A DNA stretch of 64,000 bases from Rhodobacter sp. SGA-6-6. GTDB taxonomy: Bacteria; Pseudomonadota; Alphaproteobacteria; Rhodobacterales; Rhodobacteraceae. Shown here piece after piece: positions 1 to 64,000 of the stretch. Made by a program: the position numbers and the translations under genes. The notes under the pieces were generated by a model. That model saw only the letters and a list, made by a program, of their open reading frames with translations. It searched no databases and was not told the DNA's origin. How positions within the stretch are numbered: the stretch's first letter is position 1; each line of letters begins with the position of its first letter. The stretch covers positions 186,001-250,000 of the forward strand of contig NZ_JAAKGP010000007.1 in the NCBI RefSeq assembly GCF_011043545.1. Reading direction: 5' to 3'.

Positions 1-1530
1 CTCGACGAGCCCACCACCGCGCTGGACGTGACGGTGGAGGCCGGGATCGTCGATCTGGTCAAGGCCTTGGGCGAGAAATACGGCACCTCGATGCTGTTCA
101 TCTCGCACAACCTCGGCCTCGTTCTCGATGTCTGCGACCGCATCTGCGTGATGTATTCCGGCGAGGCGGTGGAGACCGGCAATGTCGAACAGGTCTTCAC
201 TGAGATGCGCCACCCCTATACCCAGGCGCTGTTCCGCTCGATCCCGCTGCCCGGGGCGGACAAGAACGCGCGGCCGCTGATCTCGATCCCCGGCAACTTC
301 CCCCTGCCGCACGAACGGCCGCCGGGCTGCAACTTCGGCCCGCGCTGCGACTATTTCCAGGCCGGCCGCTGCGACGCTGCCGAGATCCCGATGTTCCCGG
401 TGCCGGGCGACCGCCACGCCAGCCGCTGCCTGCGGTGGGACGAGATCGACTGGACCGCCCCGCCCGCGAAACGGGTGGCGAAGGAGAAGCTGCCGGTCGG
501 CGAGGTGGTCCTGAAGATGGAGGACCTGAAGAAATACTACAGCGTCTCCACCGGCGCCTTCGGCGGCGGCGCGACAAAGGTGGTCAAGGCCAACGAGACC
601 CTCAGCTTCGAGGCCCGCGAGGGCGAGACCCTGGCCATCGTCGGCGAATCCGGCTGCGGCAAGTCCACCTTCGCCAAGGTGCTGATGGGACTGGAGACCG
701 CCACCGACGGCCAGATCATGCTCTTCGATGAAAACGTCCAGTCCACCCCGATCCAGAAGCGCGGTGCCGACACCATCTCCCAGGTGCAGATGGTGTTCCA
801 GAACCCGTTCGACACGCTGAACCCCTCGATGACCGTCGGCCGCCAGATCATCCGCGCGCTGGAGATCTTCGGCGTCGGCGATTCGGATGCCGACCGCGAG
901 CGGCGGATGCTGGAACTCCTCGACCTGGTGAAGCTGCCCCGCGCCTTCGCCGAGCGGATGCCGCGGCAACTCTCCGGCGGCCAGAAGCAGCGCGTCGGCA
1001 TCGCCCGGGCCTTCGCCGGCGGCGCCAAGGTGGTGGTGGCGGACGAGCCGGTCTCGGCGCTGGACGTGTCGGTTCAGGCCGCGGTGACGGACCTGCTGAT
1101 GGACATCCAGCGCCAGAACCGCACCACGCTGCTGTTCATCAGCCACGACCTGTCGATCGTCCGCTATCTCTCCGACCGGGTGATGGTGATGTATCTCGGC
1201 CATGTGGTCGAGATGGGCACGACGGATCAGGTCTTCGCCCCGCCCTACCACCCCTATACCGAGGCGCTGCTCTCCGCCGTCCCCATCGCCGACCCGCATG
1301 TGGAAAAGAAGCGCATCGTGCTTGAGGGCGAGATCCCCTCGGCGGTGAACCCGCCGCCGGGCTGCCCGTTCCAGACCCGCTGCCGCTGGAAGTCGCAGGT
1401 CCCCGGCAACCTCTGCGAGGTGGAAGTGCCGCCGGTGCAGGTGCTGGAGGGCGGCCACCAGATCAAGTGCCACCTCTCCGCCGAAGTGCTGGCGAAGATG
1501 GAGCCGGTGATCAAGATCGCCGCGGAGTGA
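1..1530 (+). CDS. Peptide-type ABC transporter, fused double ATP-binding subunit (5' truncated)
   Basis: The reading frame is already open at base 1, in the middle of the first ATPase domain: the first nine residues are its Walker B and D-loop (LDEPTTALD). The H-loop (ISHNLG) and a Cys-bearing oligopeptide/dipeptide C-terminal segment (HPYTQAL, then PPGCNFGPRC) follow. A complete second ATPase comes next, with Walker A GESGCGKST near residue 215, signature LSGGQKQR, Walker B VVVADEPVSALD, SHDLSIV, and a second HPYTEAL segment with PPGCPFQTRC. Two such domains in one chain are typical of DppDF/GsiA-like ATPases that energise uptake of peptides, glutathione or related small solutes at the inner membrane. 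The permeases and binding protein would lie to the left, outside the window, so the substrate is unknown. An internal ATG at 28 is not a real start. Confidence 0.93.
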   Translation, partial: LDEPTTALDVTVEAGIVDLVKALGEKYGTSMLFISHNLGLVLDVCDRICVMYSGEAVETGNVEQVFTEMRHPYTQALFRSIPLPGADKNARPLISIPGNFPLPHERPPGCNFGPRCDYFQAGRCDAAEIPMFPVPGDRHASRCLRWDEIDWTAPPAKRVAKEKLPVGEVVLKMEDLKKYYSVSTGAFGGGATKVVKANETLSFEAREGETLAIVGESGCGKSTFAKVLMGLETATDGQIMLFDENVQSTPIQKRGADTISQVQMVFQNPFDTLNPSMTVGRQIIRALEIFGVGDSDADRERRMLELLDLVKLPRAFAERMPRQLSGGQKQRVGIARAFAGGAKVVVADEPVSALDVSVQAAVTDLLMDIQRQNRTTLLFISHDLSIVRYLSDRVMVMYLGHVVEMGTTDQVFAPPYHPYTEALLSAVPIADPHVEKKRIVLEGEIPSAVNPPPGCPFQTRCRWKSQVPGNLCEVEVPPVQVLEGGHQIKCHLSAEVLAKMEPVIKIAAE

Positions 1531-1539
1531 GGGAAGGAC

Positions 1540-1564
1540 CCCGGATTTTCGCCGAAAATCCGGG
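1540..1564. terminator. Bidirectional hairpin between convergent genes
   Basis: A perfect 12-bp stem (CCCGGATTTTCG, single C, CGAAAATCCGGG) lies between the stop codons of the convergent ABC gene and lytic transglycosylase gene. It belongs to a small palindrome family with core GATTTTCG/CGAAAATC seen again near 16630, 26652, 26679, 42875 and 52910. There is no T-run, so its terminator role is inferred from position. Confidence 0.6.
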
Positions 1565-1567
1565 CGC

Positions 1568-2200
1568 TTACCCGAGGATCGCCTTCACGTAGGCCTTGGT
1601 CTCGGCATAGGGCGGGATGCCGCCGTGTTTTTCCACTGCGCCCGGGCCGGCGTTGTAGGCGGCCAGCGCCAGCTTCCAGCTGCCGAACTTGTCGTACATC
1701 ATCCGCAGGTAGCGCGCGCCGCCTTCCAGGTTCTGGTGCGGATCGCTGATGTCGACGCCCAGCTTCTTCGCCGTGCCCGGCATCAGCTGCGCCAGCCCGG
1801 TCGCGCCCTTGTGGCTGACCGCGCCGGGGTTCCAGCCGCTTTCGCGCTGCACCAGCCGCAGGAACAGGTCCTCCGGGATGCCGTGCTTCTTCGCCGCCGC
1901 CTTGGCGACCTCCAGATACTTGCCCTTGTAGGCGCCGCGGAACTTCGGCACCGCCTCGGTGCCCTCGCCGCCGGCGATCTTGCCGGCCTTGTAGTCCGGC
2001 GTCAGCTTGATCGAGCCGGAATACTGGTCCGCCAGCCGCCCGTCCAGCAGCGCGGTCTGGCTCTTGAAGATGGTGGAGCGGTTCTTCTTGCCCTGGAACA
2101 GCACGTCGTCGGCCAGGGCCGGCACGGCGGCCAGGGCAATCGAAAGCGTCGCAAGGGCGCCGAGGGCGCGGGCTGTGCGGGGCAGCGGATGGCGCGTCAT
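1568..2200 (-). CDS. Secreted SLT-domain lytic transglycosylase
   Basis: A 210-residue protein with a Sec signal peptide (RHPLPR, hydrophobic stretch, likely cleavage after ALA at residue 30). Its C-terminal half is a soluble lytic transglycosylase domain: the presumed catalytic Glu120 is in VQRESGW, followed by [14 protein letters not shown] and [10 protein letters not shown]. The family cleaves the MurNAc-GlcNAc bond of peptidoglycan in the periplasm with formation of 1,6-anhydroMurNAc. I chose ATG at 2200; a TTG one codon upstream is closer to the AAGGA ribosome site and is the alternative. It is short for the family, with only about 80 residues before the SLT fold, so it is a small, possibly specialised enzyme (e.g. 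associated with an envelope machine) rather than a full Slt70. It is transcribed away from ssb. Confidence 0.88.
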
Positions 2201-2459
2201 CAAGGCGTCTTCCTTAGCAAGCAGCAGGATCGGTGTCCGGCCCGGGCCGGCGGTTGGTGCAGCACTATACGGAGGATGCGACCGGATTCCAGTGGGGTTT
2301 TGCCGATCCGCCCCCCGCAGCCCCCTCCGCCATCGGCAATCCGCCGCCGACGGCGGTAACAGCGGCCCGCCGGTTGCGGGGACCGGAGGGCGCGTGTAGA
2401 GGTTTTGTCAACCATGCCGGGCGCAGTCTTCCGGCAGATGGAATCAGGAGAGGTGCGAC
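2201..2459. other. Divergent intergenic region, SLT gene / ssb
   Basis: About 260 bp separate the two divergent starts. I see a good ribosome site for ssb (AGGAGAGG ending 6-7 nt before the ATG) but no clear -35/-10 pair and no GTTC-N7-GTTC SOS box of the alphaproteobacterial type. Confidence 0.4.
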
Positions 2460-2999
2460 ATGGCGGGTTCGGTCAACAAGGTGATCCTCATCGGCAATCT
2501 GGGCCGCGACCCCGAGGTGCGCAGCTTCCAGAACGGCGGCAAGGTGGTGAACCTGCGCATCGCCACCTCGGAAACCTGGCGCGACCGCAGCACCGGCGAG
2601 CGCAAGGAACGCACCGAATGGCATTCGGTGGCGATCTTCAACGAACCGCTCGGCAAGATCGCCGAGCAATACCTGCGCAAGGGCAGCACCGTCTATATCG
2701 AGGGGCAGCTGGAAACCCGCAAATGGCAGGACCAGTCGGGGCAGGAGCGCTATACCACCGAGGTGGTGCTGCGGCCCTATTCGGGCAACCTCACCCTGCT
2801 GGGCGGCCGCGGCGAAGGCGGCGGCGGTGGACAGGGCGGCTATGACGACCGCGGCGCCGGCGGCGGCTATGACGACTACGGCAGCCAGGGCGGCGGCGGC
2901 GCTTCCGGCAGCCGCGGCGGCTATGGCGGCGCGCCGGCGGGCGGCGGCGCCCAGGGCGGCGGCCGCGCCTCGGACATGGACGACGAAATCCCGTTCTGA
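2460..2999 (+). CDS. ssb: Single-stranded DNA-binding protein
   Basis: A 179-residue SSB. Residues 1 to about 110 form the OB fold ([43 protein letters not shown]). A Gly/Tyr-rich, low-complexity linker follows, and the acidic tail ends in DDEIPF, the docking peptide for replication and repair partners. The protein coats single-stranded DNA as a tetramer during replication, recombination and repair. An AGGAGAGG ribosome site supports the ATG. The length and tail are normal for alphaproteobacterial SSB. Confidence 0.97.
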
Positions 3000-3053
3000 A
3001 TCCCGCTCCCTGCGGCCCCCTGCCGCTCTGGACCTTGGCGGCGGCATTCCCTA

Positions 3054-3059
3054 TATAAT
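3054..3059 (+). promoter_or_regulatory. Candidate -10 element upstream of the SufT-like gene
   Basis: A perfect TATAAT sits 32 bp before the ATG at 3091, in an otherwise GC-rich gap downstream of ssb. A -35 is not clear: TTGGCG at 3035 is only 13 bp away and TGGACC at 3029 is 19 bp away. It suggests that the gene has its own promoter independent of ssb. Confidence 0.45.
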
Positions 3060-3090
3060 CGCTCAACATCCGCCGCAGGACCGGAACGCC

Positions 3091-3444
3091 ATGCAGGACC
3101 ACGTCGAGGGAACGCCGCTGATCAGGCCCTCCAGCACCGACCATCCGCTTTACGACAGCGTGGTCGAGGCCTGCCGCACCGTGTTCGACCCGGAAATCCC
3201 GGTGAACATCTTCGACCTCGGGCTGGTCTACACCATCGAGATCAGCCCCGAGAACGCTGTCGACATCACCATGACCCTGACCGCCCCCGGCTGCCCGGTG
3301 GCGGGCGAGATGCCCGGCTGGGTGGCCGAGGCGGTGGAGCCGCTGCCGGGGGTGAAGGAAGTCGACGTCCACATGACCTTCGACCCGCCCTGGGGCATGG
3401 ACATGATGTCCGACGAGGCCCGGCTGGAACTGGGGTTCATGTGA
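3091..3444 (+). CDS. MIP18/SufT-type Fe-S cluster assembly factor (DUF59)
   Basis: A 117-residue one-domain DUF59 protein. The family hallmarks are FDPEIPVNIFDLGLVY near residues 32-47 and a single Cys in LTAPGCPVAGEMPG, the residue thought to handle iron or the cluster in SufT/Cia2 proteins. These proteins help load Fe-S clusters onto client enzymes. An IscA/SufA protein lies 1.6 kb downstream, although two unrelated genes intervene. The ATG at 3091 was chosen because the family motif begins shortly after it and a purine-rich AGGA precedes it; the frame is open further upstream but that part is compositionally unlike protein. Gene symbol left blank because the Suf operon itself is not here. 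Confidence 0.9.
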   Translation: MQDHVEGTPLIRPSSTDHPLYDSVVEACRTVFDPEIPVNIFDLGLVYTIEISPENAVDITMTLTAPGCPVAGEMPGWVAEAVEPLPGVKEVDVHMTFDPPWGMDMMSDEARLELGFM

Positions 3445-3612
3445 GGCAAGCCTTGGGGCTTGCAATCCGCCTGTTCAAGCCAGCAGGCTTGCTGTTGGCC
3501 GATGCAAGGATTTTCCCTCGCCATCTCCGTCTCCATCAAGAGACAAGGCTTGATCCGGGCCAAATCAAGGCGTAAAGCTTGATTATCCCGTGATCAAGCT
3601 GGAGGGCTTGAT
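3445..3612. repeat. Six-unit array of CAAG-N8-CTTG dyads, 29-bp period
   Basis: The whole gap between the SufT-like stop and the SatD-like start is filled by six dyad sites with the form CAAG, 8 bp, CTTG. They begin (counting two flanking bases) at 3445, 3474, 3503, 3535, 3564 and 3593. Steps are 29, 29, 32, 29 and 29 bp. The last three have perfect 6-bp arms ATCAAG and CTTGAT; the third unit is degenerate (CTCG for CTTG). Spacers are not conserved, although most end in GG. The last copy covers the ribosome site (GGAGGG 3601-3606) and the ATG at 3611. I read it as a cooperative operator, probably for the helix-turn-helix protein encoded immediately downstream. Confidence 0.8.
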
Positions 3613-4267
3613 GTTTCCCTCGGCCATTGCCGTCCTGACGGGCGATCTCATCGGCTCCACCGGGCATCCGGCCTCGGCCACGGACAGCGCGATGCAGCGG
3701 ATCGCAGAGGCCGCCGTCGGTATCGCCGGCTGGTCCTCGGCCGCGGATCCGCGTTTTACCCGCTTCCGGGGGGATGGCTGGCAGATCTACCTCGAAGACC
3801 CCCAATATTGCCTGCGCGCCGCCCTGACCATCGCGGCCGCCCTGCGCGCCCATGATCCCGGCCTCGCCACGCGCCTTTCCATTGCGATCGGGCCTGCGGA
3901 GACTCTGGGCAGCACCGACCTTTCCGACGCGGCGGGCGAGGCGTTCCAGCTGTCCGGCCGCGCCTTCGATGCCATGCCGAAGTCGGGCCGCATCGCGATC
4001 ACCGGGACAGGCATCGGCGAACGGGACGGAATCATCGCCCGGCAGATGTTCGAGCGGACAAGCCGCTGGACCGCCGCCCAGGCCGAAGCGGTGGCGATCT
4101 ATCTTCATCCCGACAACCCGACCCTGCACGACATCGCACTCCGTCTCGGCATCACGCCACAAGCCGTGAACTATCGGCTGGGCGGCGGCGGGGCGGTCAA
4201 CCTGCGCAGCAACCTGCAACTCTGGGAGGAGGTGATCGCGCATGACCTCGCCATCGCCCATGGCTGA
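3611..4267 (+). CDS. SatD-family protein: cyclase-like N-terminus plus C-terminal HTH
   Basis: A 218-residue protein. The N-terminal region resembles a nucleotidyl-cyclase-type fold as in SatD proteins: VLTGDLIGS (Gly11-Asp12), FRGDGWQIY (52-60), RLSIAIG, then SDAAGEAFQLSGRAFD. The C-terminus has a helix-turn-helix (TLHDIALRLGITPQAVNYRL, 171-190) preceded by RWTAAQAEAV. I chose ATG 3611, not the in-frame GTG at 3590, because GGAGGG lies 5 nt before it. SatD is known from the acid-tolerance locus of streptococci, but its biochemistry is unsettled. The HTH together with the dyad array covering its own start suggests a ligand-responsive autoregulator. It overlaps the next gene by 26 bp, so the two are translationally coupled. 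Confidence 0.75.
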   Translation: MFPSAIAVLTGDLIGSTGHPASATDSAMQRIAEAAVGIAGWSSAADPRFTRFRGDGWQIYLEDPQYCLRAALTIAAALRAHDPGLATRLSIAIGPAETLGSTDLSDAAGEAFQLSGRAFDAMPKSGRIAITGTGIGERDGIIARQMFERTSRWTAAQAEAVAIYLHPDNPTLHDIALRLGITPQAVNYRLGGGGAVNLRSNLQLWEEVIAHDLAIAHG

Positions 4268-4985
4268 CACCCTCGCCGCCCTTCTCTTCGCCCATGTGCT
4301 GGCCGATTTCCTGTTCCAGACCGGATGGATGGTTGCGAACAAGCGCCGCCCGGCCGCGCTGGCGGCGCATGGAGCGGTGGTGCTGGCGACCGCGGCCGCC
4401 GCCACCGGGACGCTGACGCTGTCGCTGCTCTGGCTGGCGGCGCTGCATCTGGCGGTGGATGCCGGCAAGGCGCGGCTGGCGCCGGGGCTGGCCGCCTTCC
4501 TGGGCGACCAGGCGCTGCATCTGGCGGCGCTGGCCGCCTTGGCCCTCTGGCAGCCCGGGCTCTGGGCCGGCGGGCTCTGGTCCGGTTGCACCACCCTGCC
4601 GGCGCTGATGGCGCTGGCGGCGGGGTTCATCCTCGCCACCCGGGCGGGCGGCTTCGCCATCGGCCTGCTGATGGCGCCCTTCGCCCGCCGCCTGCCCGCC
4701 GACATCGCCGCCGAAAGTCTGCCCGGCGCCGGGCGGACCATCGGGCTGATGGAGCGCGGGCTGATCTTCGCCTTCCTGCTGATCGGCCAGCCCGAGGGCG
4801 TGGGCCTCTTGATCGCCGCCAAGTCGATCCTGCGCTTCGGCGCGGTGCGCGACGACCGGGCGCTGTCGGAATATGTCATCATCGGCACACTGGCTTCGGT
4901 CGGCTGGGCGCTGGCGGCGGGCTACGGCACGCTCGGCCTGCTGTCGCAGCTGCCGCCCATTGGATTTCCGCCGCTCTTGCCCTAA
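4242..4985 (+). CDS. DUF3307 multi-spanning membrane protein
   Basis: A 247-residue polytopic inner-membrane protein. The N-terminus ALLFAHVLADFLFQTGWMV is the DUF3307 signature (acidic and aromatic residues in the first helix), followed by about six further hydrophobic segments and KRRPAALAAHG in the first loop. The start at 4242 lies inside the SatD-like gene, preceded by a strong GGGAGGAGG 9 nt upstream. Adjacent SatD and DUF3307 genes recur in other phyla as I recall, so the pair is probably one functional unit, for example a membrane protein whose expression or activity is set by the SatD-like sensor. No enzymatic motif is visible and the function is unknown. Confidence 0.75.
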   Translation: MTSPSPMADTLAALLFAHVLADFLFQTGWMVANKRRPAALAAHGAVVLATAAAATGTLTLSLLWLAALHLAVDAGKARLAPGLAAFLGDQALHLAALAALALWQPGLWAGGLWSGCTTLPALMALAAGFILATRAGGFAIGLLMAPFARRLPADIAAESLPGAGRTIGLMERGLIFAFLLIGQPEGVGLLIAAKSILRFGAVRDDRALSEYVIIGTLASVGWALAAGYGTLGLLSQLPPIGFPPLLP

Positions 4986-5010
4986 ATTGACTCCCAAACA
5001 GGAGTTTTCC

Positions 5011-5376
5011 ATGTTCGGCATTCCCGGCAAGGCCGCAGTCACCCTCACCCCCGCCGCGGCGAAGCAGATCGCCCGGCTGATGGCGCGCGACGGCCGGCAG
5101 GGCCTGCGCATCGGCGTCAAGAAGGGCGGCTGCGCGGGAATGGAGTACACCATGGACTACGTGTCCGAGGTCAACCCGCTGGACGAGGTGGTGGAGCAGG
5201 ACGGCGCCCGGGTGCTGATCGCACCGATGGCGCAGATGTTCCTGATCGGCACCGTGATCGACTACGAGACCAGCCTGCTGGAGTCGAAGTTCGTCTTCCG
5301 CAACCCGAACGTGTCCGAGGCCTGCGGCTGCGGCGAATCGGTCAGCTTCAAGGACGCAGACCCGGCCCGGGCCTGA
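5011..5376 (+). CDS. A-type Fe-S cluster carrier (IscA/SufA/HesB family)
   Basis: A 121-residue A-type scaffold. The three conserved cysteines are present: Cys41 in KKGGCAGMEY, and Cys105 and Cys107 in SEACGCGES. These proteins carry [2Fe-2S] or [4Fe-4S] clusters from the Suf/Isc scaffold to apo-enzymes in the cytoplasm. CAGGAG lies 6 nt before the ATG at 5011; the frame is open upstream into the DUF3307 gene but that is a shadow. It is a separate short gene 25 bp after the DUF3307 stop, followed by a long structured repeat rather than another gene. Which member (sufA, iscA or erpA) cannot be decided without its operon. Confidence 0.92.
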   Translation: MFGIPGKAAVTLTPAAAKQIARLMARDGRQGLRIGVKKGGCAGMEYTMDYVSEVNPLDEVVEQDGARVLIAPMAQMFLIGTVIDYETSLLESKFVFRNPNVSEACGCGESVSFKDADPARA

Positions 5377-5415
5377 CTCGGGGTTCGCCCGCTTCTCGCT
5401 TCTCCCCCATTTCCA

Positions 5416-5626
5416 TGGCGAAGGCCGTCGCCTTCGCCACAGCGCACCATATCAACCATCACGGCCGGGACCATAAGTCCCGGCCAGCGCCCGCCCCGCC
5501 CTCGGCGGGCGCTTCTCGCCCGCCGGGTCGGGCGCTGGCCTCTCGGGGTTTAGCGTGACCAATGTCTCCGGGTGCAGCCGTCCCACACGGGCGGGGGCGA
5601 GGCAGTGCCTCGCCTGCTCCCGCCCG
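5416..5626 (-). repeat. 210-bp multi-hairpin repeat, copy A
   Basis: First of four near-full copies (others at 17812, 22851 and 62037; this one is inverted). In repeat orientation it contains: a GGCGAGGCA-C-TGCCTCGCC palindrome flanked by CGGGCGGGAG and CCCGCCCG; a large stem GCCAGCGCCCG...CGGGCGCTGGC enclosing GGCGGGCG/CGCCCGCC; a GGCCGGGAC.../GTCCCGGCC stem; and a terminal GGCGAAGGC.../GCCTTCGCC stem. Loops vary while stems are kept. The gap from the IscA-like stop to tpiA (345 bp) holds only this element. Confidence 0.85.
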
Positions 5627-5721
5627 AGGGAAACGGCGGAACCGCGGGCCTCCCCCCACCCCTCCGGTTGTAGCGAATCCCGTTTTGGCCTAGGGCTGTT
5701 GCAGACCAGATGGAGGGCGGG

Positions 5722-6462
<741 letters not shown>

Positions 6463-6529
6463 CCCGCTCGCGACCCGTTCTGTCGCCCTTGGGCCAGACC
6501 TGCCCGCCCGTCCGTGCGAGGCAGGCGGA

Positions 6530-7468
6530 ATGACAGCCGCATCCGCCCCCGGCCGCCCGCAGACCGGGCTTCTGGCCGCCAACCTGATCTGCATGGCCTC
6601 GATGGTGATCTGGGCCGCCGGCCTGCCCGCCGCCGACCTGCTGATCCCGCTTCTGCCGGGCGACCAGCTGACGGCGATGCGGATGTCCTGGGCCGCCGCG
6701 GCGGTGGCGCTGTTCTGGCTGCTGCGCGAAGGCCCCGGCCCCCTCCTGCGCGCCGATTGGCTGCGGGGCATCGCCGTCGGCAGCCTGATCGGCTTCGGCG
6801 CCTGGTGCCTGATCCTCGGCCAGGCCCGCGGCGGCGCGGTGCTGGCCGCCGTGATCTCCTCCACCCTGCCGGTGGTCGGCATCGCGCTGGAGGTGATGCT
6901 GGATGGCCGCCGGCTGACCCCGGCGCTGGTGCTCGGCCTGCTGCTGTCGCTGGCCGGCGGGGCGATGGCGCTGGACCCGGGCAGCGGCGCGGGGGCCGGG
7001 CTGAACCTGGTGATCGGCGCCGCGCTCTGCTTCTGCTCGGTCACGCTCTTCGCGCTCGGCTCGCGGCTGACGGTCACCGCCTTTCCGAAGGAAAGCCCGC
7101 TCGGCCGCACCGCCGTCACCCTGACCGGGGCCGCGGTGGCCATCCTTGCCGCCGCCGGGGCGCAATGGGCATCGGGCGGCCCGGCTCCGACCTTTGCCGC
7201 CTGGGGCTGGCCCGAGGTCGGCGCCATGCTGCTGTTCAGCGTCGGCGCGCTCGGCATCAGCCAGGTGATGTGGATCATGTCGGTGGAACGGCTGGGCATC
7301 GGGCTTTCGGCATTGCACATCAACGCCGCGCCCTTCTATGTGATGCTGATCCTCTTCGCCCTCGGCAGCCCGTGGAACTGGCCCCAAGCCGCCGCCGCCG
7401 CCGTGGTCGGCCTCGGCGTGCTGATCGCGCAGGGGATCGTGCCCCTGCCGTTCGGAGCCCGCAGATGA
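6530..7468 (+). CDS. EamA/DMT-family inner-membrane transporter
   Basis: A 312-residue protein with about ten hydrophobic helices arranged as two homologous EamA halves, the form of drug/metabolite exporters. The second half ends with LHINAAPFYVMLILFALG, where the family carries its conserved helix. The substrate is not predictable from sequence. Its stop overlaps the start of the cytochrome P450 gene (ATGA), so the two are translationally coupled and may act together, for example by exporting or importing the P450 substrate or product; this is inference. Confidence 0.88.
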   Translation: MTAASAPGRPQTGLLAANLICMASMVIWAAGLPAADLLIPLLPGDQLTAMRMSWAAAAVALFWLLREGPGPLLRADWLRGIAVGSLIGFGAWCLILGQARGGAVLAAVISSTLPVVGIALEVMLDGRRLTPALVLGLLLSLAGGAMALDPGSGAGAGLNLVIGAALCFCSVTLFALGSRLTVTAFPKESPLGRTAVTLTGAAVAILAAAGAQWASGGPAPTFAAWGWPEVGAMLLFSVGALGISQVMWIMSVERLGIGLSALHINAAPFYVMLILFALGSPWNWPQAAAAAVVGLGVLIAQGIVPLPFGARR

Positions 7469-8646
7469 AGACCCTGTCGCAGTCCCCCACCGATCCCGCC
7501 TTCGTGCAGAATCCCTATCCCTTCTACGAGACGGCGCGGAAGGCGGGCCCCTTCTTCCGCTGGCAGGACTACGGCCTGACCTGCACGGGGAACTTCGCCG
7601 CGGTGAACGCGATCTTCCGCGACCGCCGCTTCGGCCGCGAGGCGCCGCCGGAACTGGCGCCGCCGATCCCCGACCACCTGGAGCCCTTCTACGCGGTCGA
7701 GGCCCATTCCATGCTGGAGCTGGAGCCGCCCCGCCACACCCGCCTGCGCGGGCTGGTGCTGCGCGCCTTCACCTCGCGCCGCATCGCCGCGCTGGCGCCC
7801 GAGATCGCGGCGCTGAGCGAGGAATTGGTGGCAGGCTTCCCCGAAGACCCCTTCGACCTGCTGCAATCCTTCGCCCAGCCGCTGCCCGTCCGCATCATCG
7901 CCCGCCTACTGGGGGTGCCCGAGGAGATGGCGCCGGACCTCTTGCGCTGGTCGAACGCCATGGTCGGCATGTATATGGCCAACCGCACCCGCGAGACCGA
8001 GGACCGCGCCGCGGCGGCCGCCGAAGCCTTCGCCGCCTTCCTGCGCGGCTATGTGGACGAACGCCGCGCGCGGCCCGCCGACGACCTGATCACCCATCTG
8101 ATCGCCGCCGAGATGGAGGGCGAGAAGCTCTCTACCGACGAGCTGATCGCCACCTGCATCCTTCTCCTGAACGCCGGCCACGAGGCGACGGTGCATACCA
8201 TCGGCAACGGGGTGAAGGCGCTGCTGGAACACCGCACCCCGCCCTCGGCCCTTGCCCCCGAGGCGGTGGAGCGGACGGTGGAGGAAATCCTGCGCTACGA
8301 CCCGGCGCTGCACATGTTCACCCGTTGGGCCTACGAGGATATCGAGGTGATGGGCCAGCGTTTCGCCCGCGGCGACCGGGTGGCGCTGCTGCTGGCCGCC
8401 GCCAACCGCGACCCCGGGCAATGGGAGAAGCCCGCCGCCTTCCGCCCCGACCGCCCGGCGATGCCGCTGGTCACCTTCGGCGCCGGCCTGCATTTCTGCG
8501 TCGGCGCGCCGCTGGCGCGGCTGGAGCTGCAGGTGGCGCTGCCGATCCTGTTCCGGCGCTGCCCCGCCCTGCGGCTGACCGAGCCGCCGCTCTACGGCGA
8601 TGTCTACCATTTCCACGGGCTGCAACAGCTGATGGTGGCGCGCTGA
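7465..8646 (+). CDS. Cytochrome P450
   Basis: A soluble bacterial P450 of 393 residues. Visible motifs are the I-helix oxygen-activation segment AGHEATVHTIGNG, the K-helix EEILRYDP (ExxR) and the haem-ligand loop FGAGLHFCVGAPLARLEL with Cys345. The family inserts one oxygen atom from O2 into C-H or C=C bonds using electrons from a ferredoxin system. No dedicated ferredoxin gene adjoins it; a ferredoxin-NADP reductase lies 5 kb downstream in the sulfur operon. The start overlaps the transporter stop by 4 bp. The substrate is unknown. Confidence 0.95.
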   Translation: MKTLSQSPTDPAFVQNPYPFYETARKAGPFFRWQDYGLTCTGNFAAVNAIFRDRRFGREAPPELAPPIPDHLEPFYAVEAHSMLELEPPRHTRLRGLVLRAFTSRRIAALAPEIAALSEELVAGFPEDPFDLLQSFAQPLPVRIIARLLGVPEEMAPDLLRWSNAMVGMYMANRTRETEDRAAAAAEAFAAFLRGYVDERRARPADDLITHLIAAEMEGEKLSTDELIATCILLLNAGHEATVHTIGNGVKALLEHRTPPSALAPEAVERTVEEILRYDPALHMFTRWAYEDIEVMGQRFARGDRVALLLAAANRDPGQWEKPAAFRPDRPAMPLVTFGAGLHFCVGAPLARLELQVALPILFRRCPALRLTEPPLYGDVYHFHGLQQLMVAR

Positions 8647-8647
8647 G

Positions 8648-8828
8648 CCAATTGCGCGGCTGCCGCCGCATTCCATATCGTGGCGGCCGATGGAATCCCT
8701 TGCGGCCGCCGTCGCAGGTTGGGGGCGCTTCGCCCCCCAAACCCCCCGAGGATATTTTCATCCAGAAAGAGGCGGCATCCTCTTTCTGGACAACAAATAT
8801 CCCGGGGGGTCCGGGGGGCTGGCCCCCC
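8648..8828 (+). repeat. CCAGAAAGAGG hairpin element, copy 1, with G-rich tail
   Basis: After the P450 stop comes CGCGGCTGCCGCCGCATTCC, then GGGGGGCGAAGCGCCCCC-type DNA, then GGATATTT (8750), CCAGAAAGAGG (8762-8772), its complement CCTCTTTCTGG (8779-8789) and AAATATCC (8795-8802), ending with a GGGGGGCTGGCCCCCC stem. Two related copies are at 29173 and 34948. It lies between the convergent P450 and Lrp genes, where it can serve as a bidirectional terminator. Confidence 0.8.
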
Positions 8829-8848
8829 GGCCCGCGGCTGATCGAGGC

Positions 8849-9310
8849 TCACAACGGCAGCGTCGTGGTCGACTTGATCTCCTCCATGCTGAGGAGCGCG
8901 GTGACGTTGTAGATCCGCACTTCCGAGATCAGCGCCTGGTAGAACTGGTCGTAGGCGCGGGCGTTCTTCACCCGCACCTTCAGGATGTAGTCGATGTCGC
9001 CGGCCAGGCGGTGCGCCTCCATCACCTCGGGGCGTTCCTTCAGCGCCTTCAGGAACTTGCGCTGCCAGTCGGCCTCGTGTTCCGAGGTGCGGATGAGGAC
9101 GAAGAAGCAGGCCTCCAGCCCCAGTGCCTCGGGGTCGAGGATGGCGGTGGTGCGGGCGATCACGCCCTGGTCCTTCATCTTGCGGATGCGGTTCCAGACC
9201 GGGGTCTTCGACGACCCCACCCGGCGGGCGATCTCGTCCAGCGATTGCTCGGCATCCTTCTGCAATTCCGACAGGATTTTCCGATCCAGATCGTCCAGCG
9301 CGGCAGCCAT
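8849..9310 (-). CDS. Lrp/AsnC-family transcriptional regulator
   Basis: A 153-residue regulator: N-terminal winged HTH (LDDLDRKILSELQKDAEQSL, then IARRVGSSKTPVWNRI) and a C-terminal RAM/ligand-binding domain (ACFFVLIRTSEHEADWQ, HRLAGDIDYILKVRV). Such proteins form octamers and respond to amino acids. It is divergent from the sulfite/APS reduction operon, so it is a likely cysteine- or sulfur-responsive regulator of that operon, although this is inferred from position. I placed the start at 9310, where family homology begins and GGAGG lies upstream, rather than at an ATG 147 bp further out that would run into the neighbouring gene. Confidence 0.9.
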   Translation of the reverse strand: MAAALDDLDRKILSELQKDAEQSLDEIARRVGSSKTPVWNRIRKMKDQGVIARTTAILDPEALGLEACFFVLIRTSEHEADWQRKFLKALKERPEVMEAHRLAGDIDYILKVRVKNARAYDQFYQALISEVRIYNVTALLSMEEIKSTTTLPL

Positions 9311-9328
9311 TCCTGAAAACCTCCGTTC

Positions 9329-9348
9329 GGCGGAATTCGGGTTCCGCC
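9329..9348. promoter_or_regulatory. Inverted repeat near the lrp-type start
   Basis: Arms GGCGGAA (9329-9335) and TTCCGCC (9342-9348) are separated by 6 bp and lie 19 bp before the Lrp-type start. The 145-bp divergent region also has an AT-rich stretch (ATCTTCTATATTC, around 9409-9421) upstream of the cobA-like gene. These are candidate operator sites for the regulator, unproven. Confidence 0.4.
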
Positions 9349-9455
9349 GGGCGGCATTATCGGAACATGCGTCCTTATCTGCAAGGGTCTCTGGCGGGAA
9401 TACGGGAAAATCTTCTATATTCTGCGGAAGCGAAACACCCTTCGGACAGCCCGCC

Positions 9456-10208
9456 ATGCCGCAGCTTCACCCCGTCCTCTTCGTCGGCGCCGGCCCCGGC
9501 TCGGCCGATCACCTGACGCTGGGCGCCGCGCGGGCGCTGTCGGCGGCCGAGGTGGTGATCCACGACCGGCTGGTCGGCGAGGAGGTGCTGGACCTCGCCC
9601 CGCCGCAGGCCGAGCGCATCGACGTGGGCAAGGAGGGCTTCGGCCCCTCGACCGCGCAGGCCGACATCCACGCGGCGCTGGTCGCGGCCGCGCTGTCCGG
9701 CCGCCGGGTGGTGCGGCTGAAGGGCGGCGATACCGGCGTCTTCGCCCGGCTGGACGAGGAGATCGCGGCGCTGGAGGCCGAGGGCTTGTCCTTCCGCATC
9801 CTGCCCGGCCTGACCACCGCCAGCGTGGCCGCCGCCGCCATCGGCCAGAGCCTGACCCGGCGCGGCCGCAACACCGGGCTGCGCATCCTGACCGGGCATG
9901 TGATGGAAGGCTTCGCCGAGCAGGACTGGCGCGGCCTCGCCCGCCCCGGCGAAGTGGCGGCGGTCTACATGGGCAAGAAATCCGCCCGCTACCTGCAGGG
10001 CCGGCTGATGATGCACGGCGCCGCCGCCGAGACGCCGGTGACGGTGGTGGAGAACGTCTCCCGCCCCGACCAGCGAATCCTTTCCGCCACCCTCGCCACC
10101 CTGCCCGCCGCCGTGGCCGAGGTCACCGGTCCCGCCATCCTGCTTTACGGCCTGGCCCCCCGGGCCGCCGCCCCCGCCCTGAGTCAATTGAAGGAGGCAA
10201 GCGCATGA
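9456..10208 (+). CDS. cobA: Uroporphyrinogen-III C-methyltransferase (siroheme branch)
   Basis: A 250-residue SUMT: N-terminal VGAGPGSADHLTLGAARAL, LKGGDTGVFARLDEE (the SAM-binding GGDP...FGR region, here with Thr for Pro), and GLTTASVAAAAIGQSLTRRG. It methylates uroporphyrinogen III twice to precorrin-2. As first gene of a sulfite reductase operon its job is probably siroheme supply to CysI, and such copies are sometimes called cysG although the oxidase/ferrochelatase half is absent here. The ATG at 9456 is the natural start; the frame is open far upstream through the divergent Lrp gene. The stop overlaps the next start by 4 bp. Confidence 0.93.
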   Translation: MPQLHPVLFVGAGPGSADHLTLGAARALSAAEVVIHDRLVGEEVLDLAPPQAERIDVGKEGFGPSTAQADIHAALVAAALSGRRVVRLKGGDTGVFARLDEEIAALEAEGLSFRILPGLTTASVAAAAIGQSLTRRGRNTGLRILTGHVMEGFAEQDWRGLARPGEVAAVYMGKKSARYLQGRLMMHGAAAETPVTVVENVSRPDQRILSATLATLPAAVAEVTGPAILLYGLAPRAAAPALSQLKEASA

Positions 10209-10513
10209 GCCGCCGCTTCACCCCCAAGGTCGTCACCGCCAACCGCCTGCGCGAGGGCGACGTGGTCTACCTGACCGCCGACGACCGCTGGTCGCCCTTC
10301 CACCACGAGGCCGAGCTGATCGAGGACGAGGCCCATGGCCAGATGCGGCTGATCCATGCCTCGGCGCAGAAGCTGATGGTCGTCGGCCCCTACCTGGCCG
10401 ATGCGCGCCCCGGCCCGAAAGGCCCCGAGCCCACCCATTTCCGCGAGGAATTCCGCACCCGCGGCCCCTCGAACTATGCCCACGGCAAGCAGGCGGATTT
10501 CTGGAATGTATGA
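10205..10513 (+). CDS. DUF2849 protein of the sulfite reduction operon
   Basis: A small, 102-residue soluble protein (RRFTPKVVTANRLREGDVVYL, ending QADFWNV). DUF2849 genes sit between the SUMT and cysI genes in many alphaproteobacteria, as here. It is translationally coupled on both sides (4-bp overlap upstream, 8-bp overlap downstream). No catalytic motif is visible. The constant position suggests a helper of sulfite reductase, possibly in cofactor insertion or electron delivery; the function is not established. Confidence 0.88.
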   Translation: MSRRFTPKVVTANRLREGDVVYLTADDRWSPFHHEAELIEDEAHGQMRLIHASAQKLMVVGPYLADARPGPKGPEPTHFREEFRTRGPSNYAHGKQADFWNV

Positions 10514-12173
10514 CTATACCGACTTCGACGACTCCTTCGTCCGCTCGCGCGTGGCGCAGTTCAGCCATCAGGTCGAACGGCGGCTGGACGGCAGCCTGAC
10601 CGAGGACGAGTTCCGCCCCTTGCGGCTGATGAACGGGCTTTACCTGCAGCTGCACGCCTACATGCTGCGGATCGCCATTCCCTATGGCACGCTGAACCCG
10701 GCCAAGATGCGGCAGCTGGCTTACATCGCCGACACCTGGGACAAGGGCTACGGCCATTTCACCACGCGGCAGAACATCCAGTTCAACTGGCCGAAACTGC
10801 CGGAGGTGCCGCTGATCCTCTCGGCGCTGGCCGATGTGGGGATGCATTCGATCCAGACCTCGGGCAACTGCGTTCGCAACGTCACGGCGGACCATTTCGC
10901 CGGCGCCGCCGCAGACGAGATCGCCGATCCCCGCCCCTATGCCGAGCTGCTGCGGCAATGGTCGACCGACCACCCGGAATTCCAGTTCCTGCCGCGCAAG
11001 TTCAAGATCGCCATCACCGGCGCCGCCCATGACCGCGCGGTGATCGCCGCGCATGACATCGGCCTGCGGATCGTGCGCAACGACAGGGGCGAGACCGGAT
11101 TCCAGGTGCTGGTGGGCGGCGGCCTCGGCCGGACGCCGATGATCGCCATGACCGTGCGCGACTTCCTGCCCGAGGCGGACCTGCTGCCCTATGTCGAGGC
11201 GATCCTCAGCGTCTACAACAGCTTCGGCCGCCGCGACAACAAGTTCAAGGCGCGGATCAAGATCACCCTGCACGAGACCGGCAAGGAAGAGATCACCCGG
11301 CTGGTCGAGGAACGCTTCGCCGAACTGCGCCCGCTGTTCGGCGGCGCCGACCAGGCGCTGCTGGCCGATATCCGCGACGCCTTCGCGCCGCCTGCCTTCC
11401 GCAACGCTCCGACCGATGCCTTCGACGCCTTCTACAAGGCCGATCCCCTGTTCCGGTCCTGGGCCGACACCAACCTCGCCGCGCACCGCAACGACCAATA
11501 TGCCATCGTCACCATCAGCCTGAAGGCCCATGGCGCCACCCCGGGCGATGCGACCAGCGACCAGATGCGGCTGATCGCCGATCTGGCCGAGCGTTACGGC
11601 CACGGCGACATCCGCATCAGCCACGAACAGAACGTGATCCTGCCGCATGTCCACAAGGGCGACCTGCCCACGCTGCACGCGGCGCTGGCGCAGGCCGGCC
11701 TCGGCACCGCCAATGTCGGGCTGATCAGCGACATCATCGCCTGCCCGGGGATGGACTATTGCTCGCTGGCCACCGCGCGGTCGATCCCGATCGCCCAGCA
11801 GATCGCGCAGCATTTCCGCGACATCGGGCTGGAGCACGAGATCGGGCCGCTGAAGATCAAGATCTCGGGCTGCATCAACGCCTGCGGCCACCACCATGTC
11901 GGCCATATCGGCATCCTCGGTTTGGACCGCGCGGGGGTGGAGAACTACCAGATCACCCTGGGCGGCGATGGCACCGACGATGCCGCCATCGGCGACAAGA
12001 CCGGGCCGGGCTTCGCCTACGACCAGGTGGTGCCGGCGGTGGAGCGCATCCTGCGCAGCTACCTGGACCTGCGCCTCCACCCCGAGGAAACCTTCCTGCA
12101 GGCGTTCCGCCGGGTCGGGATGGAGCCGTTCAAGGCCGCGCTCTACGGCGAGGCCGACCGCAATGCCGCGTGA
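10506..12173 (+). CDS. cysI: Assimilatory sulfite reductase, siroheme [4Fe-4S] subunit
   Basis: A 555-residue nitrite/sulfite reductase. Two ferredoxin-like halves (around residues 40-100 and 305-370) flank the catalytic domains. Substrate-binding Arg/Lys segments are seen (HFTTRQNIQFNW, FKIAITGAAHDRA). The siroheme/[4Fe-4S] cysteines lie in ACPGMDYCSLA and KISGCINACGHHHVGHIG. It reduces sulfite to sulfide with six electrons. With an Fpr-type reductase two genes on and no CysJ flavoprotein, the electron donor is probably ferredoxin. I chose the ATG at 10506 (MYDYTDFDD), which overlaps the DUF2849 stop. Confidence 0.94.
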   Translation: MYDYTDFDDSFVRSRVAQFSHQVERRLDGSLTEDEFRPLRLMNGLYLQLHAYMLRIAIPYGTLNPAKMRQLAYIADTWDKGYGHFTTRQNIQFNWPKLPEVPLILSALADVGMHSIQTSGNCVRNVTADHFAGAAADEIADPRPYAELLRQWSTDHPEFQFLPRKFKIAITGAAHDRAVIAAHDIGLRIVRNDRGETGFQVLVGGGLGRTPMIAMTVRDFLPEADLLPYVEAILSVYNSFGRRDNKFKARIKITLHETGKEEITRLVEERFAELRPLFGGADQALLADIRDAFAPPAFRNAPTDAFDAFYKADPLFRSWADTNLAAHRNDQYAIVTISLKAHGATPGDATSDQMRLIADLAERYGHGDIRISHEQNVILPHVHKGDLPTLHAALAQAGLGTANVGLISDIIACPGMDYCSLATARSIPIAQQIAQHFRDIGLEHEIGPLKIKISGCINACGHHHVGHIGILGLDRAGVENYQITLGGDGTDDAAIGDKTGPGFAYDQVVPAVERILRSYLDLRLHPEETFLQAFRRVGMEPFKAALYGEADRNAA

Positions 12174-12921
12174 CCTCGGGGGCTTGCACGCGGGGCCGGT
12201 GGCGGAACGGGTGGCGGCGCTGAATGCGCGCTACCGCCACCATTCGGCCACCGCGGTGCTGGAACACGCGCTGAAGGACGACGACCTGGGCCGGGTGGCG
12301 CTGGTGTCGTCCTTCGGGGCGGAATCGGTGGTGCTCTTGCATCTGGTCTCGGTGATCGCGCCGGAGACGCCGGTGCTGTTCATCGACACCCGGATGCTGT
12401 TCCAGGAGACGCTGGATTACCAGCGCGCGCTGGCCGAGAGCCTGCACCTCTGCGACATCCGCACCATCCGCGCCAATCCGGCCCGGGTGGGCTTCGAGGA
12501 CCCGGACGGCACCCTGCACCAGTTCAACACCGACGCCTGCTGCGCCGTGCGCAAGGTGGAGCCGCTGGAACGCGCGCTGGCCAAGTTCGACGGCTGGATC
12601 ACCGGGCGCAAAAGGTTCCAGAACGCCGACCGCGGCAGCATCGACTTCTTCGAGAACGAGGGCGATTTCCGCATCAAGGTCAATCCGCTGGCCCATTGGG
12701 GCCGCGAGGACCTGGAGGAATATATCGTCAACAACCGCCTGCCCCGCCATCCGCTGGTTGCCCGGGGCTATCCGTCCATCGGTTGCGCCCCCTGCACCAG
12801 CCCGGTGAAGCCCGGCGAGGACCCGCGCTCGGGCCGCTGGCGGGGGCAGCAGAAGACCGAATGCGGCATCCATTTCGTGGGCGGCAAGCCCGTCCGCACC
12901 GATCAGGAGAACGCAGCATGA
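12163..12921 (+). CDS. cysH: Adenylyl-sulfate (APS) reductase, [4Fe-4S] type
   Basis: A 252-residue PAPS/APS reductase-fold protein. SSFGAESVVLLHL is the PP-loop-like nucleotide site; KTECGIHF near the C-terminus carries the catalytic cysteine. The double pair DACCAVRK and GCAPC marks the [4Fe-4S] APS reductase class rather than the cluster-free PAPS enzyme. It reduces activated sulfate to sulfite, the step before CysI. The start overlaps cysI by 11 bp. cysDN/sat genes for sulfate activation are not in the window. Confidence 0.93.
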   Translation: MPRDLGGLHAGPVAERVAALNARYRHHSATAVLEHALKDDDLGRVALVSSFGAESVVLLHLVSVIAPETPVLFIDTRMLFQETLDYQRALAESLHLCDIRTIRANPARVGFEDPDGTLHQFNTDACCAVRKVEPLERALAKFDGWITGRKRFQNADRGSIDFFENEGDFRIKVNPLAHWGREDLEEYIVNNRLPRHPLVARGYPSIGCAPCTSPVKPGEDPRSGRWRGQQKTECGIHFVGGKPVRTDQENAA

Positions 12922-13322
12922 GCGTGATCGTCACCGATACCGGCTTCGCCCCCCTTCCCGACCGCAGCCTGACGCCGCTGGCGGACCTCGGGCCCGAGAC
13001 CACCGAGCTGGACCTCGCCAATACCGACGACCCGGCGGTGCTGGAGCCGCATCTGCCGCGGCTGGCGCTGATCCGGGTGGCCTTCCCGGCCTTCTCGGAC
13101 GGCCGCGCCTTCACCATCGCGCGGCGGCTGCGGATGATGGGCTACAGGGGCCAGCTTCTCGCCCTCGGCCCGGTGATCGCCGACCAATATGCGATGATCC
13201 GCCGGGTCGGCTTCGACGGCGCCGAGATCCCCGACGAGATCGCCGCCCGCCAGCCCGAGGACCAGTGGAAGTTCCGCGCCGACTGGAAGGCGCATGACTA
13301 CCAGTCCCGCCTGCGCGCCTGA
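12918..13322 (+). CDS. DUF934 protein of the sulfur assimilation operon
   Basis: A 134-residue protein, mostly an alpha/beta segment (LIRVAFPAFSDGRAFTIARRLR, LALGPVIADQYAMIRRVGFD). DUF934 proteins accompany cysH/cysI in many proteobacteria and are thought to assist sulfite reduction, but no activity has been assigned as far as I know. The start overlaps the cysH stop by 4 bp, so it is part of the same transcript. Confidence 0.88.
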   Translation: MSVIVTDTGFAPLPDRSLTPLADLGPETTELDLANTDDPAVLEPHLPRLALIRVAFPAFSDGRAFTIARRLRMMGYRGQLLALGPVIADQYAMIRRVGFDGAEIPDEIAARQPEDQWKFRADWKAHDYQSRLRA

Positions 13323-13404
13323 CATATTCACGAAGCGCAATGATTTGCCGCAGCGCGGCGGGCTTCCCTTGCGCCCCGCCCTGCCCTAGAAGGAAGCCTG
13401 CCCG

Positions 13405-14241
13405 ATGACGACAGAGGCCGCGACGATGAACGCTCCCGCCCCCGAACGGCCCGCCAAGCCGCATCTGCCCGATGCCCAGACCGTGACCGCGGTGAAGCAC
13501 TGGACCGACCGGCTGTTCTCCTTCCGGGTGACGCGGCCCGCGTCCTTGCGCTTCCGCTCGGGCGAATTCGTGATGATCGGGCTCCTCGGCGACAACGGCA
13601 AACCCTTGCTGCGCGCCTATTCCATCGCCTCGCCCGCCTGGGACGAGGAGCTGGAGTTCTACTCGATCAAGGTGCCGGACGGCCCGCTGACCTCGAAGCT
13701 GCAGCACATCTGCCCGGGCGACGAGATCATCCTGCGCCCCAAGCCCGTGGGCACGCTGGTGCATGACGCGCTGCTTCCTGGCAAGCGGATCTGGTTCCTC
13801 GCCACCGGCACCGGCATCGCCCCCTTCGCCAGCCTGATGCGCGAGCCGGAGACCTACGAGAAATACGACCAGGTGATCATGATGCACACCTGCCGCGAGG
13901 TGGCCGAGCTGGAATACGGCCGCCAGCTGGTGGAAAGCCTGAAGGACGACCCGCTGATCGGCGAGATGGTGGGCGACAAGCTGCTCTACTACCCCACCAC
14001 CACGCGGGAAGAGTTCCACCACCGCGGCCGGGTGACCGACAACCTCGCCTCCGGCAAGGTCTTCGCCGACCTCGGCCTGCCGAAGATGAACCCCGCGGAA
14101 GACCGGGCGATGGTCTGCGGCTCGCTGGCCTTCAACGTCGACGTGAAGGCGATCCTCGAAGGCTTCGGCCTGCGCGAGGGCGCCAATTCCGACCCGAAGG
14201 AATTCGTGGTCGAAAAAGCCTTCGTCGGCGACGGGATCTGA
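13405..14241 (+). CDS. fpr: Ferredoxin--NADP(+) reductase
   Basis: A 278-residue FAD/NAD(P) oxidoreductase of the Fpr class. FAD-binding RAYSIASPAWDEE, NADP-binding GTGIAPFASLMREP, a CGSLAFN segment and the C-terminal EFVVEKAFVGD are visible. It moves electrons between NADPH and ferredoxin. Its place as last gene of the sulfur operon (82 bp after DUF934) suggests it supplies reduced ferredoxin to CysI, but the enzyme is general and may also serve oxidative-stress defence and the P450. A second Met (residue 8) is a possible alternative start. Confidence 0.93.
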   Translation: MTTEAATMNAPAPERPAKPHLPDAQTVTAVKHWTDRLFSFRVTRPASLRFRSGEFVMIGLLGDNGKPLLRAYSIASPAWDEELEFYSIKVPDGPLTSKLQHICPGDEIILRPKPVGTLVHDALLPGKRIWFLATGTGIAPFASLMREPETYEKYDQVIMMHTCREVAELEYGRQLVESLKDDPLIGEMVGDKLLYYPTTTREEFHHRGRVTDNLASGKVFADLGLPKMNPAEDRAMVCGSLAFNVDVKAILEGFGLREGANSDPKEFVVEKAFVGDGI

Positions 14242-14259
14242 TCCCGCTCCCTGCCCGCC

Positions 14260-14305
14260 TTGAAAATCCACAGGATATGGCGTATATTTACGCCATATCC
14301 TGTGG
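14260..14305 (+). promoter_or_regulatory. Promoter embedded in a 38-bp palindromic operator (RES-Xre TA)
   Basis: TTGAAA (14260-14265), a 17-bp spacer and TATATT (14283-14288) make a near-consensus sigma-70 promoter. The -10 lies at the centre of a palindrome: left arm CCACAGGATATGGCGTA (14268-14284), 4-bp centre, right arm TACGCCATATCCTGTGG (14289-14305). The antitoxin ATG follows 10 bp later. This geometry is typical of toxin-antitoxin autorepression by an HTH antitoxin. Confidence 0.85.
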
Positions 14306-14314
14306 GGCTTCGCC

Positions 14315-14665
14315 ATGAACATCGCCGCCTTCACCGAGAAATCGCTGTTCTCCCCGCGTCTCTTGGCCGAGGAACTGCTGACCACGCAGGACGAGATCGC
14401 CCGCACCGCCGGCCTTGGCCGCGATGCCATCGCCCGGAAGGAGCGGCTGGCCTCGCCCCGCACCCAGACCCGGCTGCGCGAGATGGTCGAGGTGGTGAAC
14501 CGGCTGACCCCGCGCTTCGGCTCTGCCCTGGTGGCCTATGCCTGGTATCGCTCCGAGCCCCTGCCCGGCTTCGGCGGAATGACGGCGGCGCGGCTGGTGC
14601 AGGAAGGCCAGGCCGAGGCGGTGATGGACTATCTCGACGCCGTGGACGCGGGCGGCTTTGCCTGA
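14315..14665 (+). CDS. MbcA/ParS/Xre-type antitoxin
   Basis: A 116-residue protein with an N-terminal helix-turn-helix (TTQDEIARTAGLGRDAIAR, residues about 24-42) and a C-terminal DUF2384-like segment (ALVAYAWYRSEPLPGFGG, LVQEGQAEAVMDYLDAVDAG). It precedes and overlaps by 8 bp a RES-domain gene, the standard RES-Xre order. The antitoxin binds and blocks the toxin and represses the shared promoter, here probably through the 38-bp palindrome just upstream. It is somewhat shorter than many Xre partners. Confidence 0.9.
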   Translation: MNIAAFTEKSLFSPRLLAEELLTTQDEIARTAGLGRDAIARKERLASPRTQTRLREMVEVVNRLTPRFGSALVAYAWYRSEPLPGFGGMTAARLVQEGQAEAVMDYLDAVDAGGFA

Positions 14666-15143
14666 CCGCCGCTTCACCGGGACGCTGTTCCGGGCGCTGA
14701 ACCCCTTGTGGATGAAGGAGCCGCTTTCCGGCGAAGGCGCGCGGCGCCATGGCGGGCGGTTCAACCGGAAGGGGACGCCCGCGCTCTACACCTCGCCGAC
14801 GCCCGAGGGCGCGATCGCCGAGGCCAACCAGGCCGGCCGGCCGTTCGAGCCGGTGACGCTGGTGGCCTATGCGGCCGATCTTTTCCCCGTGCTGGACGCG
14901 ACCGACCCGCACCAGGCCGAGGCGGACCCGAAGATCCTCGCCGCCGACGATTGGCGGCTGCAGATGCACGACAAGGGCGCCTCGGAGGGGCAGCGGCTGG
15001 CGGAGCGGCTGATCGCCACGGGATGGGCGGGGATGATCGTGCCCTCCTTCGCCCGCGGCGTGGCCCCCCGCGCGCGCAACCTGGTGCTGTGGCGCTGGCA
15101 GGGGGCGCTGCGGGTGATCGACAGCGAGGGACGGCTGAAATGA
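14658..15143 (+). CDS. RES-domain toxin
   Basis: A 161-residue RES protein. The conserved Arg is in HGGRFNRKGTPALYTS, the Glu in PEGAIAEANQAG, and the Ser/Asn region in VPSFARGVAPRARNLVLWRW. RES toxins (e.g. MbcT, ParT families) degrade NAD+ or transfer ADP-ribose, arresting growth when free of antitoxin. Initiation is at TTG 14658, overlapping the antitoxin stop, a weak start that would keep toxin below antitoxin. A strong hairpin (15149-15173) follows the stop. It is complete and looks functional. Confidence 0.9.
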   Translation: MPDRRFTGTLFRALNPLWMKEPLSGEGARRHGGRFNRKGTPALYTSPTPEGAIAEANQAGRPFEPVTLVAYAADLFPVLDATDPHQAEADPKILAADDWRLQMHDKGASEGQRLAERLIATGWAGMIVPSFARGVAPRARNLVLWRWQGALRVIDSEGRLK

Positions 15144-15148
15144 AAGAA

Positions 15149-15173
15149 GGGCCGCGGGATGAACCCGCGGCCC
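15149..15173. terminator. Bidirectional intrinsic terminator
   Basis: A perfect 10-bp stem (GGGCCGCGGG / CCCGCGGCCC, 5-nt loop) lies 5 bp after the toxin stop. Read on the minus strand it is followed by TTCTTTCATTT, so it is a good terminator for the minus-strand Ala-rich gene ending at 15204, and also closes the toxin operon. Confidence 0.8.
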
Positions 15174-15203
15174 CGGTCTTGCGGCCCGATGGGCCGGAAG
15201 GGA

Positions 15204-15872
15204 TCACATCCCCAGGGCGGCTTTCACCTGGGCGATGGTGTCGGCGGCCAGCGCCGGGTTGGCCCGGGCGGCCTCGACGGCGGTCTTCAGCGTGGCCTTG
15301 GTGCCGGCGTCCAGCGAGGAGCCGTCGATCAGCGCGACCACGGCATCCGCGTTGAAGTTGGCCGGGTCCAGCGCGGCGGCAGCGGCATCGCCCGCGGCGG
15401 CGGCAGCGTCGCCGGCAGCCTCGGCGGCATCGCCCGCGGCGGCAGCGGCATCGCCGGCAGCTTCGCCCGCGGCAGCAGCGGTATCGGCGGCAGCGTCGCC
15501 CGCAGCGGCGGCGGCATCACCCGCGGCCTCGCCGGCGGCGGTGGCGGCATCGCCCGCGGCTTCGGCAGCTTCGCCCGCAGCAGCAGCGGCATCGCCGGCA
15601 GCCTCGCCCGCGGCATCGGCGGCCCCTTCCACGGCGGCAGCGGCATCCCCGGCAGCCTCGGTCGTGGCGGCAGCGGCAGCGGCGGCTTCCTCTTCAGCAG
15701 CCTTGGCGGCGGCAGCGGCTTCTTCCTCGGCCTTCTTGGCAGCGGCGGCAGCCTCTTCCTCGGCCGCCTTGGCGGCAGCGGCGGCTTCCTGCGCCGGCTT
15801 GTAGCTGAACTGGTAGTAGCCACCCGCAGCCAGCAGGACCACGATGGCACCGACGATAACGCTCTTGTTCAT
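15204..15872 (-). CDS. Membrane-anchored Ala/Glu-rich low-complexity protein
   Basis: A 222-residue protein of unknown function. An N-terminal hydrophobic segment (VIVGAIVVLLAAGGYYQF) anchors it in the inner membrane. Residues about 28-70 are AEEEAAAAAK-type repeats likely to form a charged helix; residues 70-170 are imperfect repeats of GDAAAAAGEA. A small C-terminal helical domain (FNADAVVALIDGSSLDAGTK, ending AQVKAALGM) is the only complex part. GGGAGA precedes the ATG at 15872; the frame is open farther upstream but lacks sense there. The repeats resemble the Ala/Glu-rich part of the OmpA-like protein at 18278, which suggests a periplasmic spacer role. Confidence 0.75.
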   Translation of the reverse strand: MNKSVIVGAIVVLLAAGGYYQFSYKPAQEAAAAAKAAEEEAAAAAKKAEEEAAAAAKAAEEEAAAAAAATTEAAGDAAAAVEGAADAAGEAAGDAAAAAGEAAEAAGDAATAAGEAAGDAAAAAGDAAADTAAAAGEAAGDAAAAAGDAAEAAGDAAAAAGDAAAAALDPANFNADAVVALIDGSSLDAGTKATLKTAVEAARANPALAADTIAQVKAALGM

Positions 15873-16012
15873 GACAATCTCCCATGACCGGGTGACCCGG
15901 ATGCTACCGCATATGCCATCGCCGGGCCGGTTTGAAAAGTCCGTCGGGCCGGAAAACCCCGAGCCCGGCGGGATTTGCCCGGAAATAGGCCCGCTTGCGC
16001 TGCATTGGCGGG

Positions 16013-16041
16013 TTGAACCGACCCCGCCTTGCGCGTAGATT
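16013..16041 (+). promoter_or_regulatory. Promoter of infC
   Basis: TTGAAC (16013-16018) and TAGATT (16036-16041) are separated by exactly 17 bp, and lie about 40 bp before the infC start. Fits a sigma-70 promoter; unproven. Confidence 0.6.
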
Positions 16042-16079
16042 GCCGGCGTTTTCCGACAACAGCCGAAAGGACCACCACC

Positions 16080-16622
16080 ATAGCCCGCCGCCCGCACAAT
16101 GCGCCGCCGCCCAACCGCGACTCCGGCCCGCGCATCAACGACCGCATCCGCGCCCCCGAAATCCGCCTGATCGGCGCCGATGGCGAAAATGTCGGCGTGG
16201 TCACGCCCGCCCGGGCGCTGGCCATGGCCGAGGAGGCGGGGCTGGACCTCGTCGAGATCTCGCCCAATGCCGAGCCGCCGGTCTGCAAGATCATGGACTT
16301 CGGCAAGTTCAAATACGAGACCCAGAAGAAAGAGGCCGAGGCGCGCAAGAAGCAGAAGGTCATCGAGATCAAGGAGATCAAGTTCCGTCCCGGGACCGAT
16401 ACCCATGACTACGATGTCAAGATGCGCTCGGTGCTGAAGTTCCTCGGCGAAGGCGACAAGGTGAAGGTCACGCTGCGCTTCCGCGGCCGCGAGATGGCCC
16501 ACCAGGAACTGGGGCTGGAACTCCTGAACCGCGTGGCCGCCGATGTCGGCGAAAACGGCAAGGTCGAGGCGATGCCCAAGCTGGAAGGCCGGCAGATGGT
16601 GATGATGATCGCGCCGCGGTAA
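16080..16622 (+). CDS. infC: Translation initiation factor IF-3, ATA start
   Basis: A 180-residue IF-3: N-terminal domain with [15 protein letters not shown] and [19 protein letters not shown], a basic linker ([20 protein letters not shown]) and C-terminal domain ([13 protein letters not shown]). IF-3 binds the 30S subunit and rejects non-cognate start codons and initiator mismatches. The protein should begin [10 protein letters not shown]; the codon at that place is ATA (16080), with AAAGGA 8 nt before it. No ATG or GTG fits in frame nearby; the only upstream option is TTG at 16029, which gives an N-terminus ([16 protein letters not shown]) unlike the family. Rare start codons in infC are known to support autorepression by IF-3. 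Confidence 0.93.
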
Positions 16623-16628
16623 GGGCGC

Positions 16629-16675
16629 GGATTTTCGACGAAAATCCGGGGGCCTCGCGGCCCCCGTTTCTTTTG
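16629..16675 (+). terminator. infC terminator (two hairpins)
   Basis: First GGATTTTCG-A-CGAAAATCC (16630-16648), then GGGGGCC-TCGC-GGCCCCC (16649-16666) followed by GTTTCTTTT. The second is a textbook intrinsic terminator on the plus strand; the convergent xdhC gene ends 5 bp beyond. Confidence 0.85.
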
Positions 16676-16679
16676 CCGC

Positions 16680-17651
<972 letters not shown>

Positions 17652-17718
17652 GGGATGCCTCCTGCCCGGGATGATGCCGCGGGACGGGCGGCGGGGCCAG
17701 AGGCAAAAGACCAGGGGC

Positions 17719-17748
17719 CGGGCGGGAGAAGGCGAGGCACTGCCTCGC
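17719..17748 (+). repeat. Partial copy (head module) of the 210-bp repeat
   Basis: The first 30 bp of the repeat, CGGGCGGGAG followed by the GGCGAGGCA-C-TGCCTCGC palindrome, occurs 93 bp ahead of a full copy. This shows that the head hairpin can be present alone. Confidence 0.8.
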
Positions 17749-17811
17749 TCATGCGCGGAACCCATCCGCTCCGGCCCTCATCCCCGTCCTTCTTATAACC
17801 CCCCGCACCCC

Positions 17812-18021
17812 CGGGCGGGAGAAGGCGAGGCACTGCCTCGCCCCCGCCCGTGTGCGGCATGTCACCCGGAGACCTGTCGGCACGAGACCCCGAGAGGCCA
17901 GCGCCCGACCCGGCGGGCGAGAAGCGCCCGCCGAGGGCGGGGCGGGCGCTGGCCGGGCCTTTGGGGCCCGGCCGGTCCCGGTTGAACCGTTGCGCTGTGG
18001 CGAAGGCACGCGCCTTCGCCA
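17812..18021 (+). repeat. 210-bp multi-hairpin repeat, copy B
   Basis: It has the same order of stems as the copies at 5416 (inverted), 22851 and 62037: head palindrome, GCCAGCGCCCG...CGGGCGCTGGC stem with inner GGCGGGCG/CGCCCGCC, GGCCGGGCC/GGCCCGGCC stem, and GGCGAAGGC/GCCTTCGCC tail stem. Confidence 0.85.
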
Positions 18022-18193
18022 GGGAAGCCGATGGAGCGACGGGGTGAACCCAGCCCTACGGATGCTGCGGGTCATGCCCGGCGGATGATGCCCCCGGGGG
18101 CCGGCGGCGGCTGCCAGCGGCAAGACAAGGACCCCGCCCGAAGATCGCGGACGGGGCCTCGGCGCGGTCCCATGAGGGAGAAGGGACCGTCGG

Positions 18194-18227
18194 GGCCTGC
18201 GGCGGCCGGGAAGTGCCGCCGCAGGCC
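18194..18227. terminator. 13-bp stem hairpin downstream of the OmpA-like gene
   Basis: GGCCTGCGGCGGC (18194-18206) and GCCGCCGCAGGCC (18215-18227), 8-nt loop, 50 bp beyond the stop of the minus-strand OmpA-like gene. It lacks a T-run, so it may be a transcript-end stabiliser rather than an intrinsic terminator. Confidence 0.55.
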
Positions 18228-18277
18228 AAGGGCAATCCTGCGCGGGCGCGCCGCGCCCCGCCTTGACGCAGGTCAAG

Positions 18278-20482
18278 TCAGCGCAGTTCGGCCGTCCGCA
18301 TCAGCGGCGTCACCAGCCGCACCACCACCCGGCGGTTGGCGCGTTCGTCGCCGGCCGAGTCCACCTTCAGCTCCGACTCGCCGTAGCCCTGCACCACCAG
18401 GTTCTCGGGCGGGATGTCGAAATACTCGGTCAGCGCCAGCGCCATCGATTCCGCCCGCCGGTCCGATAGCGACAGGTTCGACGCCGCCGAGCCGACCGCA
18501 TCGGTATGGCCCTCGATCAGGAAGACCTCGCGCGGGTTGGCCGCCAGAAGCTCCTGGATCAGCCGGCCGATGTCGGCCAGCTTGCGCGCCTCGGTGGCCT
18601 TGATCGCGGCCGAGCCGGTGTCGAAGGTGATGGCGTCCACCTCGATCGTGGCCGCCAGCGACCGCACCTCGCGGATTTCGCGGATCTGGCGCAGGCTGAA
18701 CTTGCGGCCCAGGTCCGCGGCCTCCAGCGCCGCCAGCTCCGCCTTCAGCGCGGCATCGCCGTCCGAGGTGGAGATCGTCACCCGGTCCGGCCGCGGCGGC
18801 GGCAGGGTGGTGATGTCGATCCGCTCCTCGGGGTAGAGGTCGTCGATCAGGATGACCTCGTTGCCGAGACGGTCGTAGGTCGCCCGCCGCAGCACCCGGC
18901 CCGAGGCATCGCGGACCGTCACCACCTGGGTGCCGTCCGCCCGCTTGACCACGGTGCGGGTGGAGCCGTCGCGGTAGGTCTCGGTCGTGGTCTCGACGCC
19001 GGGGCGGCGCAGCACGGCGTCGTCGTCCTTGTAGATCGTGTAGCTGCCGTCGGGGTTCTGCACCACCACCCGGTCGCCGGAGTTGGAGACCACGGTCTTG
19101 GCGTCCTTGTCGTTGGCGTTCTTGATCACCGCACCGACCACCAGCGCGCCAAGCGCGAGCAGTCCGACCTTCTCGAGGTCCGACAGGCCGGACTTCTTGC
19201 CCTCCGCCACGGCGACCGGGGCCGGGGCGAATTCCTCGTCGGAGGTGCGGGTCATGCCTTCCGAGATCACCTCGCTGACCACGGCCACCGGATCGGCGGC
19301 GGCGGGGGCTTCGGTCCCCTCGGTCGCGGCGGCGCCCGAGGTGGACAGGATGGCAGCCGCCGCCTCCGGCACCGCCGGCGGGGCGGGTTCTGCGGCGGGC
19401 TCGCCCTCGGCGACCGCTTCCCCTTCGGTTTCGGCCGTGGCGGCCTCCTCGGTGACGGTCGGCGCGGCGAGGATGCTTTCCAGCGTGACCGCCGCCTCTT
19501 CCGACACCACCGGCGTATCGACCGGCTCCGTCTCCGCCGCCGGTTCCGGGGCGGTGGCAAGCCCGGCGGCCGGATCGGCGGCGGGGTCGGCAGCGGGATC
19601 GGCCGGCTCTTCGGTCACCGCGGTATCCTCGGCCGGAGCCTCGCCCTCGGGCGCAGGCTCCACCGCGGGATCGGCCGCAGCCTCGTCGGTCGCCTCCGGC
19701 GCAGCTTCCGGCGCGGGCTCGGGGCCTTCGGTCACGGCCTCGGGGGCCGCCTCCTCGGCTGTGCCTTCCTCGGCGGGAACAGCCTCTGCCTCGGGCACAG
19801 GCGTGGGTTCGGCGACCGGCTCTTCCGCAGTCTCGGCCGCGGGTTCAGCCGGAGCGGCCTCCGGCTCCGCAGCGGGCTCTTCGGCAGCGGGAGCCTCCGC
19901 CTCGGGACCGGGCGTGGGCTCGACCGCCGGCTCTTCCGCCACCTCGGCCGCAGGTTCCCCGGCCGGGGCCGCTTCAGCAGCCGGCTCCTCGGCAGCGGCG
20001 GCCTCCGCCTCTGCAGCGGCGGCTTCTTCCTCGGCGGCGACACGGGCCGCTTCCGCCTCGGCTTCCGCCCGGGCCGCTTCCTCGGTCGCGGCGGCGGCGG
20101 CCGCGGCGGCCTCCTGCTCGGCTGCGATCCGCGCGGCTTCCTCGTCAGCCGCCCTCGCTGCTTCCTCGGTGGCGGCAGCGGCGGCGGCCGCCGCCTCCTG
20201 CTCGGCGGCAACGCGCGCGGCTTCCTCTTCGGCGGCGGCCTTGGCGGCTTCCTCTTCGGCGGCTTTCGCAGCCTCCTCCGCGGCGGCCGCCTCGGCGTCG
20301 CGCAGCATCCGCATGATCACTTCGAGGTCGCAGGGCTGATCCGGCGTCGGCACGCAGAGCACGGTGCCGTCCGGCCCGACGACCGAGCCATCCTCGGCCA
20401 CGGTCTGGGCATGGACGGGAAAGGTGGGCGCGGTGGACAGCGCGACGGAAAGGGCGGTGGTGCAGGTCAGAAGCTTGCGCAT
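18278..20482 (-). CDS. OmpA-domain outer-membrane/peptidoglycan protein with long Ala/Glu/Pro-rich region
   Basis: A 734-residue protein with a signal peptide (KLLTCTTALSVALSTAPTFP, then VHAQ). Residues about 60-150 are AEEEAAKAA/ATEEAARAADEEAARIAAEQE repeats (probable helical rod); about 150-400 are acidic Pro/Ala-rich. A short hydrophobic segment (VGLLALGALVVGAVI) precedes a mid domain (GDRVVVQNPDGSYTIYKDDD, RNA-free and unassigned). The C-terminal OmpA domain has TFDTGSAAIKATEARKL, EGHTDAVGSAASNLSLSDRR and ANRRVVVRL, which binds diaminopimelate of peptidoglycan. It probably links the envelope layers; the rod would span the periplasm. It is monocistronic. Confidence 0.85.
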   Translation of the reverse strand: MRKLLTCTTALSVALSTAPTFPVHAQTVAEDGSVVGPDGTVLCVPTPDQPCDLEVIMRMLRDAEAAAAEEAAKAAEEEAAKAAAEEEAARVAAEQEAAAAAAAATEEAARAADEEAARIAAEQEAAAAAAAATEEAARAEAEAEAARVAAEEEAAAAEAEAAAAEEPAAEAAPAGEPAAEVAEEPAVEPTPGPEAEAPAAEEPAAEPEAAPAEPAAETAEEPVAEPTPVPEAEAVPAEEGTAEEAAPEAVTEGPEPAPEAAPEATDEAAADPAVEPAPEGEAPAEDTAVTEEPADPAADPAADPAAGLATAPEPAAETEPVDTPVVSEEAAVTLESILAAPTVTEEAATAETEGEAVAEGEPAAEPAPPAVPEAAAAILSTSGAAATEGTEAPAAADPVAVVSEVISEGMTRTSDEEFAPAPVAVAEGKKSGLSDLEKVGLLALGALVVGAVIKNANDKDAKTVVSNSGDRVVVQNPDGSYTIYKDDDAVLRRPGVETTTETYRDGSTRTVVKRADGTQVVTVRDASGRVLRRATYDRLGNEVILIDDLYPEERIDITTLPPPRPDRVTISTSDGDAALKAELAALEAADLGRKFSLRQIREIREVRSLAATIEVDAITFDTGSAAIKATEARKLADIGRLIQELLAANPREVFLIEGHTDAVGSAASNLSLSDRRAESMALALTEYFDIPPENLVVQGYGESELKVDSAGDERANRRVVVRLVTPLMRTAELR

Positions 20483-20613
20483 TCCATGTCCTTTGCTTGG
20501 TCCGGGGCGATTCCCGGCGGGGTCTTCACAAGGCCGACCCTAGGCCCCGCCCCCGCCGCTATGCCATAACAACCCGCAGACCGGGGCGGGGTTCCGCCGG
20601 TCCTGCCCCCGCG

Positions 20614-21507
20614 TCAGCCCGGCAAAAGCCCCTCGGTCCGGCAGAGCCAGCCGCGGAACGCGGCCAGCGCCGCGCGCTCGGGCCGGTGGGCGGGCCAGAC
20701 CAGGTAATAGGAGCCGAGCGCGGGGACCGGCCCGCCGAAGACCGGGACCAGCCGGCCCGCCGCCAGGTCCTCCTCGATCAGGAACAGCGGCATCAGCGCC
20801 AGGCCGAGACCGTGGATCGCCGCCTGCGCCATGGTGGCGAACTGGTCGAACAGCATGGCGGGCGGGCGGCTGTCGGGCTGCCCATGATGCGCCAGCCAGC
20901 GCGACCAGTCGCCGGGACGGCTGTCGAGTTGCAGCAGCGGCAGGTCCAGGATGGCGCGGGCCTCGGGCAGCGGCGCGGGCAGCAGCGACGGCGCGGCGAC
21001 GGCCAGCACCTGTTCATCCATGAGTTTCAGATATGAAACCCCCGGCCAGTCTTTGCGGCCGTAATGGATGGCGGCATCGAAGCCGGTCTCGGCGAAGTCG
21101 AAGGGCCGCAGCCGGGTGGAGAGGTTCACCGTCACCTCGGGATGCGCGCGGGCGAAGGCGGCCAGCCGCGGCGCCAGCCAGCGCATCCCGAAGGCGGGCA
21201 GGATCGACAGGCTGAGCGTGCCGCCGCGCGGATTGGCCCGCAGCGTCAGCGAGGCGTCGGAGAGGATGCGCAGCGCCTTGCGCGCCTCGGCCACGAAATC
21301 CCGCGCCGCCGGCGTCAGCGCCAGCCGCTTGCCCTCGCGGATCACCAGCGCCACGCCGAGCTGTTCCTCCATCACCTGCAACTGCTTGGAGATCGCGCCT
21401 TGCGTCAGCGCCAGCTCCTGCGCCGCGGCGGTGGCGGAGCCCAGCCGGTCCAGCGCCTCCAGCGCCAGCAGCGAGGGGATCGAGGGCAGATGGCGGCGCG
21501 GGAACAT
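20614..21507 (-). CDS. LysR-family regulator, GcvA/GcdR-like
   Basis: A 297-residue LysR protein: N-terminal HTH (ALEALDRLGSATAAAQEL, LTQGAISKQLQVMEEQLG) and a periplasmic-binding-fold effector domain (SILPAFGMRWLAPRLAAF, DAAIHYGRKDWPGV) of the GcvA subgroup. It is divergent from a glutaryl-CoA dehydrogenase gene, 104 bp apart, a conserved arrangement in which the regulator controls glutarate/lysine degradation. An inverted pair TCATCCTT (21521) and AAGGATGA (21575) in the gap is a possible operator. Assignment of the effector is inference. Confidence 0.88.
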   Translation of the reverse strand: MFPRRHLPSIPSLLALEALDRLGSATAAAQELALTQGAISKQLQVMEEQLGVALVIREGKRLALTPAARDFVAEARKALRILSDASLTLRANPRGGTLSLSILPAFGMRWLAPRLAAFARAHPEVTVNLSTRLRPFDFAETGFDAAIHYGRKDWPGVSYLKLMDEQVLAVAAPSLLPAPLPEARAILDLPLLQLDSRPGDWSRWLAHHGQPDSRPPAMLFDQFATMAQAAIHGLGLALMPLFLIEEDLAAGRLVPVFGGPVPALGSYYLVWPAHRPERAALAAFRGWLCRTEGLLPG

Positions 21508-21611
21508 CTATTACCTTTGCTCATCCTTACCGGACAAGCTTTCGATAGTCCCAAGGGCCGAATCGTGCAATGGAAAGGATGACGATTTTCCCTGCCCGGA
21601 AGGATTCCCCG

Positions 21612-22832
21612 ATGACCGACAAGCCCAAGCTGAAAGCCAAGGACGCCCCCGACCTGTCGCGCTTCGACTGGGAGGACCCGTTCCGGCTGGACCAGCAGCT
21701 GACCGAGGACGAGCGGATGCTGCGCGACGCCGCCCGCGCCTTCGCGCAGGAGAAGCTGCAACCCCGCGTCATCGCCGCCTACCGCGAGGAGAAGACCGAC
21801 CCGGCGATCTTCCGCGAGATGGGCGAGATGGGCCTTCTGGGCGTGACCGTGCCCGAGGAATACGGCGGCCTCGGCGCCTCCTACGTCGCCTACGGGCTGG
21901 TGGCGCGGGAAGTCGAACGGGTGGATTCGGGCTACCGCAGCATGATGTCGGTGCAATCCAGCCTGGTGATGTATCCGATCTACGCCTACGGCACCGAGGA
22001 GCAGCGGAAGAAATACCTGCCGAAGCTGGCCTCGGGCGAATGGATCGGCTGCTTCGGCCTGACCGAGCCGGATGCGGGCTCGGACCCCGCCGGGATGAAG
22101 ACCACGGCGAAGAAGACCGCTTCGGGCTATGTCCTGAACGGATCGAAGATGTGGATATCGAACGCTCCCATCGCCGATGTCTTCGTGGTCTGGGCCAAGT
22201 CCGAGGCGCATGGCGGCAAGATTCGCGGTTTCGTGCTCGACAAGGGCACGAAAGGTCTGTCGGCACCGAAGGTGGGGGGCAAGCTCTCTCTCCGCGCCTC
22301 GGTGACCGGCGAGATCGTCATGGAGAATGTGGAGGTGGGCGAGGATGCCCTTCTGCCGCATGTCGAGGGGCTGAAGGGGCCGTTCGGCTGTCTCAACCGG
22401 GCGCGCTACGGCATCGCCTGGGGGGTGATGGGCGCGGCCGAGTTCTGCCTGCACGCGGCGCGGCAATACGGGCTGGACCGCAAGCAGTTCAACAAGCCGA
22501 TCGCGCAGACCCAGCTGTTCCAGCTGAAGCTGGCCAACATGCTGACCGAGACCTCGTTGGGCTTGCAGGCCTGCCTGCGGGTGGGGCGGCTGATGGACGA
22601 GGCCAATGCGGCGCCGGAGATGATCAGCATCATCAAGCGCAACAACTGCGGCAAGGCGCTGGAGATCGCCCGCTGGGCCCGCGACATGCACGGCGGCAAC
22701 GGGATTTCCGAGGAATTCCAGGTGATCCGCCACATGGTGAACCTGGAGACGGTGAACACCTACGAGGGCACGCACGACGTCCACGCGCTGATCCTGGGCC
22801 GGGCGATCACCGGGTTGCAGGCGTTCTTCTGA
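21612..22832 (+). CDS. gcdH: Glutaryl-CoA dehydrogenase
   Basis: A 406-residue acyl-CoA dehydrogenase. FAD/substrate segments are seen ([33 protein letters not shown]), and the catalytic base is the Glu in [37 protein letters not shown] and [10 protein letters not shown] are typical of the glutaryl-CoA subgroup. It oxidises and decarboxylates glutaryl-CoA to crotonyl-CoA in lysine, tryptophan and aromatic breakdown. The ATG at 21612 has GGAAGGA 8 nt upstream; an in-frame ATG at 21570 lies in the control region. Confidence 0.94.
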
Positions 22833-22850
22833 GGCAGCGGACCGCTGGGG

Positions 22851-23059
22851 CGGGCGGGAGAAGGCGAGGCACTGCCTCGCCCCCGCCCGTGCGGATGGCT
22901 TCACCCGGAAACGGCGGTCACGAGACCCCCGAGAGGCCAGCGCCCGACCGGGCGGGCGTGAAGCGCCCGCCGAGGGGCGGGCGGGCGCTGGCCGGGCCTT
23001 TGAGGCCCGGCCGGTCTGGTTTACATGGTGTGCCGTGGCGAAGGCGATGGCCTTCGCCA
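22851..23059 (+). repeat. 210-bp multi-hairpin repeat, copy C
   Basis: A full-length copy between the convergent gcdH and SRPBCC genes, with the four stems in order. Compensated changes are visible, e.g. the third stem is GGCCGGGCC-TTTGA-GGCCCGGCC here and GGCCGGGACTTATGGTCCCGGCC in copy A. Confidence 0.85.
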
Positions 23060-23069
23060 TTGCATCGTC

Positions 23070-23153
23070 GGAGCGGCGGGGTGAACCCCGCCCTACGGGA
23101 GCCGCTCCCGGCCGACGGAGGCGGCGTAGGGCGGGGTTTCACCCCGCCATTTC
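23070..23153. repeat. Facing pair of GGGGTGAACCCC REP units
   Basis: GGCGGGGTGAACCCCGCCCT (around 23076) and, 40 bp on, the inverted form AGGGCGGGGTTTCACCCCGCC face each other. Single units of the same kind lie near 18040 and 61999, each next to a 210-bp repeat. Confidence 0.7.
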
Positions 23154-23159
23154 CCCGCT

Positions 23160-23612
23160 CTACTTGTAGAACCCTTCCCGCAGGTTGATGCCGTGCTCCA
23201 GCCAAGCCTTCATGGCGCAGAGCATCCCGGTCCAGCCCTCGCAATTGCCGAAGGCGGCCTTCATCCCGGCCGGGTCCGTCCGCCAGCCCTCCTCGGCGAT
23301 CCGCACATGGGTGCGGTCGGGGCCGAGGGCGGCGAAGGTCATCGTCACCCGGGTCCAGAGCCCGCCCTCGCCCTGCCAGGACAGGACGATCCGCTCATTC
23401 GGCACCACCTCGATCACCTTCACCGGGAAGGCGCCGGGGAAGTCGTGGAAATCCCAGGTCACCTCGGTTCCCGCGACGAGGCGGCCCTTGGCGCCGCCGG
23501 TGGTGAAGAACTGCGACAGCCGGCCGGGGTCGACCACGGCATCGAACACCTCGGCCACCGGCTTGGCGATGCGGCCGCCGACGGTGAATTTCGGCTCCAT
23601 TCCTTTCGTCAC
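23160..23612 (-). CDS. SRPBCC/AHSA1-like START-fold protein
   Basis: A 150-residue protein of the Activator of Hsp90 ATPase homologue 1-like group: IAKPVAEVFDAVVDPGRLSQFF, PGAFPVKVIEVVPNERIVLSW and CEGWTGMLCAMKAWLEHG. The fold makes a hydrophobic ligand cavity; the ligand is unknown. GTG at 23612 is preferred as start because GGAGG lies 6 nt before it; ATG at 23600 is the alternative. It is divergent from an ArsR-type gene, a very common pairing in which the ArsR protein represses both genes. Confidence 0.85.
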   Translation of the reverse strand: MTKGMEPKFTVGGRIAKPVAEVFDAVVDPGRLSQFFTTGGAKGRLVAGTEVTWDFHDFPGAFPVKVIEVVPNERIVLSWQGEGGLWTRVTMTFAALGPDRTHVRIAEEGWRTDPAGMKAAFGNCEGWTGMLCAMKAWLEHGINLREGFYK

Positions 23613-23642
23613 GACTCGCCTCCTTCTTGCAGCCCTCTTCAT

Positions 23643-23664
23643 CATGTTATAAATCTATAACATG
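23643..23664. promoter_or_regulatory. 22-bp palindromic operator at the ArsR start
   Basis: Arms CATGTTATA (23643-23651) and TATAACATG (23656-23664), with AATC between, are perfect. The right arm contains the ATG of the ArsR-type gene. It is the only AT-rich stretch in the 49-bp divergent gap, so it must also contain promoter elements. It is probably the autoregulatory site for both genes. Confidence 0.75.
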
Positions 23665-24012
23665 TCAACCGAGGATCAGGACGATGCGCTGTTCCGTGCT
23701 CTTGGCCACCGGGTCAGGCGGCGGATGCTGGACCTGCTGAAGGCGCAACCGATGACCACCGGCGCGCTGTGCAAGGCACTGCCGGAACTGGACCGCTGCA
23801 CGGTGATGCAGCATCTGGCGGTGCTGGAAGCCGCCGGGCTGGTGCTGGCGGAGCGGCGCGGGCGCGAACGCTGGAACCATCTGGACGCACTGCCGATCCA
23901 CGGGCTGCACGAACGCTGGATCGGCCCCTATGCCGCCTATGCCGCCAGCCTGCTGGCGCGGCTGAAACGGCAGGCCGAGGGGACCGGGCAGCCGTCGGAT
24001 TCCTCCGCATAG
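23662..24012 (+). CDS. ArsR-family HTH repressor paired with SRPBCC gene
   Basis: A 116-residue winged HTH protein (LFRALGHRVRRRMLDLLKAQ, TTGALCKALPELDRCTVMQHLAVLEAAGLV). No metal-binding Cys pair of the ELCVC type is present. With a neighbouring AHSA1-like gene it belongs to the ArsR/SRPBCC pairs whose inducer is generally unknown. There is no Shine-Dalgarno sequence because the palindrome fills the upstream DNA, so the mRNA may be leaderless. Confidence 0.88.
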   Translation: MSTEDQDDALFRALGHRVRRRMLDLLKAQPMTTGALCKALPELDRCTVMQHLAVLEAAGLVLAERRGRERWNHLDALPIHGLHERWIGPYAAYAASLLARLKRQAEGTGQPSDSSA

Positions 24013-24175
24013 CCCCGCGCGACGGCCGTCCCGCCGTTGCCTCTCCGCGAACGGAGTGTTGCCGGACTCCGGGCCGCGACCGCCCGATCCGTCCTTGCTC
24101 CGCCGCCGGGAAACCGCGACAATGCCGGCCACCGCCTCCCCCTTCCCTCTGGCCTTTCCGTCCGGGTGCCCCGTC

Positions 24176-25102
24176 ATGACCGACCTCGTCCTCCATGAAG
24201 CCGATCCCCTCTCCGGCGGGCCGGTGGAGGGTGACGACTGGCTGTCCGCCATGGACGCCATCGCCGAGGACGACGGCTATCTGGAACCCTTGGGCAAGGC
24301 GCATTGGGCCTTCTTCGCCGAGGACCGGCCCAACCTGCTGGTGACCTTCGAGCGGGCCGAATCCATCCGCGCCCGCGAGGACCAGCTTCCGGCGGCCTAT
24401 GCGATGTGCAAGGCGCGCGGCTGGTCGCTCTTGACCCTGATCGCCGAGGGCGAGACCTGGTGGCGCGACCGCGCGGTCTGGGGCTATTTCGACCGGCTGG
24501 TGGACGACGCCTTCTTCGACGATTTCGACCAGGTGCTGTTCATGGGCGCCGGCCCCGCCGGCCATGCCGCCTGCGCCTATGCGGTGACGGCGCCGGGCTG
24601 CCGGGTGCTGGCCATCGCCCCGCGGGCGACGCTGGACCCGGACATCGCCGGCTGGGACCGCCGCAACCTGGCGGCGCGGCGGCTGGATTTCCGTTCGCGC
24701 TACGGCTACGCCCCCGACATGACCGAGGGCGCGGGCCGGGTCTGGCTGGTGCACGACCCGCTGCACGCCCCGGACGCGATGCACGCGGCGCTGTTCCGCG
24801 CACCCTGGGTGACGGCGCTGAAGGCCCGCCACACCGGCGAGACCATCGAGCGGACATTGGCCGGCACCCGGCTGATCGACAAGCTGGCCGAGGATGCGAT
24901 GGCCGGCACGCTGACACCGGCCGGATTCGCCCGCCACTGGCGCTCGCGCCGCTCCTACCCGCCCTATCTGCGCGGGCTGCTGGCGCAGGCGGCGGCGCAG
25001 AAGCGGCCGGGGCTGGAGGCGATGATCTGCCGCTCGGTCACCCGGCGGATGCGGGCGCCGCGCTTCGCCGCCCGGCTGGCGGAACTGACGGGGCAGAAAT
25101 AG
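24176..25102 (+). CDS. Conserved protein of unknown function
   Basis: A 308-residue soluble protein. It has a Gly-rich turn after a beta-strand (VLFMGAGPAGHAACAYAVTA) like an alpha/beta nucleotide-binding or hydrolase elbow, followed by RVLAIAPRATLDPDIAGWD, and YGYAPDMTEGAGRVWLVHDP. Basic, Arg-rich C-terminus (CRSVTRRMRAPRF). I recognise it only as a conserved Rhodobacterales protein; no reaction can be assigned. ATG 24176 is chosen as the first Met of the conserved part. The 163 bp upstream show no gene. It may be independent of the ArsR gene. Confidence 0.7.
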   Translation: MTDLVLHEADPLSGGPVEGDDWLSAMDAIAEDDGYLEPLGKAHWAFFAEDRPNLLVTFERAESIRAREDQLPAAYAMCKARGWSLLTLIAEGETWWRDRAVWGYFDRLVDDAFFDDFDQVLFMGAGPAGHAACAYAVTAPGCRVLAIAPRATLDPDIAGWDRRNLAARRLDFRSRYGYAPDMTEGAGRVWLVHDPLHAPDAMHAALFRAPWVTALKARHTGETIERTLAGTRLIDKLAEDAMAGTLTPAGFARHWRSRRSYPPYLRGLLAQAAAQKRPGLEAMICRSVTRRMRAPRFAARLAELTGQK

Positions 25103-25106
25103 CGGC

Positions 25107-25499
25107 TCAGCCGCCGTAAGCCTCGACCATCTCGCGCAGCTGTTCGGCCCGGTCCTCGGTCAGCCGCGCCATGCAGCCGTAGACCAGCAGCGGCTCGGCG
25201 CTGCCGCCCTTCATCGCATAGCCCTCGGCCTCGCAGGCCCGGTCGCGGAAGGTGATCCAGGCCCGTTGCGCCGCCCGCAGCGCCTCGGCCCCGCCGCGCT
25301 CGGCCTCGGGCAGGCCGGCGTCCCAGTCCTGCAGCAGCGCCAGCGCCGCCCGATAGGCCCGGTTCAGCCCGGCATCCTGCGCCTGCCAGTCGGCATAGGC
25401 GCATCGGTTCATGTCGGATTGCGTCATCGGATCGGTGCAATCGGCCTCCTGCGCGGCGGCCGGCAGGGCAACGAGGGCAAGAAGGACGGCAAGGCGCAT
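25107..25499 (-). CDS. Secreted LprI-like (DUF1311) protein
   Basis: A 130-residue protein with a signal peptide (RLAVLLALVALPAAAQ). The mature part has the DUF1311/LprI pattern: CTDPMTQSDMNRCAYADW, a helical middle, AQRAWITFRDRACEAEG and a final Cys in YGCMARLTEDRAEQL, giving four cysteines for two disulfides. LprI of mycobacteria inhibits lysozyme; for this protein that role is only a family suggestion. ATG at 25499 fits the signal peptide. It converges with the preceding gene. Confidence 0.82.
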   Translation of the reverse strand: MRLAVLLALVALPAAAQEADCTDPMTQSDMNRCAYADWQAQDAGLNRAYRAALALLQDWDAGLPEAERGGAEALRAAQRAWITFRDRACEAEGYAMKGGSAEPLLVYGCMARLTEDRAEQLREMVEAYGG

Positions 25500-25614
25500 G
25501 GGCAAACCCCGGGGCTGGATGCCGCCTTTCTGCCCGAAACCGCCGCGCGGCAAAAGGCGGGAAAGCCCGCCCTGCCCTCTGGCACCGCCGCGCGGGATGC
25601 GCTAGGGCGGGATC

Positions 25615-26655
25615 ATGCAAGAGATCACCCTCCGCCGCCCCGACGACTGGCACCTGCACCTGCGCGACGGCGCGATGCTGAAGGGCGTCCTGCCCGAGAC
25701 CACCCGCCATTTCGCCCGCGCCATCGTGATGCCGAACCTGGTGCCGCCGGTGGTGACCGCGAAGGACGCGAGCGCCTACCGGGACCGCATCCTCGCCGCC
25801 CTGCCCGCCGGCGCGGTGTTCGAGCCGCTGATGACGCTCTACCTGACCGAGGGCACCGATCCGGCCGATGTGGCCGCGGCGGCGGCCGGCGGGCTGGTGA
25901 AGGCGGTGAAGCTCTATCCCGCAGGCGCGACGACCAATTCGCACTCCGGCGTGCGCAACCTTGATGCGGTGATGCCGGTGCTGGAGAAGATGGCCGGGAT
26001 CGGCCTGCCGCTCCTGACCCATGGCGAGGTCACCACGCCCGAGGTCGACATCTTCGACCGCGAGGCGGTGTTCATCGACACCGTGCTCGATCCGCTTCGT
26101 CGCCGCCTGCCCGAACTGCGGGTGGTGATGGAGCACATCACCACTGCCGAGGGCGCGGCCTATGCGGCGGAAGGCGGGCCGAACCTGGCGGCGACGATCA
26201 CCACCCATCACCTGATCATCAACCGCAACCACATCCTGGTCGGCGGGATCAAGCCGCATTACTACTGCCTGCCGGTCGCCAAGCGCGAACATCATCGCCA
26301 GGCCCTGCGCAAGGCCGCGACCTCCGGCGCCCCCTGCTATTTCCTCGGCACCGACAGCGCCCCGCATGTCGATGCGCTGAAGGAACATGCCTGCGGCTGT
26401 GCCGGCTGCTTCACCGCCACCAACACCATGCCGCTGCTGGCGCATGTCTTCGAGGAAGAGGGCGCACTGGACCGGCTGGAGGGCTTCGCCTCGCTGCACG
26501 GCCCCGCCTTCTACGGCCTGCCGCCGAACGAGGCCCGCATCAGACTGGTGAAGCACGAGGCGCCGCAGGTCTTCCCGGCCAAGATCCTGACCGAGGCCGG
26601 CCCCGTCACCGTCTTCGACCCCGGCTTCCCCGTGCACTGGCACGTCGAAAGCTGA
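25615..26655 (+). CDS. pyrC: Dihydroorotase, class II
   Basis: A 346-residue zinc amidohydrolase catalysing carbamoyl-aspartate to dihydroorotate in pyrimidine synthesis. Metal ligands lie in [10 protein letters not shown], the carbamylated Lys in [15 protein letters not shown], and further His residues in LTHGEV, MEHITT and GTDSAPHV. It is followed after 70 bp by pyrE, with two small hairpins between, so they may be one operon with partial attenuation. The length matches E. coli PyrC. Confidence 0.95.
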
Positions 26656-26699
26656 TTTTCGCCGAAAATCAGTAGTTACGAGTTTTCGACGAAAACTCG
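26652..26699. repeat. Two adjacent small palindromes (pyrC-pyrE gap)
   Basis: CTGATTTTCG-C-CGAAAATCAG (26652-26672, overlapping the pyrC stop) and CGAGTTTTCG-A-CGAAAACTCG (26679-26699). Both have 10-bp perfect stems with a one-base centre. They are members of the GATTTTCG family and may set relative pyrC/pyrE mRNA levels. Confidence 0.7.
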
Positions 26700-26725
26700 G
26701 GCCACCAGAGACCAGAAGGACCGCC

Positions 26726-27403
26726 ATGATCCCCGCCGCCTTTCCGCCGAAAGAAGAGATCGCCCGCCTGACCGCCCGCGCCTTCCTGGAGATCGGCGCG
26801 GTGCATTTCAACGCGCGCGAGCCCTTCACCCTGGCCTCCGGCCTGCCCTCGCCCACCTATATCGACTGCCGCAAGCTGATCAGCTACCCGCGCATCCGCT
26901 CGATGCTGATGGATTTCCTCGCCGTCACCGTGATCCGCGAGGCCGGGTTCGAGGCCTTCGACAACATCGCCGGCGGCGAGACCGCAGGCATCCCCTTCGC
27001 CGCCCTGGTGGCCGAGCGGCTGGCGCTGCCGATGACCTATGTGCGCAAGAAGCCGAAGGGCTACGGCCGCAATGCCCGCATCGAGGGCGCGATGACCGAG
27101 GGCCAGCGGGTGCTCTTGGTCGAGGACCTGACCACCGACGGCGGCTCGAAACTGTCGTTCGTGGATGCGATCCGCGACACCGGCGCGACCTGCGGCCACA
27201 CCGCGGTGATCTTCTACTACGGCATCTTCCCGGAAACCGAGCCGCGGCTGGCCGAGCACGGGGTGAAGCTGATCCACCTCTGCACCTGGTGGGACATGCT
27301 GGCCGAGGCGCGGGCGCAAGGGTCCTTCGACGCCGGGACGCTGGCGGGGGTGGAGGAGTTCCTGAAGGCCCCCCGCGCCTGGCAGGAAGCGCGGAAGGGC
27401 TGA
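26726..27403 (+). CDS. pyrE: Orotate phosphoribosyltransferase
   Basis: A 225-residue type I phosphoribosyltransferase. The PRPP loop is [30 protein letters not shown] is the flexible loop with catalytic Lys/Arg. It joins orotate and PRPP to give orotidine 5'-phosphate. It directly follows pyrC, the previous pathway enzyme except for dihydroorotate dehydrogenase, which is not nearby. The C-terminal [14 protein letters not shown] is typical of the alphaproteobacterial form. Confidence 0.95.
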
Positions 27404-27472
27404 CGCCCAGGGGCTGACCCGACGTCACCCGCGAAAACCGGGGGGCGGCGCTGTGGAGCCATTGGGGACAAG

Positions 27473-27648
27473 CCCCGAGTCGGCTCGGCCTCTCTGGGGT
27501 CCGCCCCGGTGCCGTCCACCAGATATTGATCGCGGGCCGGCGAAAATCCTTCGCCGACTCGGGGCAGCGGGGTTATCCTCCGGCTTCTCCACAGGGTTAT
27601 CGGACTTGCCCCGCAGGGGGCAAAGCGCGCATCAGACGCGCGGGGCAA
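27473..27648 (+). other. Structured leader region before dnaB
   Basis: The 257-bp gap between pyrE and dnaB contains a 12-bp inverted repeat CCCCGAGTCGGC (27473) / GCCGACTCGGGG (27553), and a TTGCCCC (27606-27612) that can pair with either of two GGGGCAA copies (27617-27623 or 27642-27648), the second ending 12 bp before the dnaB ATG. No gene is seen. A cis-acting RNA structure is possible but not demonstrated. Confidence 0.4.
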
Positions 27649-27660
27649 ATGGGGTCAGGC

Positions 27661-29172
27661 ATGAGCGACGTTGCAACCTTGCGGCCGGCATCGGTTCCGG
27701 CCCCGGCCGAAGCGCCCGAGGCGCTGCCGCACAACATCGAGGCCGAGCAGCAGCTTCTCGGCGCGATCCTGGTCAACAACGACATCTACGACCGCATCGC
27801 CAGCCTGATCCGGTCGGAACATTTCTTCGACCCGGTCCATGCCCGCATCTTCGAGATCGCCTCGGCCCGCATCCAGAAGAACGCGCTGGCCAGCCCGGTC
27901 ACGCTGAAAGCCTTCATGGAGGACGATCCGGGGCTGAAGGAACTCGGCGGCCCGGCCTATCTGGTGCGGCTGGCGGGGGCGGCGATTTCCGCCTTCGCGG
28001 CGCGCGACTATGCGCAGATGATCTACGACCTCGCGGTGCGGCGGGAACTGATCCAGCTCGGCCGCGACATTTCCGACCGGGCTCAGAAGGTGGAGGTCGA
28101 CTCCGAACCGCGCGAGCAGATCACCGAGGCCGAGCAGCGGCTTTACAAGCTGGGCGAACAGGGCGTCGCCGAGCGCGGATTCCAGAGCTTCCTCAAGGCG
28201 GTGACGGACGCAGTCAACGTGGCGAATGCCGCCTACCAGCGCGGCGGCGGGCTGGCCGGCATCTCCACCGGGCTGATCGACCTCGACAAGAAGCTGGGGG
28301 GCCTGCACGAGTCCGACCTGATCATCCTGGCCGGCCGCCCCTCGATGGGCAAGACCTCGCTTGCCACCAACATCGCCTTCAACATCGCCAAGGCCTACCG
28401 CCGCGGCCGCAAGCCGGACGGGTCCGAAGGCGCGGTCGAAGGCGGCTGCGTCGGCTTCTTCTCCTTGGAGATGAGCGCCGAGCAGCTGGCGGCACGGGTC
28501 CTCTCCGAAGCCTCGGAAGTCCCCTCCGAGCAGATCCGCCGCGGCGACATGACCGAGGGCGAGTTCCGCCGCTTCGTCGATGCGGCGAAGGACCTGGAGA
28601 CCTGCCCGCTCTACATCGACGACACCCCGGCGCTGCCGATCAGCCAGGTCGCTGCCCGCGCCCGCAGGCTGAAGCGGACCCATGGCCTCGACGTGCTGAT
28701 GATCGACTACCTGCAGCTCTTGAAAGGCTCCTCGCGGGCCTCCGAGGCGAACCGGGTGCAGGAAGTGTCGGAGATCACCCAAGGCTTGAAGGCCATCGCC
28801 AAGGAGCTGAACATCCCGGTGATCGCGCTCAGCCAGCTGTCCCGCCAGGTCGAAAGCCGCGAGGACAAGCGGCCGCAACTCTCGGACCTGCGCGAATCCG
28901 GCTCGATCGAGCAGGACGCCGACGTGGTGATGTTCGTCTTCCGCGAGGAATACTACCGCGAGCGCGAGAAGCCCGCCGACCACGAGCTGGAGAAGATGGC
29001 CGCCTGGCAGCAGATGATGGAGCAATGCCACGGCAAGGCCGAGGTGATCATCGGCAAGCAGCGCCACGGCCCCATCGGCACGGTGGAACTGTCCTTCGAG
29101 GGCCGCTTCACCCGCTTCGGCAACCTGGTGAAGCCCTGGCAGGGCGAGGGCGGCCCGGACGTGGGCTTCTGA
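27661..29172 (+). CDS. dnaB: Replicative DNA helicase DnaB
   Basis: A 503-residue hexameric 5'-3' helicase of the replication fork. N-terminal DnaB_N domain (PHNIEAEQQLLGAILVNN, residues about 22-125), linker, then the RecA-like motor with Walker A AGRPSMGKTSLA (about 223-234), GFFSLEMSAEQLAARV, DVLMIDYLQLLKG (Walker B) and SQLSRQVESREDKRP. I find no intein in the motor domain, where such insertions are frequent. ATG 27661 starts the family homology; its ribosome site (GGGGTCAGG) is modest. Confidence 0.96.
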   Translation: MSDVATLRPASVPAPAEAPEALPHNIEAEQQLLGAILVNNDIYDRIASLIRSEHFFDPVHARIFEIASARIQKNALASPVTLKAFMEDDPGLKELGGPAYLVRLAGAAISAFAARDYAQMIYDLAVRRELIQLGRDISDRAQKVEVDSEPREQITEAEQRLYKLGEQGVAERGFQSFLKAVTDAVNVANAAYQRGGGLAGISTGLIDLDKKLGGLHESDLIILAGRPSMGKTSLATNIAFNIAKAYRRGRKPDGSEGAVEGGCVGFFSLEMSAEQLAARVLSEASEVPSEQIRRGDMTEGEFRRFVDAAKDLETCPLYIDDTPALPISQVAARARRLKRTHGLDVLMIDYLQLLKGSSRASEANRVQEVSEITQGLKAIAKELNIPVIALSQLSRQVESREDKRPQLSDLRESGSIEQDADVVMFVFREEYYREREKPADHELEKMAAWQQMMEQCHGKAEVIIGKQRHGPIGTVELSFEGRFTRFGNLVKPWQGEGGPDVGF

Positions 29173-29333
29173 TCCAATCGCGCGGCTGTCGCCGCATTCC
29201 TTTCGTTGTGGCTGAGGGAGTCCCTTGTGTCTTCCGTCGCCTGATGGGGGCATTCTGCCCCCAAACCCCCTGAGGATATTTGTCTCCAGAAAGAGGGAAT
29301 GGCCTTGCTCCTCTTTCTGGACGACAAATATCC
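29173..29333 (+). repeat. CCAGAAAGAGG hairpin element, copy 2
   Basis: It matches the 8648 copy over its length: CGCGGCTGTCGCCGCATTCC just after the stop codon, a GGGGGCATTCTGCCCCC stem, GGATATTT (29274), CCAGAAAGAGG (29286-29296), CCTCTTTCTGG (29310-29320) and AAATATCC (29326-29333). The remaining 150 bp to alr are GC-rich with no gene visible. Confidence 0.8.
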
Positions 29334-29486
29334 CCGCCGGAGGCATCCGCCGCCTCAACCCGCGCCCCCTCGCAGGGCCCTCCCGCGCCAGCGCCGCCGA
29401 GCGGGGGCTCGATGCCCCCCGAGGCGGCCCTCCCCGGCGGGAATTCCCCCTTGACCCCGCCCCCCTTGGGCCGCAAACAACCCGTC

Positions 29487-30536
29487 ATGGCCACAGCGAC
29501 CCTTACCATTGACCTCGATGCGATTGCCGCCAACTGGCGCGCGCTGGACCGGCTTTCGGGACAGGGCGTGCAGACCGGCGCGGTCGTGAAAGCCGATGCC
29601 TATGGCCTCGGCGTGCCGCGGGTCGCCCGCGCGCTGGCGCAGGCCGGCGCCCGGCGCTTCTTCGTCGCCGCCGCCGAGGAAGGCGCCGCGGTGCGCCAGG
29701 CGCTCGGCCCCGGGCCGCAGATCAACGTGCTGTCGGGCCATATGGCAGGCGACACCGAGATGATCTCGGACCTCGACCTGACGCCGATGCTGAACAGCCT
29801 GGAACAGATCACCCGGCATCTGGAGGCCCTGCCCGGCCATGCCTTCGGCGTCCAGCTGGACACCGGCATGAACCGTCTCGGCATCGAGATGCTGGAATGG
29901 CAGGCCGTCGCGCCGATCCTGCTGGAGGCCGGGCCGGTGATGCTGATGAGCCACCTCGCCTGCGCCGACGAGCCTGATCATCCGATGAATCTCCAGCAGC
30001 TGGAGATGTTCCACGAGATGACCGACGGCACCGGCCTGCCGCGCAGCTTCGCGGCCACGGGGGGCATCCTCCTCGGCCCGAAATACCATTTCGACCTGAC
30101 CCGCCCCGGCATCGGCCTTTACGGCGGCCGCCCGTTCGAGACCGCGCAGCGCGTCGTCTCGCTGGCGCTGCCGGTGATCCAGACCCGCGAGGTCGCCGCC
30201 GGCGAGGCGGTCGGCTATTCCTGCGCCTGGGAGGCCGAGGGCCCCGCGGTGATCGCCACCCTGCAGGCCGGCTATGCCGACGGGCTGCTGCGGTCGCTGT
30301 CGAACAACGCCGTGCTCTGGGACGGCGCCACCCCCTGCCCGCTGGTCGGCCGGGTGTCGATGGACCTGATCACTGCCGATGTCACCCATCTGCGCGAGAT
30401 GCCGAAGGCGCTGGACATCCTCGGCCCGAACCAGTCGGTAGACGAGTTGGCCGATGCCGCCGGCACCATCGGCTACGAGATTCTGACGGGCCTCGGCGCC
30501 CGCTACCAGCGCCGCTATGTCGAATCCCGTGGCTGA
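29487..30536 (+). CDS. alr: Alanine racemase
   Basis: A 349-residue fold-III PLP enzyme making D-alanine for peptidoglycan. The PLP lysine is Lys35 in [13 protein letters not shown]; the catalytic Tyr is in [19 protein letters not shown] and [10 protein letters not shown] are family segments. The ATG at 29487 begins the family N-terminus ([13 protein letters not shown]). Its 3' end overlaps the mlaE-like gene by 20 bp, so the two are coupled. I cannot tell whether this is a biosynthetic or catabolic (DadX) form, but no D-amino-acid dehydrogenase adjoins it. Confidence 0.94.
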
Positions 30537-31317
30537 GGCTGTGACCGGGCTGCTGGCCGCGCTCGGCCGCCCCGTCCTTGCCGCGCTGGCCGGGGTGGGA
30601 CGGGTGGCGATCTTCGCCGCCGCGGCGCTCGGCCATCTGGTCCGGCCGCCGTTCTACTGGCGCGAGTTCGGCCAGCAGGTGATGCAGATCGGCTGGTTCA
30701 GCCTGCCGGTGGTCGGCCTGACCGCGATCTTCACCGGCGGCGCGCTGGCGCTGCAGATCTATGCCGGCGGCAACCGCTTCGGCGCCGAGGCGGTGGTGCC
30801 GCAGATCGTCGCCATCGGCATGGCGCGGGAACTCGGCCCGGTGCTCGGCGGGCTGATGGTGGCGGCGCGGGTGGCATCCTCCATCGCCGCCGAGATCGGC
30901 ACCATGAAGGTAACCGAGCAGATCGACGCGCTGGTGACGCTGTCCACCAACCCGATGAAATACCTGACCGTGCCGCGGCTGCTGGCCGCCACGCTGACCA
31001 TGCCGGTGCTGGTCGCCACCGGCGATGCCATCGGCATCATGGGCGGCTGGCTGGTCGGGATCACCCGGCTGGACTTCAACTCCGCCGCCTATCTGAAGAA
31101 CACGGTGGATTTCCTGGAATTCTGGGACGTCGGCTCGGGCCTGGTGAAGGGCGCGGTCTTCGGCTTCTTGGTGGCACTGATGGGCTGCTACCACGGCATG
31201 AACTCGGCCCGCGGGGCGCAGGGCGTCGGCGCCGCGACCAAATCCGCCGTGGTCGCGGCTTCCGTCCTGATCCTCGCCGCCAACTACCTGCTGACGGAGG
31301 TGTTCTTCTCGGCATGA
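30517..31317 (+). CDS. mlaE: MlaE-type ABC permease (lipid transport)
   Basis: A 266-residue integral membrane permease of the MlaE family: [52 protein letters not shown] and the final [15 protein letters not shown] are signatures. With MlaF it forms the inner-membrane complex that moves phospholipids to keep outer-membrane asymmetry. The genes for MlaD (MCE protein) and MlaC are not adjacent; the open frames after mlaF encode other proteins. The start overlaps alr by 20 bp and the stop overlaps mlaF by 4 bp. Confidence 0.92.
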
Positions 31318-32060
31318 TCGAGCTGCGCGCCGTCACCAAGTCCTTCGGCGAAAACCGCGTCCTGCGCGGGGTCGACCTGACGATCCCGAAAGGCAGCAGC
31401 ATGGTGGTGATCGGCGGCTCGGGCACCGGCAAGTCGGTGCTGCTGAAATGCATCCTCGGGCTGGTGCGCCCGGACGGCGGCACCATCACCCTGGACGGCC
31501 AGGACGTGACCAAGGCCGAGCGCGACCCGTTCCTCGCCCGCTTCGGGATGCTGTTCCAGGGCGGGGCGCTGTTCGACAGCCTCCGGGTCTGGGAGAACGT
31601 CGCCTTCCGGCTGATGCGGGGCCGCCTCAAGCGCCCGAAGGCCGAGGCGCGCGAGATCGCGGTGGAAAAGCTGCGCCGCGTCGGTCTCGGCCCGCAGGTG
31701 GCCGACCTCTACCCGTCGGAACTGTCGGGCGGGATGCAGAAGCGCGTCGGCCTCGCCCGCGCCATCGCCGCCGAACCCGAGATCATCTTCTTCGACGAGC
31801 CGACCACCGGGCTGGACCCGATCATGTCCGGCGTCATCAACGACCTGATCCGCGAGATCGTGGTCGAGATGGGCGCCACCGCCATGACCATCACCCACGA
31901 CATGACCTCGGTGCGCGCCATCGCCGACCGGGTGGCGATGCTGCACGGCGGCGTGATCCGCTGGACCGGCCCGGTGTCGGAAATGGACGCGACGCCGGAC
32001 CCTTACGTGCAGCAGTTCATCCACGGCCGCGCCGAAGGGCCGATCGAGGCAATCAGATGA
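31314..32060 (+). CDS. mlaF: MlaF-type ABC ATPase (lipid transport)
   Basis: A 248-residue ABC ATPase: Walker A GGSGTGKSVLLK, Q-loop FQGGALFDSLRVWENVAF, signature LSGGMQKRVGLARAI, Walker B IIFFDEPTTGLDPI and ITHDM. The 'LFDSL' and 'SGGMQKR' wording is typical of MlaF. It overlaps the permease gene by 4 bp. It provides ATP hydrolysis for phospholipid transport with MlaE. Confidence 0.93.
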   Translation: MIELRAVTKSFGENRVLRGVDLTIPKGSSMVVIGGSGTGKSVLLKCILGLVRPDGGTITLDGQDVTKAERDPFLARFGMLFQGGALFDSLRVWENVAFRLMRGRLKRPKAEAREIAVEKLRRVGLGPQVADLYPSELSGGMQKRVGLARAIAAEPEIIFFDEPTTGLDPIMSGVINDLIREIVVEMGATAMTITHDMTSVRAIADRVAMLHGGVIRWTGPVSEMDATPDPYVQQFIHGRAEGPIEAIR

Positions 32061-32452
32061 ACGGGCCGGAGAGCGGGGATTTCCTGACCCTGCTGCTGAC
32101 GCCCTCGCCGGTGATGCACTGGCTGCTGCTGACCCTGCCGCTGACCATCACCCTCTCCGGCGTCCTCGGCGCGGCCGAGCACGAGACCGGCAACCGCCGG
32201 CTCTCCCTCTGGGCGGCGGCGATGACGGTCTGGCTGTTCCTGCCGGTCCGCTTCGCCGACCCGGTGCTGGTGCAACTGTCCGAGACCGTCTCGATGCTGG
32301 GCTGGCTGGGGCTGGCGGGCTATTGGGCGCGGCATGTCTGGGTCAACCGGCCGACGCCGGTCTGGGGCCATGCGCTGGTGATCACCCATCTGCTGGCAAT
32401 CCTGGTCGCCTGTGGCGTGGCACTGGTCCGGGCCTGGATCCACGCGGGCTGA
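32057..32452 (+). CDS. Small membrane protein downstream of mlaF
   Basis: A 131-residue protein with about four hydrophobic segments (MHWLLLTLPLTITLSGVL, LSLWAAAMTVWLFLPV, MLGWLGLAGYWARHVW, HALVITHLLAILVACGVALV). The start overlaps mlaF by 4 bp, so it is co-translated. I do not recognise the family. Position suggests an accessory to the Mla complex or simply operon membership. Confidence 0.65.
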   Translation: MNGPESGDFLTLLLTPSPVMHWLLLTLPLTITLSGVLGAAEHETGNRRLSLWAAAMTVWLFLPVRFADPVLVQLSETVSMLGWLGLAGYWARHVWVNRPTPVWGHALVITHLLAILVACGVALVRAWIHAG

Positions 32453-32629
32453 ACCGCGGACCGCCCGCCGGTTGTGGACTGTTCCCGGCGCGGAAACAGT
32501 TTGATCCGCCAAGGAAACAATATCCCGCATCCTGCTGATATGACGCGGATATTCCGCCTTTCCCCGTCGATTCTCCTTGCCGAATCTGCGCCCACTCCGT
32601 TCCTTGGGGAAAACCGTGGGGGCGGGTAT

Positions 32630-33448
32630 ATGTTTGACGATCGCGGCGGCTGGTTCCGCAAGCTGACAGAGGCCGGGCAATCCGCGGCGCAGGGCCTGAT
32701 CGTGGCGCTGACCTTCGGGCTGCTGCTCGCCACCGCCTTCGCCGCCCTCGGCTGGCTGCCCTGGCCGGTGCTCTACCTGTCCTTCGGCGCCGTCACCCTG
32801 CCCGCCGCCGGCATGTGGGTGCAGCTTGGCATCACGCTGCTCTTCGTCATCCTCTGCTTCTTCCTGCCCGCCAACAATCGCATGGCGCGGCTGGAGCGCA
32901 GCCACCGCTCCTTCGCCATGGGGGTGGAGGACGTGTCCCGCGCCTATCGCATGGCCCATGCCGCCGACCGCGCCGGGGTCTTCGCGCTGTCCTCTGAATT
33001 CGACTCGGTCCGGGCGAGGATGGAGCACCTGCGCAACCACCCCGACTTCGGCCATCTGGAGCCGGAGCTGCTGCAACTCGCCGCGCAGATGAGCCACGAG
33101 ACCCGGGAACTGGCCCGCACCTATTCCGAAGTGAAGGTGGCCCGGGCCAGGACCTTCCTGGCGCAAAGGCAGGAGGAGGTGCAGGCGCTGACCGACCGGC
33201 TGGCGCTGGCGCGGCGCACCTGCGACGAGCTGAAGCGCTGGCTGACCGACATCGACTCGGACGAAAGGCAGGCGCAGGTGCAGCTGCGGCGGCTGGAGGC
33301 CGACCTGAAGGAAATCCTCCCCGGCCTCGGCTACGACTTCGACCTGGACGAAAGGCCCGACGGCAACGTGGTCAGCCTGCCGAAGCCGCCCGCCCCGCGG
33401 GTGGAACCGGCCCGCCCGGCCTCGCGCAGCCCCGAGCCCCTGGTCTGA
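32630..33448 (+). CDS. Membrane protein with coiled-coil cytoplasmic part
   Basis: A 272-residue protein: two transmembrane helices (GLIVALTFGLLLATAFAALG, and GITLLFVILCFFLPAN), then a long helical region (HRSFAMGVEDVSRAYRMAH, ARTFLAQRQEEVQALTDRLA, ERQAQVQLRRLEADLKEIL) likely to be coiled coil, and a Pro-rich tail. Related Rhodobacterales proteins are sometimes named DNA repair protein, but nothing here supports an enzymatic role. Start at ATG 32630 precedes the conserved MFDDRGGWF; upstream DNA (178 bp to the previous stop) is more AT-rich and shows no gene. Confidence 0.7.
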   Translation: MFDDRGGWFRKLTEAGQSAAQGLIVALTFGLLLATAFAALGWLPWPVLYLSFGAVTLPAAGMWVQLGITLLFVILCFFLPANNRMARLERSHRSFAMGVEDVSRAYRMAHAADRAGVFALSSEFDSVRARMEHLRNHPDFGHLEPELLQLAAQMSHETRELARTYSEVKVARARTFLAQRQEEVQALTDRLALARRTCDELKRWLTDIDSDERQAQVQLRRLEADLKEILPGLGYDFDLDERPDGNVVSLPKPPAPRVEPARPASRSPEPLV

Positions 33449-33490
33449 CCCGACCTTGACCTTGCCGCGGGCGGCTGGCACCCAAGGCGG

Positions 33491-33913
33491 ATGCGCTACC
33501 TGAACCTCTGCCTGCTGGTCCTGTTCCCCGTCGCCTGGTTCGCGCCGCTGATGCGGGCGGCGCTGCTGCCGGTCTTCGGCATGGACGAGATCAGCGTGGT
33601 GACCGGGCTGCAAAGCCTGTGGGAAAGCGACATCCCGCTGGCACTGGCGGTGACCTTCCTCGCCATCTTCGCGCCCTATGCCAAGACCATCGGCCTGGCG
33701 CTGCTGCACTGGAACCTGCTGTCGCCCCGCACCCTGCCGGCGCTGCATCTGCTGGGCAAGCTGGCGATGGCCGACGTGTTCCTGATCGCGCTCTACATCG
33801 TCATCGCCAAGGGGGCCGGCCATGTCACGGTGGAGGTCGCCTGGGGCCTCTACCTCTTCACCGCCTGCATCCTGGCCTCGCTCTTCGTGTCCTGGAGGGC
33901 CGAACATGCCTGA
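33491..33913 (+). CDS. PqiA-like inner-membrane protein
   Basis: A 140-residue protein with four hydrophobic helices. The segment WNLLSPRTLPALHLLGKLAM followed by ADVFLIALYIVIAKG resembles the paraquat-inducible protein A domain (GKWSMLDVFVVA), a half-size version. PqiA-type proteins take part in envelope lipid transport with MCE proteins, which would fit the Mla genes nearby, but the link is inferred. It overlaps the following gene by 8 bp. Confidence 0.72.
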   Translation: MRYLNLCLLVLFPVAWFAPLMRAALLPVFGMDEISVVTGLQSLWESDIPLALAVTFLAIFAPYAKTIGLALLHWNLLSPRTLPALHLLGKLAMADVFLIALYIVIAKGAGHVTVEVAWGLYLFTACILASLFVSWRAEHA

Positions 33914-34913
33914 TCATCCCCGCCTCTCGCTCCTCGATCTGGTCCGCGTCCGCGAAGGCCGCAGCGCCACCGACGCCCTGGCCGAGGCGCAGGAGACCGC
34001 GGCCCTGGCCGATGCCCTCGGCTTCACCCGCTACTGGGTGGCCGAGCATCACAACATGGAGGGCATCGCCTCCGCCGCCACCTCGGTGGTGCTGGCCCAT
34101 GCCGGGCAGAAGACCCGCGGCATAAGACTGGGCGCCGGGGGCGTGATGCTGCCCAACCATTCGCCCTACATCATCGCCGAGCAATTCGGCACCCTCGCCC
34201 GGCTGTTCCCCGGAAGGGTCGACCTCGGTCTCGGCCGCGCGCCGGGGACCGACCAGGCCACCCTGCGCGCGATCCGCACCACGCCCGACCGGGCGCAGGC
34301 CTTCCCCGAGGACGTGCTGGAACTGATGCACTGGTTCGAGCCGGCCGAGGAGCCTGGCTATATCCGCGCCTGGCCGGCGCCGGGGGCGGAGGTGGCGTTC
34401 TGGATGCTGGGATCGTCCAGTTTCGGCGCCATGCTGGCGGCGGAGCTTGGCCTGCCCTACGCCTTCGCCAGCCATTTCGCCCCGGATTACCTGCACGAGG
34501 CGCTGCACCTCTACCGCAGCCGCTTCAAGCCCTCGAAGCACCTTGCCGCCCCCTATGCCGCCGTCGGTGTCCACGCCATCTGCGCGCCGACCGAGGCCGA
34601 GGCGAAACGCCTCTTCACCACCACGCAGATGAGCTTCTGCGGCATCCTCAGGAACGACCGCCGCCTGTCGCCGCCGCCGATCCCGGACATCGAGGATTAC
34701 TGGACCCCGCGCGAGAAGGCGCAGGTGGAACGGATGCTCTCCTGCGCCGTGGTGGGCGACCCCGGGCAGGTCCGCGACGGGCTGGCGCGGATCGCGGCGG
34801 AGACCCGGGCCGACGAGCTGATCATGCTGACCGACATCTACGAGGTGGAAGCCCGCCGCCGCTCGCTGGACCTGACTGCCGAGGCCTGGGGGCTGGAACC
34901 GCGCAACCTCTGA
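33906..34913 (+). CDS. Luciferase-like flavin monooxygenase (MsnO8-type LLM)
   Basis: A 335-residue bacterial luciferase-fold protein: LLDLVRVREG, GFTRYWVAEHHNMEGIAS, IRLGAGGVMLPNHSPYIIAE, RVDLGLGRAPGTD, and VVGDPGQVRDGLARIAAET near the end. The family uses reduced FMN (or F420) and O2 to hydroxylate or cleave organic substrates. It is coupled to the PqiA-like gene by overlap. Substrate unknown; a plain oxidoreductase role is as likely as desulfonation. Confidence 0.88.
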   Translation: MPDHPRLSLLDLVRVREGRSATDALAEAQETAALADALGFTRYWVAEHHNMEGIASAATSVVLAHAGQKTRGIRLGAGGVMLPNHSPYIIAEQFGTLARLFPGRVDLGLGRAPGTDQATLRAIRTTPDRAQAFPEDVLELMHWFEPAEEPGYIRAWPAPGAEVAFWMLGSSSFGAMLAAELGLPYAFASHFAPDYLHEALHLYRSRFKPSKHLAAPYAAVGVHAICAPTEAEAKRLFTTTQMSFCGILRNDRRLSPPPIPDIEDYWTPREKAQVERMLSCAVVGDPGQVRDGLARIAAETRADELIMLTDIYEVEARRRSLDLTAEAWGLEPRNL

Positions 34914-34947
34914 CGGTGCGCCCCGCGGTGGCCTGCGCCTCCGGCGG

Positions 34948-35006
34948 GGATATTTAAGTCCAGAAAGAGGGCAAAGGGCTTCTCCTCTTTCTGGATGAAA
35001 ATATCC
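34948..35006 (-). repeat. CCAGAAAGAGG hairpin element, copy 3
   Basis: GGATATTT (34948), CCAGAAAGAGG (34960-34970), CCTCTTTCTGG (34984-34994) and AAATATCC (34999-35006). The GC-rich arm (GGGGGGCGAAGCGCCCCC, near 35056) lies on the other side compared with copies 1 and 2, so this copy is inverted. Between them is a second hairpin with arms ATGCCAG...GGTTTC / GAAACC...CTGGCAT (35013-35055). Confidence 0.78.
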
Positions 35007-35167
35007 TCTGGGTATGCCAGTGGTTTCGCCATCGGTTCGAGAAACCGCTGGCATGTGGGGGGCGAAGCGCCCCCAGCTCCGACATCAGCCGCAAGGTGAA
35101 GCGGCGCCTTCCTTGCGGCCAACGCGGTGGCTGCCTATGCTCGCCTCCCGGAACAGACAGGACCATC

Positions 35168-36526
35168 ATGGCCAGGGCCACCGCCAGCTTCACCTGCACC
35201 GCCTGCGGCGCCAGCTTCAGCAAGTGGAGCGGCAAATGCGATGCCTGCGGGGCCTGGAACTCCATCGTCGAGGAAGCGCCGCTCTCCGCCGGGCCGAAGC
35301 CGCTCGGCCCCAGGGGCCGCACGATCCCGCTGACCGACCTTTCCACCGAGGAAGCACCGCCGCCGCGGGCCTCCTCCGGCATCGAGGAACTGGATCGGGT
35401 GCTCGGCGGCGGGCTGGTGCCGGCCTCGGCCATCCTCGTCGGCGGCGATCCCGGCATCGGCAAATCCACGCTGCTGCTGCAAGCCACCGCAAGTTTCGCC
35501 CGCAAGGGGCTGAAATGCCTATACATCTCCGGCGAGGAAGCCGCGGCGCAGGTCCGGATGCGGGCGCAGCGGCTCGGCCTGACCGAGGCCCAGGTCCAAC
35601 TGGGTGCCGAAACCAGCCTCCGCGACATCCTGACCACGCTGGATGCCGAGCGCCCCGCCTTGGCGGTGATCGATTCGATCCAGACCATGTGGCTGGACAC
35701 GGTGGAGGCCGCGCCGGGTTCTGTCTCCCAGGTCCGCGCCGCCGCGCATGAGCTGGTGACCTTCGCCAAACGCCGCGGCGTCGCCGTCATCCTGGTCGGC
35801 CATGTCACTAAGGAGGGCCAGATCGCCGGCCCCCGGGTGGTGGAGCACATGGTCGACACCGTGCTTTATTTCGAGGGTGAGCGCGGCCACCAGTTCCGCA
35901 TCCTGCGCGCGGTCAAGAACCGTTTCGGCCCGGCCGACGAGATCGGCGTCTTCGAGATGACCGGCAACGGCCTGGCCGAGGTGACCAACCCCTCCGCCCT
36001 GTTCCTCTCCGCGCGCGACGCCCCCGCCCCCGGCAGCGCCGTCTTCGCCGGGATCGAGGGCACCCGCCCCGTCCTCACCGAAATCCAGGCGTTGGTCGCC
36101 CCCTCCAACCTCGGCACCCCGCGCCGCACCGTGGTCGGCCTCGACTCCGGCCGGCTTTCCACCATTCTCGCGGTGCTGGAGGCGCGGGTGGGCATTCCCT
36201 TCACCGGGCTGGACGTGTTCCTGAACGTCGCCGGCGGGATGCGGATCACCGAGCCCGCCGCCGACCTGGCCGTCGCCGCCGCGCTGCTGTCGGCGCGGGA
36301 GGACGTGGCGATCCCGCCCGACATGGTGCTTTTCGGCGAAATCAGCCTCTCCGGCGCGCTGCGGCCGGTGGGGCAGACCGAAAACAGGTTGAAAGAGGCC
36401 GCGAAACTTGGTTTCACACAGGCGACCGTTCCGGCCCGCTCCAAATCGGGGGGGAACGCGGGGATGACCTTGCGCGAGATGGCCGACCTTGCGGCCTTCA
36501 CGGGCGAAATGTTCGGCGCCGGCTGA
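35168..36526 (+). CDS. radA: DNA repair protein RadA
   Basis: A 452-residue RadA/Sms: N-terminal C4 zinc finger (Cys10, Cys13, Cys24, Cys27), RecA-like ATPase with Walker A GGDPGIGKSTLLLQ near residue 92 and ALAVIDSIQTM, the RadA-specific KNRFGPADE motif and a C-terminal Lon-like domain (FTGLDVFLNVAGGMRI, EISLSGALRPV). It promotes branch migration in recombination. ATG at 35168 gives the exact family N-terminus (ATASFTCTACG). The following CvpA gene is 22 bp away. Confidence 0.95.
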   Translation: MARATASFTCTACGASFSKWSGKCDACGAWNSIVEEAPLSAGPKPLGPRGRTIPLTDLSTEEAPPPRASSGIEELDRVLGGGLVPASAILVGGDPGIGKSTLLLQATASFARKGLKCLYISGEEAAAQVRMRAQRLGLTEAQVQLGAETSLRDILTTLDAERPALAVIDSIQTMWLDTVEAAPGSVSQVRAAAHELVTFAKRRGVAVILVGHVTKEGQIAGPRVVEHMVDTVLYFEGERGHQFRILRAVKNRFGPADEIGVFEMTGNGLAEVTNPSALFLSARDAPAPGSAVFAGIEGTRPVLTEIQALVAPSNLGTPRRTVVGLDSGRLSTILAVLEARVGIPFTGLDVFLNVAGGMRITEPAADLAVAAALLSAREDVAIPPDMVLFGEISLSGALRPVGQTENRLKEAAKLGFTQATVPARSKSGGNAGMTLREMADLAAFTGEMFGAG

Positions 36527-36548
36527 CGCGCCCGAGGAGAGCGAGACG

Positions 36549-37163
36549 ATGGAGAACTTTACCGCGGTCGACGGCGGGGCGGCGCTGATCATCATCCTGT
36601 CGGCGATCCTGGCCTATTCGCGCGGCTTCGTGCGCGAATTGATGGCCATCGTCGGCTGGATCGGCGCGGCCATCGTCGCCTTCCTTTTCGCCCCCTCCGC
36701 CATGCCGCTGGTCAAGGAGATCCCGGTGGTCGGCGACTTCCTGACCGACAGTTGCGAGCTTTCGGTGATCGCCGCCTTCGCCGGGGTCTTCGCGCTCGGC
36801 CTGATCGTGATGGCGCTGTTCACGCCCTTGTTCGCCAGCGTCGTCCAGCGCTCCGCCTTGGGCGGCATCGACCAGGCGCTCGGCTTCGTCTTTGGCGTGG
36901 CGCGCGGCATCCTGCTGATCGCGGTGGCCTTCATCGTCTGGGACCGGGCGCTGTCGAACCAGTCGGTGCCGATGATCGACAATTCCCGCACCGCCAAGGT
37001 CTTCGCCAATTTCCAGGCCTCGATCGACGGCTCGATCCCCTCGGATGCGCCGGGCTGGATCGTGGCGCGCTACAACGACCTGACCATGGTCTGCACCCCC
37101 GAGGCGAATGCCCCGGCGCCCGAAGCCCCTGCCGCCCCCGCGCCCGAGGTTCCGGCGAACTGA
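36549..37163 (+). CDS. cvpA: CvpA-family inner-membrane protein
   Basis: A 204-residue membrane protein with four to five helices (AALIIILSAILAYSRGFVRE, IVGWIGAAIVAFLFAP, VFALGLIVMALF, FGVARGILLIAVAFIVW) and a Pro/Ala-rich C-terminal tail (APAPEAPAAPAPEVP). CvpA homologues regularly sit before purF, as here, and are linked to envelope integrity in other bacteria; the molecular role is unclear. GAGGAGAGCGAGACG upstream gives a ribosome site. Confidence 0.9.
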   Translation: MENFTAVDGGAALIIILSAILAYSRGFVRELMAIVGWIGAAIVAFLFAPSAMPLVKEIPVVGDFLTDSCELSVIAAFAGVFALGLIVMALFTPLFASVVQRSALGGIDQALGFVFGVARGILLIAVAFIVWDRALSNQSVPMIDNSRTAKVFANFQASIDGSIPSDAPGWIVARYNDLTMVCTPEANAPAPEAPAAPAPEVPAN

Positions 37164-37239
37164 CACGCCGGGGCGTGACACCGCCCGCCACAAGGCATAA
37201 AGGAAGGCGCATCCCGCCCAAAGGATTCGGAGGCCGCCC

Positions 37240-38712
37240 TTGCTTTCCGCCACGCGCCCCTTCCTCGCCCACCCCTTCGACGACGAAAAGCTGAAGGAGG
37301 AATGCGGGATCTACGGCGTGATCGGCCTGGCCGACGCGGCGAATTTCGTCGCCCTCGGCCTGCACGCCCTTCAGCACCGCGGGCAGGAGGCCGGCGGCAT
37401 CGTCACCTACGATCCGGTGGAAGGCTTCAATTCCGCCCGCCGCTTCGGCTATGTCCGCGACACCTTCACCAAGCCCGACGTGATGGCCACCCTGCCCGGC
37501 AGCCTTGGCATCGGCCATGTCCGCTATTCCACCGCCGGGTCGAAGGGCCATACCGCGATCCGCGACGTGCAGCCCTTCTTCGGCGAATTCGCCATCGGCG
37601 GCTGCGCCATCGCCCACAACGGCAACCTCACCAATGCCGCCGCCCTGCGCAAGCAGCTGATCGAGCGCGGGGCGATCTTCCAGTCCTCCTCCGACAGCGA
37701 ATGCATCATCCACCTGATGGCGCGCTCGATGCAGAAGACCCTGGCCGAGCGGATCAAGGACGCGCTGCGCGCCGTCGAGGGCGCCTTCTCGGTCATCGCC
37801 ATGACCCGGACCAAGCTGATCGGCGTGCGCGACCCGCTGGGCGTCCGCCCGCTGGTGCTCGGGAAGCTGGGCGAGGGCTGGGTGCTGTCCTCCGAGACCT
37901 GCGCGCTGGACATCGTCGGCGCCGAACTGGTGCGCGAGGTCGATCCCGGCGAGATGGTGGTGATCGAGAACGGCGAAGTGCTGTCCTCCCGCCCCTTCGC
38001 CCCGGCGAAATCGCGGTTCTGCATCTTCGAGCAGGTCTATTTCTCCCGCCCCGACAGCATCATCGGCGGCCGCTCGGTCTACGAGACCCGCCGCCAGATC
38101 GGCGTGGAACTGGCGCGTGAGGCGCCGGTGGAGGCCGATCTGGTCTGCCCGGTGCCCGATTCAGGCACCCCCGCCGCCATCGGCTATGCCGCCGAAAGCG
38201 GCATCCCCTTCGGGTTGGGCATCACCCGCAACCAGTATATGGGCCGCACCTTCATCGAGCCGACCGAGCAGATCCGCAACATGGGCGTGCGGCTGAAGCT
38301 GAACGTCAACCGGGCGCTGGTGAAGGGCAAGCGCATCGTGCTGGTCGACGATTCGGTCGTCCGCGGCACCACCAGCCGCAAGATCAAGGACATGATCATC
38401 GAGGCCGGCGCGGCCGAGGTGCATTTCCGCATCGCTTCGCCGCCGACCGCCTGGCCCTGCTTCTACGGCGTGGACACGCCAGAACGCTCCAAGCTGCTGG
38501 CCGCCACCATGTCGGAAGACGAGATGCGCGACTGGATCGGGGTGGACAGCCTGAAGTTCATCTCGCTCGACGGCCTCTACCGCGCGGCGGGCGAGGCCAA
38601 CGGCCGCGATCCGCTGGCCCCCCGCTTCTGCGACGCCTGCTTCTCCGGCGACTATCCGGTGGCGCCCTCGGACAAGATCGAGGAAGGCTTCCGCATGAAG
38701 GCGGCGGAGTGA
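37240..38712 (+). CDS. purF: Amidophosphoribosyltransferase, TTG start
   Basis: A 490-residue enzyme, first step of purine synthesis (PRPP and glutamine to phosphoribosylamine). A 21-residue propeptide precedes the nucleophile Cys22 (KEECGIYGVIG), followed by the Ntn glutaminase domain (HVRYSTAGSKGHTAIRD) and the PRTase domain with VLVDDSVVRGTTSRK. Two cysteines late (FCDACFSGDYPV) may hold an Fe-S cluster as in the Bacillus type. TTG at 37240 is the start because GGAGG lies exactly 6 nt before it; no in-frame ATG exists nearby. The downstream broken gene overlaps the stop. Confidence 0.94.
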   Translation: MLSATRPFLAHPFDDEKLKEECGIYGVIGLADAANFVALGLHALQHRGQEAGGIVTYDPVEGFNSARRFGYVRDTFTKPDVMATLPGSLGIGHVRYSTAGSKGHTAIRDVQPFFGEFAIGGCAIAHNGNLTNAAALRKQLIERGAIFQSSSDSECIIHLMARSMQKTLAERIKDALRAVEGAFSVIAMTRTKLIGVRDPLGVRPLVLGKLGEGWVLSSETCALDIVGAELVREVDPGEMVVIENGEVLSSRPFAPAKSRFCIFEQVYFSRPDSIIGGRSVYETRRQIGVELAREAPVEADLVCPVPDSGTPAAIGYAAESGIPFGLGITRNQYMGRTFIEPTEQIRNMGVRLKLNVNRALVKGKRIVLVDDSVVRGTTSRKIKDMIIEAGAAEVHFRIASPPTAWPCFYGVDTPERSKLLAATMSEDEMRDWIGVDSLKFISLDGLYRAAGEANGRDPLAPRFCDACFSGDYPVAPSDKIEEGFRMKAAE

Positions 38713-39076
38713 CCGGCGCCCCGGCCGAGGTCGAAGCCTATCTTTCCGCCCTTCCGGCCGACCAGCAGGCCGCGCTGCGCACCCTGCGGGCCACCCTCGC
38801 CCGGCTGCTGCCGGACCATGTGGAATGTATGTCCTAGCCATGCCCGGCTTCCGCCAGCCCGGGCCGAAGGGTCGAATGGTCGCGGGCTACGCCGCCTTTG
38901 CGAAACACCTCGGCCTTTACCCGCATTCCGGCAGCGTGATCCCGCAGATCGACTGCACCCCGTTCAGGACCTCGAAATCCGGTGTCCTCTGCATCCCCGG
39001 CCAGCCCCTGCCCGATAGCCTGGTCGAAGCGATCCTCCGCGCCCGCCAGGCCGAGATCGCGGCAAAAGGGCGCTGA
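38709..39076 (+). pseudogene. DUF1801-family gene broken by a one-base deletion
   Basis: Frame 1 opens at GTG 38709 (overlapping the purF stop) and reads TGAPAEVEAYLSALPADQQA...LLPDHVECMS, then hits TAG at 38835. The rest of a DUF1801 protein continues in another frame: MPGFRQPGPKGRMVAGYAAF, HSGSVIPQID, FRTSKSGVLCIPGQPLP, ending AEIAAKGR at 39076. At the junction the DNA is TCC-TA-GCC-ATG where TCC-TAN-GCC-ATG (Ser-Tyr-Ala-Met) is expected, so a single base is missing after 38836. This is either a recent inactivation or a sequencing error. An ATG at 38825 could express the second part alone. Family function is unknown. Confidence 0.82.
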
Positions 39077-39088
39077 ACAGCCCCTTGC

Positions 39089-39150
39089 CCCTTCATCTTG
39101 GCTCAAATACTCCACGGGGGGCCCGGGGGGTGTGAAACCCCCCGGTTCCA
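39089..39150 (+). repeat. G-rich REP-like element R1
   Basis: CTTCATCTTGGCTCAAATAC, TCCACGG, then a GGGGGG...GTGTGAAA...CCCCCC stem. It shares its core with elements at 45958, 46850, 49368, 51966 and 57748. Confidence 0.75.
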
Positions 39151-39171
39151 CGGCAGGAACCGGAGACCGCC

Positions 39172-39828
39172 ATGACCCAGAAGATCGCCCTCGTCACCGG
39201 CGCCTCGCGCGGCCTCGGCTTCGCCATCGCCGAGCAGCTGGCGCTGCAGGGCTGGCAGGTGGTGGCGGTGGCCCGCACCGTGGGCGGGCTGGAGGACCTC
39301 GACGACAAGGTGAAGGCGGCCAGACTGCCCGGCGCCGGGGCGCTGACGCTGGCGCCGATGGACGTGACCGATGAGGATGCGATGCGCCACCTCTGCCGGT
39401 CCATTCACGACCGCTGGGGCGGGCTGCAGCTCTGGGTCCACACCGCGATCCATGTCACCGCACTGTCGCCGGCGCCCTCGCTCGACATGAAGGACCTCGA
39501 CAAGTCCGTCGCCATCAACCTGCGCGCCGCGGCCTTCCTGATCGGCATGGTCGACCCGCTGCTGCGGGCGGGCGACGGCACCGCGGTCTTCCTCGACGAT
39601 CCGGCGGCGGCCAACCGCTATTCCGCCGCCTATGGCGCGACCAAGGCCGCGCAGATGCAGCTGGCGCGCAACTGGCAGGCGGAGACGGTGAAGACCGGGC
39701 CGCAGGTGAAGATCCTGACGCCGCAGCCGATGCCGACCGCCACCCGCGCCCGCCACTACCCGGGCGAGGATCGCGCCCCCCTCGCCGATCCGCGCGCAGA
39801 GGCGATGCGCCTGATCGCACACATCTGA
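39172..39828 (+). CDS. Short-chain dehydrogenase/reductase
   Basis: A 218-residue SDR with VTGASRGLGFAIAEQLA (NAD(P) site) and YGATKAAQMQ (catalytic Tyr-x3-Lys). The usual NNAG is replaced by VHTAIHVT, and the substrate loop is short, so activity may be atypical. It precedes a YghU-type GST gene with 54 bp between and may share its transcript. Substrate unknown. Confidence 0.85.
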   Translation: MTQKIALVTGASRGLGFAIAEQLALQGWQVVAVARTVGGLEDLDDKVKAARLPGAGALTLAPMDVTDEDAMRHLCRSIHDRWGGLQLWVHTAIHVTALSPAPSLDMKDLDKSVAINLRAAAFLIGMVDPLLRAGDGTAVFLDDPAAANRYSAAYGATKAAQMQLARNWQAETVKTGPQVKILTPQPMPTATRARHYPGEDRAPLADPRAEAMRLIAHI

Positions 39829-39882
39829 ACCTTGGCCCCCGGCCCGCAGCGGGCTATCCTGCCGCCGAACAGGAGAACCGCC

Positions 39883-40728
39883 ATGGCCGATACCGACTGG
39901 ACCCCGCCCCGCGTCTGGACATGGGAGCAGCCCTCGGGCGGCGCCTTCGCCTCGCTGAACCGCCCCATTGCCGGGGCCACGCATGACAAGGACCTGCCGG
40001 TGGGGCAGCATCCCTTGCAGCTTTACTCGCTGGCCACGCCGAACGGCCAGAAGGTGACGATCCTGCTGGAAGAGCTGCTGGAGGCCGGCCACCCGGCCGA
40101 ATACGACGCCTGGCTGATCGAGATTTCCAAGGGCGACCAGTTCGGCTCGGGCTTCGTCGAGGTGAACCCGAATTCCAAGATCCCCGCCATGCTGGACCGC
40201 GAGACCGGCACAAGGATCTTCGAGAGCGGCTCGATCCTGGTCTTCCTGGCCGAGAAGTTCGGCGCCTTCCTGCCCTCCTCCGGCCCCGCCCGGACCGAGG
40301 TGATGAACTGGCTGTTCTGGCAGATGGGATCGGCGCCCTTCCTCGGCGGCGGCTTCGGGCATTTCTACAAATACGCGCCCACCAAGCAGGAATACCCGAT
40401 CAACCGCTACACGATGGAGGCCAAGCGCCAGCTGGACGTGCTGGACCGGCAACTGGCAGAGCGCCCCTTCATCGCCGGGGACGACTATTCCATCGCCGAC
40501 ATGGCGATCTTCCCCTGGTATGGCGCGGTGGTGCGGAACGAGACCTACGAGGCGGCCGAATTCCTGGACGCCGGCAGCTACACCAACGTGCTGCGGTGGG
40601 CCGCCGGGATCGCCGCCCGCCCGGCGGTGATCCGCGGCCGCATGGTCAACTGCACCTGGGGGCCGGAGAACGCCCAGGTCCCCGAACGCCACTCGGCGGC
40701 GGATTTCGACGGCAAGGCGACCGGCTGA
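39883..40728 (+). CDS. yghU: Glutathione S-transferase, YghU type (Nu class)
   Basis: A 281-residue GST with an N-terminal extension (RVWTWEQPSGGAFASLNRPI) before the thioredoxin-like domain (LYSLATPNGQKVTILLEELL; NPNSKIPAMLDRE; FESGSILVFLAEKFG), then the all-helical domain (MNWLFWQMGSAPFLGGGFGH, SIADMAIFPWYG). The extension and 'GGGFGHFYKYAP' are characteristic of YghU/YfcG disulfide-bond oxidoreductases that bind two glutathiones. AGGAGAACCGCC lies before the ATG at 39883. Confidence 0.9.
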   Translation: MADTDWTPPRVWTWEQPSGGAFASLNRPIAGATHDKDLPVGQHPLQLYSLATPNGQKVTILLEELLEAGHPAEYDAWLIEISKGDQFGSGFVEVNPNSKIPAMLDRETGTRIFESGSILVFLAEKFGAFLPSSGPARTEVMNWLFWQMGSAPFLGGGFGHFYKYAPTKQEYPINRYTMEAKRQLDVLDRQLAERPFIAGDDYSIADMAIFPWYGAVVRNETYEAAEFLDAGSYTNVLRWAAGIAARPAVIRGRMVNCTWGPENAQVPERHSAADFDGKATG

Positions 40729-40732
40729 CCCG

Positions 40733-40778
40733 CCGATTTCCGCGCGGAAATCGGGGCGGAAATCGCGCGATTTCCGCC
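40733..40778. terminator. Two abutting perfect palindromes between convergent genes
   Basis: A 22-bp palindrome (CCGATTTCCGC / GCGGAAATCGG, 40733-40754) is followed without gap by a 24-bp palindrome (GGCGGAAATCGC / GCGATTTCCGCC, 40755-40778). They fill the 57-bp gap between the yghU-type GST gene and the PLP enzyme gene. Likely a bidirectional terminator; with shared GGAAATCG / CGATTTCC arms, alternative pairings are possible. Confidence 0.75.
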
Positions 40779-40785
40779 GACCCCC

Positions 40786-41886
40786 TCAGCCGAGCGCTTC
40801 CCCGATCGCCGTCCACAGCGGCGCCACCGGCTCCACCCCGACCGAAAGCCGGATGAAGCCCTCGGCCACCGCATCGCCCCAGCGGGCGCGGCGTTCCCCG
40901 GCGGTATGGGTGCCGCCGAAACTGGTGGTCTGCTCGACCAGCGGACAACGGGCGAGGAAACCTTCGGCCTCGGCCTCGGTGGCAAGCTCGAACCCGATCA
41001 GGAAGCCGCCATTGGCCATCTGCCCGCCGACCGCGCCATGCGAGGGGTCGCCGGGCAGGCCGGGATAGCGCAAGCCGCGCACCTTCGGATGCGCCGCCAG
41101 CCGGTCCGCGATGAGGGCGGCGCTGGCGCACATCCGCTCCAGCCTGACCTCCAGCGTCTCCAGTCCGCGGTGGACCAGAAAGGCCTCGAACGGCCCCGGC
41201 ACCACGCCCGCCATCCGCCGCCAGTCGCTCACCCGCGCCATCAGCGCCGCATCGCGGCCGGCGACATGGCCGAAGAGCACATCGGAATGCCCCGCCGGCG
41301 CCTTGGTGTCGGCCGCGACCACCAGATCGGCGCCGAGGTCCAGCGGGCGCTGGAGAAGCGGCGTCATCGTGGTGTTGTCGGCGATCACCCTCGCCTCGGC
41401 CGCCCGGGCGCGGGCAGCGACCGCGGCGATGTCCAGCACATCCAGCCCGGGGTTGGAGGGCGTCTCCAGATAGACCACCGCGACGCCGGTGAAATCGGCG
41501 GCGGCATAGTCCCGGGTGGCAAGCTGGACCACGGTCACGCCGAGGGGAGCGAGGAAGCCTTCAGACAGGATGCGGGTGACGTAATAGCCGTCCGAGGGGA
41601 TCACCAGCCGGTCGCCCGCCTTCAGCGTGGCGAACAGCGCCGCCGAGATCGCCGCCATGCCGGAGGGGAAGCTGACGCATTCGGCCTCCTCCAGAAGGGC
41701 AAGCTGCGCCTCCACCGCCTCCCAGGTCGGCATCCCGTTGCGGCCGTAGACGAAGGGCGCCCCCTGCACCTGCGGCAGGTGGTAGGTGGCCGAGGCGGTG
41801 ATCGGCGGCACCACCGGGTCGCCCGCGACAAGGCCCGGCTTGCGGTGGTGCAGAAGGCGGGCGGCGCGGGTCTCGCTGTCGGTCAT
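40786..41886 (-). CDS. Cys/Met-metabolism PLP enzyme (cystathionine gamma-lyase-like)
   Basis: A 366-residue fold-I PLP enzyme of the trans-sulfuration family: FVYGRNGMPTWEAVEAQLA, CVSFPSGMAAISAALF, VYLETPSNPGLDV, the PLP lysine in AADTKAPAGHSDVLFG, and TSFGGTHTAGERRARWG near the C-terminus. It could act as cystathionine lyase or methionine lyase; the sequence does not decide. It is the last gene of the minus-strand run, 71 bp after the previous one, so its link to the amine cluster is uncertain. Confidence 0.86.
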   Translation of the reverse strand: MTDSETRAARLLHHRKPGLVAGDPVVPPITASATYHLPQVQGAPFVYGRNGMPTWEAVEAQLALLEEAECVSFPSGMAAISAALFATLKAGDRLVIPSDGYYVTRILSEGFLAPLGVTVVQLATRDYAAADFTGVAVVYLETPSNPGLDVLDIAAVAARARAAEARVIADNTTMTPLLQRPLDLGADLVVAADTKAPAGHSDVLFGHVAGRDAALMARVSDWRRMAGVVPGPFEAFLVHRGLETLEVRLERMCASAALIADRLAAHPKVRGLRYPGLPGDPSHGAVGGQMANGGFLIGFELATEAEAEGFLARCPLVEQTTSFGGTHTAGERRARWGDAVAEGFIRLSVGVEPVAPLWTAIGEALG

Positions 41887-41957
41887 GGCGGCTCCGGTGG
41901 TTCGGGATGGAAGGGTTGTCGGACCTGCCTTGCGATTCCTCAACCCCCGAGGCTGCC

Positions 41958-42857
41958 CTACTCCAGCCGCGCCGGAAAACCCTCGGCCCGCAGGTCGGTG
42001 CCGAGCGCGTCTTCCAGCAGCCTGACGATGGCCGTCGACTGCGCCGCGCCGCCATAGACCGCCTTGCCCTTCAGGAAGGTCTGCGCCACCTGCGCGGCCA
42101 GGTCCAGCGGCACCCCGAACTCGCGCCCGAAGCCCATGGCGAAGCCGAGGTCCTTCAGCGCCAGGTCCATGGTGAAGCCCACGTCGTAGCTGCCGTTCAG
42201 GATCAGCTGGCCCTCGGTCTCATGCACGAAGGAACTGCCGGAGGAGGCCGCAATCGCCTCCCAGGCCGTCTTCAGGTCCAAGCCCCCGCGTTTCGCCAGC
42301 ATCAGCGCCTCGCCGTCGGCGACCAGATGGATGAAGGCCAGCATGTTGGTGATGACCTTGATCACCGCGGCGGACCCGAGCGGCCCCATGTGGAAGATGC
42401 GCTTGCCGATGGACTGGATCGCCGGACGGTGCAGGTCGAACAGCTCCCGGTCGCCGCCGACCAGCACGGTGATCTCGCCCCGCGCCGCCAGATGCACGCC
42501 GCCGGTGACCGAGGCCTCCATCATCCGCACCTCGCAGGTGCGGGCCAGCCCGGCCAGCCGCAGAACGTCGTCGCGGCCGAGGGTGGAGTTCTCGATCCAG
42601 GTCGATCCGGGTTTCAGCCCGGTCAGCAGTTCGGCCAGCACCGCTTCGGAGGCAGCCGGGTGGGGCAGGCAGGTGAAGACATGGTCCACCTGCCCGGCCA
42701 GTTCGGTCACCGATCCCGCCACCTGCGCCCCGAGCGCGCGGTGACGCTCGGCCAGCGCCGGATTGCGGTCGAAGACCGTGACCTCATGCCCCGCCCGGAT
42801 CAGGCTGGCGGCAAGGTGGCCGCCCAGATTGCCCAGGCCGATATAGCCGTAACGCAT
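41958..42857 (-). CDS. Beta-hydroxyacid dehydrogenase (3-hydroxyisobutyrate dehydrogenase-like)
   Basis: A 299-residue NAD(P)-dependent enzyme: GYIGLGNLGGHLAASLIRAG (Rossmann site), DHVFTCLPHPAASE, EASVTGGVHLAARGEITVLV (substrate loop) and the catalytic Lys in AAVIKVITNMLAF. The family oxidises 3-hydroxyisobutyrate, tartronate semialdehyde or related acids. ATG 42857 starts the family homology; the frame is open beyond the hairpin upstream. The neighbours suggest work on a C3/C4 acid from the cluster's substrate. Confidence 0.88.
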   Translation of the reverse strand: MRYGYIGLGNLGGHLAASLIRAGHEVTVFDRNPALAERHRALGAQVAGSVTELAGQVDHVFTCLPHPAASEAVLAELLTGLKPGSTWIENSTLGRDDVLRLAGLARTCEVRMMEASVTGGVHLAARGEITVLVGGDRELFDLHRPAIQSIGKRIFHMGPLGSAAVIKVITNMLAFIHLVADGEALMLAKRGGLDLKTAWEAIAASSGSSFVHETEGQLILNGSYDVGFTMDLALKDLGFAMGFGREFGVPLDLAAQVAQTFLKGKAVYGGAAQSTAIVRLLEDALGTDLRAEGFPARLE

Positions 42858-42874
42858 CGCAATCTCCGCCACAG

Positions 42875-42895
42875 CGATTTTTCGCCGAAAAATCG
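42875..42895. repeat. 21-bp palindrome, GATTTTCG family
   Basis: CGATTTTTCG, one C, CGAAAAATCG, between two co-directional minus-strand genes. Identical in sequence to the palindrome at 52910-52930. Confidence 0.7.
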
Positions 42896-42945
42896 GGGCC
42901 GCAGCACCCTGCCGCGACCCCGGACCCGGTCCGCGAGGGGCTGCC

Positions 42946-44376
42946 TCAGGCGCCCCAGCCGACGATGCCCTTGACCTCGCAGAAGTCGTGGATGCCCCAG
43001 TCGGCATATTCGCGGCCGTTGCCGGACTGCTTGTAGCCGCCGAAGGGGGCCGAGGTGTCCCAGTCCGGATAGTTCAGGTTCACCGTCCCGGCGCGCAGGC
43101 GGCGGGCGACGGGCCGGGCATCCTCGACCGGGCCGGCGATATAGGCGGCAAGGCCGTAGACCGTATCGTTGGCCTGCTGCACCGCATCGTCGATGTCGTC
43201 ATAGGGCTGGATCGCCAGCACCGGGCCGAAGATCTCCTCCTTCGAGATGGTCATCGCATTGACCACGTCGCCGAAGACGGTCGGCCGCACGAACCAGCCG
43301 CGGTTCAAGCCCGCCGGGCGGCCGGTGCCGCCGGTGACCAGGGTCGCGCCCTCATCGATGCCGGCCTGGATCAGCCGCTGCACCTTGTCGAACTGCAGCT
43401 TCGACACCAGCGGGCCGAGCACCGTCGCCTCGTCGCGCGGGTCGCCGGTGACGATGGCCTCGGCGGCTTCCTTCGCCACCGCCAGCGCCTCGGCCTGTTT
43501 CGCGCGCGGCACCAGCATCCGGGTCGGCGCGTCGCAGGACTGGCCGGTGTTCGACATCACCGCATTGACGCCGGCCGCCACCGCCTCGGCCAGGTCCGCG
43601 CTCGGCAGGATGATGTTGGGCGACTTGCCGCCCAGTTCCTGCGCCACCCGCTTCACCGTCGGCGCCGCCGCCGCCGCGATGGCGGTCCCGGCCCGGGTCG
43701 AGCCGGTGAAGGACACCATGTCCACCTCGGGGTGCGAGGACATCCGCGCGCCCACCTCCGGCCCCGCCCCGTTCACCAGGTTGAACACGCCCTTCGGCAC
43801 GCCGGCGTCATGCAGCACCTGCGCGAACAGCACGCCGGACAGCGGCGCGATCTCCGACGGTTTCAGCACCATGGTGCAGCCGGCGATCAGCGCCGGGGCC
43901 ACCTTGCAGGCGATCTGGTTCATCGGCCAGTTCCAGGGCGTGATCAACGAACAGACCCCGATCCCCTCATGCACGATCCGGGTGGTGCCGCGCATGTATT
44001 CCCACTCGAATTCCTCGCCGGCCTTGATGGTGGCCTCGATATGGACCTGCCCGGCCCAGGCCTGGGCATTGCGGGCCCAGGTGATCGGCGCGCCCATCTC
44101 GGTGGACATCACCTGGGCGAAGTCCTCGTAGCGCTCGTTGTAGATCTCCAGGATCCGCTTCACCAGCGCGATGCGTTCCTTCACCGGCGTCACGGTCCAG
44201 ACGTCGAAGGCGGCGCGGGCGGCCAGGATGGCGCGGTCGGCATCCTCGGCATTGCCGAGGGCGACCTCGCAGACGATCTCCTCGGTTGCCGGGTTCTCCA
44301 CCCCGACGCGGGTCTTCGACAGCGGCTCGACCCATTCCCCGTCTATGTAGAATTTGGTCATGTTCTGCGGGATCAT
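42946..44376 (-). CDS. Aldehyde dehydrogenase
   Basis: A 476-residue NAD(P)-dependent aldehyde dehydrogenase: GVCSLITPWNWPMNQIACKV, FTGSTRAGTAIA, general base Glu in AQELGGKSPNIIL, nucleophile Cys in NTGQSCDAPTRM, and EEIFGPVLAI. The family oxidises an aldehyde to an acid. Starts at ATG 44376 or 44361 are possible (the second is directly before TKFYIDGEW). It lies 10 bp after the MttB-family gene, so it is in the same operon; formaldehyde, methylmalonate-semialdehyde-like or betaine-aldehyde-type substrates are open options. Confidence 0.93.
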   Translation of the reverse strand: MIPQNMTKFYIDGEWVEPLSKTRVGVENPATEEIVCEVALGNAEDADRAILAARAAFDVWTVTPVKERIALVKRILEIYNERYEDFAQVMSTEMGAPITWARNAQAWAGQVHIEATIKAGEEFEWEYMRGTTRIVHEGIGVCSLITPWNWPMNQIACKVAPALIAGCTMVLKPSEIAPLSGVLFAQVLHDAGVPKGVFNLVNGAGPEVGARMSSHPEVDMVSFTGSTRAGTAIAAAAAPTVKRVAQELGGKSPNIILPSADLAEAVAAGVNAVMSNTGQSCDAPTRMLVPRAKQAEALAVAKEAAEAIVTGDPRDEATVLGPLVSKLQFDKVQRLIQAGIDEGATLVTGGTGRPAGLNRGWFVRPTVFGDVVNAMTISKEEIFGPVLAIQPYDDIDDAVQQANDTVYGLAAYIAGPVEDARPVARRLRAGTVNLNYPDWDTSAPFGGYKQSGNGREYADWGIHDFCEVKGIVGWGA

Positions 44377-44386
44377 GGCGTCGCCC

Positions 44387-45949
44387 TCATGTGAAGTAGA
44401 TGTTGAAACGCGCGCGGATGGCGCGGTCGACCGCAGGGTCCACCACGCAACCGGCCTTGGCAAGGATATCGTTCTTGCGGGCGATGGCCGTGTCAAGAAG
44501 AAGCGGCTTGCCGGCCTCGTTCCATTCCTTGGGCGACATGCGGTTGCCGGTCTTGGGATAGATGTATTCGGTCTGCATCAGCTTCAGGGTCTGGTCGGAG
44601 CCGAGGTAATGGCCCGGCCCGCCGAGGCAGACCTCCTTCATCGCGTCGAGACTGGTGGAATCGGGGGTCACGTCGATGCCGCGCACCAGCCGCATCGCCT
44701 GGCCCAGCAGGTCGTCGCCGAGGATCAGGGATTCGAGGCAGAAGCCGAGGAGGCTGGCGTGCATCCCCACCGCCTCGTAGCACATGTTCAGCCCGGCGAG
44801 GCCGGCCAGCGCATTGGTGATCCCCTGCTCCCACCCGGCCTGCATGTCCGGCAGCTTCGAATCCGAGATGCCCGAGGCCGCCCCGCCCGGCAGGCCGTAG
44901 AAATGGTGCATCTGCGCACAGCCCGCGGTCAGCAGCGCCTGTTCAGCCGAGCCGCCCGACATCGCCCCCGTGCGCAGGTCGGAGACGAAGGGCCAGGTGC
45001 CGAAGATCGCCGGCGCGCCCTTCTTGATGGCGTTGACATAGACCACGCCGGCCAGGCATTCCGCCACCGCCTGCACGATGGTCAGCGCGATCGGCGCCGG
45101 CGCCGTGGCCCCGGCCTGGCCTGCGCTCAGCAGCAGCATCGGCATGCCCCTACGGACGCAATCCTCCATCACCTTGCAGGATTCCTCGGCGAACTTCATC
45201 GGCGGGACGACGAAGCAGTTGGAATTGCTGACGAAAGGCCGCTCAAGCCATTTCTCCTCGGACCCCGCCACCATGTAGAGCATCTCGAAGCAGTCGGCGA
45301 CATGGGAAGGGTCGAAGAAGCTGGTGCCGACATGCTTCTTCGTCCCGGCAAGGCAGGCGTAAAGCGTGTTGAGGTCCATCTCCTTGTTGTCCAGCACGTC
45401 GCGGCAGACCATGGTGCGCTGGTAGAAATGGATGTTGTCGAGGTTGTCGACCAGCCGCGCGGCATCATAGAGGTCCTGCGCGGTGGAGTCGCGATAGTCC
45501 AGCGTCACCGGATCGACGATATGCACCGCGGCGCCGGCGGTGCCGTAATGCACATTCGTCCCCGACAGCAGCATGTCGTGCTTCGGGTCGCGGGCATGAA
45601 GGGTGATGTCGCGCGCCGCCACCGCCAGCATGTCCTCGACCAGCGCGCGGGGGAACCTGATCCGCCCGTCGTCGCCCTGCACCGCCCCGGCGCCGGTCAG
45701 GATTTCCACCCCCGAAGGCGGGGCCTGGCTCAGCCCGATCTGCTCCAGCGCATCCAGCGCCGCGGCGTGGATCTGTCTCACCCCGTCCTCGGTCAGCGGC
45801 TTGTATTGCCCGCCGGGCAGCCCCGGCCGCACCGGCCGCAGGTCCTCGGCCAAGGGCGCGGCCCGCGCCGCCACCCGTGCCGCCCGCCCCCCGGCCCGCG
45901 CCGAGCGCCGCGCCGCCTCGGGCGCACAGGTTTCACCGATCTCGCTCAT
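44387..45949 (-). CDS. MttB-family (COG5598) methyltransferase, non-pyrrolysine
   Basis: A 520-residue trimethylamine-methyltransferase-superfamily protein: HYGTAGAAVHIVDPVTLDYR, FYQRTMVCRDVLDNKEMDLN, LPGGAASGISDSKLPDMQAG and EYIYPKTGNRMSPKEWNEAG. The frame contains no in-frame TAG, so it is the non-Pyl type such as MtgB, which demethylates glycine betaine or other quaternary amines with a corrinoid protein. No corrinoid (MttC-like) gene adjoins it. It begins 1 bp after the stop of the PEP-mutase-family gene. The N-terminal 45 residues are Arg/Ala-rich. Confidence 0.9.
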   Translation of the reverse strand: MSEIGETCAPEAARRSARAGGRAARVAARAAPLAEDLRPVRPGLPGGQYKPLTEDGVRQIHAAALDALEQIGLSQAPPSGVEILTGAGAVQGDDGRIRFPRALVEDMLAVAARDITLHARDPKHDMLLSGTNVHYGTAGAAVHIVDPVTLDYRDSTAQDLYDAARLVDNLDNIHFYQRTMVCRDVLDNKEMDLNTLYACLAGTKKHVGTSFFDPSHVADCFEMLYMVAGSEEKWLERPFVSNSNCFVVPPMKFAEESCKVMEDCVRRGMPMLLLSAGQAGATAPAPIALTIVQAVAECLAGVVYVNAIKKGAPAIFGTWPFVSDLRTGAMSGGSAEQALLTAGCAQMHHFYGLPGGAASGISDSKLPDMQAGWEQGITNALAGLAGLNMCYEAVGMHASLLGFCLESLILGDDLLGQAMRLVRGIDVTPDSTSLDAMKEVCLGGPGHYLGSDQTLKLMQTEYIYPKTGNRMSPKEWNEAGKPLLLDTAIARKNDILAKAGCVVDPAVDRAIRARFNIYFT

Positions 45950-45950
45950 C

Positions 45951-46847
45951 TCATGCCCCTTCATCTTGGCACAAATACTCCGGGGGTCCGGGGGCTGGCC
46001 CCCGGCCCGCGCTGTCATCCTCACCGCGCTTCAGAAGCGCGTCGATCTCCTCGCCCGAGGCCGCCCCGGCGATGCCGGCAAAGGACCCCTGCCCCAGCAT
46101 CCCCGCCACCGCATCGCGGATCGCCGCATGGGCCACCCGGGCGATCTGGCTGCCGGTGGAGATGCGCCGCACCCCCATCGCTGCCAGCTCCGCCACGCTC
46201 AGCGCCTTCAACGGCCCGGCGGCCAGCGCATTGACCGGCTTCGTCACCGCCGCCAGCACCTGCGCCAGCTCCGCCTTGCCCGGCGGCACCGGCAGATACA
46301 AAAGGTCCGCCCCCGCCGCCTCGAAGGCCCACAACCGCCGGATCCCCTCGGCGAGATCGTAAGCCCCGTTCATCACCCCGTCGGCCCGGGCGCAGAAGAC
46401 GAAGGGCCGGCCCAAGGCGCGCACCGCCGCCGCGCCGGCCCGGACCCGCTCCACCGCCAGATCGAAGTCATAGGCCGGATGGCCCGCTTCCATCCGCGTA
46501 TCCTCGACCGAAATCCCCGACAGCCCGACCTCGGCCGACAGCCGCACCGTCTCGGCCACCACCTCCGGCGCATCGCCGAAGCCGTTCTCGAAATCGCCCG
46601 AGACCGGCAGCGCCGTCGCCCCCAGCAGGTCCGCCGCATGGGCCAGCGCCTCGTCCCGCGAAACCCCGCCCATGTCCGGCCGCCCCAGGGTGAAGGCATG
46701 GGCCGCCGAGGACGTGGCCAAAGCCCGCGCCCCGAGCGCCGCCATCATCCGCGCCGAGCCGCAATCCCACGGGTTCGGAATGACGAAACACCCCGCCTGG
46801 TGCAGGTCGAAGAACTCGGAATGCCGTTCAGCGAGACTTCTTCCCAT
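45951..46847 (-). CDS. Isocitrate lyase/PEP mutase-family enzyme
   Basis: A 298-residue alpha/beta barrel: CFVIPNPWDCGSARMMAALG, LPVSGDFENGFGDAPEVVAE, GISVEDTRMEAGHPAYDF and FCARADGVMN, where the Asp and Glu residues hold Mg2+. The family cleaves or forms C-C or C-P bonds of 2-oxo acids (oxaloacetate decarboxylase, methylisocitrate lyase, PEP mutase). The catalytic 'K-x-CGH' of true isocitrate lyases is not seen. The last 15 or so residues (RGPAPGPPEYLCQDEGA) are encoded by a REP element, so the C-terminus was probably extended by the repeat. Confidence 0.87.
   Translation of the reverse strand: MGRSLAERHSEFFDLHQAGCFVIPNPWDCGSARMMAALGARALATSSAAHAFTLGRPDMGGVSRDEALAHAADLLGATALPVSGDFENGFGDAPEVVAETVRLSAEVGLSGISVEDTRMEAGHPAYDFDLAVERVRAGAAAVRALGRPFVFCARADGVMNGAYDLAEGIRRLWAFEAAGADLLYLPVPPGKAELAQVLAAVTKPVNALAAGPLKALSVAELAAMGVRRISTGSQIARVAHAAIRDAVAGMLGQGSFAGIAGAASGEEIDALLKRGEDDSAGRGPAPGPPEYLCQDEGA
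45958..46004 (+). repeat. G-rich REP-like element R2 inside a coding end
   Basis: CTTCATCTTGGCACAAATAC then CGGGGG-TCCGGGGG-CTGG-CCCCCGG. It lies wholly within the 3' end of the PEP-mutase-family gene and contributes its C-terminal residues. Confidence 0.75.
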
Positions 46848-46849
46848 TC

Positions 46850-46890
46850 ACCTGTCCCCAAATATCCCACGGGGGTCCGGGGGTGTGAAA
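46850..46890 (+). repeat. G-rich REP-like element R3
   Basis: CCTGTCCCCAAATATCCCAC then GGGGGT-CCGGGGG-TGTGAAA-CCCCCGG, in the 61-bp gap between the PEP-mutase-family gene and the upstream FAD/GcvT gene. Confidence 0.75.
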
Positions 46891-46908
46891 CCCCCGGTCC
46901 GCCGCCGA

Positions 46909-49356
46909 TTACATGCGCACCCGTTCCGACTTCGGATCGTGCATCGGCGCCAGCGAGGCCAAGGCCTCATGCCGCACCCCCGCCACCTCGATCTCGTAAC
47001 GCGACGCCAGAACCTCGTCCTCGCTCTCGCCCGCGCAGGGCACATAGCCCATGCCCACCGCGCCGCCGAGGAAATGCCCATAGGCGCCCGAGGTCACCGG
47101 CCCGACGATCCGCCCGTCGCGCACGATGGCCTCGTTGTGGAACAGCAGCGGCCCGGGGGCCTTCAGCCGGAATTGCAGCATCCGGCGGGTCAGCCCCGCC
47201 TCTTCCTTCCGCAACACCGCCTCGCGGCCGGTGAAATCGGCCTTCTTGCGCGAGACGGTGAAGCCGAGGCCCGCCTCCAGCACATGGTCCTCGTCGGTGA
47301 TGTCGTGGCCCCAGTGGCGATAGGCCTTCTCGATCCGGCAGGAATCCAGCGCGTGCAGCCCGCACAGCTTCAGCCCATGGTCCCCGCCCGCCTCCATCAG
47401 CGCCTCGAAGACATGGGCGGTCTGGTCGGCCGAGACGTAAAGCTCCCACCCCAGTTCGCCGACATAGGTCACCCGATGCGCCCGCGCCAACCCCATGCCG
47501 ATCTCGATTTCCCGTGCCGTGCCGAAGGGATGCGCGGCGTTCGAGAAGTCGTCGGGCGAGACCGAGGACAGCAGGTCCCGCGCCTTCGGCCCCATCACGC
47601 AGAGGACCGACTCCCCGGCGGTCACATCGGTGATCACCGCGAAATCGTCCCCCAGATGCGCCCGCAGCCAGGCGAGGTTGCGTTGCAAGGTCGCCCCCGG
47701 CACCACCAGCAGATAGGCGGTTTCCGACAGCCGCGTCACCGTCAGGTCGGCCTCGATGCCGCCGTTGCGGTTCAGGAACATGGTGTAGACGATCCGCCCC
47801 GGCGCCACGTCCATCTGCGCCGAGCAAACCCGGTTCAGGAAGGCCATCGCGTCGCGCCCCTCCACCCGGATCTTTCCGAAAGAGGTCATGTCGAACAGCC
47901 CGACGCCGCCCCGCACCGCCAGATGCTCGGCCTTCTGGTTCTCGAACCAGTTCTGCCGCTTCCACGAATAGCGGTATTCGCGCTCTTGGCCCTCGTCGGC
48001 GAACCAGTTGGCGCGCTCCCAGCCCGCCACCTCGCCGAAGACCGCGCCGCGGGCGGCCAGATGGTCGTGGATCGGCGACCGCCGCACCCCGCGGGCGGTC
48101 TCCACCTGGCGATAGGGGAAATGGTCGGCATAGAGCAGGCCCAGCGTTTCCGACACCCGCTCCTTCAGGTAGCGGCGGTTCTTCTGGAACGGCTGCGCCC
48201 GGCGGATGTCGACCTCCCAGAGGTCGAAGGGCGGCTCGCCTTCGGTGATCCAATGCGCCAGCGCCTGGCCCGCCCCGCCCGAAGACACGATGCCGATGGA
48301 GTTGTAGCCGGCGGCAGTCCAGTAACCCTTCACCTCCGGCGCCTCGCCCAGGTAGTAGCGGTCGTCGGGGGTGAAGCTTTCCGGGCCGTTGAAGAAGGTG
48401 TGGATGCCGGCAGTCTCGAACAGGGGCATCCGGTTGGTCGCCATCTCCAGGATGGGCATGAAGTGGTCCCAGTCCTCGGGCAATGTGTCGAACTCGAAAT
48501 CCTTGCGGATGCCGTCCATGCCCCAGGGCTTGGCCTTGGGCTCGAAGGCGCCCAGCATCATCTTGCCGGCGTCCTGCTTGTAGTAGGCGCATTCGTCCGG
48601 CACCCGCAGCACCGGCAGGTCCGGGGCGATCCCGGCCACCGGCTCGGTCACCAGATAGAAATGCTCGCAGGCGTGCAAAGGCAGGGTGACGCCGTTCTGC
48701 GCCGCCAGGTCGCGGCCCCACATGCCGCCGCAGTTCACCACCACATCGGCGGCGATATGCCCCGGCTCGCCGTTCAGGATGTAGTCCACTCCGGTGGTGC
48801 GCCCGTCGGCGGTGGTGACTTTTGTCACCAGCGCCCCCTCGACGATCTTCGCGCCCTTCATCCGCGCGCCCTTGGCCAGGGCCATGGCGATATTGGCCGG
48901 GTCGCATTGCCCGTCCAGCGGCAGGGCGACTGCGCCGACCACGCCGTCGATGTTCAGGTGAGGATATTTCGCCTTGGCCTCCGAGGGAGAAATCTCGTGG
49001 ACCTCGACATCGAAGATCCGCGCCACCGTGGCCTGCCGCAGCAGTTCCTCATGCCGCTCGCGGGTCAGCGCGACCGAGATCGAACCGACCTGCCGCATCC
49101 CGGTCGCCACCCCGGTCTCGGCCTCCAGCCGGACGTAGAGGTCGGCGGAGTATTTCGCCAACCGGGTCATGTTGGCCGACCCGCGCAGCTGCCCGATCAG
49201 CCCCGCCGCGTGCCAGGTGGTGCCCGAGGTCAGGCGCTTCCTTTCCAGCAGCACCACATCCGTCCAGCCGGCCTTGGCCAGATGATAGGCCACCGAGCAG
49301 CCGGAGACACCGCCCCCGATCACCACCGCCCGCGCCTGCTTCGGAATATCCACCAT
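46909..49356 (-). CDS. FAD-dependent oxidoreductase with GcvT domains (DMGDH/sarcosine dehydrogenase-like) 1
   Basis: An 815-residue fusion: N-terminal DAO-type FAD domain (RAVVIGGGVSGCSVAYHLAK, GTTWHAAGLIG, the likely flavin-site His), FAD_oxidored middle (AAGYNSIGIVSSGGAGQALA), and C-terminal GcvT folate-binding domains (GVGLFDMTSFGKIRVEG, YVGELGWELYVSADQT, VTSGAYGHFLGGAVGMGYVP). Such enzymes oxidatively demethylate dimethylglycine, sarcosine or relatives and pass the methyl carbon to tetrahydrofolate. Start at 49356 fits the family; an earlier ATG at 49371 lies in a REP element. Paralogue of the next upstream gene. Confidence 0.92.
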   Translation of the reverse strand: MVDIPKQARAVVIGGGVSGCSVAYHLAKAGWTDVVLLERKRLTSGTTWHAAGLIGQLRGSANMTRLAKYSADLYVRLEAETGVATGMRQVGSISVALTRERHEELLRQATVARIFDVEVHEISPSEAKAKYPHLNIDGVVGAVALPLDGQCDPANIAMALAKGARMKGAKIVEGALVTKVTTADGRTTGVDYILNGEPGHIAADVVVNCGGMWGRDLAAQNGVTLPLHACEHFYLVTEPVAGIAPDLPVLRVPDECAYYKQDAGKMMLGAFEPKAKPWGMDGIRKDFEFDTLPEDWDHFMPILEMATNRMPLFETAGIHTFFNGPESFTPDDRYYLGEAPEVKGYWTAAGYNSIGIVSSGGAGQALAHWITEGEPPFDLWEVDIRRAQPFQKNRRYLKERVSETLGLLYADHFPYRQVETARGVRRSPIHDHLAARGAVFGEVAGWERANWFADEGQEREYRYSWKRQNWFENQKAEHLAVRGGVGLFDMTSFGKIRVEGRDAMAFLNRVCSAQMDVAPGRIVYTMFLNRNGGIEADLTVTRLSETAYLLVVPGATLQRNLAWLRAHLGDDFAVITDVTAGESVLCVMGPKARDLLSSVSPDDFSNAAHPFGTAREIEIGMGLARAHRVTYVGELGWELYVSADQTAHVFEALMEAGGDHGLKLCGLHALDSCRIEKAYRHWGHDITDEDHVLEAGLGFTVSRKKADFTGREAVLRKEEAGLTRRMLQFRLKAPGPLLFHNEAIVRDGRIVGPVTSGAYGHFLGGAVGMGYVPCAGESEDEVLASRYEIEVAGVRHEALASLAPMHDPKSERVRM

Positions 49357-49367
49357 CGCCCTGTCTT

Positions 49368-49412
49368 TCATCTGTCCATAAATATCCCACGGGGGTCCGG
49401 GGGTGTGAAACC
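49368..49412 (+). repeat. G-rich REP-like element R4
   Basis: CTTTCATCTGTCCATAAATA, TCCCAC, then GGGGGT-CCGGGGG-TGTGAAA-CCCCCGG, in the gap between the two FAD/GcvT genes. Nearly identical to R3. Confidence 0.78.
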
Positions 49413-49429
49413 CCCGGCTCCGCCCGCAG

Positions 49430-51868
49430 TCACGCGCGGATACGTTCGTTCTTCGGGTCCCACAGCGGCGCATCCTCCTGCACCACCGCCGGATAGCGGC
49501 TGCCGAAGATCTCCACCTCCACCGCCTGCCCGGCCACGTTCAGATCGGCCCGCAGCATCCCCAGGCCGATGCAGGCCCCGACCCGGTGGCCCCAGTAACC
49601 GCTCGTCACCTCGCCCACGACCTTGCCCTGATGCCAGATGGTGGACATGTAGGGCGGGTCCTGCTCGCCCGCCTCGATCACCAGGGTGCAGAAGCGCTTG
49701 GCGACCCCGCGCTGCTTCTCCGCCGCCAGCGCCGATTTCCCGCGGAAATCGGGCTTCGACCAGTCGACAAACCGCTCCAGCCCGCCCTGCAACACGGTGT
49801 AATCGGTGGACAGATCGCCCTTCCAGGCGCGATAGCCCTTCTCCACCCGCAAGCTGTTCAGCGCGAACATGCCGAAGGGCTTCAACCCCAGCGGCGCACC
49901 GGCGGCCATCACCGCATCCCAGACCCGGGCGGTATCCGCCGGGCGGGAATGGATTTCCCAGCCGAGTTCCCCGGCGAAGGAGACCCGCATCAGCAGCACC
50001 TCCGCCCCGGCGATCCGGGCGGTCTGATGGGTCAGCCAGCCCTTGGCCAGATCGGCGTCCGAACAGGCCGCCAGAATCTCGCGGGCTTTCGGCCCGGTCA
50101 GGATCTGCGTCGACCACTCCTCGGTCTCGTCCACCAGCGTGAGCCCCGGCTCCAGGTGCTTCCGCAGCCAGTCGCCGTCATGCAGCTGCGCCGTGGCGGC
50201 GGTGATCAGCATCAGCTCATCGTCCCCGAGCCGCGCCACCGACATCTCGGTGACGATCCGGCCCTTGTCGTCGGCGAAATAGGCCAGCCCCAGCCGCCCC
50301 ACCGCGGGCAGCTTGCCGGTGATCTGGCGGCCCAGCCAGTCCGCCGCACCCGCCCCGGTCAGCCGGAAGCGCGAGAACCCCGGCAGGTCGAGGATGCCGG
50401 CCGCATCCCGCACCGCCTGGCATTCCGCCTTCACCGCGCGGAACCACGGCCCCTCGCGATCCCAGGTCCGCTGCGCCTCTTCCGACACATCATCCCCCGG
50501 CGCCGCATACCACAGCGCCCGCTCCCAGCCGTTGTAGGGCCCGAACTGCGCCCCCAGGGCCGCGGTGCGGTCATGCACGGCGGACAGCTTCTTCATCCGC
50601 CCCTCGGGCCAGACGTGATGCGGGAAATGGATGGCGTATTCGTGGCCGTAGACCTCCATCCCCTTCTTCACGCAATAGTCCGGGTCCTCGAAGCCGGTGA
50701 AGCGGCGCGGGTCGCAGGACCACATGTCCCATTCGGTCGCGCCCTCGGTCACCCATTCCGCCAGCACCTTGCCGGCCCCGCCGGCCTGGCAGATGCCGAA
50801 GGTGAAGACGCAGGCCTCGAAGGCGTTCGGCACCCCGGGCATCGGGCCGAGCAGCGGGTTGCCGTCCGGCGTATAGGGGATCGGGCCGTTGATCACCTTA
50901 GAAAGCCCCGCCTTCGCCAAGAGCGGCACCCGCGCCATGGCGTCGTTGATGTGCCACTCCAGCCGCTCCAGATCGTCGGGGAACAGCTGGAAGCTGAAGT
51001 CCTGCGGGAAAGGATCGTCAGGGCTGACCCAATGGGCGCGGCAATTGCCCTCGTAGGGGCCGAGGTTGAAGCCGTTCTTCTCCTGCCGCAGGTAATAGGA
51101 GCTGTCCACGTCGCGCAGAAGCGGCAGCTTGTGGCCGACCTCCCTGCTCCAGGCCTCCAGCTCCGGGATGGTGTCGAACAGCATGTATTGATGGCTCATC
51201 ACCATCATCGGCAGGTCGCGGCCGAACATCTTTCCGACCTCGCGGGCGTAATAGCCGGCGGCATTGACCACGATCTCGGCCCGCACCTCGCCCTTCGGCG
51301 TCTGCAAGACCCACTCGCCGCCCACCCGCGACACGCCCTCCACCGGGCAGAACCGCTCGATCCGCGCGCCCATCTTCCGCGCCCCGGCCGCCAAAGCCTG
51401 GGTCAGCTGCGCCGGGTCGATGTCGCCGTCATAGGGGTCGTAAAGCGCCCCGGTCAGGTCGTGCGTTTCAAGGAACGGATATTTCGAGCCGATCTCCTCC
51501 GGCGACAGGATCTGCAGATCCATCCCCTGATAGCGCCCCATCCCGACCACCCGCCGGAACTCCTGCAACCGCTCGCGCGAGTGCCCCAGCCGGACCGAGC
51601 CGGTGACATGGTAGTTCATCGGATAGTCGACCGCGGCGCCCAGGCCGCGGTAAAGCTCGGCCGAATAGCGCTGCATGTTCATGATCGACCAGCTGGAAGA
51701 GAAGGTCGGCACGTTCCCCGCCGCGTGCCAGGTCGACCCGGCGGTCAGCTCGTTCTTCTCCAGCAGGATGCAATCGGTCCAGCCGGCCTTGGCCAGATGG
51801 TAAAGCGCCGATACGCCGACCGCGCCGCCCCCGATGATCGCCACCCGCGCGCTTGCGAATTCCGCCAT
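49430..51868 (-). CDS. FAD-dependent oxidoreductase with GcvT domains (DMGDH/sarcosine dehydrogenase-like) 2
   Basis: An 812-residue enzyme of the same architecture: VAIIGGGAVGVSALYHLAKA, AGSTWHAAGNVPTFSSSWS, TFGICQAGGAGKVLAEWVTE, then GcvT part (ILDLPGFSRFRLTGAGA, SFAGELGWEIHSRPADT, VTSGYWGHRVGACIGLGML). It shares with its neighbour the C-terminal pattern DPKxER[VI]R. First gene of the minus-strand cluster, divergent from a LysR gene across 169 bp. The two paralogues may handle successive demethylations (e.g. dimethylglycine then sarcosine); this is inference. Confidence 0.92.
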   Translation of the reverse strand: MAEFASARVAIIGGGAVGVSALYHLAKAGWTDCILLEKNELTAGSTWHAAGNVPTFSSSWSIMNMQRYSAELYRGLGAAVDYPMNYHVTGSVRLGHSRERLQEFRRVVGMGRYQGMDLQILSPEEIGSKYPFLETHDLTGALYDPYDGDIDPAQLTQALAAGARKMGARIERFCPVEGVSRVGGEWVLQTPKGEVRAEIVVNAAGYYAREVGKMFGRDLPMMVMSHQYMLFDTIPELEAWSREVGHKLPLLRDVDSSYYLRQEKNGFNLGPYEGNCRAHWVSPDDPFPQDFSFQLFPDDLERLEWHINDAMARVPLLAKAGLSKVINGPIPYTPDGNPLLGPMPGVPNAFEACVFTFGICQAGGAGKVLAEWVTEGATEWDMWSCDPRRFTGFEDPDYCVKKGMEVYGHEYAIHFPHHVWPEGRMKKLSAVHDRTAALGAQFGPYNGWERALWYAAPGDDVSEEAQRTWDREGPWFRAVKAECQAVRDAAGILDLPGFSRFRLTGAGAADWLGRQITGKLPAVGRLGLAYFADDKGRIVTEMSVARLGDDELMLITAATAQLHDGDWLRKHLEPGLTLVDETEEWSTQILTGPKAREILAACSDADLAKGWLTHQTARIAGAEVLLMRVSFAGELGWEIHSRPADTARVWDAVMAAGAPLGLKPFGMFALNSLRVEKGYRAWKGDLSTDYTVLQGGLERFVDWSKPDFRGKSALAAEKQRGVAKRFCTLVIEAGEQDPPYMSTIWHQGKVVGEVTSGYWGHRVGACIGLGMLRADLNVAGQAVEVEIFGSRYPAVVQEDAPLWDPKNERIRA

Positions 51869-51941
51869 GACCGCTCCTCCCGTTCCGCCCGCAGTATCCG
51901 CCTCCGCGCGCCCCCTTTCAATTCGCCGAACAGGCCGCTAT

Positions 51942-51960
51942 TGATCGACAGTAACGATCA
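51942..51960. promoter_or_regulatory. Candidate LysR operator
   Basis: Arms TGATCG (51942-51947) and CGATCA (51955-51960) with a 7-bp AT-rich centre, containing a T-N11-A pattern. It lies in the divergent region between the FAD/GcvT gene and the LysR gene, 73 bp upstream of the former. Confidence 0.6.
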
Positions 51961-51965
51961 GCAGC

Positions 51966-52012
51966 TTTCATCTGTCCACAAATATCCCGGGGTCCGGGGC
52001 AGCGCCCCGGGG
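51966..52012 (+). repeat. G-rich REP-like element R5
   Basis: TTTCATCTGTCCACAAATAT, CCCGGGG, TCCGGGGC, AGC, GCCCCGGGG. Lies in the leader of the LysR gene, 25 bp before its ATG, an unusual place for a terminator-like stem. Confidence 0.72.
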
Positions 52013-52037
52013 GCCTCCACCAGCGGAACGCCCAGAC

Positions 52038-52904
52038 ATGCAGATCGAACTCCTCGACACCTTCCTCGACCTGGCCGAGACCCGCAGCTTCCACCGCACG
52101 GCGGAACGGCTGGGGATCACACAGTCCACCGTCTCGGCCCGGGTGGCGGCGCTGGAAGAAGCGGTCGGCAGCCGGCTCTTCGACCGCTCCCGCGCCGGCA
52201 CCGACCTGACGCCCGAGGGCCGGCGGTTCGAGACCCATGCCCGCGCGCTGCGCCACGAATGGAACGAGGCCAAGCGGCGCATCCAGCTGCCGCAGACCAC
52301 CGCGCATCTGGTGCGGCTGGGGATCCAGAACGACCTTGCCGCGCTCTACCTCGGCGGCTGGGTGGCGGGCTTCCGCCGCGCCGTGCCCGACACCACCTTC
52401 TACATCGAGCCGGACTATTCCAACCAGATGTGCGCCGACCTCTTGACCGGCATCCTCGACTTCGCGGTGATGTTCAGCCCGAAGCCCCACCCCGACCTGC
52501 ATTTCGAAAGCGTGGGCGAGGTCGGCTACCACATGGTCTCGACCCATGCCGCGACCCTGGCCGAGGTGACGGCCGACCGCTTCGTCTTCGGCCATTTCTC
52601 CCCCGCCTTCGAGGAGATGCACCGCCAGGTCACCCCGGAGCTTGCCGCCGCGCCGGTCTCGGTCGGGCAGTCGGGGTCGGTGGTGTCGCTGCTGATGGCG
52701 ATGGGGGGCTCCGGCTATGTGCTGGAGAAGACGGCGGACGAGCTGGTGGCGGCGGGCCGTGCGAGCCGGGTCGCCGATGCGCCGGTGCTGCGCCAGCCGG
52801 TCTATGCCGCGCTGCACATCCGCCACCGCATCGCCCCCCTGCACCGCCGACTGCGCCGGGTGGTGTTCCGGCGGCTGGCGGGCAAGGACGGCGACGGGGA
52901 ATAA
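52038..52904 (+). CDS. LysR-family regulator of the amine cluster
   Basis: A 288-residue LysR protein: HTH (LLDTFLDLAETRSFHRTAER, LGITQSTVSARVAALEEAVG) and an effector domain (VRLGIQNDLAALYLGGWVAG, DFAVMFSPKPHPDL). Position divergent from the FAD/GcvT operon suggests it controls that operon, and the TGATCG/CGATCA dyad between them is a likely site. The effector is probably a pathway intermediate; not determinable here. Confidence 0.88.
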   Translation: MQIELLDTFLDLAETRSFHRTAERLGITQSTVSARVAALEEAVGSRLFDRSRAGTDLTPEGRRFETHARALRHEWNEAKRRIQLPQTTAHLVRLGIQNDLAALYLGGWVAGFRRAVPDTTFYIEPDYSNQMCADLLTGILDFAVMFSPKPHPDLHFESVGEVGYHMVSTHAATLAEVTADRFVFGHFSPAFEEMHRQVTPELAAAPVSVGQSGSVVSLLMAMGGSGYVLEKTADELVAAGRASRVADAPVLRQPVYAALHIRHRIAPLHRRLRRVVFRRLAGKDGDGE

Positions 52905-52909
52905 AGGCC

Positions 52910-52930
52910 CGATTTTTCGCCGAAAAATCG
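52910..52930. terminator. 21-bp palindrome between convergent LysR and hutC
   Basis: CGATTTTTCG, one C, CGAAAAATCG, 6 bp after the LysR stop and 16 bp before the hutC stop (minus strand). Same sequence as at 42875. Position suits a bidirectional terminator. Confidence 0.65.
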
Positions 52931-52945
52931 TTCCCAGCCACGCCG

Positions 52946-53629
52946 TCAGAGCGTGGTTTCCACCCGATGCCCCGGCCGGTGCCAGAGCAGGACATGGGTG
53001 ATCCCCCCCTCCGGCCCGAAGGTCACCCGCTCCGTCACCAGGAGCGCCGCGCCGGGCGCGACCTCCAGCGCCGCCGCCTCCGCCGCCCCCGCCGGAGCGG
53101 CAAGGAAGGCGAGGTCGCCGCCCTGGAACGGCACATGCGCCACCAGCCATTCGTTGACCGAAAGCCCGGCGAAATCCGCCGCCTGCGGCAGGGCGGCCAT
53201 GTTCAGCCAGCGGTCCTCATGGGCATGGGGGGCGCCATCGGCCAGGTGCAGCGTGGTCAGGTGGCGCAGCGGGGCGCCCTCCGCCAGCCGCATCCGCTGC
53301 GCGATCTCTGCGGGCAAGGGCTCCTCGGCATCATGGGTGACGCGGAAGCCATAGGCGGCACCGCGGCCCTCCACCTCCAGCCGGATCACCGGGATCTCCA
53401 GCCGGGCGCGGCGGGCGGGCAGTTCGGCGACCCGCGTGCCGGCGCGCTTGCGCCGCTCGATCACCCCGTCCTCGGCCAGCGATTGCAGCGCCCGGTTCAC
53501 CGTCGCCCGCGCCACGCCGTAATCGGCCGCCAGCTGCGCCTCGGCCGGGATCAGCGCGCCGGGGGGCCACTCGCGGGCGCGAATGCGGGCGCCGATGGTC
53601 TCGCGAAGGTCCTCCCAGCCCAGGCTCAC
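52946..53629 (-). CDS. hutC: Histidine utilization repressor, GntR/HutC family
   Basis: A 227-residue GntR protein: N-terminal winged HTH (REWPPGALIPAEAQLAADYG, VARATVNRALQSLAEDGVIE) and a UTRA ligand domain (AHEDRWLNMAALPQAADFAG, LLVTERVTFGPEGGITHVLL). HutC is released from DNA by urocanate. GTG at 53629 overlaps the hutF stop by 4 bp, so the repressor is translated with hutF. An open frame far upstream is a shadow through hutF. Confidence 0.92.
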   Translation of the reverse strand: MSLGWEDLRETIGARIRAREWPPGALIPAEAQLAADYGVARATVNRALQSLAEDGVIERRKRAGTRVAELPARRARLEIPVIRLEVEGRGAAYGFRVTHDAEEPLPAEIAQRMRLAEGAPLRHLTTLHLADGAPHAHEDRWLNMAALPQAADFAGLSVNEWLVAHVPFQGGDLAFLAAPAGAAEAAALEVAPGAALLVTERVTFGPEGGITHVLLWHRPGHRVETTL

Positions 53630-54978
53630 AGCCGTGCCCTCAGCCCCTGCATAACGCTGCGGAACCGCGCCTCCACCCGGTCGCGGGCCCGGTGGCGGCC
53701 GCCCTGCACCAGCCGCCGCCCGGCCGACCACAGGTCGCGCACCGGCGTCTCGGGTGCCGCGAAGATCCAGGCGTCGAGCAACTCGTCGCCCTGCCGCCCC
53801 TCCAGTGCCAGCACATCGGTGTCCAGCGCCATCAGGTCGGCCCAGGCCCCGGGCCGGATCGCCCCGGCCTCCCGCCCCGCCGCCTGCGCACCGCCCTGCG
53901 CCGCCCCCTCCAGCATCCGCCGCCCGGTCGAGGCGGCTTCGGTCGCCAGCACCGCCCGCGCCTTCAGGCCGAGGCGCTGCGAATATTCCAGCATCCGCGC
54001 CTCGCCCGCCAGCGAGATGCGGATGTTGCTGTCGGTGCCGAAGCCGAATGCCCCGCCCGCAGCCGTCCATCCGGCGCCGTCGAAGATGCCGTCGCCGAGG
54101 TTGGCCTCGGTCTCCGGGCAAAGCCCCGCCACAGCCCCGGTGGCGGCCAGCGCGGCGGTCTCGGTCGGGGTCATCTGGGTGGCGTGGATCATGCACCAGC
54201 GCGGCGACAGCGGCAGGTTGGCGCAGGCCCATTCCACCGGACGCGCCGCGAAGGCGGCCCGGACCTCCTCCACCTCCGCCACCTGTTCGGCGATGTGGAT
54301 ATGGATCGGCCCTTGGGTCAGCCCGGGCAGTTCCGCCAGCACCTCGCGCGGCACGGCGCGAAGGGAATGCGGCGCGAGGCCGAGGACGGCATCCGGCGCC
54401 AGCGCCTTCACGGCTTCATGCGATCTCTCAAGAATGGCCTGAAACCCATTCAGATCGTTTCCGAATCTCACCTGTGGACCCGCCAGCGCCCGCCCGTCGC
54501 AGCCGCCCTGCATATAGGCCACCGGCAAGAGCGTCAGCCCCAGCCCGACCTCTTCCGCCGCCGCGACGATCCGCAGCGCCATCTCGGCCCGGTTGCCGTA
54601 AGCCACCCCGCCCGGGCCGTGGTGCAGGTAATGGAACTCGGCCACCGCCGCATAGCCGGCCTCGGCCATCTCCACCATCGCCAGCGCGGCGATGGCCTGC
54701 ACTTCATCCGGCGTCAGATGGTCGAGGAAGCGATACATCAGCCGCCGCCAGGTCCAGAAGCTGTCCTGCCCGGCGCTGCGATATTCCGTCATCCCCGCCA
54801 TCGCCCGCTGGAACGTATGCGAATGCAGGTTGACCGGCGCCGGCAGCAGCACCGGCAGAAGCTCCCCCTGCGGCGCCGCGCCCGGCATGACCTCGGCGAT
54901 CCGCCCCCCTTCGACCCGGATCAGGACATCCCTGGCCCAGCCGTCGGGCAAGAGGGCGGAGGCGGCGTGCAGGAGCAT
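53626..54978 (-). CDS. hutF: Formimidoylglutamate deiminase
   Basis: A 450-residue amidohydrolase converting N-formimidoyl-glutamate to N-formyl-glutamate and ammonia. Metal ligands lie in VNLHSHTFQRAMAGMTEY (HxH) and IHIAEQVAEVEE, with IHATQMTPTE and GTDSNIRISL completing the site. ATG 54978 has AAGGATG close upstream. Its presence means the organism uses the two-step (HutF-HutG) ending of histidine breakdown, but hutG is not in the window. Divergent from hutI across a HutC-type site. Confidence 0.93.
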   Translation of the reverse strand: MLLHAASALLPDGWARDVLIRVEGGRIAEVMPGAAPQGELLPVLLPAPVNLHSHTFQRAMAGMTEYRSAGQDSFWTWRRLMYRFLDHLTPDEVQAIAALAMVEMAEAGYAAVAEFHYLHHGPGGVAYGNRAEMALRIVAAAEEVGLGLTLLPVAYMQGGCDGRALAGPQVRFGNDLNGFQAILERSHEAVKALAPDAVLGLAPHSLRAVPREVLAELPGLTQGPIHIHIAEQVAEVEEVRAAFAARPVEWACANLPLSPRWCMIHATQMTPTETAALAATGAVAGLCPETEANLGDGIFDGAGWTAAGGAFGFGTDSNIRISLAGEARMLEYSQRLGLKARAVLATEAASTGRRMLEGAAQGGAQAAGREAGAIRPGAWADLMALDTDVLALEGRQGDELLDAWIFAAPETPVRDLWSAGRRLVQGGRHRARDRVEARFRSVMQGLRARL

Positions 54979-54988
54979 GGCTTCATCC

Positions 54989-55017
54989 TTGACGGGGCGA
55001 TTATGTATAGACATATT
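54989..55017. promoter_or_regulatory. hutI/hutF divergent promoter with HutC-type operator
   Basis: Palindromic ATGTATAGACAT (55003-55014) has the core GTATAGAC, matching the GT-M-TA-K-AC consensus known for HutC-subfamily GntR proteins. On the plus strand it sits between TTGACG (54989-54994) and CATATT (55012-55017), spaced 17 bp, i.e. within a promoter for hutI. Confidence 0.75.
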
Positions 55018-55047
55018 AACCGCAGACTCACCGGCAAGGCAAGCGGC

Positions 55048-56226
55048 ATGACCCTACTCCTGACCAATGCCCGGATCGCCACGATGGACGGCGGCTACGG
55101 CCTGACCCATGGTTCCGTCCTGATCGAGGGCGACCGCATCGCCGCCATGGGCGAGGTCTCCGTCCCCGGCGCCGAGGTCGTCGATTGCGGCGGCCGGCTG
55201 GTGACGCCGGGGCTGGTGGACTGCCATTCCCACGCCGTCTATGCCGGCTCCCGCGCGGGCGAATTCGAGGCCCGGCTGACCGGCGCCTCCTACGAAGAGA
55301 TCGCCCGGGCCGGCGGCGGCATCCTCTCCACCGTGCGGGCGGTGCGCGAAGCGTCGGAGGACGACCTGATCGCGCAATCCCTGCCCCGGATCGACGCGAT
55401 GATCGCCGGGGGCGCGACCACCATCGAGATCAAGTCCGGCTACGGGCTGACGGTGGAGGCCGAGATGAAGATGCTCCGCGCCGCCCGCCGGGTTGCGGCG
55501 CTGCGCCCGGTCCGGGTGGTGACCACCCACCTCGCCGCCCATGCCGTCCCGCCGGATTACAAGGGCCGGCCGGAGGCCTATATCGCCGAGGTCGTCCTCC
55601 CCTCCCTCCGCGCCGCCCACGCCGAAGGGCTGACCGATGCGGTGGACGCCTTCTGCGAGGGCATCGCCTTCTCGCCCGCGGAACTGGAGCCGCTCTTCGC
55701 CGAGGCCCGCGCCCTCGACCTGCCCGTCAAGCTGCACGCCGAGCAACTGTCGGACCTCAAGGGGGCGGTCTTCGCCGCCCGCCACAAGGCGCTGTCCTGC
55801 GACCATGTGGAATACATCGGCCCCGATGGCGTGGCCGCCATGGCAGCCGCCGGCACGGTTGCGGTGATCCTGCCCGGCGCCTTCTACACCCTGCGCGAGA
55901 CCCAGGCCCCGCCGATCGAAGCCTTCCGCAAGGCCGGAGTGCCGATGGCCGTCGCTACCGACCTGAACCCCGGCACCTCGCCCGTCGCCAGCCTGCCGCT
56001 GGCGATGAACATGGCCTGCACCCTCTTTCGCATGACGCCGGAGGAGGCGCTGCTCGGCACCACCGCCCATGCCGCCCGCGCGCTCGGCTTGACCGACCGC
56101 GGCTCCATCGCTCCGGGGCGGCTGGCCGATCTGGTGGTCTGGGACACCGATCACCCCGCCGACCTCAGCTACCGCATCGGCTGGGCCAAGCCCCATGCCC
56201 GCATCTTCGGAGGCCGCCTTGCCTGA
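55048..56226 (+). CDS. hutI: Imidazolonepropionase
   Basis: A 392-residue amidohydrolase opening the imidazolone ring to N-formimidoyl-glutamate. Motifs: [69 protein letters not shown] and [15 protein letters not shown]. The ATG at 55048 gives the family N-terminus ([14 protein letters not shown]). It overlaps hutH by 8 bp. Confidence 0.95.
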
Positions 56227-57760
56227 GACCCTGACCCTGATCCCCGGCGCCACGCCGCTGGCCCAACTCCGCCGCATCCTGCGCGAGGGCTGCGCGGCGC
56301 GGCTGGACGACGGCGCCCGCCCCGGCATCGCAGCGGCGCAAGCCCATATCGCCGCCGCCGCGGCGGGCAGCACCCCGGTCTATGGGGTGAACACCGGCTT
56401 CGGCAAGCTGGCCAGTATGAAGATCGCCCCGCAAGACACCGCGAAGCTTCAGGAAAACCTGATCCTGTCGCATTGCTGCGGCGTCGGCGAGCCGATGCCG
56501 CGCGAAGTGACCCGGCTGATGATGGCGCTGAAGCTTCTCTCGCTCGGCCGCGGCGCATCCGGCGTCCGCCCCGCCGTGATCGACATGCTGGAGGCGATGC
56601 TGGCCCAGGACATCACGCCCGTCGTGCCCGACCAGGGCTCGGTCGGCGCCTCCGGCGACCTGGCGCCCTTGGCCCACATGACCGCAGCGATGATCGGCCA
56701 TGGTCAGGCCCTGCTGGACGGCGAGATCCTGCCCGCCGCCGAGGCGCTGCGGCGCAAGGGGCTTACCCCCCTCACTCTCGGCCCCAAGGAAGGGCTGGCG
56801 CTGATCAACGGCACCCAGTTCTCCACCGCCTACGCCCTTTCCGGCCTCTTCGCCGCCTGGGACGCCGCCCGCGAGGCGCTGACGATCTCGGCCCTCTCCA
56901 CCGACGCCATCATGGGCTCCACCGCGCCGCTGGAGCCGCAGATCCACGCGCTCCGCGGCCATCCCGGCCAGATCGAGGCGGCGGCGACCATGCGCGCCCT
57001 GCTGGCCGGGTCGGAAATCCGCGAGAGCCACCGCGAGGGCGACACCCGCGTGCAGGACCCCTATTGCATCCGCTGCCAGCCGCAGGTCACCGGCGCGGCG
57101 ATGGATGTGCTGCGCATGGCCGCCCGCACGCTGGAGGTGGAGGCAAATGCCGCCACCGACAACCCGCTGGTGCTGTCGGACGGCCAGATCGTCTCGGGCG
57201 GCAATTTCCATGCCGAGCCGGTGGGTTTCGCCGCCGACATGATCGCCATGGCGATGGCCGAGATCGGCGCCATCGCGCAGCGGCGGGTGGCGCTGATGGT
57301 GGACCCGACGCTCTCCTTCGACCTGCCGGCCTTCCTGACCCCGAAACCCGGGCTGAACTCCGGCCTGATGATCGCCGAGGTCACCACGGCCGCCTTGATG
57401 AGCGAGAACAAGCACCTGGCCCATCCGACGGTGATCGACTCGACCCCGACGTCGGCCAATCAGGAGGACCATGTCAGCATGGCCGCCCATGGCGCGCGGC
57501 GGCTGCGGCGGATGGCGAAGAACCTGCATGTCATCCTCGGCGTCGAGGCGCTCTGCGCTGCGCAAGGCGTCGAATTCCGCGCACCGCTGAAGACCTCCGC
57601 CCCGCTGCAGGCCGCCCTGACCGCGCTGCGCCGGGACATCCCGGCCCTCGGGGACGACCGCTACCTCGCCCCCGACCTGACCCGCGCCGCCGCCCTTGTG
57701 GCCGACAGCGCCCTGTCCCGGGCCACGGGCATCGCCCTGCCCTTCCTTCATCTTGGTTGA
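56219..57760 (+). CDS. hutH: Histidine ammonia-lyase, TTG start
   Basis: A 513-residue lyase removing ammonia from histidine to give urocanate. The Ala144-Ser145-Gly146 triad ([14 protein letters not shown]) forms the MIO cofactor; [24 protein letters not shown] and [15 protein letters not shown] are family segments. TTG at 56219 is the likely start, since GGAGG ends 5 nt before it; ATG 56195 in the end of hutI is the alternative. The last residues (LHLG, stop) come from a REP element. Confidence 0.95.
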
Positions 57761-57797
57761 AATACTCCACGGGGGTCCGGGGGTGTGAAACCCCCGG
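57748..57797 (+). repeat. G-rich REP-like element R6 overlapping the hutH end
   Basis: CCTTCATCTTGGTTGAAATA, CTCCAC, then GGGGGT-CCGGGGG-TGTGAAA-CCCCCGG. The TGA inside it is the hutH stop. It fills the 64-bp gap between hutH and hutU. Confidence 0.78.
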
Positions 57798-57824
57798 CGG
57801 CCTCCGCCAGCACAGGAGCCCGTC

Positions 57825-59510
57825 ATGACGAACCCCCGCCACAACCTGCGCGATGTCTACCCGCCGACCGGCCCGGAGAAGACCGCCAAGACCTGGGCCG
57901 GAGAGGCCGCGATGCGGATGCTGATGAACAACCTGCATCCCGACGTGGCCGAGAACCCGCATGAACTGGTGGTCTACGGCGGCATCGGCCGCGCGGCGCG
58001 GACCTGGGAGGATTTCGACCGCATCGTCGCCACACTGAAGGACCTTGAACCCGACGAGACGCTGGTGGTGCAGTCGGGCAAGCCCGTCGCGGTGGTGCGG
58101 ACGCATACGGATGCGCCGCGGGTGCTGATCGCCAACTCCAACCTTGTCCCGCATTGGGCAACCTGGCAGCATTTCAACGAGTTGGACCGCAAGGGCCTGA
58201 TGATGTATGGCCAGATGACCGCCGGGTCCTGGATCTACATCGGCACCCAGGGCATCGTGCAGGGCACCTACGAGACCTTCGCCGAGGCCGGGCGCCAGCA
58301 TTACGGCGGCGATCTCAAGGGAAAATGGATTCTCACCGGCGGCCTTGGCGGCATGGGCGGGGCGCAGCCGCTGGCGGCGGTGATGGCCGGCGCCTGCTGC
58401 CTTGCGGTGGAGGTGGACGAGACCCGGATCGACTTCCGCCTGCGCACCCGCTACCTCGACGAGAAGGCGAAGACGCTGGACGAGGCTTTGGCGCTGATCG
58501 CGGAGTGGACGGCGAAGGGCGAGGCGAAGTCGGTCGGCCTGCTTGGCAACGCGGCCGAGGTCTTCCCCGAACTGCTGGCGCGGATGCGGGCCGGCGGGCC
58601 GCGCCCCGACATCGTGACCGACCAGACCTCGGCCCATGATCCGCTGCACGGCTACTGCCCGGCGGGGTGGAGCGTGGCCGACTGGCGCGCGAGGCAGGAG
58701 AGCGACCCGAAGGCGGTGGAGGCGGCCGCAAGGGCCTCGATGCGCACCCATGTCGAGGCGATGGTCGGCTTCTGGGACGCCGGCGTGCCGACGCTGGACT
58801 ACGGCAACAACATCCGCCAGGTGGCGAAGGACGAGGGCTTCGGCAATGCCTTTGCCTTCCCCGGGTTCGTGCCGGCCTATATCCGGCCGCTGTTCTGCAA
58901 GGGCATCGGCCCGTTCCGCTGGTGCGCGCTGTCGGGCGACCCGGAGGACATCCGCAAGACCGACGCGGCGATGAAGCGGCTCTTCCCCGAGAACGCCCAC
59001 CTCCATCGCTGGCTCGACATGGCGGCCGAAAGGATCGCCTTCCAGGGCCTGCCCGCCCGCATCTGCTGGATCGGCCTCGGCGACCGCCACCGCGCCGGCC
59101 TGATGTTCAACGAGATGGTGGCCTCCGGCGAGTTGAAGGCCCCGATCGTGATCGGGCGGGACCATCTGGACTCCGGCTCGGTCGCCAGCCCCAACCGCGA
59201 GACCGAGGCGATGCGGGACGGCTCGGACGCGGTGTCGGACTGGCCGCTGCTGAACGCGCTGGTCAACACCGCCTCGGGCGCGACCTGGGTCAGCCTGCAC
59301 CACGGCGGCGGCGTCGGCATGGGGTTCTCGCAGCACGCCGGGGTGGTGATCCTGGCCGACGGCACCCCCGAGGCGGCGAAGCGGCTGGAGCGGGTGCTAT
59401 GGAACGACCCGGCCTCGGGCGTCTGGCGCCATGCCGATGCGGGCTACGAGACCGCGCTCGACTGCGCGCGCGAGCACGGGCTGCGGCTGCCGGGGATTCT
59501 CGGCAACTGA
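57825..59510 (+). CDS. hutU: Urocanate hydratase
   Basis: A 561-residue enzyme hydrating urocanate to imidazolonepropionate with tightly bound NAD+ as electrophile. NAD site [20 protein letters not shown], the Cys segment [10 protein letters not shown], and [21 protein letters not shown] are family motifs. ATG 57825 has AGGAGCCCGTC upstream. It is the last hut gene here; the next genes are on the other strand, so hutG must be elsewhere. Confidence 0.96.
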
Positions 59511-59526
59511 AGGTCCCCGAGAGGGC

Positions 59527-59958
59527 TCAATCGTTCAGGGGAACGACCTCGAACTGGTCCATAGGCTCCGCTTCGGCGGGGCCGTTCCAGCGGCCTTCGA
59601 CGCAGCCGCTGGCGGGATCGAACTCCCTGCCGTAGCGCCGGGCCGAAAGCGCCTCCGGCCGCTCGAAGGCCGCGCAGAGGGCGAAGCCGTTGCCTTCCTC
59701 CCGCCGGAACCGGAGCGGGGCGGCATCGCTGCCGGACATGCAGGCGGCGTCGGCCGCCAGTTCGGACGGAAGGCCGTCATAACTGGCGCGGTCCAGCCGC
59801 TCGACACAGCGCGCCACCCGGGTGAGCGAGGCCAGCAGCGCCTCGTCGCGCCGCTGCCGCCGCGCCTCCTCCGGCCCGCCGACCACCGCCAGCCCGACCA
59901 CGACCAGCACCGCCGCCAGCCCGGCCAGCGCGGCAAGGGCGAAGCGGTCAGGGCTCAT
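59527..59958 (-). CDS. Small membrane-anchored protein, unknown
   Basis: A 143-residue protein with one N-terminal transmembrane helix (LAALAGLAAVLVVVGLAVVG) and a mostly soluble remainder with four cysteines (VARCVERL, DAACMSG, FALCAAFERP, SGCVEGRWN) that could form disulfides outside the cytoplasm. Its start overlaps the following DUF5671-like gene's end by 11 bp, so the two are coupled. No recognised domain. Confidence 0.65.
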   Translation of the reverse strand: MSPDRFALAALAGLAAVLVVVGLAVVGGPEEARRQRRDEALLASLTRVARCVERLDRASYDGLPSELAADAACMSGSDAAPLRFRREEGNGFALCAAFERPEALSARRYGREFDPASGCVEGRWNGPAEAEPMDQFEVVPLND

Positions 59959-60499
59959 CGCCCTGCCTCAGGTCAGCGCGGTAATACAGGAACACCAGCC
60001 CGGCGGTCAGCAGCACCAGCGCCGCCTTGGCCAGGAACTGCGCCGTCAGGTCGCCATTCAGGAAGGCGTAGACCGTGGCGATCATGTCCCCCACCATGCC
60101 GAGCGCGGCCAGATACAGCGTCACGAAGGCGAACCACTTGCGGATGGCCGAGCGCGACCGGGCGGGATCGGCCGCCAGCCGCGCGGCCTCGGCCCGGTTC
60201 AGCCAGAGGAAGGCGGGCGCCACCACCACCAGCACCGCGACCGACCAGCGGATCGAGCGGCTGCGCCAGTCGTAGCTGTAGTCCTCGGCCCCCCAGGCCC
60301 GGTCGATCAGGTCGAAGCCGAGCGCGTCGATGTGCCAGACCAGCATCGCCAGCGCGGTGAACATCAGCCCATAGGTGAAGGCGTCGCGGGCCGAGACATG
60401 CGCTGCCGGGCGCGGCACCGCCAAGCCGAAGGCCGGGTCGCCCCAGGCCCCAAGCGCGCGGCGGATGTCGCCGGCCTGCCAGCCGGCAGACCGCAACAT
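59948..60499 (-). CDS. DUF5671-like membrane protein with damaged start
   Basis: The open frame from ATG 60499 gives 183 residues with about four membrane helices (DAFTYGLMFTALAMLVWHI, RWSVAVLVVVAPAFLWLN, FAFVTLYLAALGMVGD, KAALVLLTAGLVFLYYRA). The same frame stays open 69 bp further upstream (NEQLADFVGKALAAGESRDA, then IAE) and continues the N-terminal helix (MLRSAGWQAGDIRRALGAW) naturally, but no start codon is present; just before it the DNA reads ATAGAAC, with GGGGAG upstream, where ATG-AAC would restore a normal start. So one extra base probably destroyed the original ATG, or it is a sequencing error. Function unknown. Confidence 0.65.
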   Translation of the reverse strand: MLRSAGWQAGDIRRALGAWGDPAFGLAVPRPAAHVSARDAFTYGLMFTALAMLVWHIDALGFDLIDRAWGAEDYSYDWRSRSIRWSVAVLVVVAPAFLWLNRAEAARLAADPARSRSAIRKWFAFVTLYLAALGMVGDMIATVYAFLNGDLTAQFLAKAALVLLTAGLVFLYYRADLRQGDEP

Positions 60500-60596
60500 C
60501 TCGGCGATGGCGTCGCGGCTTTCGCCCGCGGCCAGCGCCTTGCCGACGAAATCGGCCAGCTGTTCGTTCTATTTCAAAGCTTTCTCCCCTGCCGGA

Positions 60597-61520
60597 TTAC
60601 AGCCAGATCGGATTGCTCCAGGCCCGCCTGCCGGCCGCGTCGATCACCGCGACGCGGACCCAGGGCGAGTTGTTCAGCCGGGCCAGCGGCACCTCGGCCC
60701 GGGTCATCGAATGGCCGTGCACCCCCTTCGCCGCCGTGCCGTGGCCGAGGGCGACCACCGAGACCGCGGCGGAGCATTCCACCACCACCTTGTCACCCTC
60801 GATTCGCACATCCCGCAGTTCCGGCCCCTGCGAGGAATAGAAATCGCCGCGTTTCAGCGCCTCCAGCAGCGCCTCGGGGCTGTTTTCGGTCGATTTCACC
60901 ATCACCCAGCCGCCGAAATGGTCGGGCTCGGAGAAATGGGCGTCGTCGGTGGCGATCAGGGTCAGGCGGCGGCCCTCGGTCAGCAGCAGGTCGGCGATGG
61001 CGGCGCCGTCGGGCCGGTCGCAGCCCATGGCGCAGCCGTGGTTGTAGATCTCCACCGCATGGGCGGCCTCGATGCTGCGGGCATCGGCCAGGGTCAGGCC
61101 GGACCATTGCGGATGGGCCACGGCGACGAAGGCCCCGGCCGCCACCGCGCGGGCGGCGATCTCGGCCCCGCTCTCCTGCCCCGGCTTCGGCCGGAAGTCG
61201 GGGCTGTCCGAGGCGGCGAAATCCGCCGGCAGGCCGACGGCGAGGATATGCCACAGCTCGCCGTTCGCCATGGCGCCGGAATGCAGCTCGGCCCCGAGGA
61301 TCGTGGTGAAGCCCTCGGCGCGGAACGGCAGGGTGTCGACGATGGGGTAGCCGTAGACGCCGACGAAATGGTCGGTCAGCGCCATGAAATCATAGCCCTC
61401 GGCCCGGTAGCGGCGGCAGACCTCTTCCGGCGCCAGCACCCCGTCGGAGCGGGTCGAATGGGTGTGCAGGTTGCCGCGCCAGAAGCGGCCGGGGGCGGCG
61501 AAGGCGGAATGGCGGATCAT
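60597..61520 (-). CDS. PHP-domain phosphoesterase (CehA/McbA-like)
   Basis: A 307-residue protein of the polymerase-and-histidinol-phosphatase fold: GNLHTHSTRSDGVLAPEEVC (HxH, Asp), YDFMALTDHFVG, LGAELHSGAM, VAVAHPQWSG, EIYNHGCAMG and IATDDAHF supply the metal ligands. Members hydrolyse phosphoesters, trinucleotides or amide bonds. The C-terminal 80 residues form a separate beta-rich part (VVVECSAAVSVVALGHG). ATG 61520 has AAAGG upstream. Substrate unknown. Confidence 0.85.
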   Translation of the reverse strand: MIRHSAFAAPGRFWRGNLHTHSTRSDGVLAPEEVCRRYRAEGYDFMALTDHFVGVYGYPIVDTLPFRAEGFTTILGAELHSGAMANGELWHILAVGLPADFAASDSPDFRPKPGQESGAEIAARAVAAGAFVAVAHPQWSGLTLADARSIEAAHAVEIYNHGCAMGCDRPDGAAIADLLLTEGRRLTLIATDDAHFSEPDHFGGWVMVKSTENSPEALLEALKRGDFYSSQGPELRDVRIEGDKVVVECSAAVSVVALGHGTAAKGVHGHSMTRAEVPLARLNNSPWVRVAVIDAAGRRAWSNPIWL

Positions 61521-61644
61521 GCGCGGACCTTTCCCTTGGCGGGCGCAGGATTGCCCGGGCGCGGGGCGGAGGGCAAGGGGGCTCCCTCGCCAAGCCCGCG
61601 GCCGCGTGCTATGGTCGGACGGACGCAGATATTCAGAGCTGTGC

Positions 61645-62013
61645 ATGACCGGACCCGACACCCCCACCGCCGAGGACGAGGCCTGCGGCCTGCCCGCCGG
61701 CGAGATGATCGCCCAGGCCACCGCCGCCGCCGCCTTCCTGAAGGCGCTGAGCCATGAGGGCCGGCTGATGATCCTGTGCCATCTGTCCGGCGGCGAGAAG
61801 ACGGTGACCGAGCTGGAACAGCGCCTGGCCTCGCGGCAGGCGGCGGTCAGCCAGCAGCTGGCGCGGCTGCGGCTGGAGGGGCTGGTGGCGACCCGGCGCG
61901 AGGGCAAGGCGATCTATTACTCGATCCAGGACCCCAAGGTGCTGCGGACGATCAGCCTGGTCTACGACATGTTCTGCAAGCCGGGGGACGCGGAGGTCGG
62001 AACGGCGGGGTGA
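61645..62013 (+). CDS. ArsR-family transcriptional regulator
   Basis: A 122-residue winged HTH protein (AAAFLKALSHEGRLMILCHL, TELEQRLASRQAAVSQQLAR, LRLEGLVATRREGKAIYYSI). It carries Cys14, Cys45 and Cys110 (EACGLP, LMILCHLSG, DMFCKPG); the latter two are placed as in BigR/SqrR-type persulfide sensors of this subfamily, which suggests a sulfur or redox sensing role. No target gene adjoins it on the same strand. The last residues run into a REP unit. Confidence 0.85.
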   Translation: MTGPDTPTAEDEACGLPAGEMIAQATAAAAFLKALSHEGRLMILCHLSGGEKTVTELEQRLASRQAAVSQQLARLRLEGLVATRREGKAIYYSIQDPKVLRTISLVYDMFCKPGDAEVGTAG

Positions 62014-62024
62014 ACCCCGCCGTT
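61999..62024. repeat. GGGGTGAACCCC REP unit
   Basis: CGGAACGGCGGGG, TGAA, CCCCGCCGTTCC: a palindrome whose TGA is the stop codon of the ArsR gene. Same core as the units at 18040 and 23076. Confidence 0.7.
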
Positions 62025-62036
62025 CCCCGCCTTCCG

Positions 62037-62245
62037 CGGGCGGGAACAGGCGAGGCACTGCCTCGCCCCCGCCCGTGCGCGACGTATCACCCGGAGACGG
62101 TGCGGCACATACCCCCGGGAGGCCAGCGCCCGACCCGGCGGGCGAGAAGCGCCCGCCGAGGGCGGGGCGGGCGCTGGCCGGGCCTTTGGAGGCCCGGCCG
62201 GGATGGTTGAACCGTTGCTCCGTGGCGAAGGCGCGCGCCTTCGCC
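62037..62245 (+). repeat. 210-bp multi-hairpin repeat, copy D
   Basis: Full-length copy between the convergent ArsR and SDR genes, with the four stems in the same order as copies A-C. The gap between the genes (259 bp) holds only this and the REP unit before it. Confidence 0.85.
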
Positions 62246-62272
62246 AGACAGACCCTCGGATCAGGGCGCGCC

Positions 62273-63016
62273 CTACCCCCGCCCGATATAGGGCATGTCC
62301 CGGGCCATCAGCGTCATGAAGGGGATGTTCACGTCGCCGGGCAGTTCGGCCATGTGCAGCACCGCCTGCGCCACATGGTCCACGTCCATCACCGGCTCGG
62401 CCCGGACCGAGCCGTCGGCCTGCGGCACGCCGCGGGGGAAGGCCTCGACCATGCCGGTCAGCGCATTGCCGATGTCGATCTGGCCGCAGGCGATGTCGAA
62501 GCGCCGCCCGTCCAGCGCCAGCGTCCGGGTCAGCCCCGTCACCGCATGTTTCGACATGGTATAGGGCGCCGAGCCCGGCCGCGGCACATGGGCGCTGATC
62601 GAGCCGTTGTTGACGATCCGCCCGCCGCGCGGGTCCTGCCGCCGCATCAGGCCGAAGGCGGCGCGGGCGCAGAGGAACATGCCGGTGATGTTGGTCCGGC
62701 AAAGCTGCAGCCAGTCCTCCACCGGGATTTCGTCGATGGGGGCCGCGGGCAGCGAGATGCCGGCGTTGTTGAACAGCACGTCCAGCCGGCCCCAGCGCTC
62801 CTCGACCTTGGCGAAGGCGGCCTCCACCGCCGCCGCGTCGCCCACGTCGGCGGGCAGGATCATCGCCTCGTCGCTTTCCGCGGTCTCGACCAGCGCGGCG
62901 TCGTTGCGGCCCAGAAGCGCCACCCGCCAGCCGCGGGCGATGAACAGCCGCGCGGTGGCGCGGCCGATGCCGGCGCCGGCGCCGGTGATCAGGATCGTGC
63001 GTTGGGTCTGGGGCAT
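62273..63016 (-). CDS. Short-chain dehydrogenase/reductase
   Basis: A 247-residue SDR: ITGAGAGIGRATARLFIARG (NAD(P) site), LFNNAGISLP, and YTMSKHAVTGLTRTLALDGR (catalytic Tyr and Lys), with the active Ser in NNGSISAHVPRP. A classic SDR with normal length. It follows the glycosyltransferase by 4 bp on the minus strand, so they are in one operon. Substrate unknown. Confidence 0.9.
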   Translation of the reverse strand: MPQTQRTILITGAGAGIGRATARLFIARGWRVALLGRNDAALVETAESDEAMILPADVGDAAAVEAAFAKVEERWGRLDVLFNNAGISLPAAPIDEIPVEDWLQLCRTNITGMFLCARAAFGLMRRQDPRGGRIVNNGSISAHVPRPGSAPYTMSKHAVTGLTRTLALDGRRFDIACGQIDIGNALTGMVEAFPRGVPQADGSVRAEPVMDVDHVAQAVLHMAELPGDVNIPFMTLMARDMPYIGRG

Positions 63017-63020
63017 CGGT

Positions 63021-64000
63021 CTACTCCGCGAAGTCGTATTTCATCAGCCAGTAGAGCACCCGCGCCACCGCCCGTTCGGGCAGGCCGGAGGCGGCGGCCA
63101 GCCCGGCCGCGGTGTCCCCTTCCGCTCCGGCGGCGTCCAGAGCGGCCAGCACCGCCTCGGTGCGGGGACGGGTCTCGAACAGGCGGTGGATGCCCTCGTA
63201 GTCGCGCAGGTCCAGGGTTTCGGCCAGGCCGGGCCGGTCGCCGCGCGGACGGGCGCGGAAGCGGCGGTCGGCGGGCGCGCCCTGCATGGTGGGCCAGGCG
63301 CGGAAATAGATGCCGGGCGCCGGTGCCGGCGGCAGCTGCGCGGCATGAAGCGGCGGTGGCGGGCCGGAGGCGCGGGCCTGCGCCAGCATCGCCGCCTGCT
63401 CGGCCCAGAGCGCCTGCATCTGCGGGATCACCGCCGCCCAGTCGTAAAGCGACCGCGCCCGCGCCTGCCCCGCCCGCCCCATCCGCAGCCGCAGATCGGG
63501 GTTGGAGCCGAGCGCAACCAGCGCCGCCGTCAGCCCGGGCACCGAGACCCGGGTCAGCGCCGACAGCTGGCTGACGTATTGCACATAGGAATCGGTGCCG
63601 CCGGAATGGCGCTGGCCCAGATAGGCGGTCAGGTCGCCGCGCGGCCATTCGGTCTCCACCCGAAGGCCCACGTCTTCCGTCACCGTGTCCTTCATCCCGT
63701 CCCAGTCCGAGACGATCAGCGGCAGGCCGGCCGCCATCGCCTCGATCGGGGCAAGGCCGAAGGTCTCCTGCACGTTGTCGATCGGGAACAGGAAGATGTC
63801 GGCGCCCGACAGCGTGGCCTTGCGGGCGGCGGCATCGGCGCCGTCCAGCAGGTGGAAGCCGACCCCGGGCATCATGCCGCGGGCGCCTTCGGTGAAGACC
63901 CTGCGGGAATAATCGTCGCGGAACTGGCCGCAGAGCAGCAGGTGGAAGCGCTTCCCCGCCTCCGCCTGCGCCCGGGCCAGCGCGAGGTAAAGCGGCAGCG
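63021..64000 (-). CDS. Glycosyltransferase, GT-B family 4-like (start outside window)
   Basis: The frame is open from 63021 to the window edge on the minus strand, giving 325 codons. The visible part is the C-terminal nucleotide-sugar domain: FLFPIDNVQETFGLAPIEAM (the E-x7-E motif of group 1 enzymes), AAGLPLIVSDWDGMKDTV, then a helical tail. An unusual C-terminal region (LETRPRTEAV...AAGLAAASGLPERAVARVLYWLMKYDF) resembles a winged-helix-like ending. It would transfer sugar to lipid or polysaccharide. The ATG at 63875 is internal. Confidence 0.85.
   Translation of the reverse strand, partial: LPLYLALARAQAEAGKRFHLLLCGQFRDDYSRRVFTEGARGMMPGVGFHLLDGADAAARKATLSGADIFLFPIDNVQETFGLAPIEAMAAGLPLIVSDWDGMKDTVTEDVGLRVETEWPRGDLTAYLGQRHSGGTDSYVQYVSQLSALTRVSVPGLTAALVALGSNPDLRLRMGRAGQARARSLYDWAAVIPQMQALWAEQAAMLAQARASGPPPPLHAAQLPPAPAPGIYFRAWPTMQGAPADRRFRARPRGDRPGLAETLDLRDYEGIHRLFETRPRTEAVLAALDAAGAEGDTAAGLAAASGLPERAVARVLYWLMKYDFAE

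Follow-up and report, generated by a model that had tools for sequence, protein, structure and literature searches.

Autoregulation through several operator sites is already known, Ss-LrpB being one example. In type II toxin-antitoxin operons the regulator is encoded first and overlapped by its partner, and the multi-site autoregulatory operator is subject to conditional cooperativity. For Ss-LrpB of Sulfolobus, the available part of the published account describes dimers that cooperatively bind several regularly spaced sites at their own gene (PMC4046817). The satD gene has been associated with acid tolerance in a source whose available part mentions no operator, and in Streptococcus pyogenes, according to the available part of a further report, it is accessory (178 of 249 genomes) and yet essential in those strains that were tested by transposon mutagenesis (PMC11323703). 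No operator for SatD was found in the literature searched on SatD, cyclase-HTH regulators and phased-operator regulators, a search in which subscription journals were thinly covered.

The locus described here lies in the window (the whole stretch of 64,000 nucleotides that was analysed) and consists of six 20-bp dyads, which carry no strand of their own, between the end of a SufT-like gene (position 3444) and the ATG of a SatD-like gene (3611). Dyads 1 (3445-3464, GGCAAG-N8-CTTGCA) and 2 (3474-3493, TTCAAG-N8-CTTGCT) are exact CAAG-N8-CTTG sites, dyad 3 (3503-3522, TGCAAG-N8-CTCGCC) is degenerate with one mismatch, and dyads 4 (3535-3554), 5 (3564-3583) and 6 (3593-3612) all read ATCAAG-N8-CTTGAT. 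The first-pass annotation was right on the steps of 29, 29, 32, 29 and 29 bp between dyads and on the perfect 6-bp ATCAAG/CTTGAT arms of the last three, the first three having mixed outer bases (G or T). Its six copies of CAAG-N8-CTTG comprise five exact ones and, at 3505, CAAG-N8-CTCG, and its coordinates hold as starts of the 20-bp dyads but not as starts of CAAG, which begins 2 bp further on (3447, 3476, 3505, 3537, 3566 and 3595). Dyad 6 had been placed over the ribosome site and the ATG; it encloses the Shine-Dalgarno-like GGAGGG read from the sequence (3601-3606, forward strand), but ends at 3612 and so covers only the first two bases of the start codon at 3611. Simple tandem duplication, which the annotation had already rejected, was set aside as the origin of the array, as repeats are confined to the arms and the spacers between dyads differ. 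Exact CAAG-N8-CTTG occurs five times in the window against 0.41 expected, a count reached in 0 of 100 shuffles preserving base composition alone, and 42 times in the whole 4.29-Mb genome, where these five are the sole close group in the list of matches. The array falls into two halves (3445-3522 and 3535-3612) set 32 bp apart rather than 29, the outer base being T in dyads 4-6 and, in dyads 1-3, G at five half-sites out of six; the halves are perhaps an old and a renewed operator.

The SatD-like gene (3611-4267, forward strand; alternative in-frame GTG start at 3590 on the same strand in the sequence) is an open reading frame whose product of 218 aa combines a class III cyclase-fold domain with a C-terminal helix-turn-helix (HTH). 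The HTH had been assigned to the protein of the next gene; it is part of the SatD-like protein itself, and its recognition helix (residues 183-189, 4157-4177, forward strand) was located as a helix in the structure model whose residues covary with operator bases. The N-terminal domain (about residues 1-146, 3611-4048, forward strand) gave a fold match to class III nucleotidyl cyclases and contains the invariant Asp12 and Asp55. At the position that we take to be that of the transition-state Asn of the class III cyclase motif, none of 9 aligned sequences carries Asn, the motif and its placement being our assumption and the region having a pLDDT below 50; catalysis by the SatD-like protein appears doubtful. 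The Pfam model of SatD (PF16264) did not match the window protein, and it matched 5 of 11 SatD homologues from outside the Rhodobacteraceae family. When the window's group was compared by hhalign with an alignment of SatD homologues containing proteins recognised by PF16264, a full-length match was obtained (probability 99.9, E 5e-38, 203 columns). Since PF16264 is silent and homology nevertheless extends over the full length, the protein is referred to as SatD-like, a remote branch, and not as a member of the Pfam family.

A profile search identified SatD-like homologues in 84 of 394 genomes of the Rhodobacteraceae family, and these together with two more gave a family set of 86 loci, with no 40-mer within satD common to any two of them. 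The upstream neighbour in the window, a FeS_assembly_P (SufT-like) gene (3091-3444, forward strand; PF01883), is the usual one, being found in 78 of the 86. Downstream, a gene for a DUF3307 membrane protein (4242-4985, forward strand; PF11750, E 1.8e-11, 44.6 bits against a cut-off of 23) overlaps the end of satD. DUF3307 or a shorter relative adjoins satD in 97 of 99 loci, the exceptions being L083, at a contig end, and L107, which has no DUF3307. The two genes are also distributed jointly: the 15 plasmids with a DUF3307 match all fall within the 16 that carry SatD, and in a set of 40 related genomes all four complete DUF3307 matches fall in those with satD, one partial weak match lying elsewhere. 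Within the genus, satD is present in 2 of 13 genomes. In L109, L110 and L111 the next gene encodes a membrane protein that matches the DUF3307 profile built here over 117-136 aa only. In L107, satD is followed by an ErpA-like gene and preceded by a single clear dyad, which perhaps shows decay of the array after loss of the partner.

Arrays were scored as dyad pairs with four agreeing half-sites at lags of 27-31 bp, using a lenient score of 46 (the 99th percentile of 860 shuffles, again preserving base composition alone) and a strict score of 57, with two regions tested per satD locus and one per control window. The strict score was reached by 66 of the 86 family loci and by 4 of 1127 control windows from those loci. 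The lenient score was reached by 79 of 86 and 77 of 1127, respectively; when the window itself was cut into 638 overlapping stretches, array included, 103 of them also reached it. Seven loci fell below it (L060, L065, L073, L074, L087, L106 and L107), of which L065 has a dyad pair at 58 bp. When the lag was left free between 16 and 59 bp, the best value was 28-30 in 57 of the 86 family loci, 56-59 in 18 and another in 11; in L061, L070, L087 and L088 it was 25 bp rather than 29. Phased dyads in front of homologues, whose absence from relatives had earlier been named as refuting the proposed operator, are present in most relatives, so that this check does not refute it; the array is real and is conserved across most homologues in the family. 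A step of 30 bp is seen in nine of the eleven loci with GCAACC- or GCACCC-like half-sites (L071, L076, L084, L085, L086, L091, L096, L101 and L108), the other two having 28 (L041) and 29 (L102), and most other loci have 28 or 29. The dyads are kept in L103, where the satD frame lacks the HTH (the profile match stops at 154), perhaps a decaying or misassembled copy.

The feature is not limited to the Rhodobacterales. PF16264 matched 4 of 299 Pseudomonadota genomes (3 over the cut-off), a search with one PF16264-matched protein matched 5 of 100 genomes and added two further outside loci, and SatD was found on 16 plasmids, of which 9 records were scanned for arrays; the SatD of L111, used as a query against plasmids, returned no match. 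The resulting 15 outside loci are from Pseudomonadota apart from one Bacteroidota plasmid (L121), which also has phased dyads. With lags of 16 to 59 bp allowed, their best-scoring dyad pair had a lag of 28 or 29 in 15 of 15, its score never being reached by shuffles in 12 and being reached in 2, 1 and 3 of 50 for L119, L122 and L126. In this count L123 is represented by the satD-DUF3307 interval, its upstream stretch having no array; the pair taken as the operator of L125 (TCAACC type, lag 29) is the second-best, the best having lag 28; and the arrays of L110 and L120 can be read in two registers, one of which was picked by analogy. The outside half-sites were TGAACC, TGACCC, ACAACC, AATCACA, ATAGCC, GTAACC, TTAGCC, AATCAA and TCAACC. 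Overall, the half-site varies (TCAAG, GCAAG, ACAAG, GCAACC, ACAGGC, TTAGCC and others) while the spacing stays.

This variation was used to ask which protein residues follow the operator bases. One consensus half-site per locus was compared column by column with the protein, restricted to columns with no more than 20 percent gaps, for 78 of the 79 loci (the upstream match of L063 was judged to be chance and dropped); tests on a tree were carried out with 76 loci, leaving out L083, which lies at a contig end, and L103, whose helix is out of frame. Base 1, the outermost, had its best column at residue 183, with a mutual information (MI) of 1.04 of a possible 1.07 bits (z 26). Base 2 was best paired with residue 184 and base 4 with residue 185, and for base 5 residues 188 and 189 were the best HTH columns, behind R88, which lies outside the HTH and is perhaps a clade marker. 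Arg at residue 183 goes with G in 57 of 57 loci (including L083, unreliable as it lies at a contig end), Gln with A in 7 of 7 and Pro, Thr or Ala with T in 11 of 11, while the two loci with Lys have one A and one T and the L103 row has no readable helix. Arg-G and Gln-A are textbook contacts. Base 5 is C in 12 of 12 loci with Lys188 and in 3 of 64 with another residue there. On a tree built from the N-terminal part of SatD, a minimum of 8 changes is needed for base 1, and operator bases simulated along the tree reached the observed MI in 0 (residue 183), 0 (184), 1 (185) and 5 (188) of 20000 runs; on this poorly resolved tree the starred (well-supported) branches provide 1-3 independent pairs, most of which agree and none of which contradicts, a number insufficient for a sign test. 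The window protein carries Pro183, for which T is expected; because dyads 4-6 have T and dyads 1-3 mostly G, the rule fits the gene-proximal half only.

In the outside loci, compared by eye, Lys188 occurs with an inner CC in L109, L110, L111, L114, L118, L120, L123 and L124 (for L110 and L120 depending on the register chosen) and in the weaker L122, L125 and L126, with L119 agreeing loosely, whereas loci with Arg188 (L112) or Tyr188 (L121) have no CC at the inner end. L121 combines Asn187-Tyr188 with TCAAG, as does the window. Residue 183 was rejected as a universal code beyond the family, Arg183 being found with G in L118 alone and with T in the four others (L112, L121, L123 and L124), and Gln183 with A in L111 and L114 and with T in L122; the Lys188-C rule held. 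As the residue-183 rule fails outside but Lys188 agrees, SatD is supported as the partner of the dyads, with a code that appears to depend on context. The covariation of bases with recognition-helix residues indicates that the SatD-like protein very probably binds the array, and the reading of the dyads as protein-binding sites in the first-pass annotation is supported by conservation and by this covariation.

The position of the arrays was then related to the genes, with start codons picked automatically as the nearest in-frame ATG. Where satD and DUF3307 are coupled (gap of at most 10 bp), a significant pair precedes satD in 48 of 50 loci, and significant pairs between the two genes occur only at gaps of at least 45 bp, in 24 of 31 such loci, 8 of which have the downstream pair only. 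By this distribution DUF3307 lies downstream of an array wherever both are found and satD need not, so that the placement in front of the gene, first proposed for the SatD-like gene, holds throughout for DUF3307 and not always for satD. Upstream chains, of two to six dyads, were found in 69 loci, 50 of which have 6 nt or less between the end of the final dyad and the satD start. A match to TATAAT at 5 or 6 positions was present in 20 of 69 final dyads, in 7 of 69 of the dyads preceding them (Fisher p 0.009) and in 1 of 41 of those one place further upstream; Shine-Dalgarno-like bases were present in 6 of 69 final dyads. In the class with an outer T, to which the window belongs, the last dyad has Shine-Dalgarno-like purines in 5 of 12 and a -10-like hexamer in none. 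A sigma-70-like promoter was sought in the window's own stretch and none was found, so promoter occlusion is argued from relatives. Arrays before DUF3307 end within 6 nt of its start in 1 of 23 and have -10-like bases in 2 of 23; the promoter argument therefore rests on the upstream arrays.

Taken together, the array is likely to be a multi-site operator for the SatD-like protein through which satD and DUF3307 would be repressed. We infer binding with one SatD-like dimer per dyad, the recognition helix reading the half-site, and contact between neighbouring dimers with probably cooperative binding along the DNA, as suggested by a fixed step of 28-30 bp and unconserved spacers, and we infer repression rather than activation. 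The bound protein would block expression of satD and DUF3307 at the promoter or at the start of the message, given that upstream arrays usually reach the satD start codon, and a second array would serve DUF3307 in most loci with the genes apart. A step of 29 bp does not correspond to an integral number of helical turns, which was counted against the operator explanation; at about 2.8 turns, successive dimers would wind around the DNA. By analogy with Ss-LrpB, the SatD-like protein might instead bind the array and activate the operon, or do both depending on occupancy. Chains of two to six dyads extend well upstream of the start, and Ss-LrpB, in the available part of its description, regulates its own gene positively and negatively according to concentration (PMC4046817). 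This reading is unlikely, as in 50 of 69 loci the final dyad touches or runs into the start codon, a blocking position, and this dyad sometimes contains -10-like bases (20 of 69) or Shine-Dalgarno-like ones (6 of 69). Action of the dyads as RNA hairpins on satD translation or termination is highly improbable: each dyad could form a stem of 4-6 bp, dyad 6 contains the ribosome site and the stretch has two terminator-like stems against 0.4 expected, but one half-site is mostly common to the dyads of a locus, where RNA stems could differ from pair to pair, the bases of the half-site covary with residues of a helix that reads DNA, and the phase is nearly constant. That some other protein, a global regulator or a nucleoid protein, occupies the array is the least credible proposal; nothing specific speaks for it beyond the fact that the SatD-like protein was initially just the nearest candidate, and against it the half-site tracks the SatD helix from species to species, phased dyads go with satD in a second phylum and on plasmids alike, and no further cluster is present in the genome. 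The array is most likely a repressor operator.

What such an operator would be for is a more tentative matter. More speculatively, a nucleotide on the cyclase-like domain might release the repressor, and DUF3307 might be a costly or toxic output. The pair could form a toxin-antitoxin-like or anti-phage module in which SatD would keep a harmful membrane protein silent pending a signal, a proposal to which we give less than even credence. Consistent with it are the patchy and joint presence or absence of satD and DUF3307, the pair's location beside rop and mobA on a 3,770-bp plasmid (L125, E. coli pEC34A), the Pycsar-type cassette adjoining it on a Sphingomonas plasmid (L132) and the accessory yet essential satD of S. 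pyogenes, which fits an antitoxin, satD alone being considered in the available part of that report (PMC11323703). On the other side, the window pair matched no PADLOC family at E 1, a recognised defence cassette is absent around three other plasmid loci, the family locus mostly occupies a single chromosomal site, which most defence genes do not, and DUF3307 has no informative fold match. Against 11 outside SatD homologues PADLOC gave weak matches only (best 8.8e-5, mostly CARF/CasR-type models), NCBIfam nothing of use for the window pair, and PHROGs one membrane-protein family for DUF3307 and weak HTH matches for outside SatDs. A search of phage records with one SatD query found no SatD, a megablast of the pEC34A pair against E. 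coli genomes no match, a fold search with DUF3307 nothing informative, and the literature searched, with subscription journals thinly covered, no role for DUF3307. In L125 (3770 bp) and L126 (a Klebsiella plasmid of 4424 bp), satD-DUF3307 lies beside rop, preceded by a 29-bp dyad pair, with mobA or two other small genes as the further genes (the gene table may be incomplete). In L132 (7192-11643) the pair faces, tail to tail, genes for a cyclase and a Pycsar effector together with a cysteine-rich E2-associated gene, and a TIR-domain gene is nearby. The broadest reading, which we consider possible but rather unlikely, is that the SatD family are widespread nucleotide-gated repressors, each an HTH bearing a cyclase-fold sensor, that would polymerise on an operator phased at 28-30 bp, with a fast-evolving readable code, and silence a harmful DUF3307 membrane effector until a nucleotide signal (for example on envelope stress or phage attack) releases it.

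SatD and DUF3307 are named families lacking an explanation; the operator would give SatD a testable role as an autoregulating DNA-binding protein and tie it to the membrane protein under its putative control. If the S. pyogenes protein, accessory yet essential in the available part of that source, is likewise a repressor, its loss alone would be harmful and loss of the whole module would not. For one small HTH, the covariation provides a residue-by-base specificity table drawn from nature, in which the half-site has switched several times while the phase of 28-30 bp is nearly fixed. As far as our searches show, the literature describes no HTH regulator of cyclase fold whose operator is phased, co-evolves with it and occurs in two phyla. 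Compared with known systems, the SatD-like protein shares the two-part domain layout of the SatD family (PF16264), and 28/29-bp dyad pairs precede all four PF16264 loci examined, as at the window locus; from class III nucleotidyl cyclases such as Ma1120, Rv1900c, OaPAC and Cya2 it differs by carrying an HTH. Ss-LrpB, as far as the available part of its description goes, is likewise an autoregulator, with three juxtaposed sites, the window array also being regularly spaced before its own regulator gene, but is an archaeal Lrp-type protein with 15-bp boxes whose centres lie 20 bp apart at the single target for which a distance is given (PMC4046817). The partner in the locus described here, DUF3307, is a polytopic membrane protein, in which respect it differs from type II toxin-antitoxin operons, while with satD first, an overlapping DUF3307 and a putative multi-site autoregulatory operator the arrangement resembles theirs.
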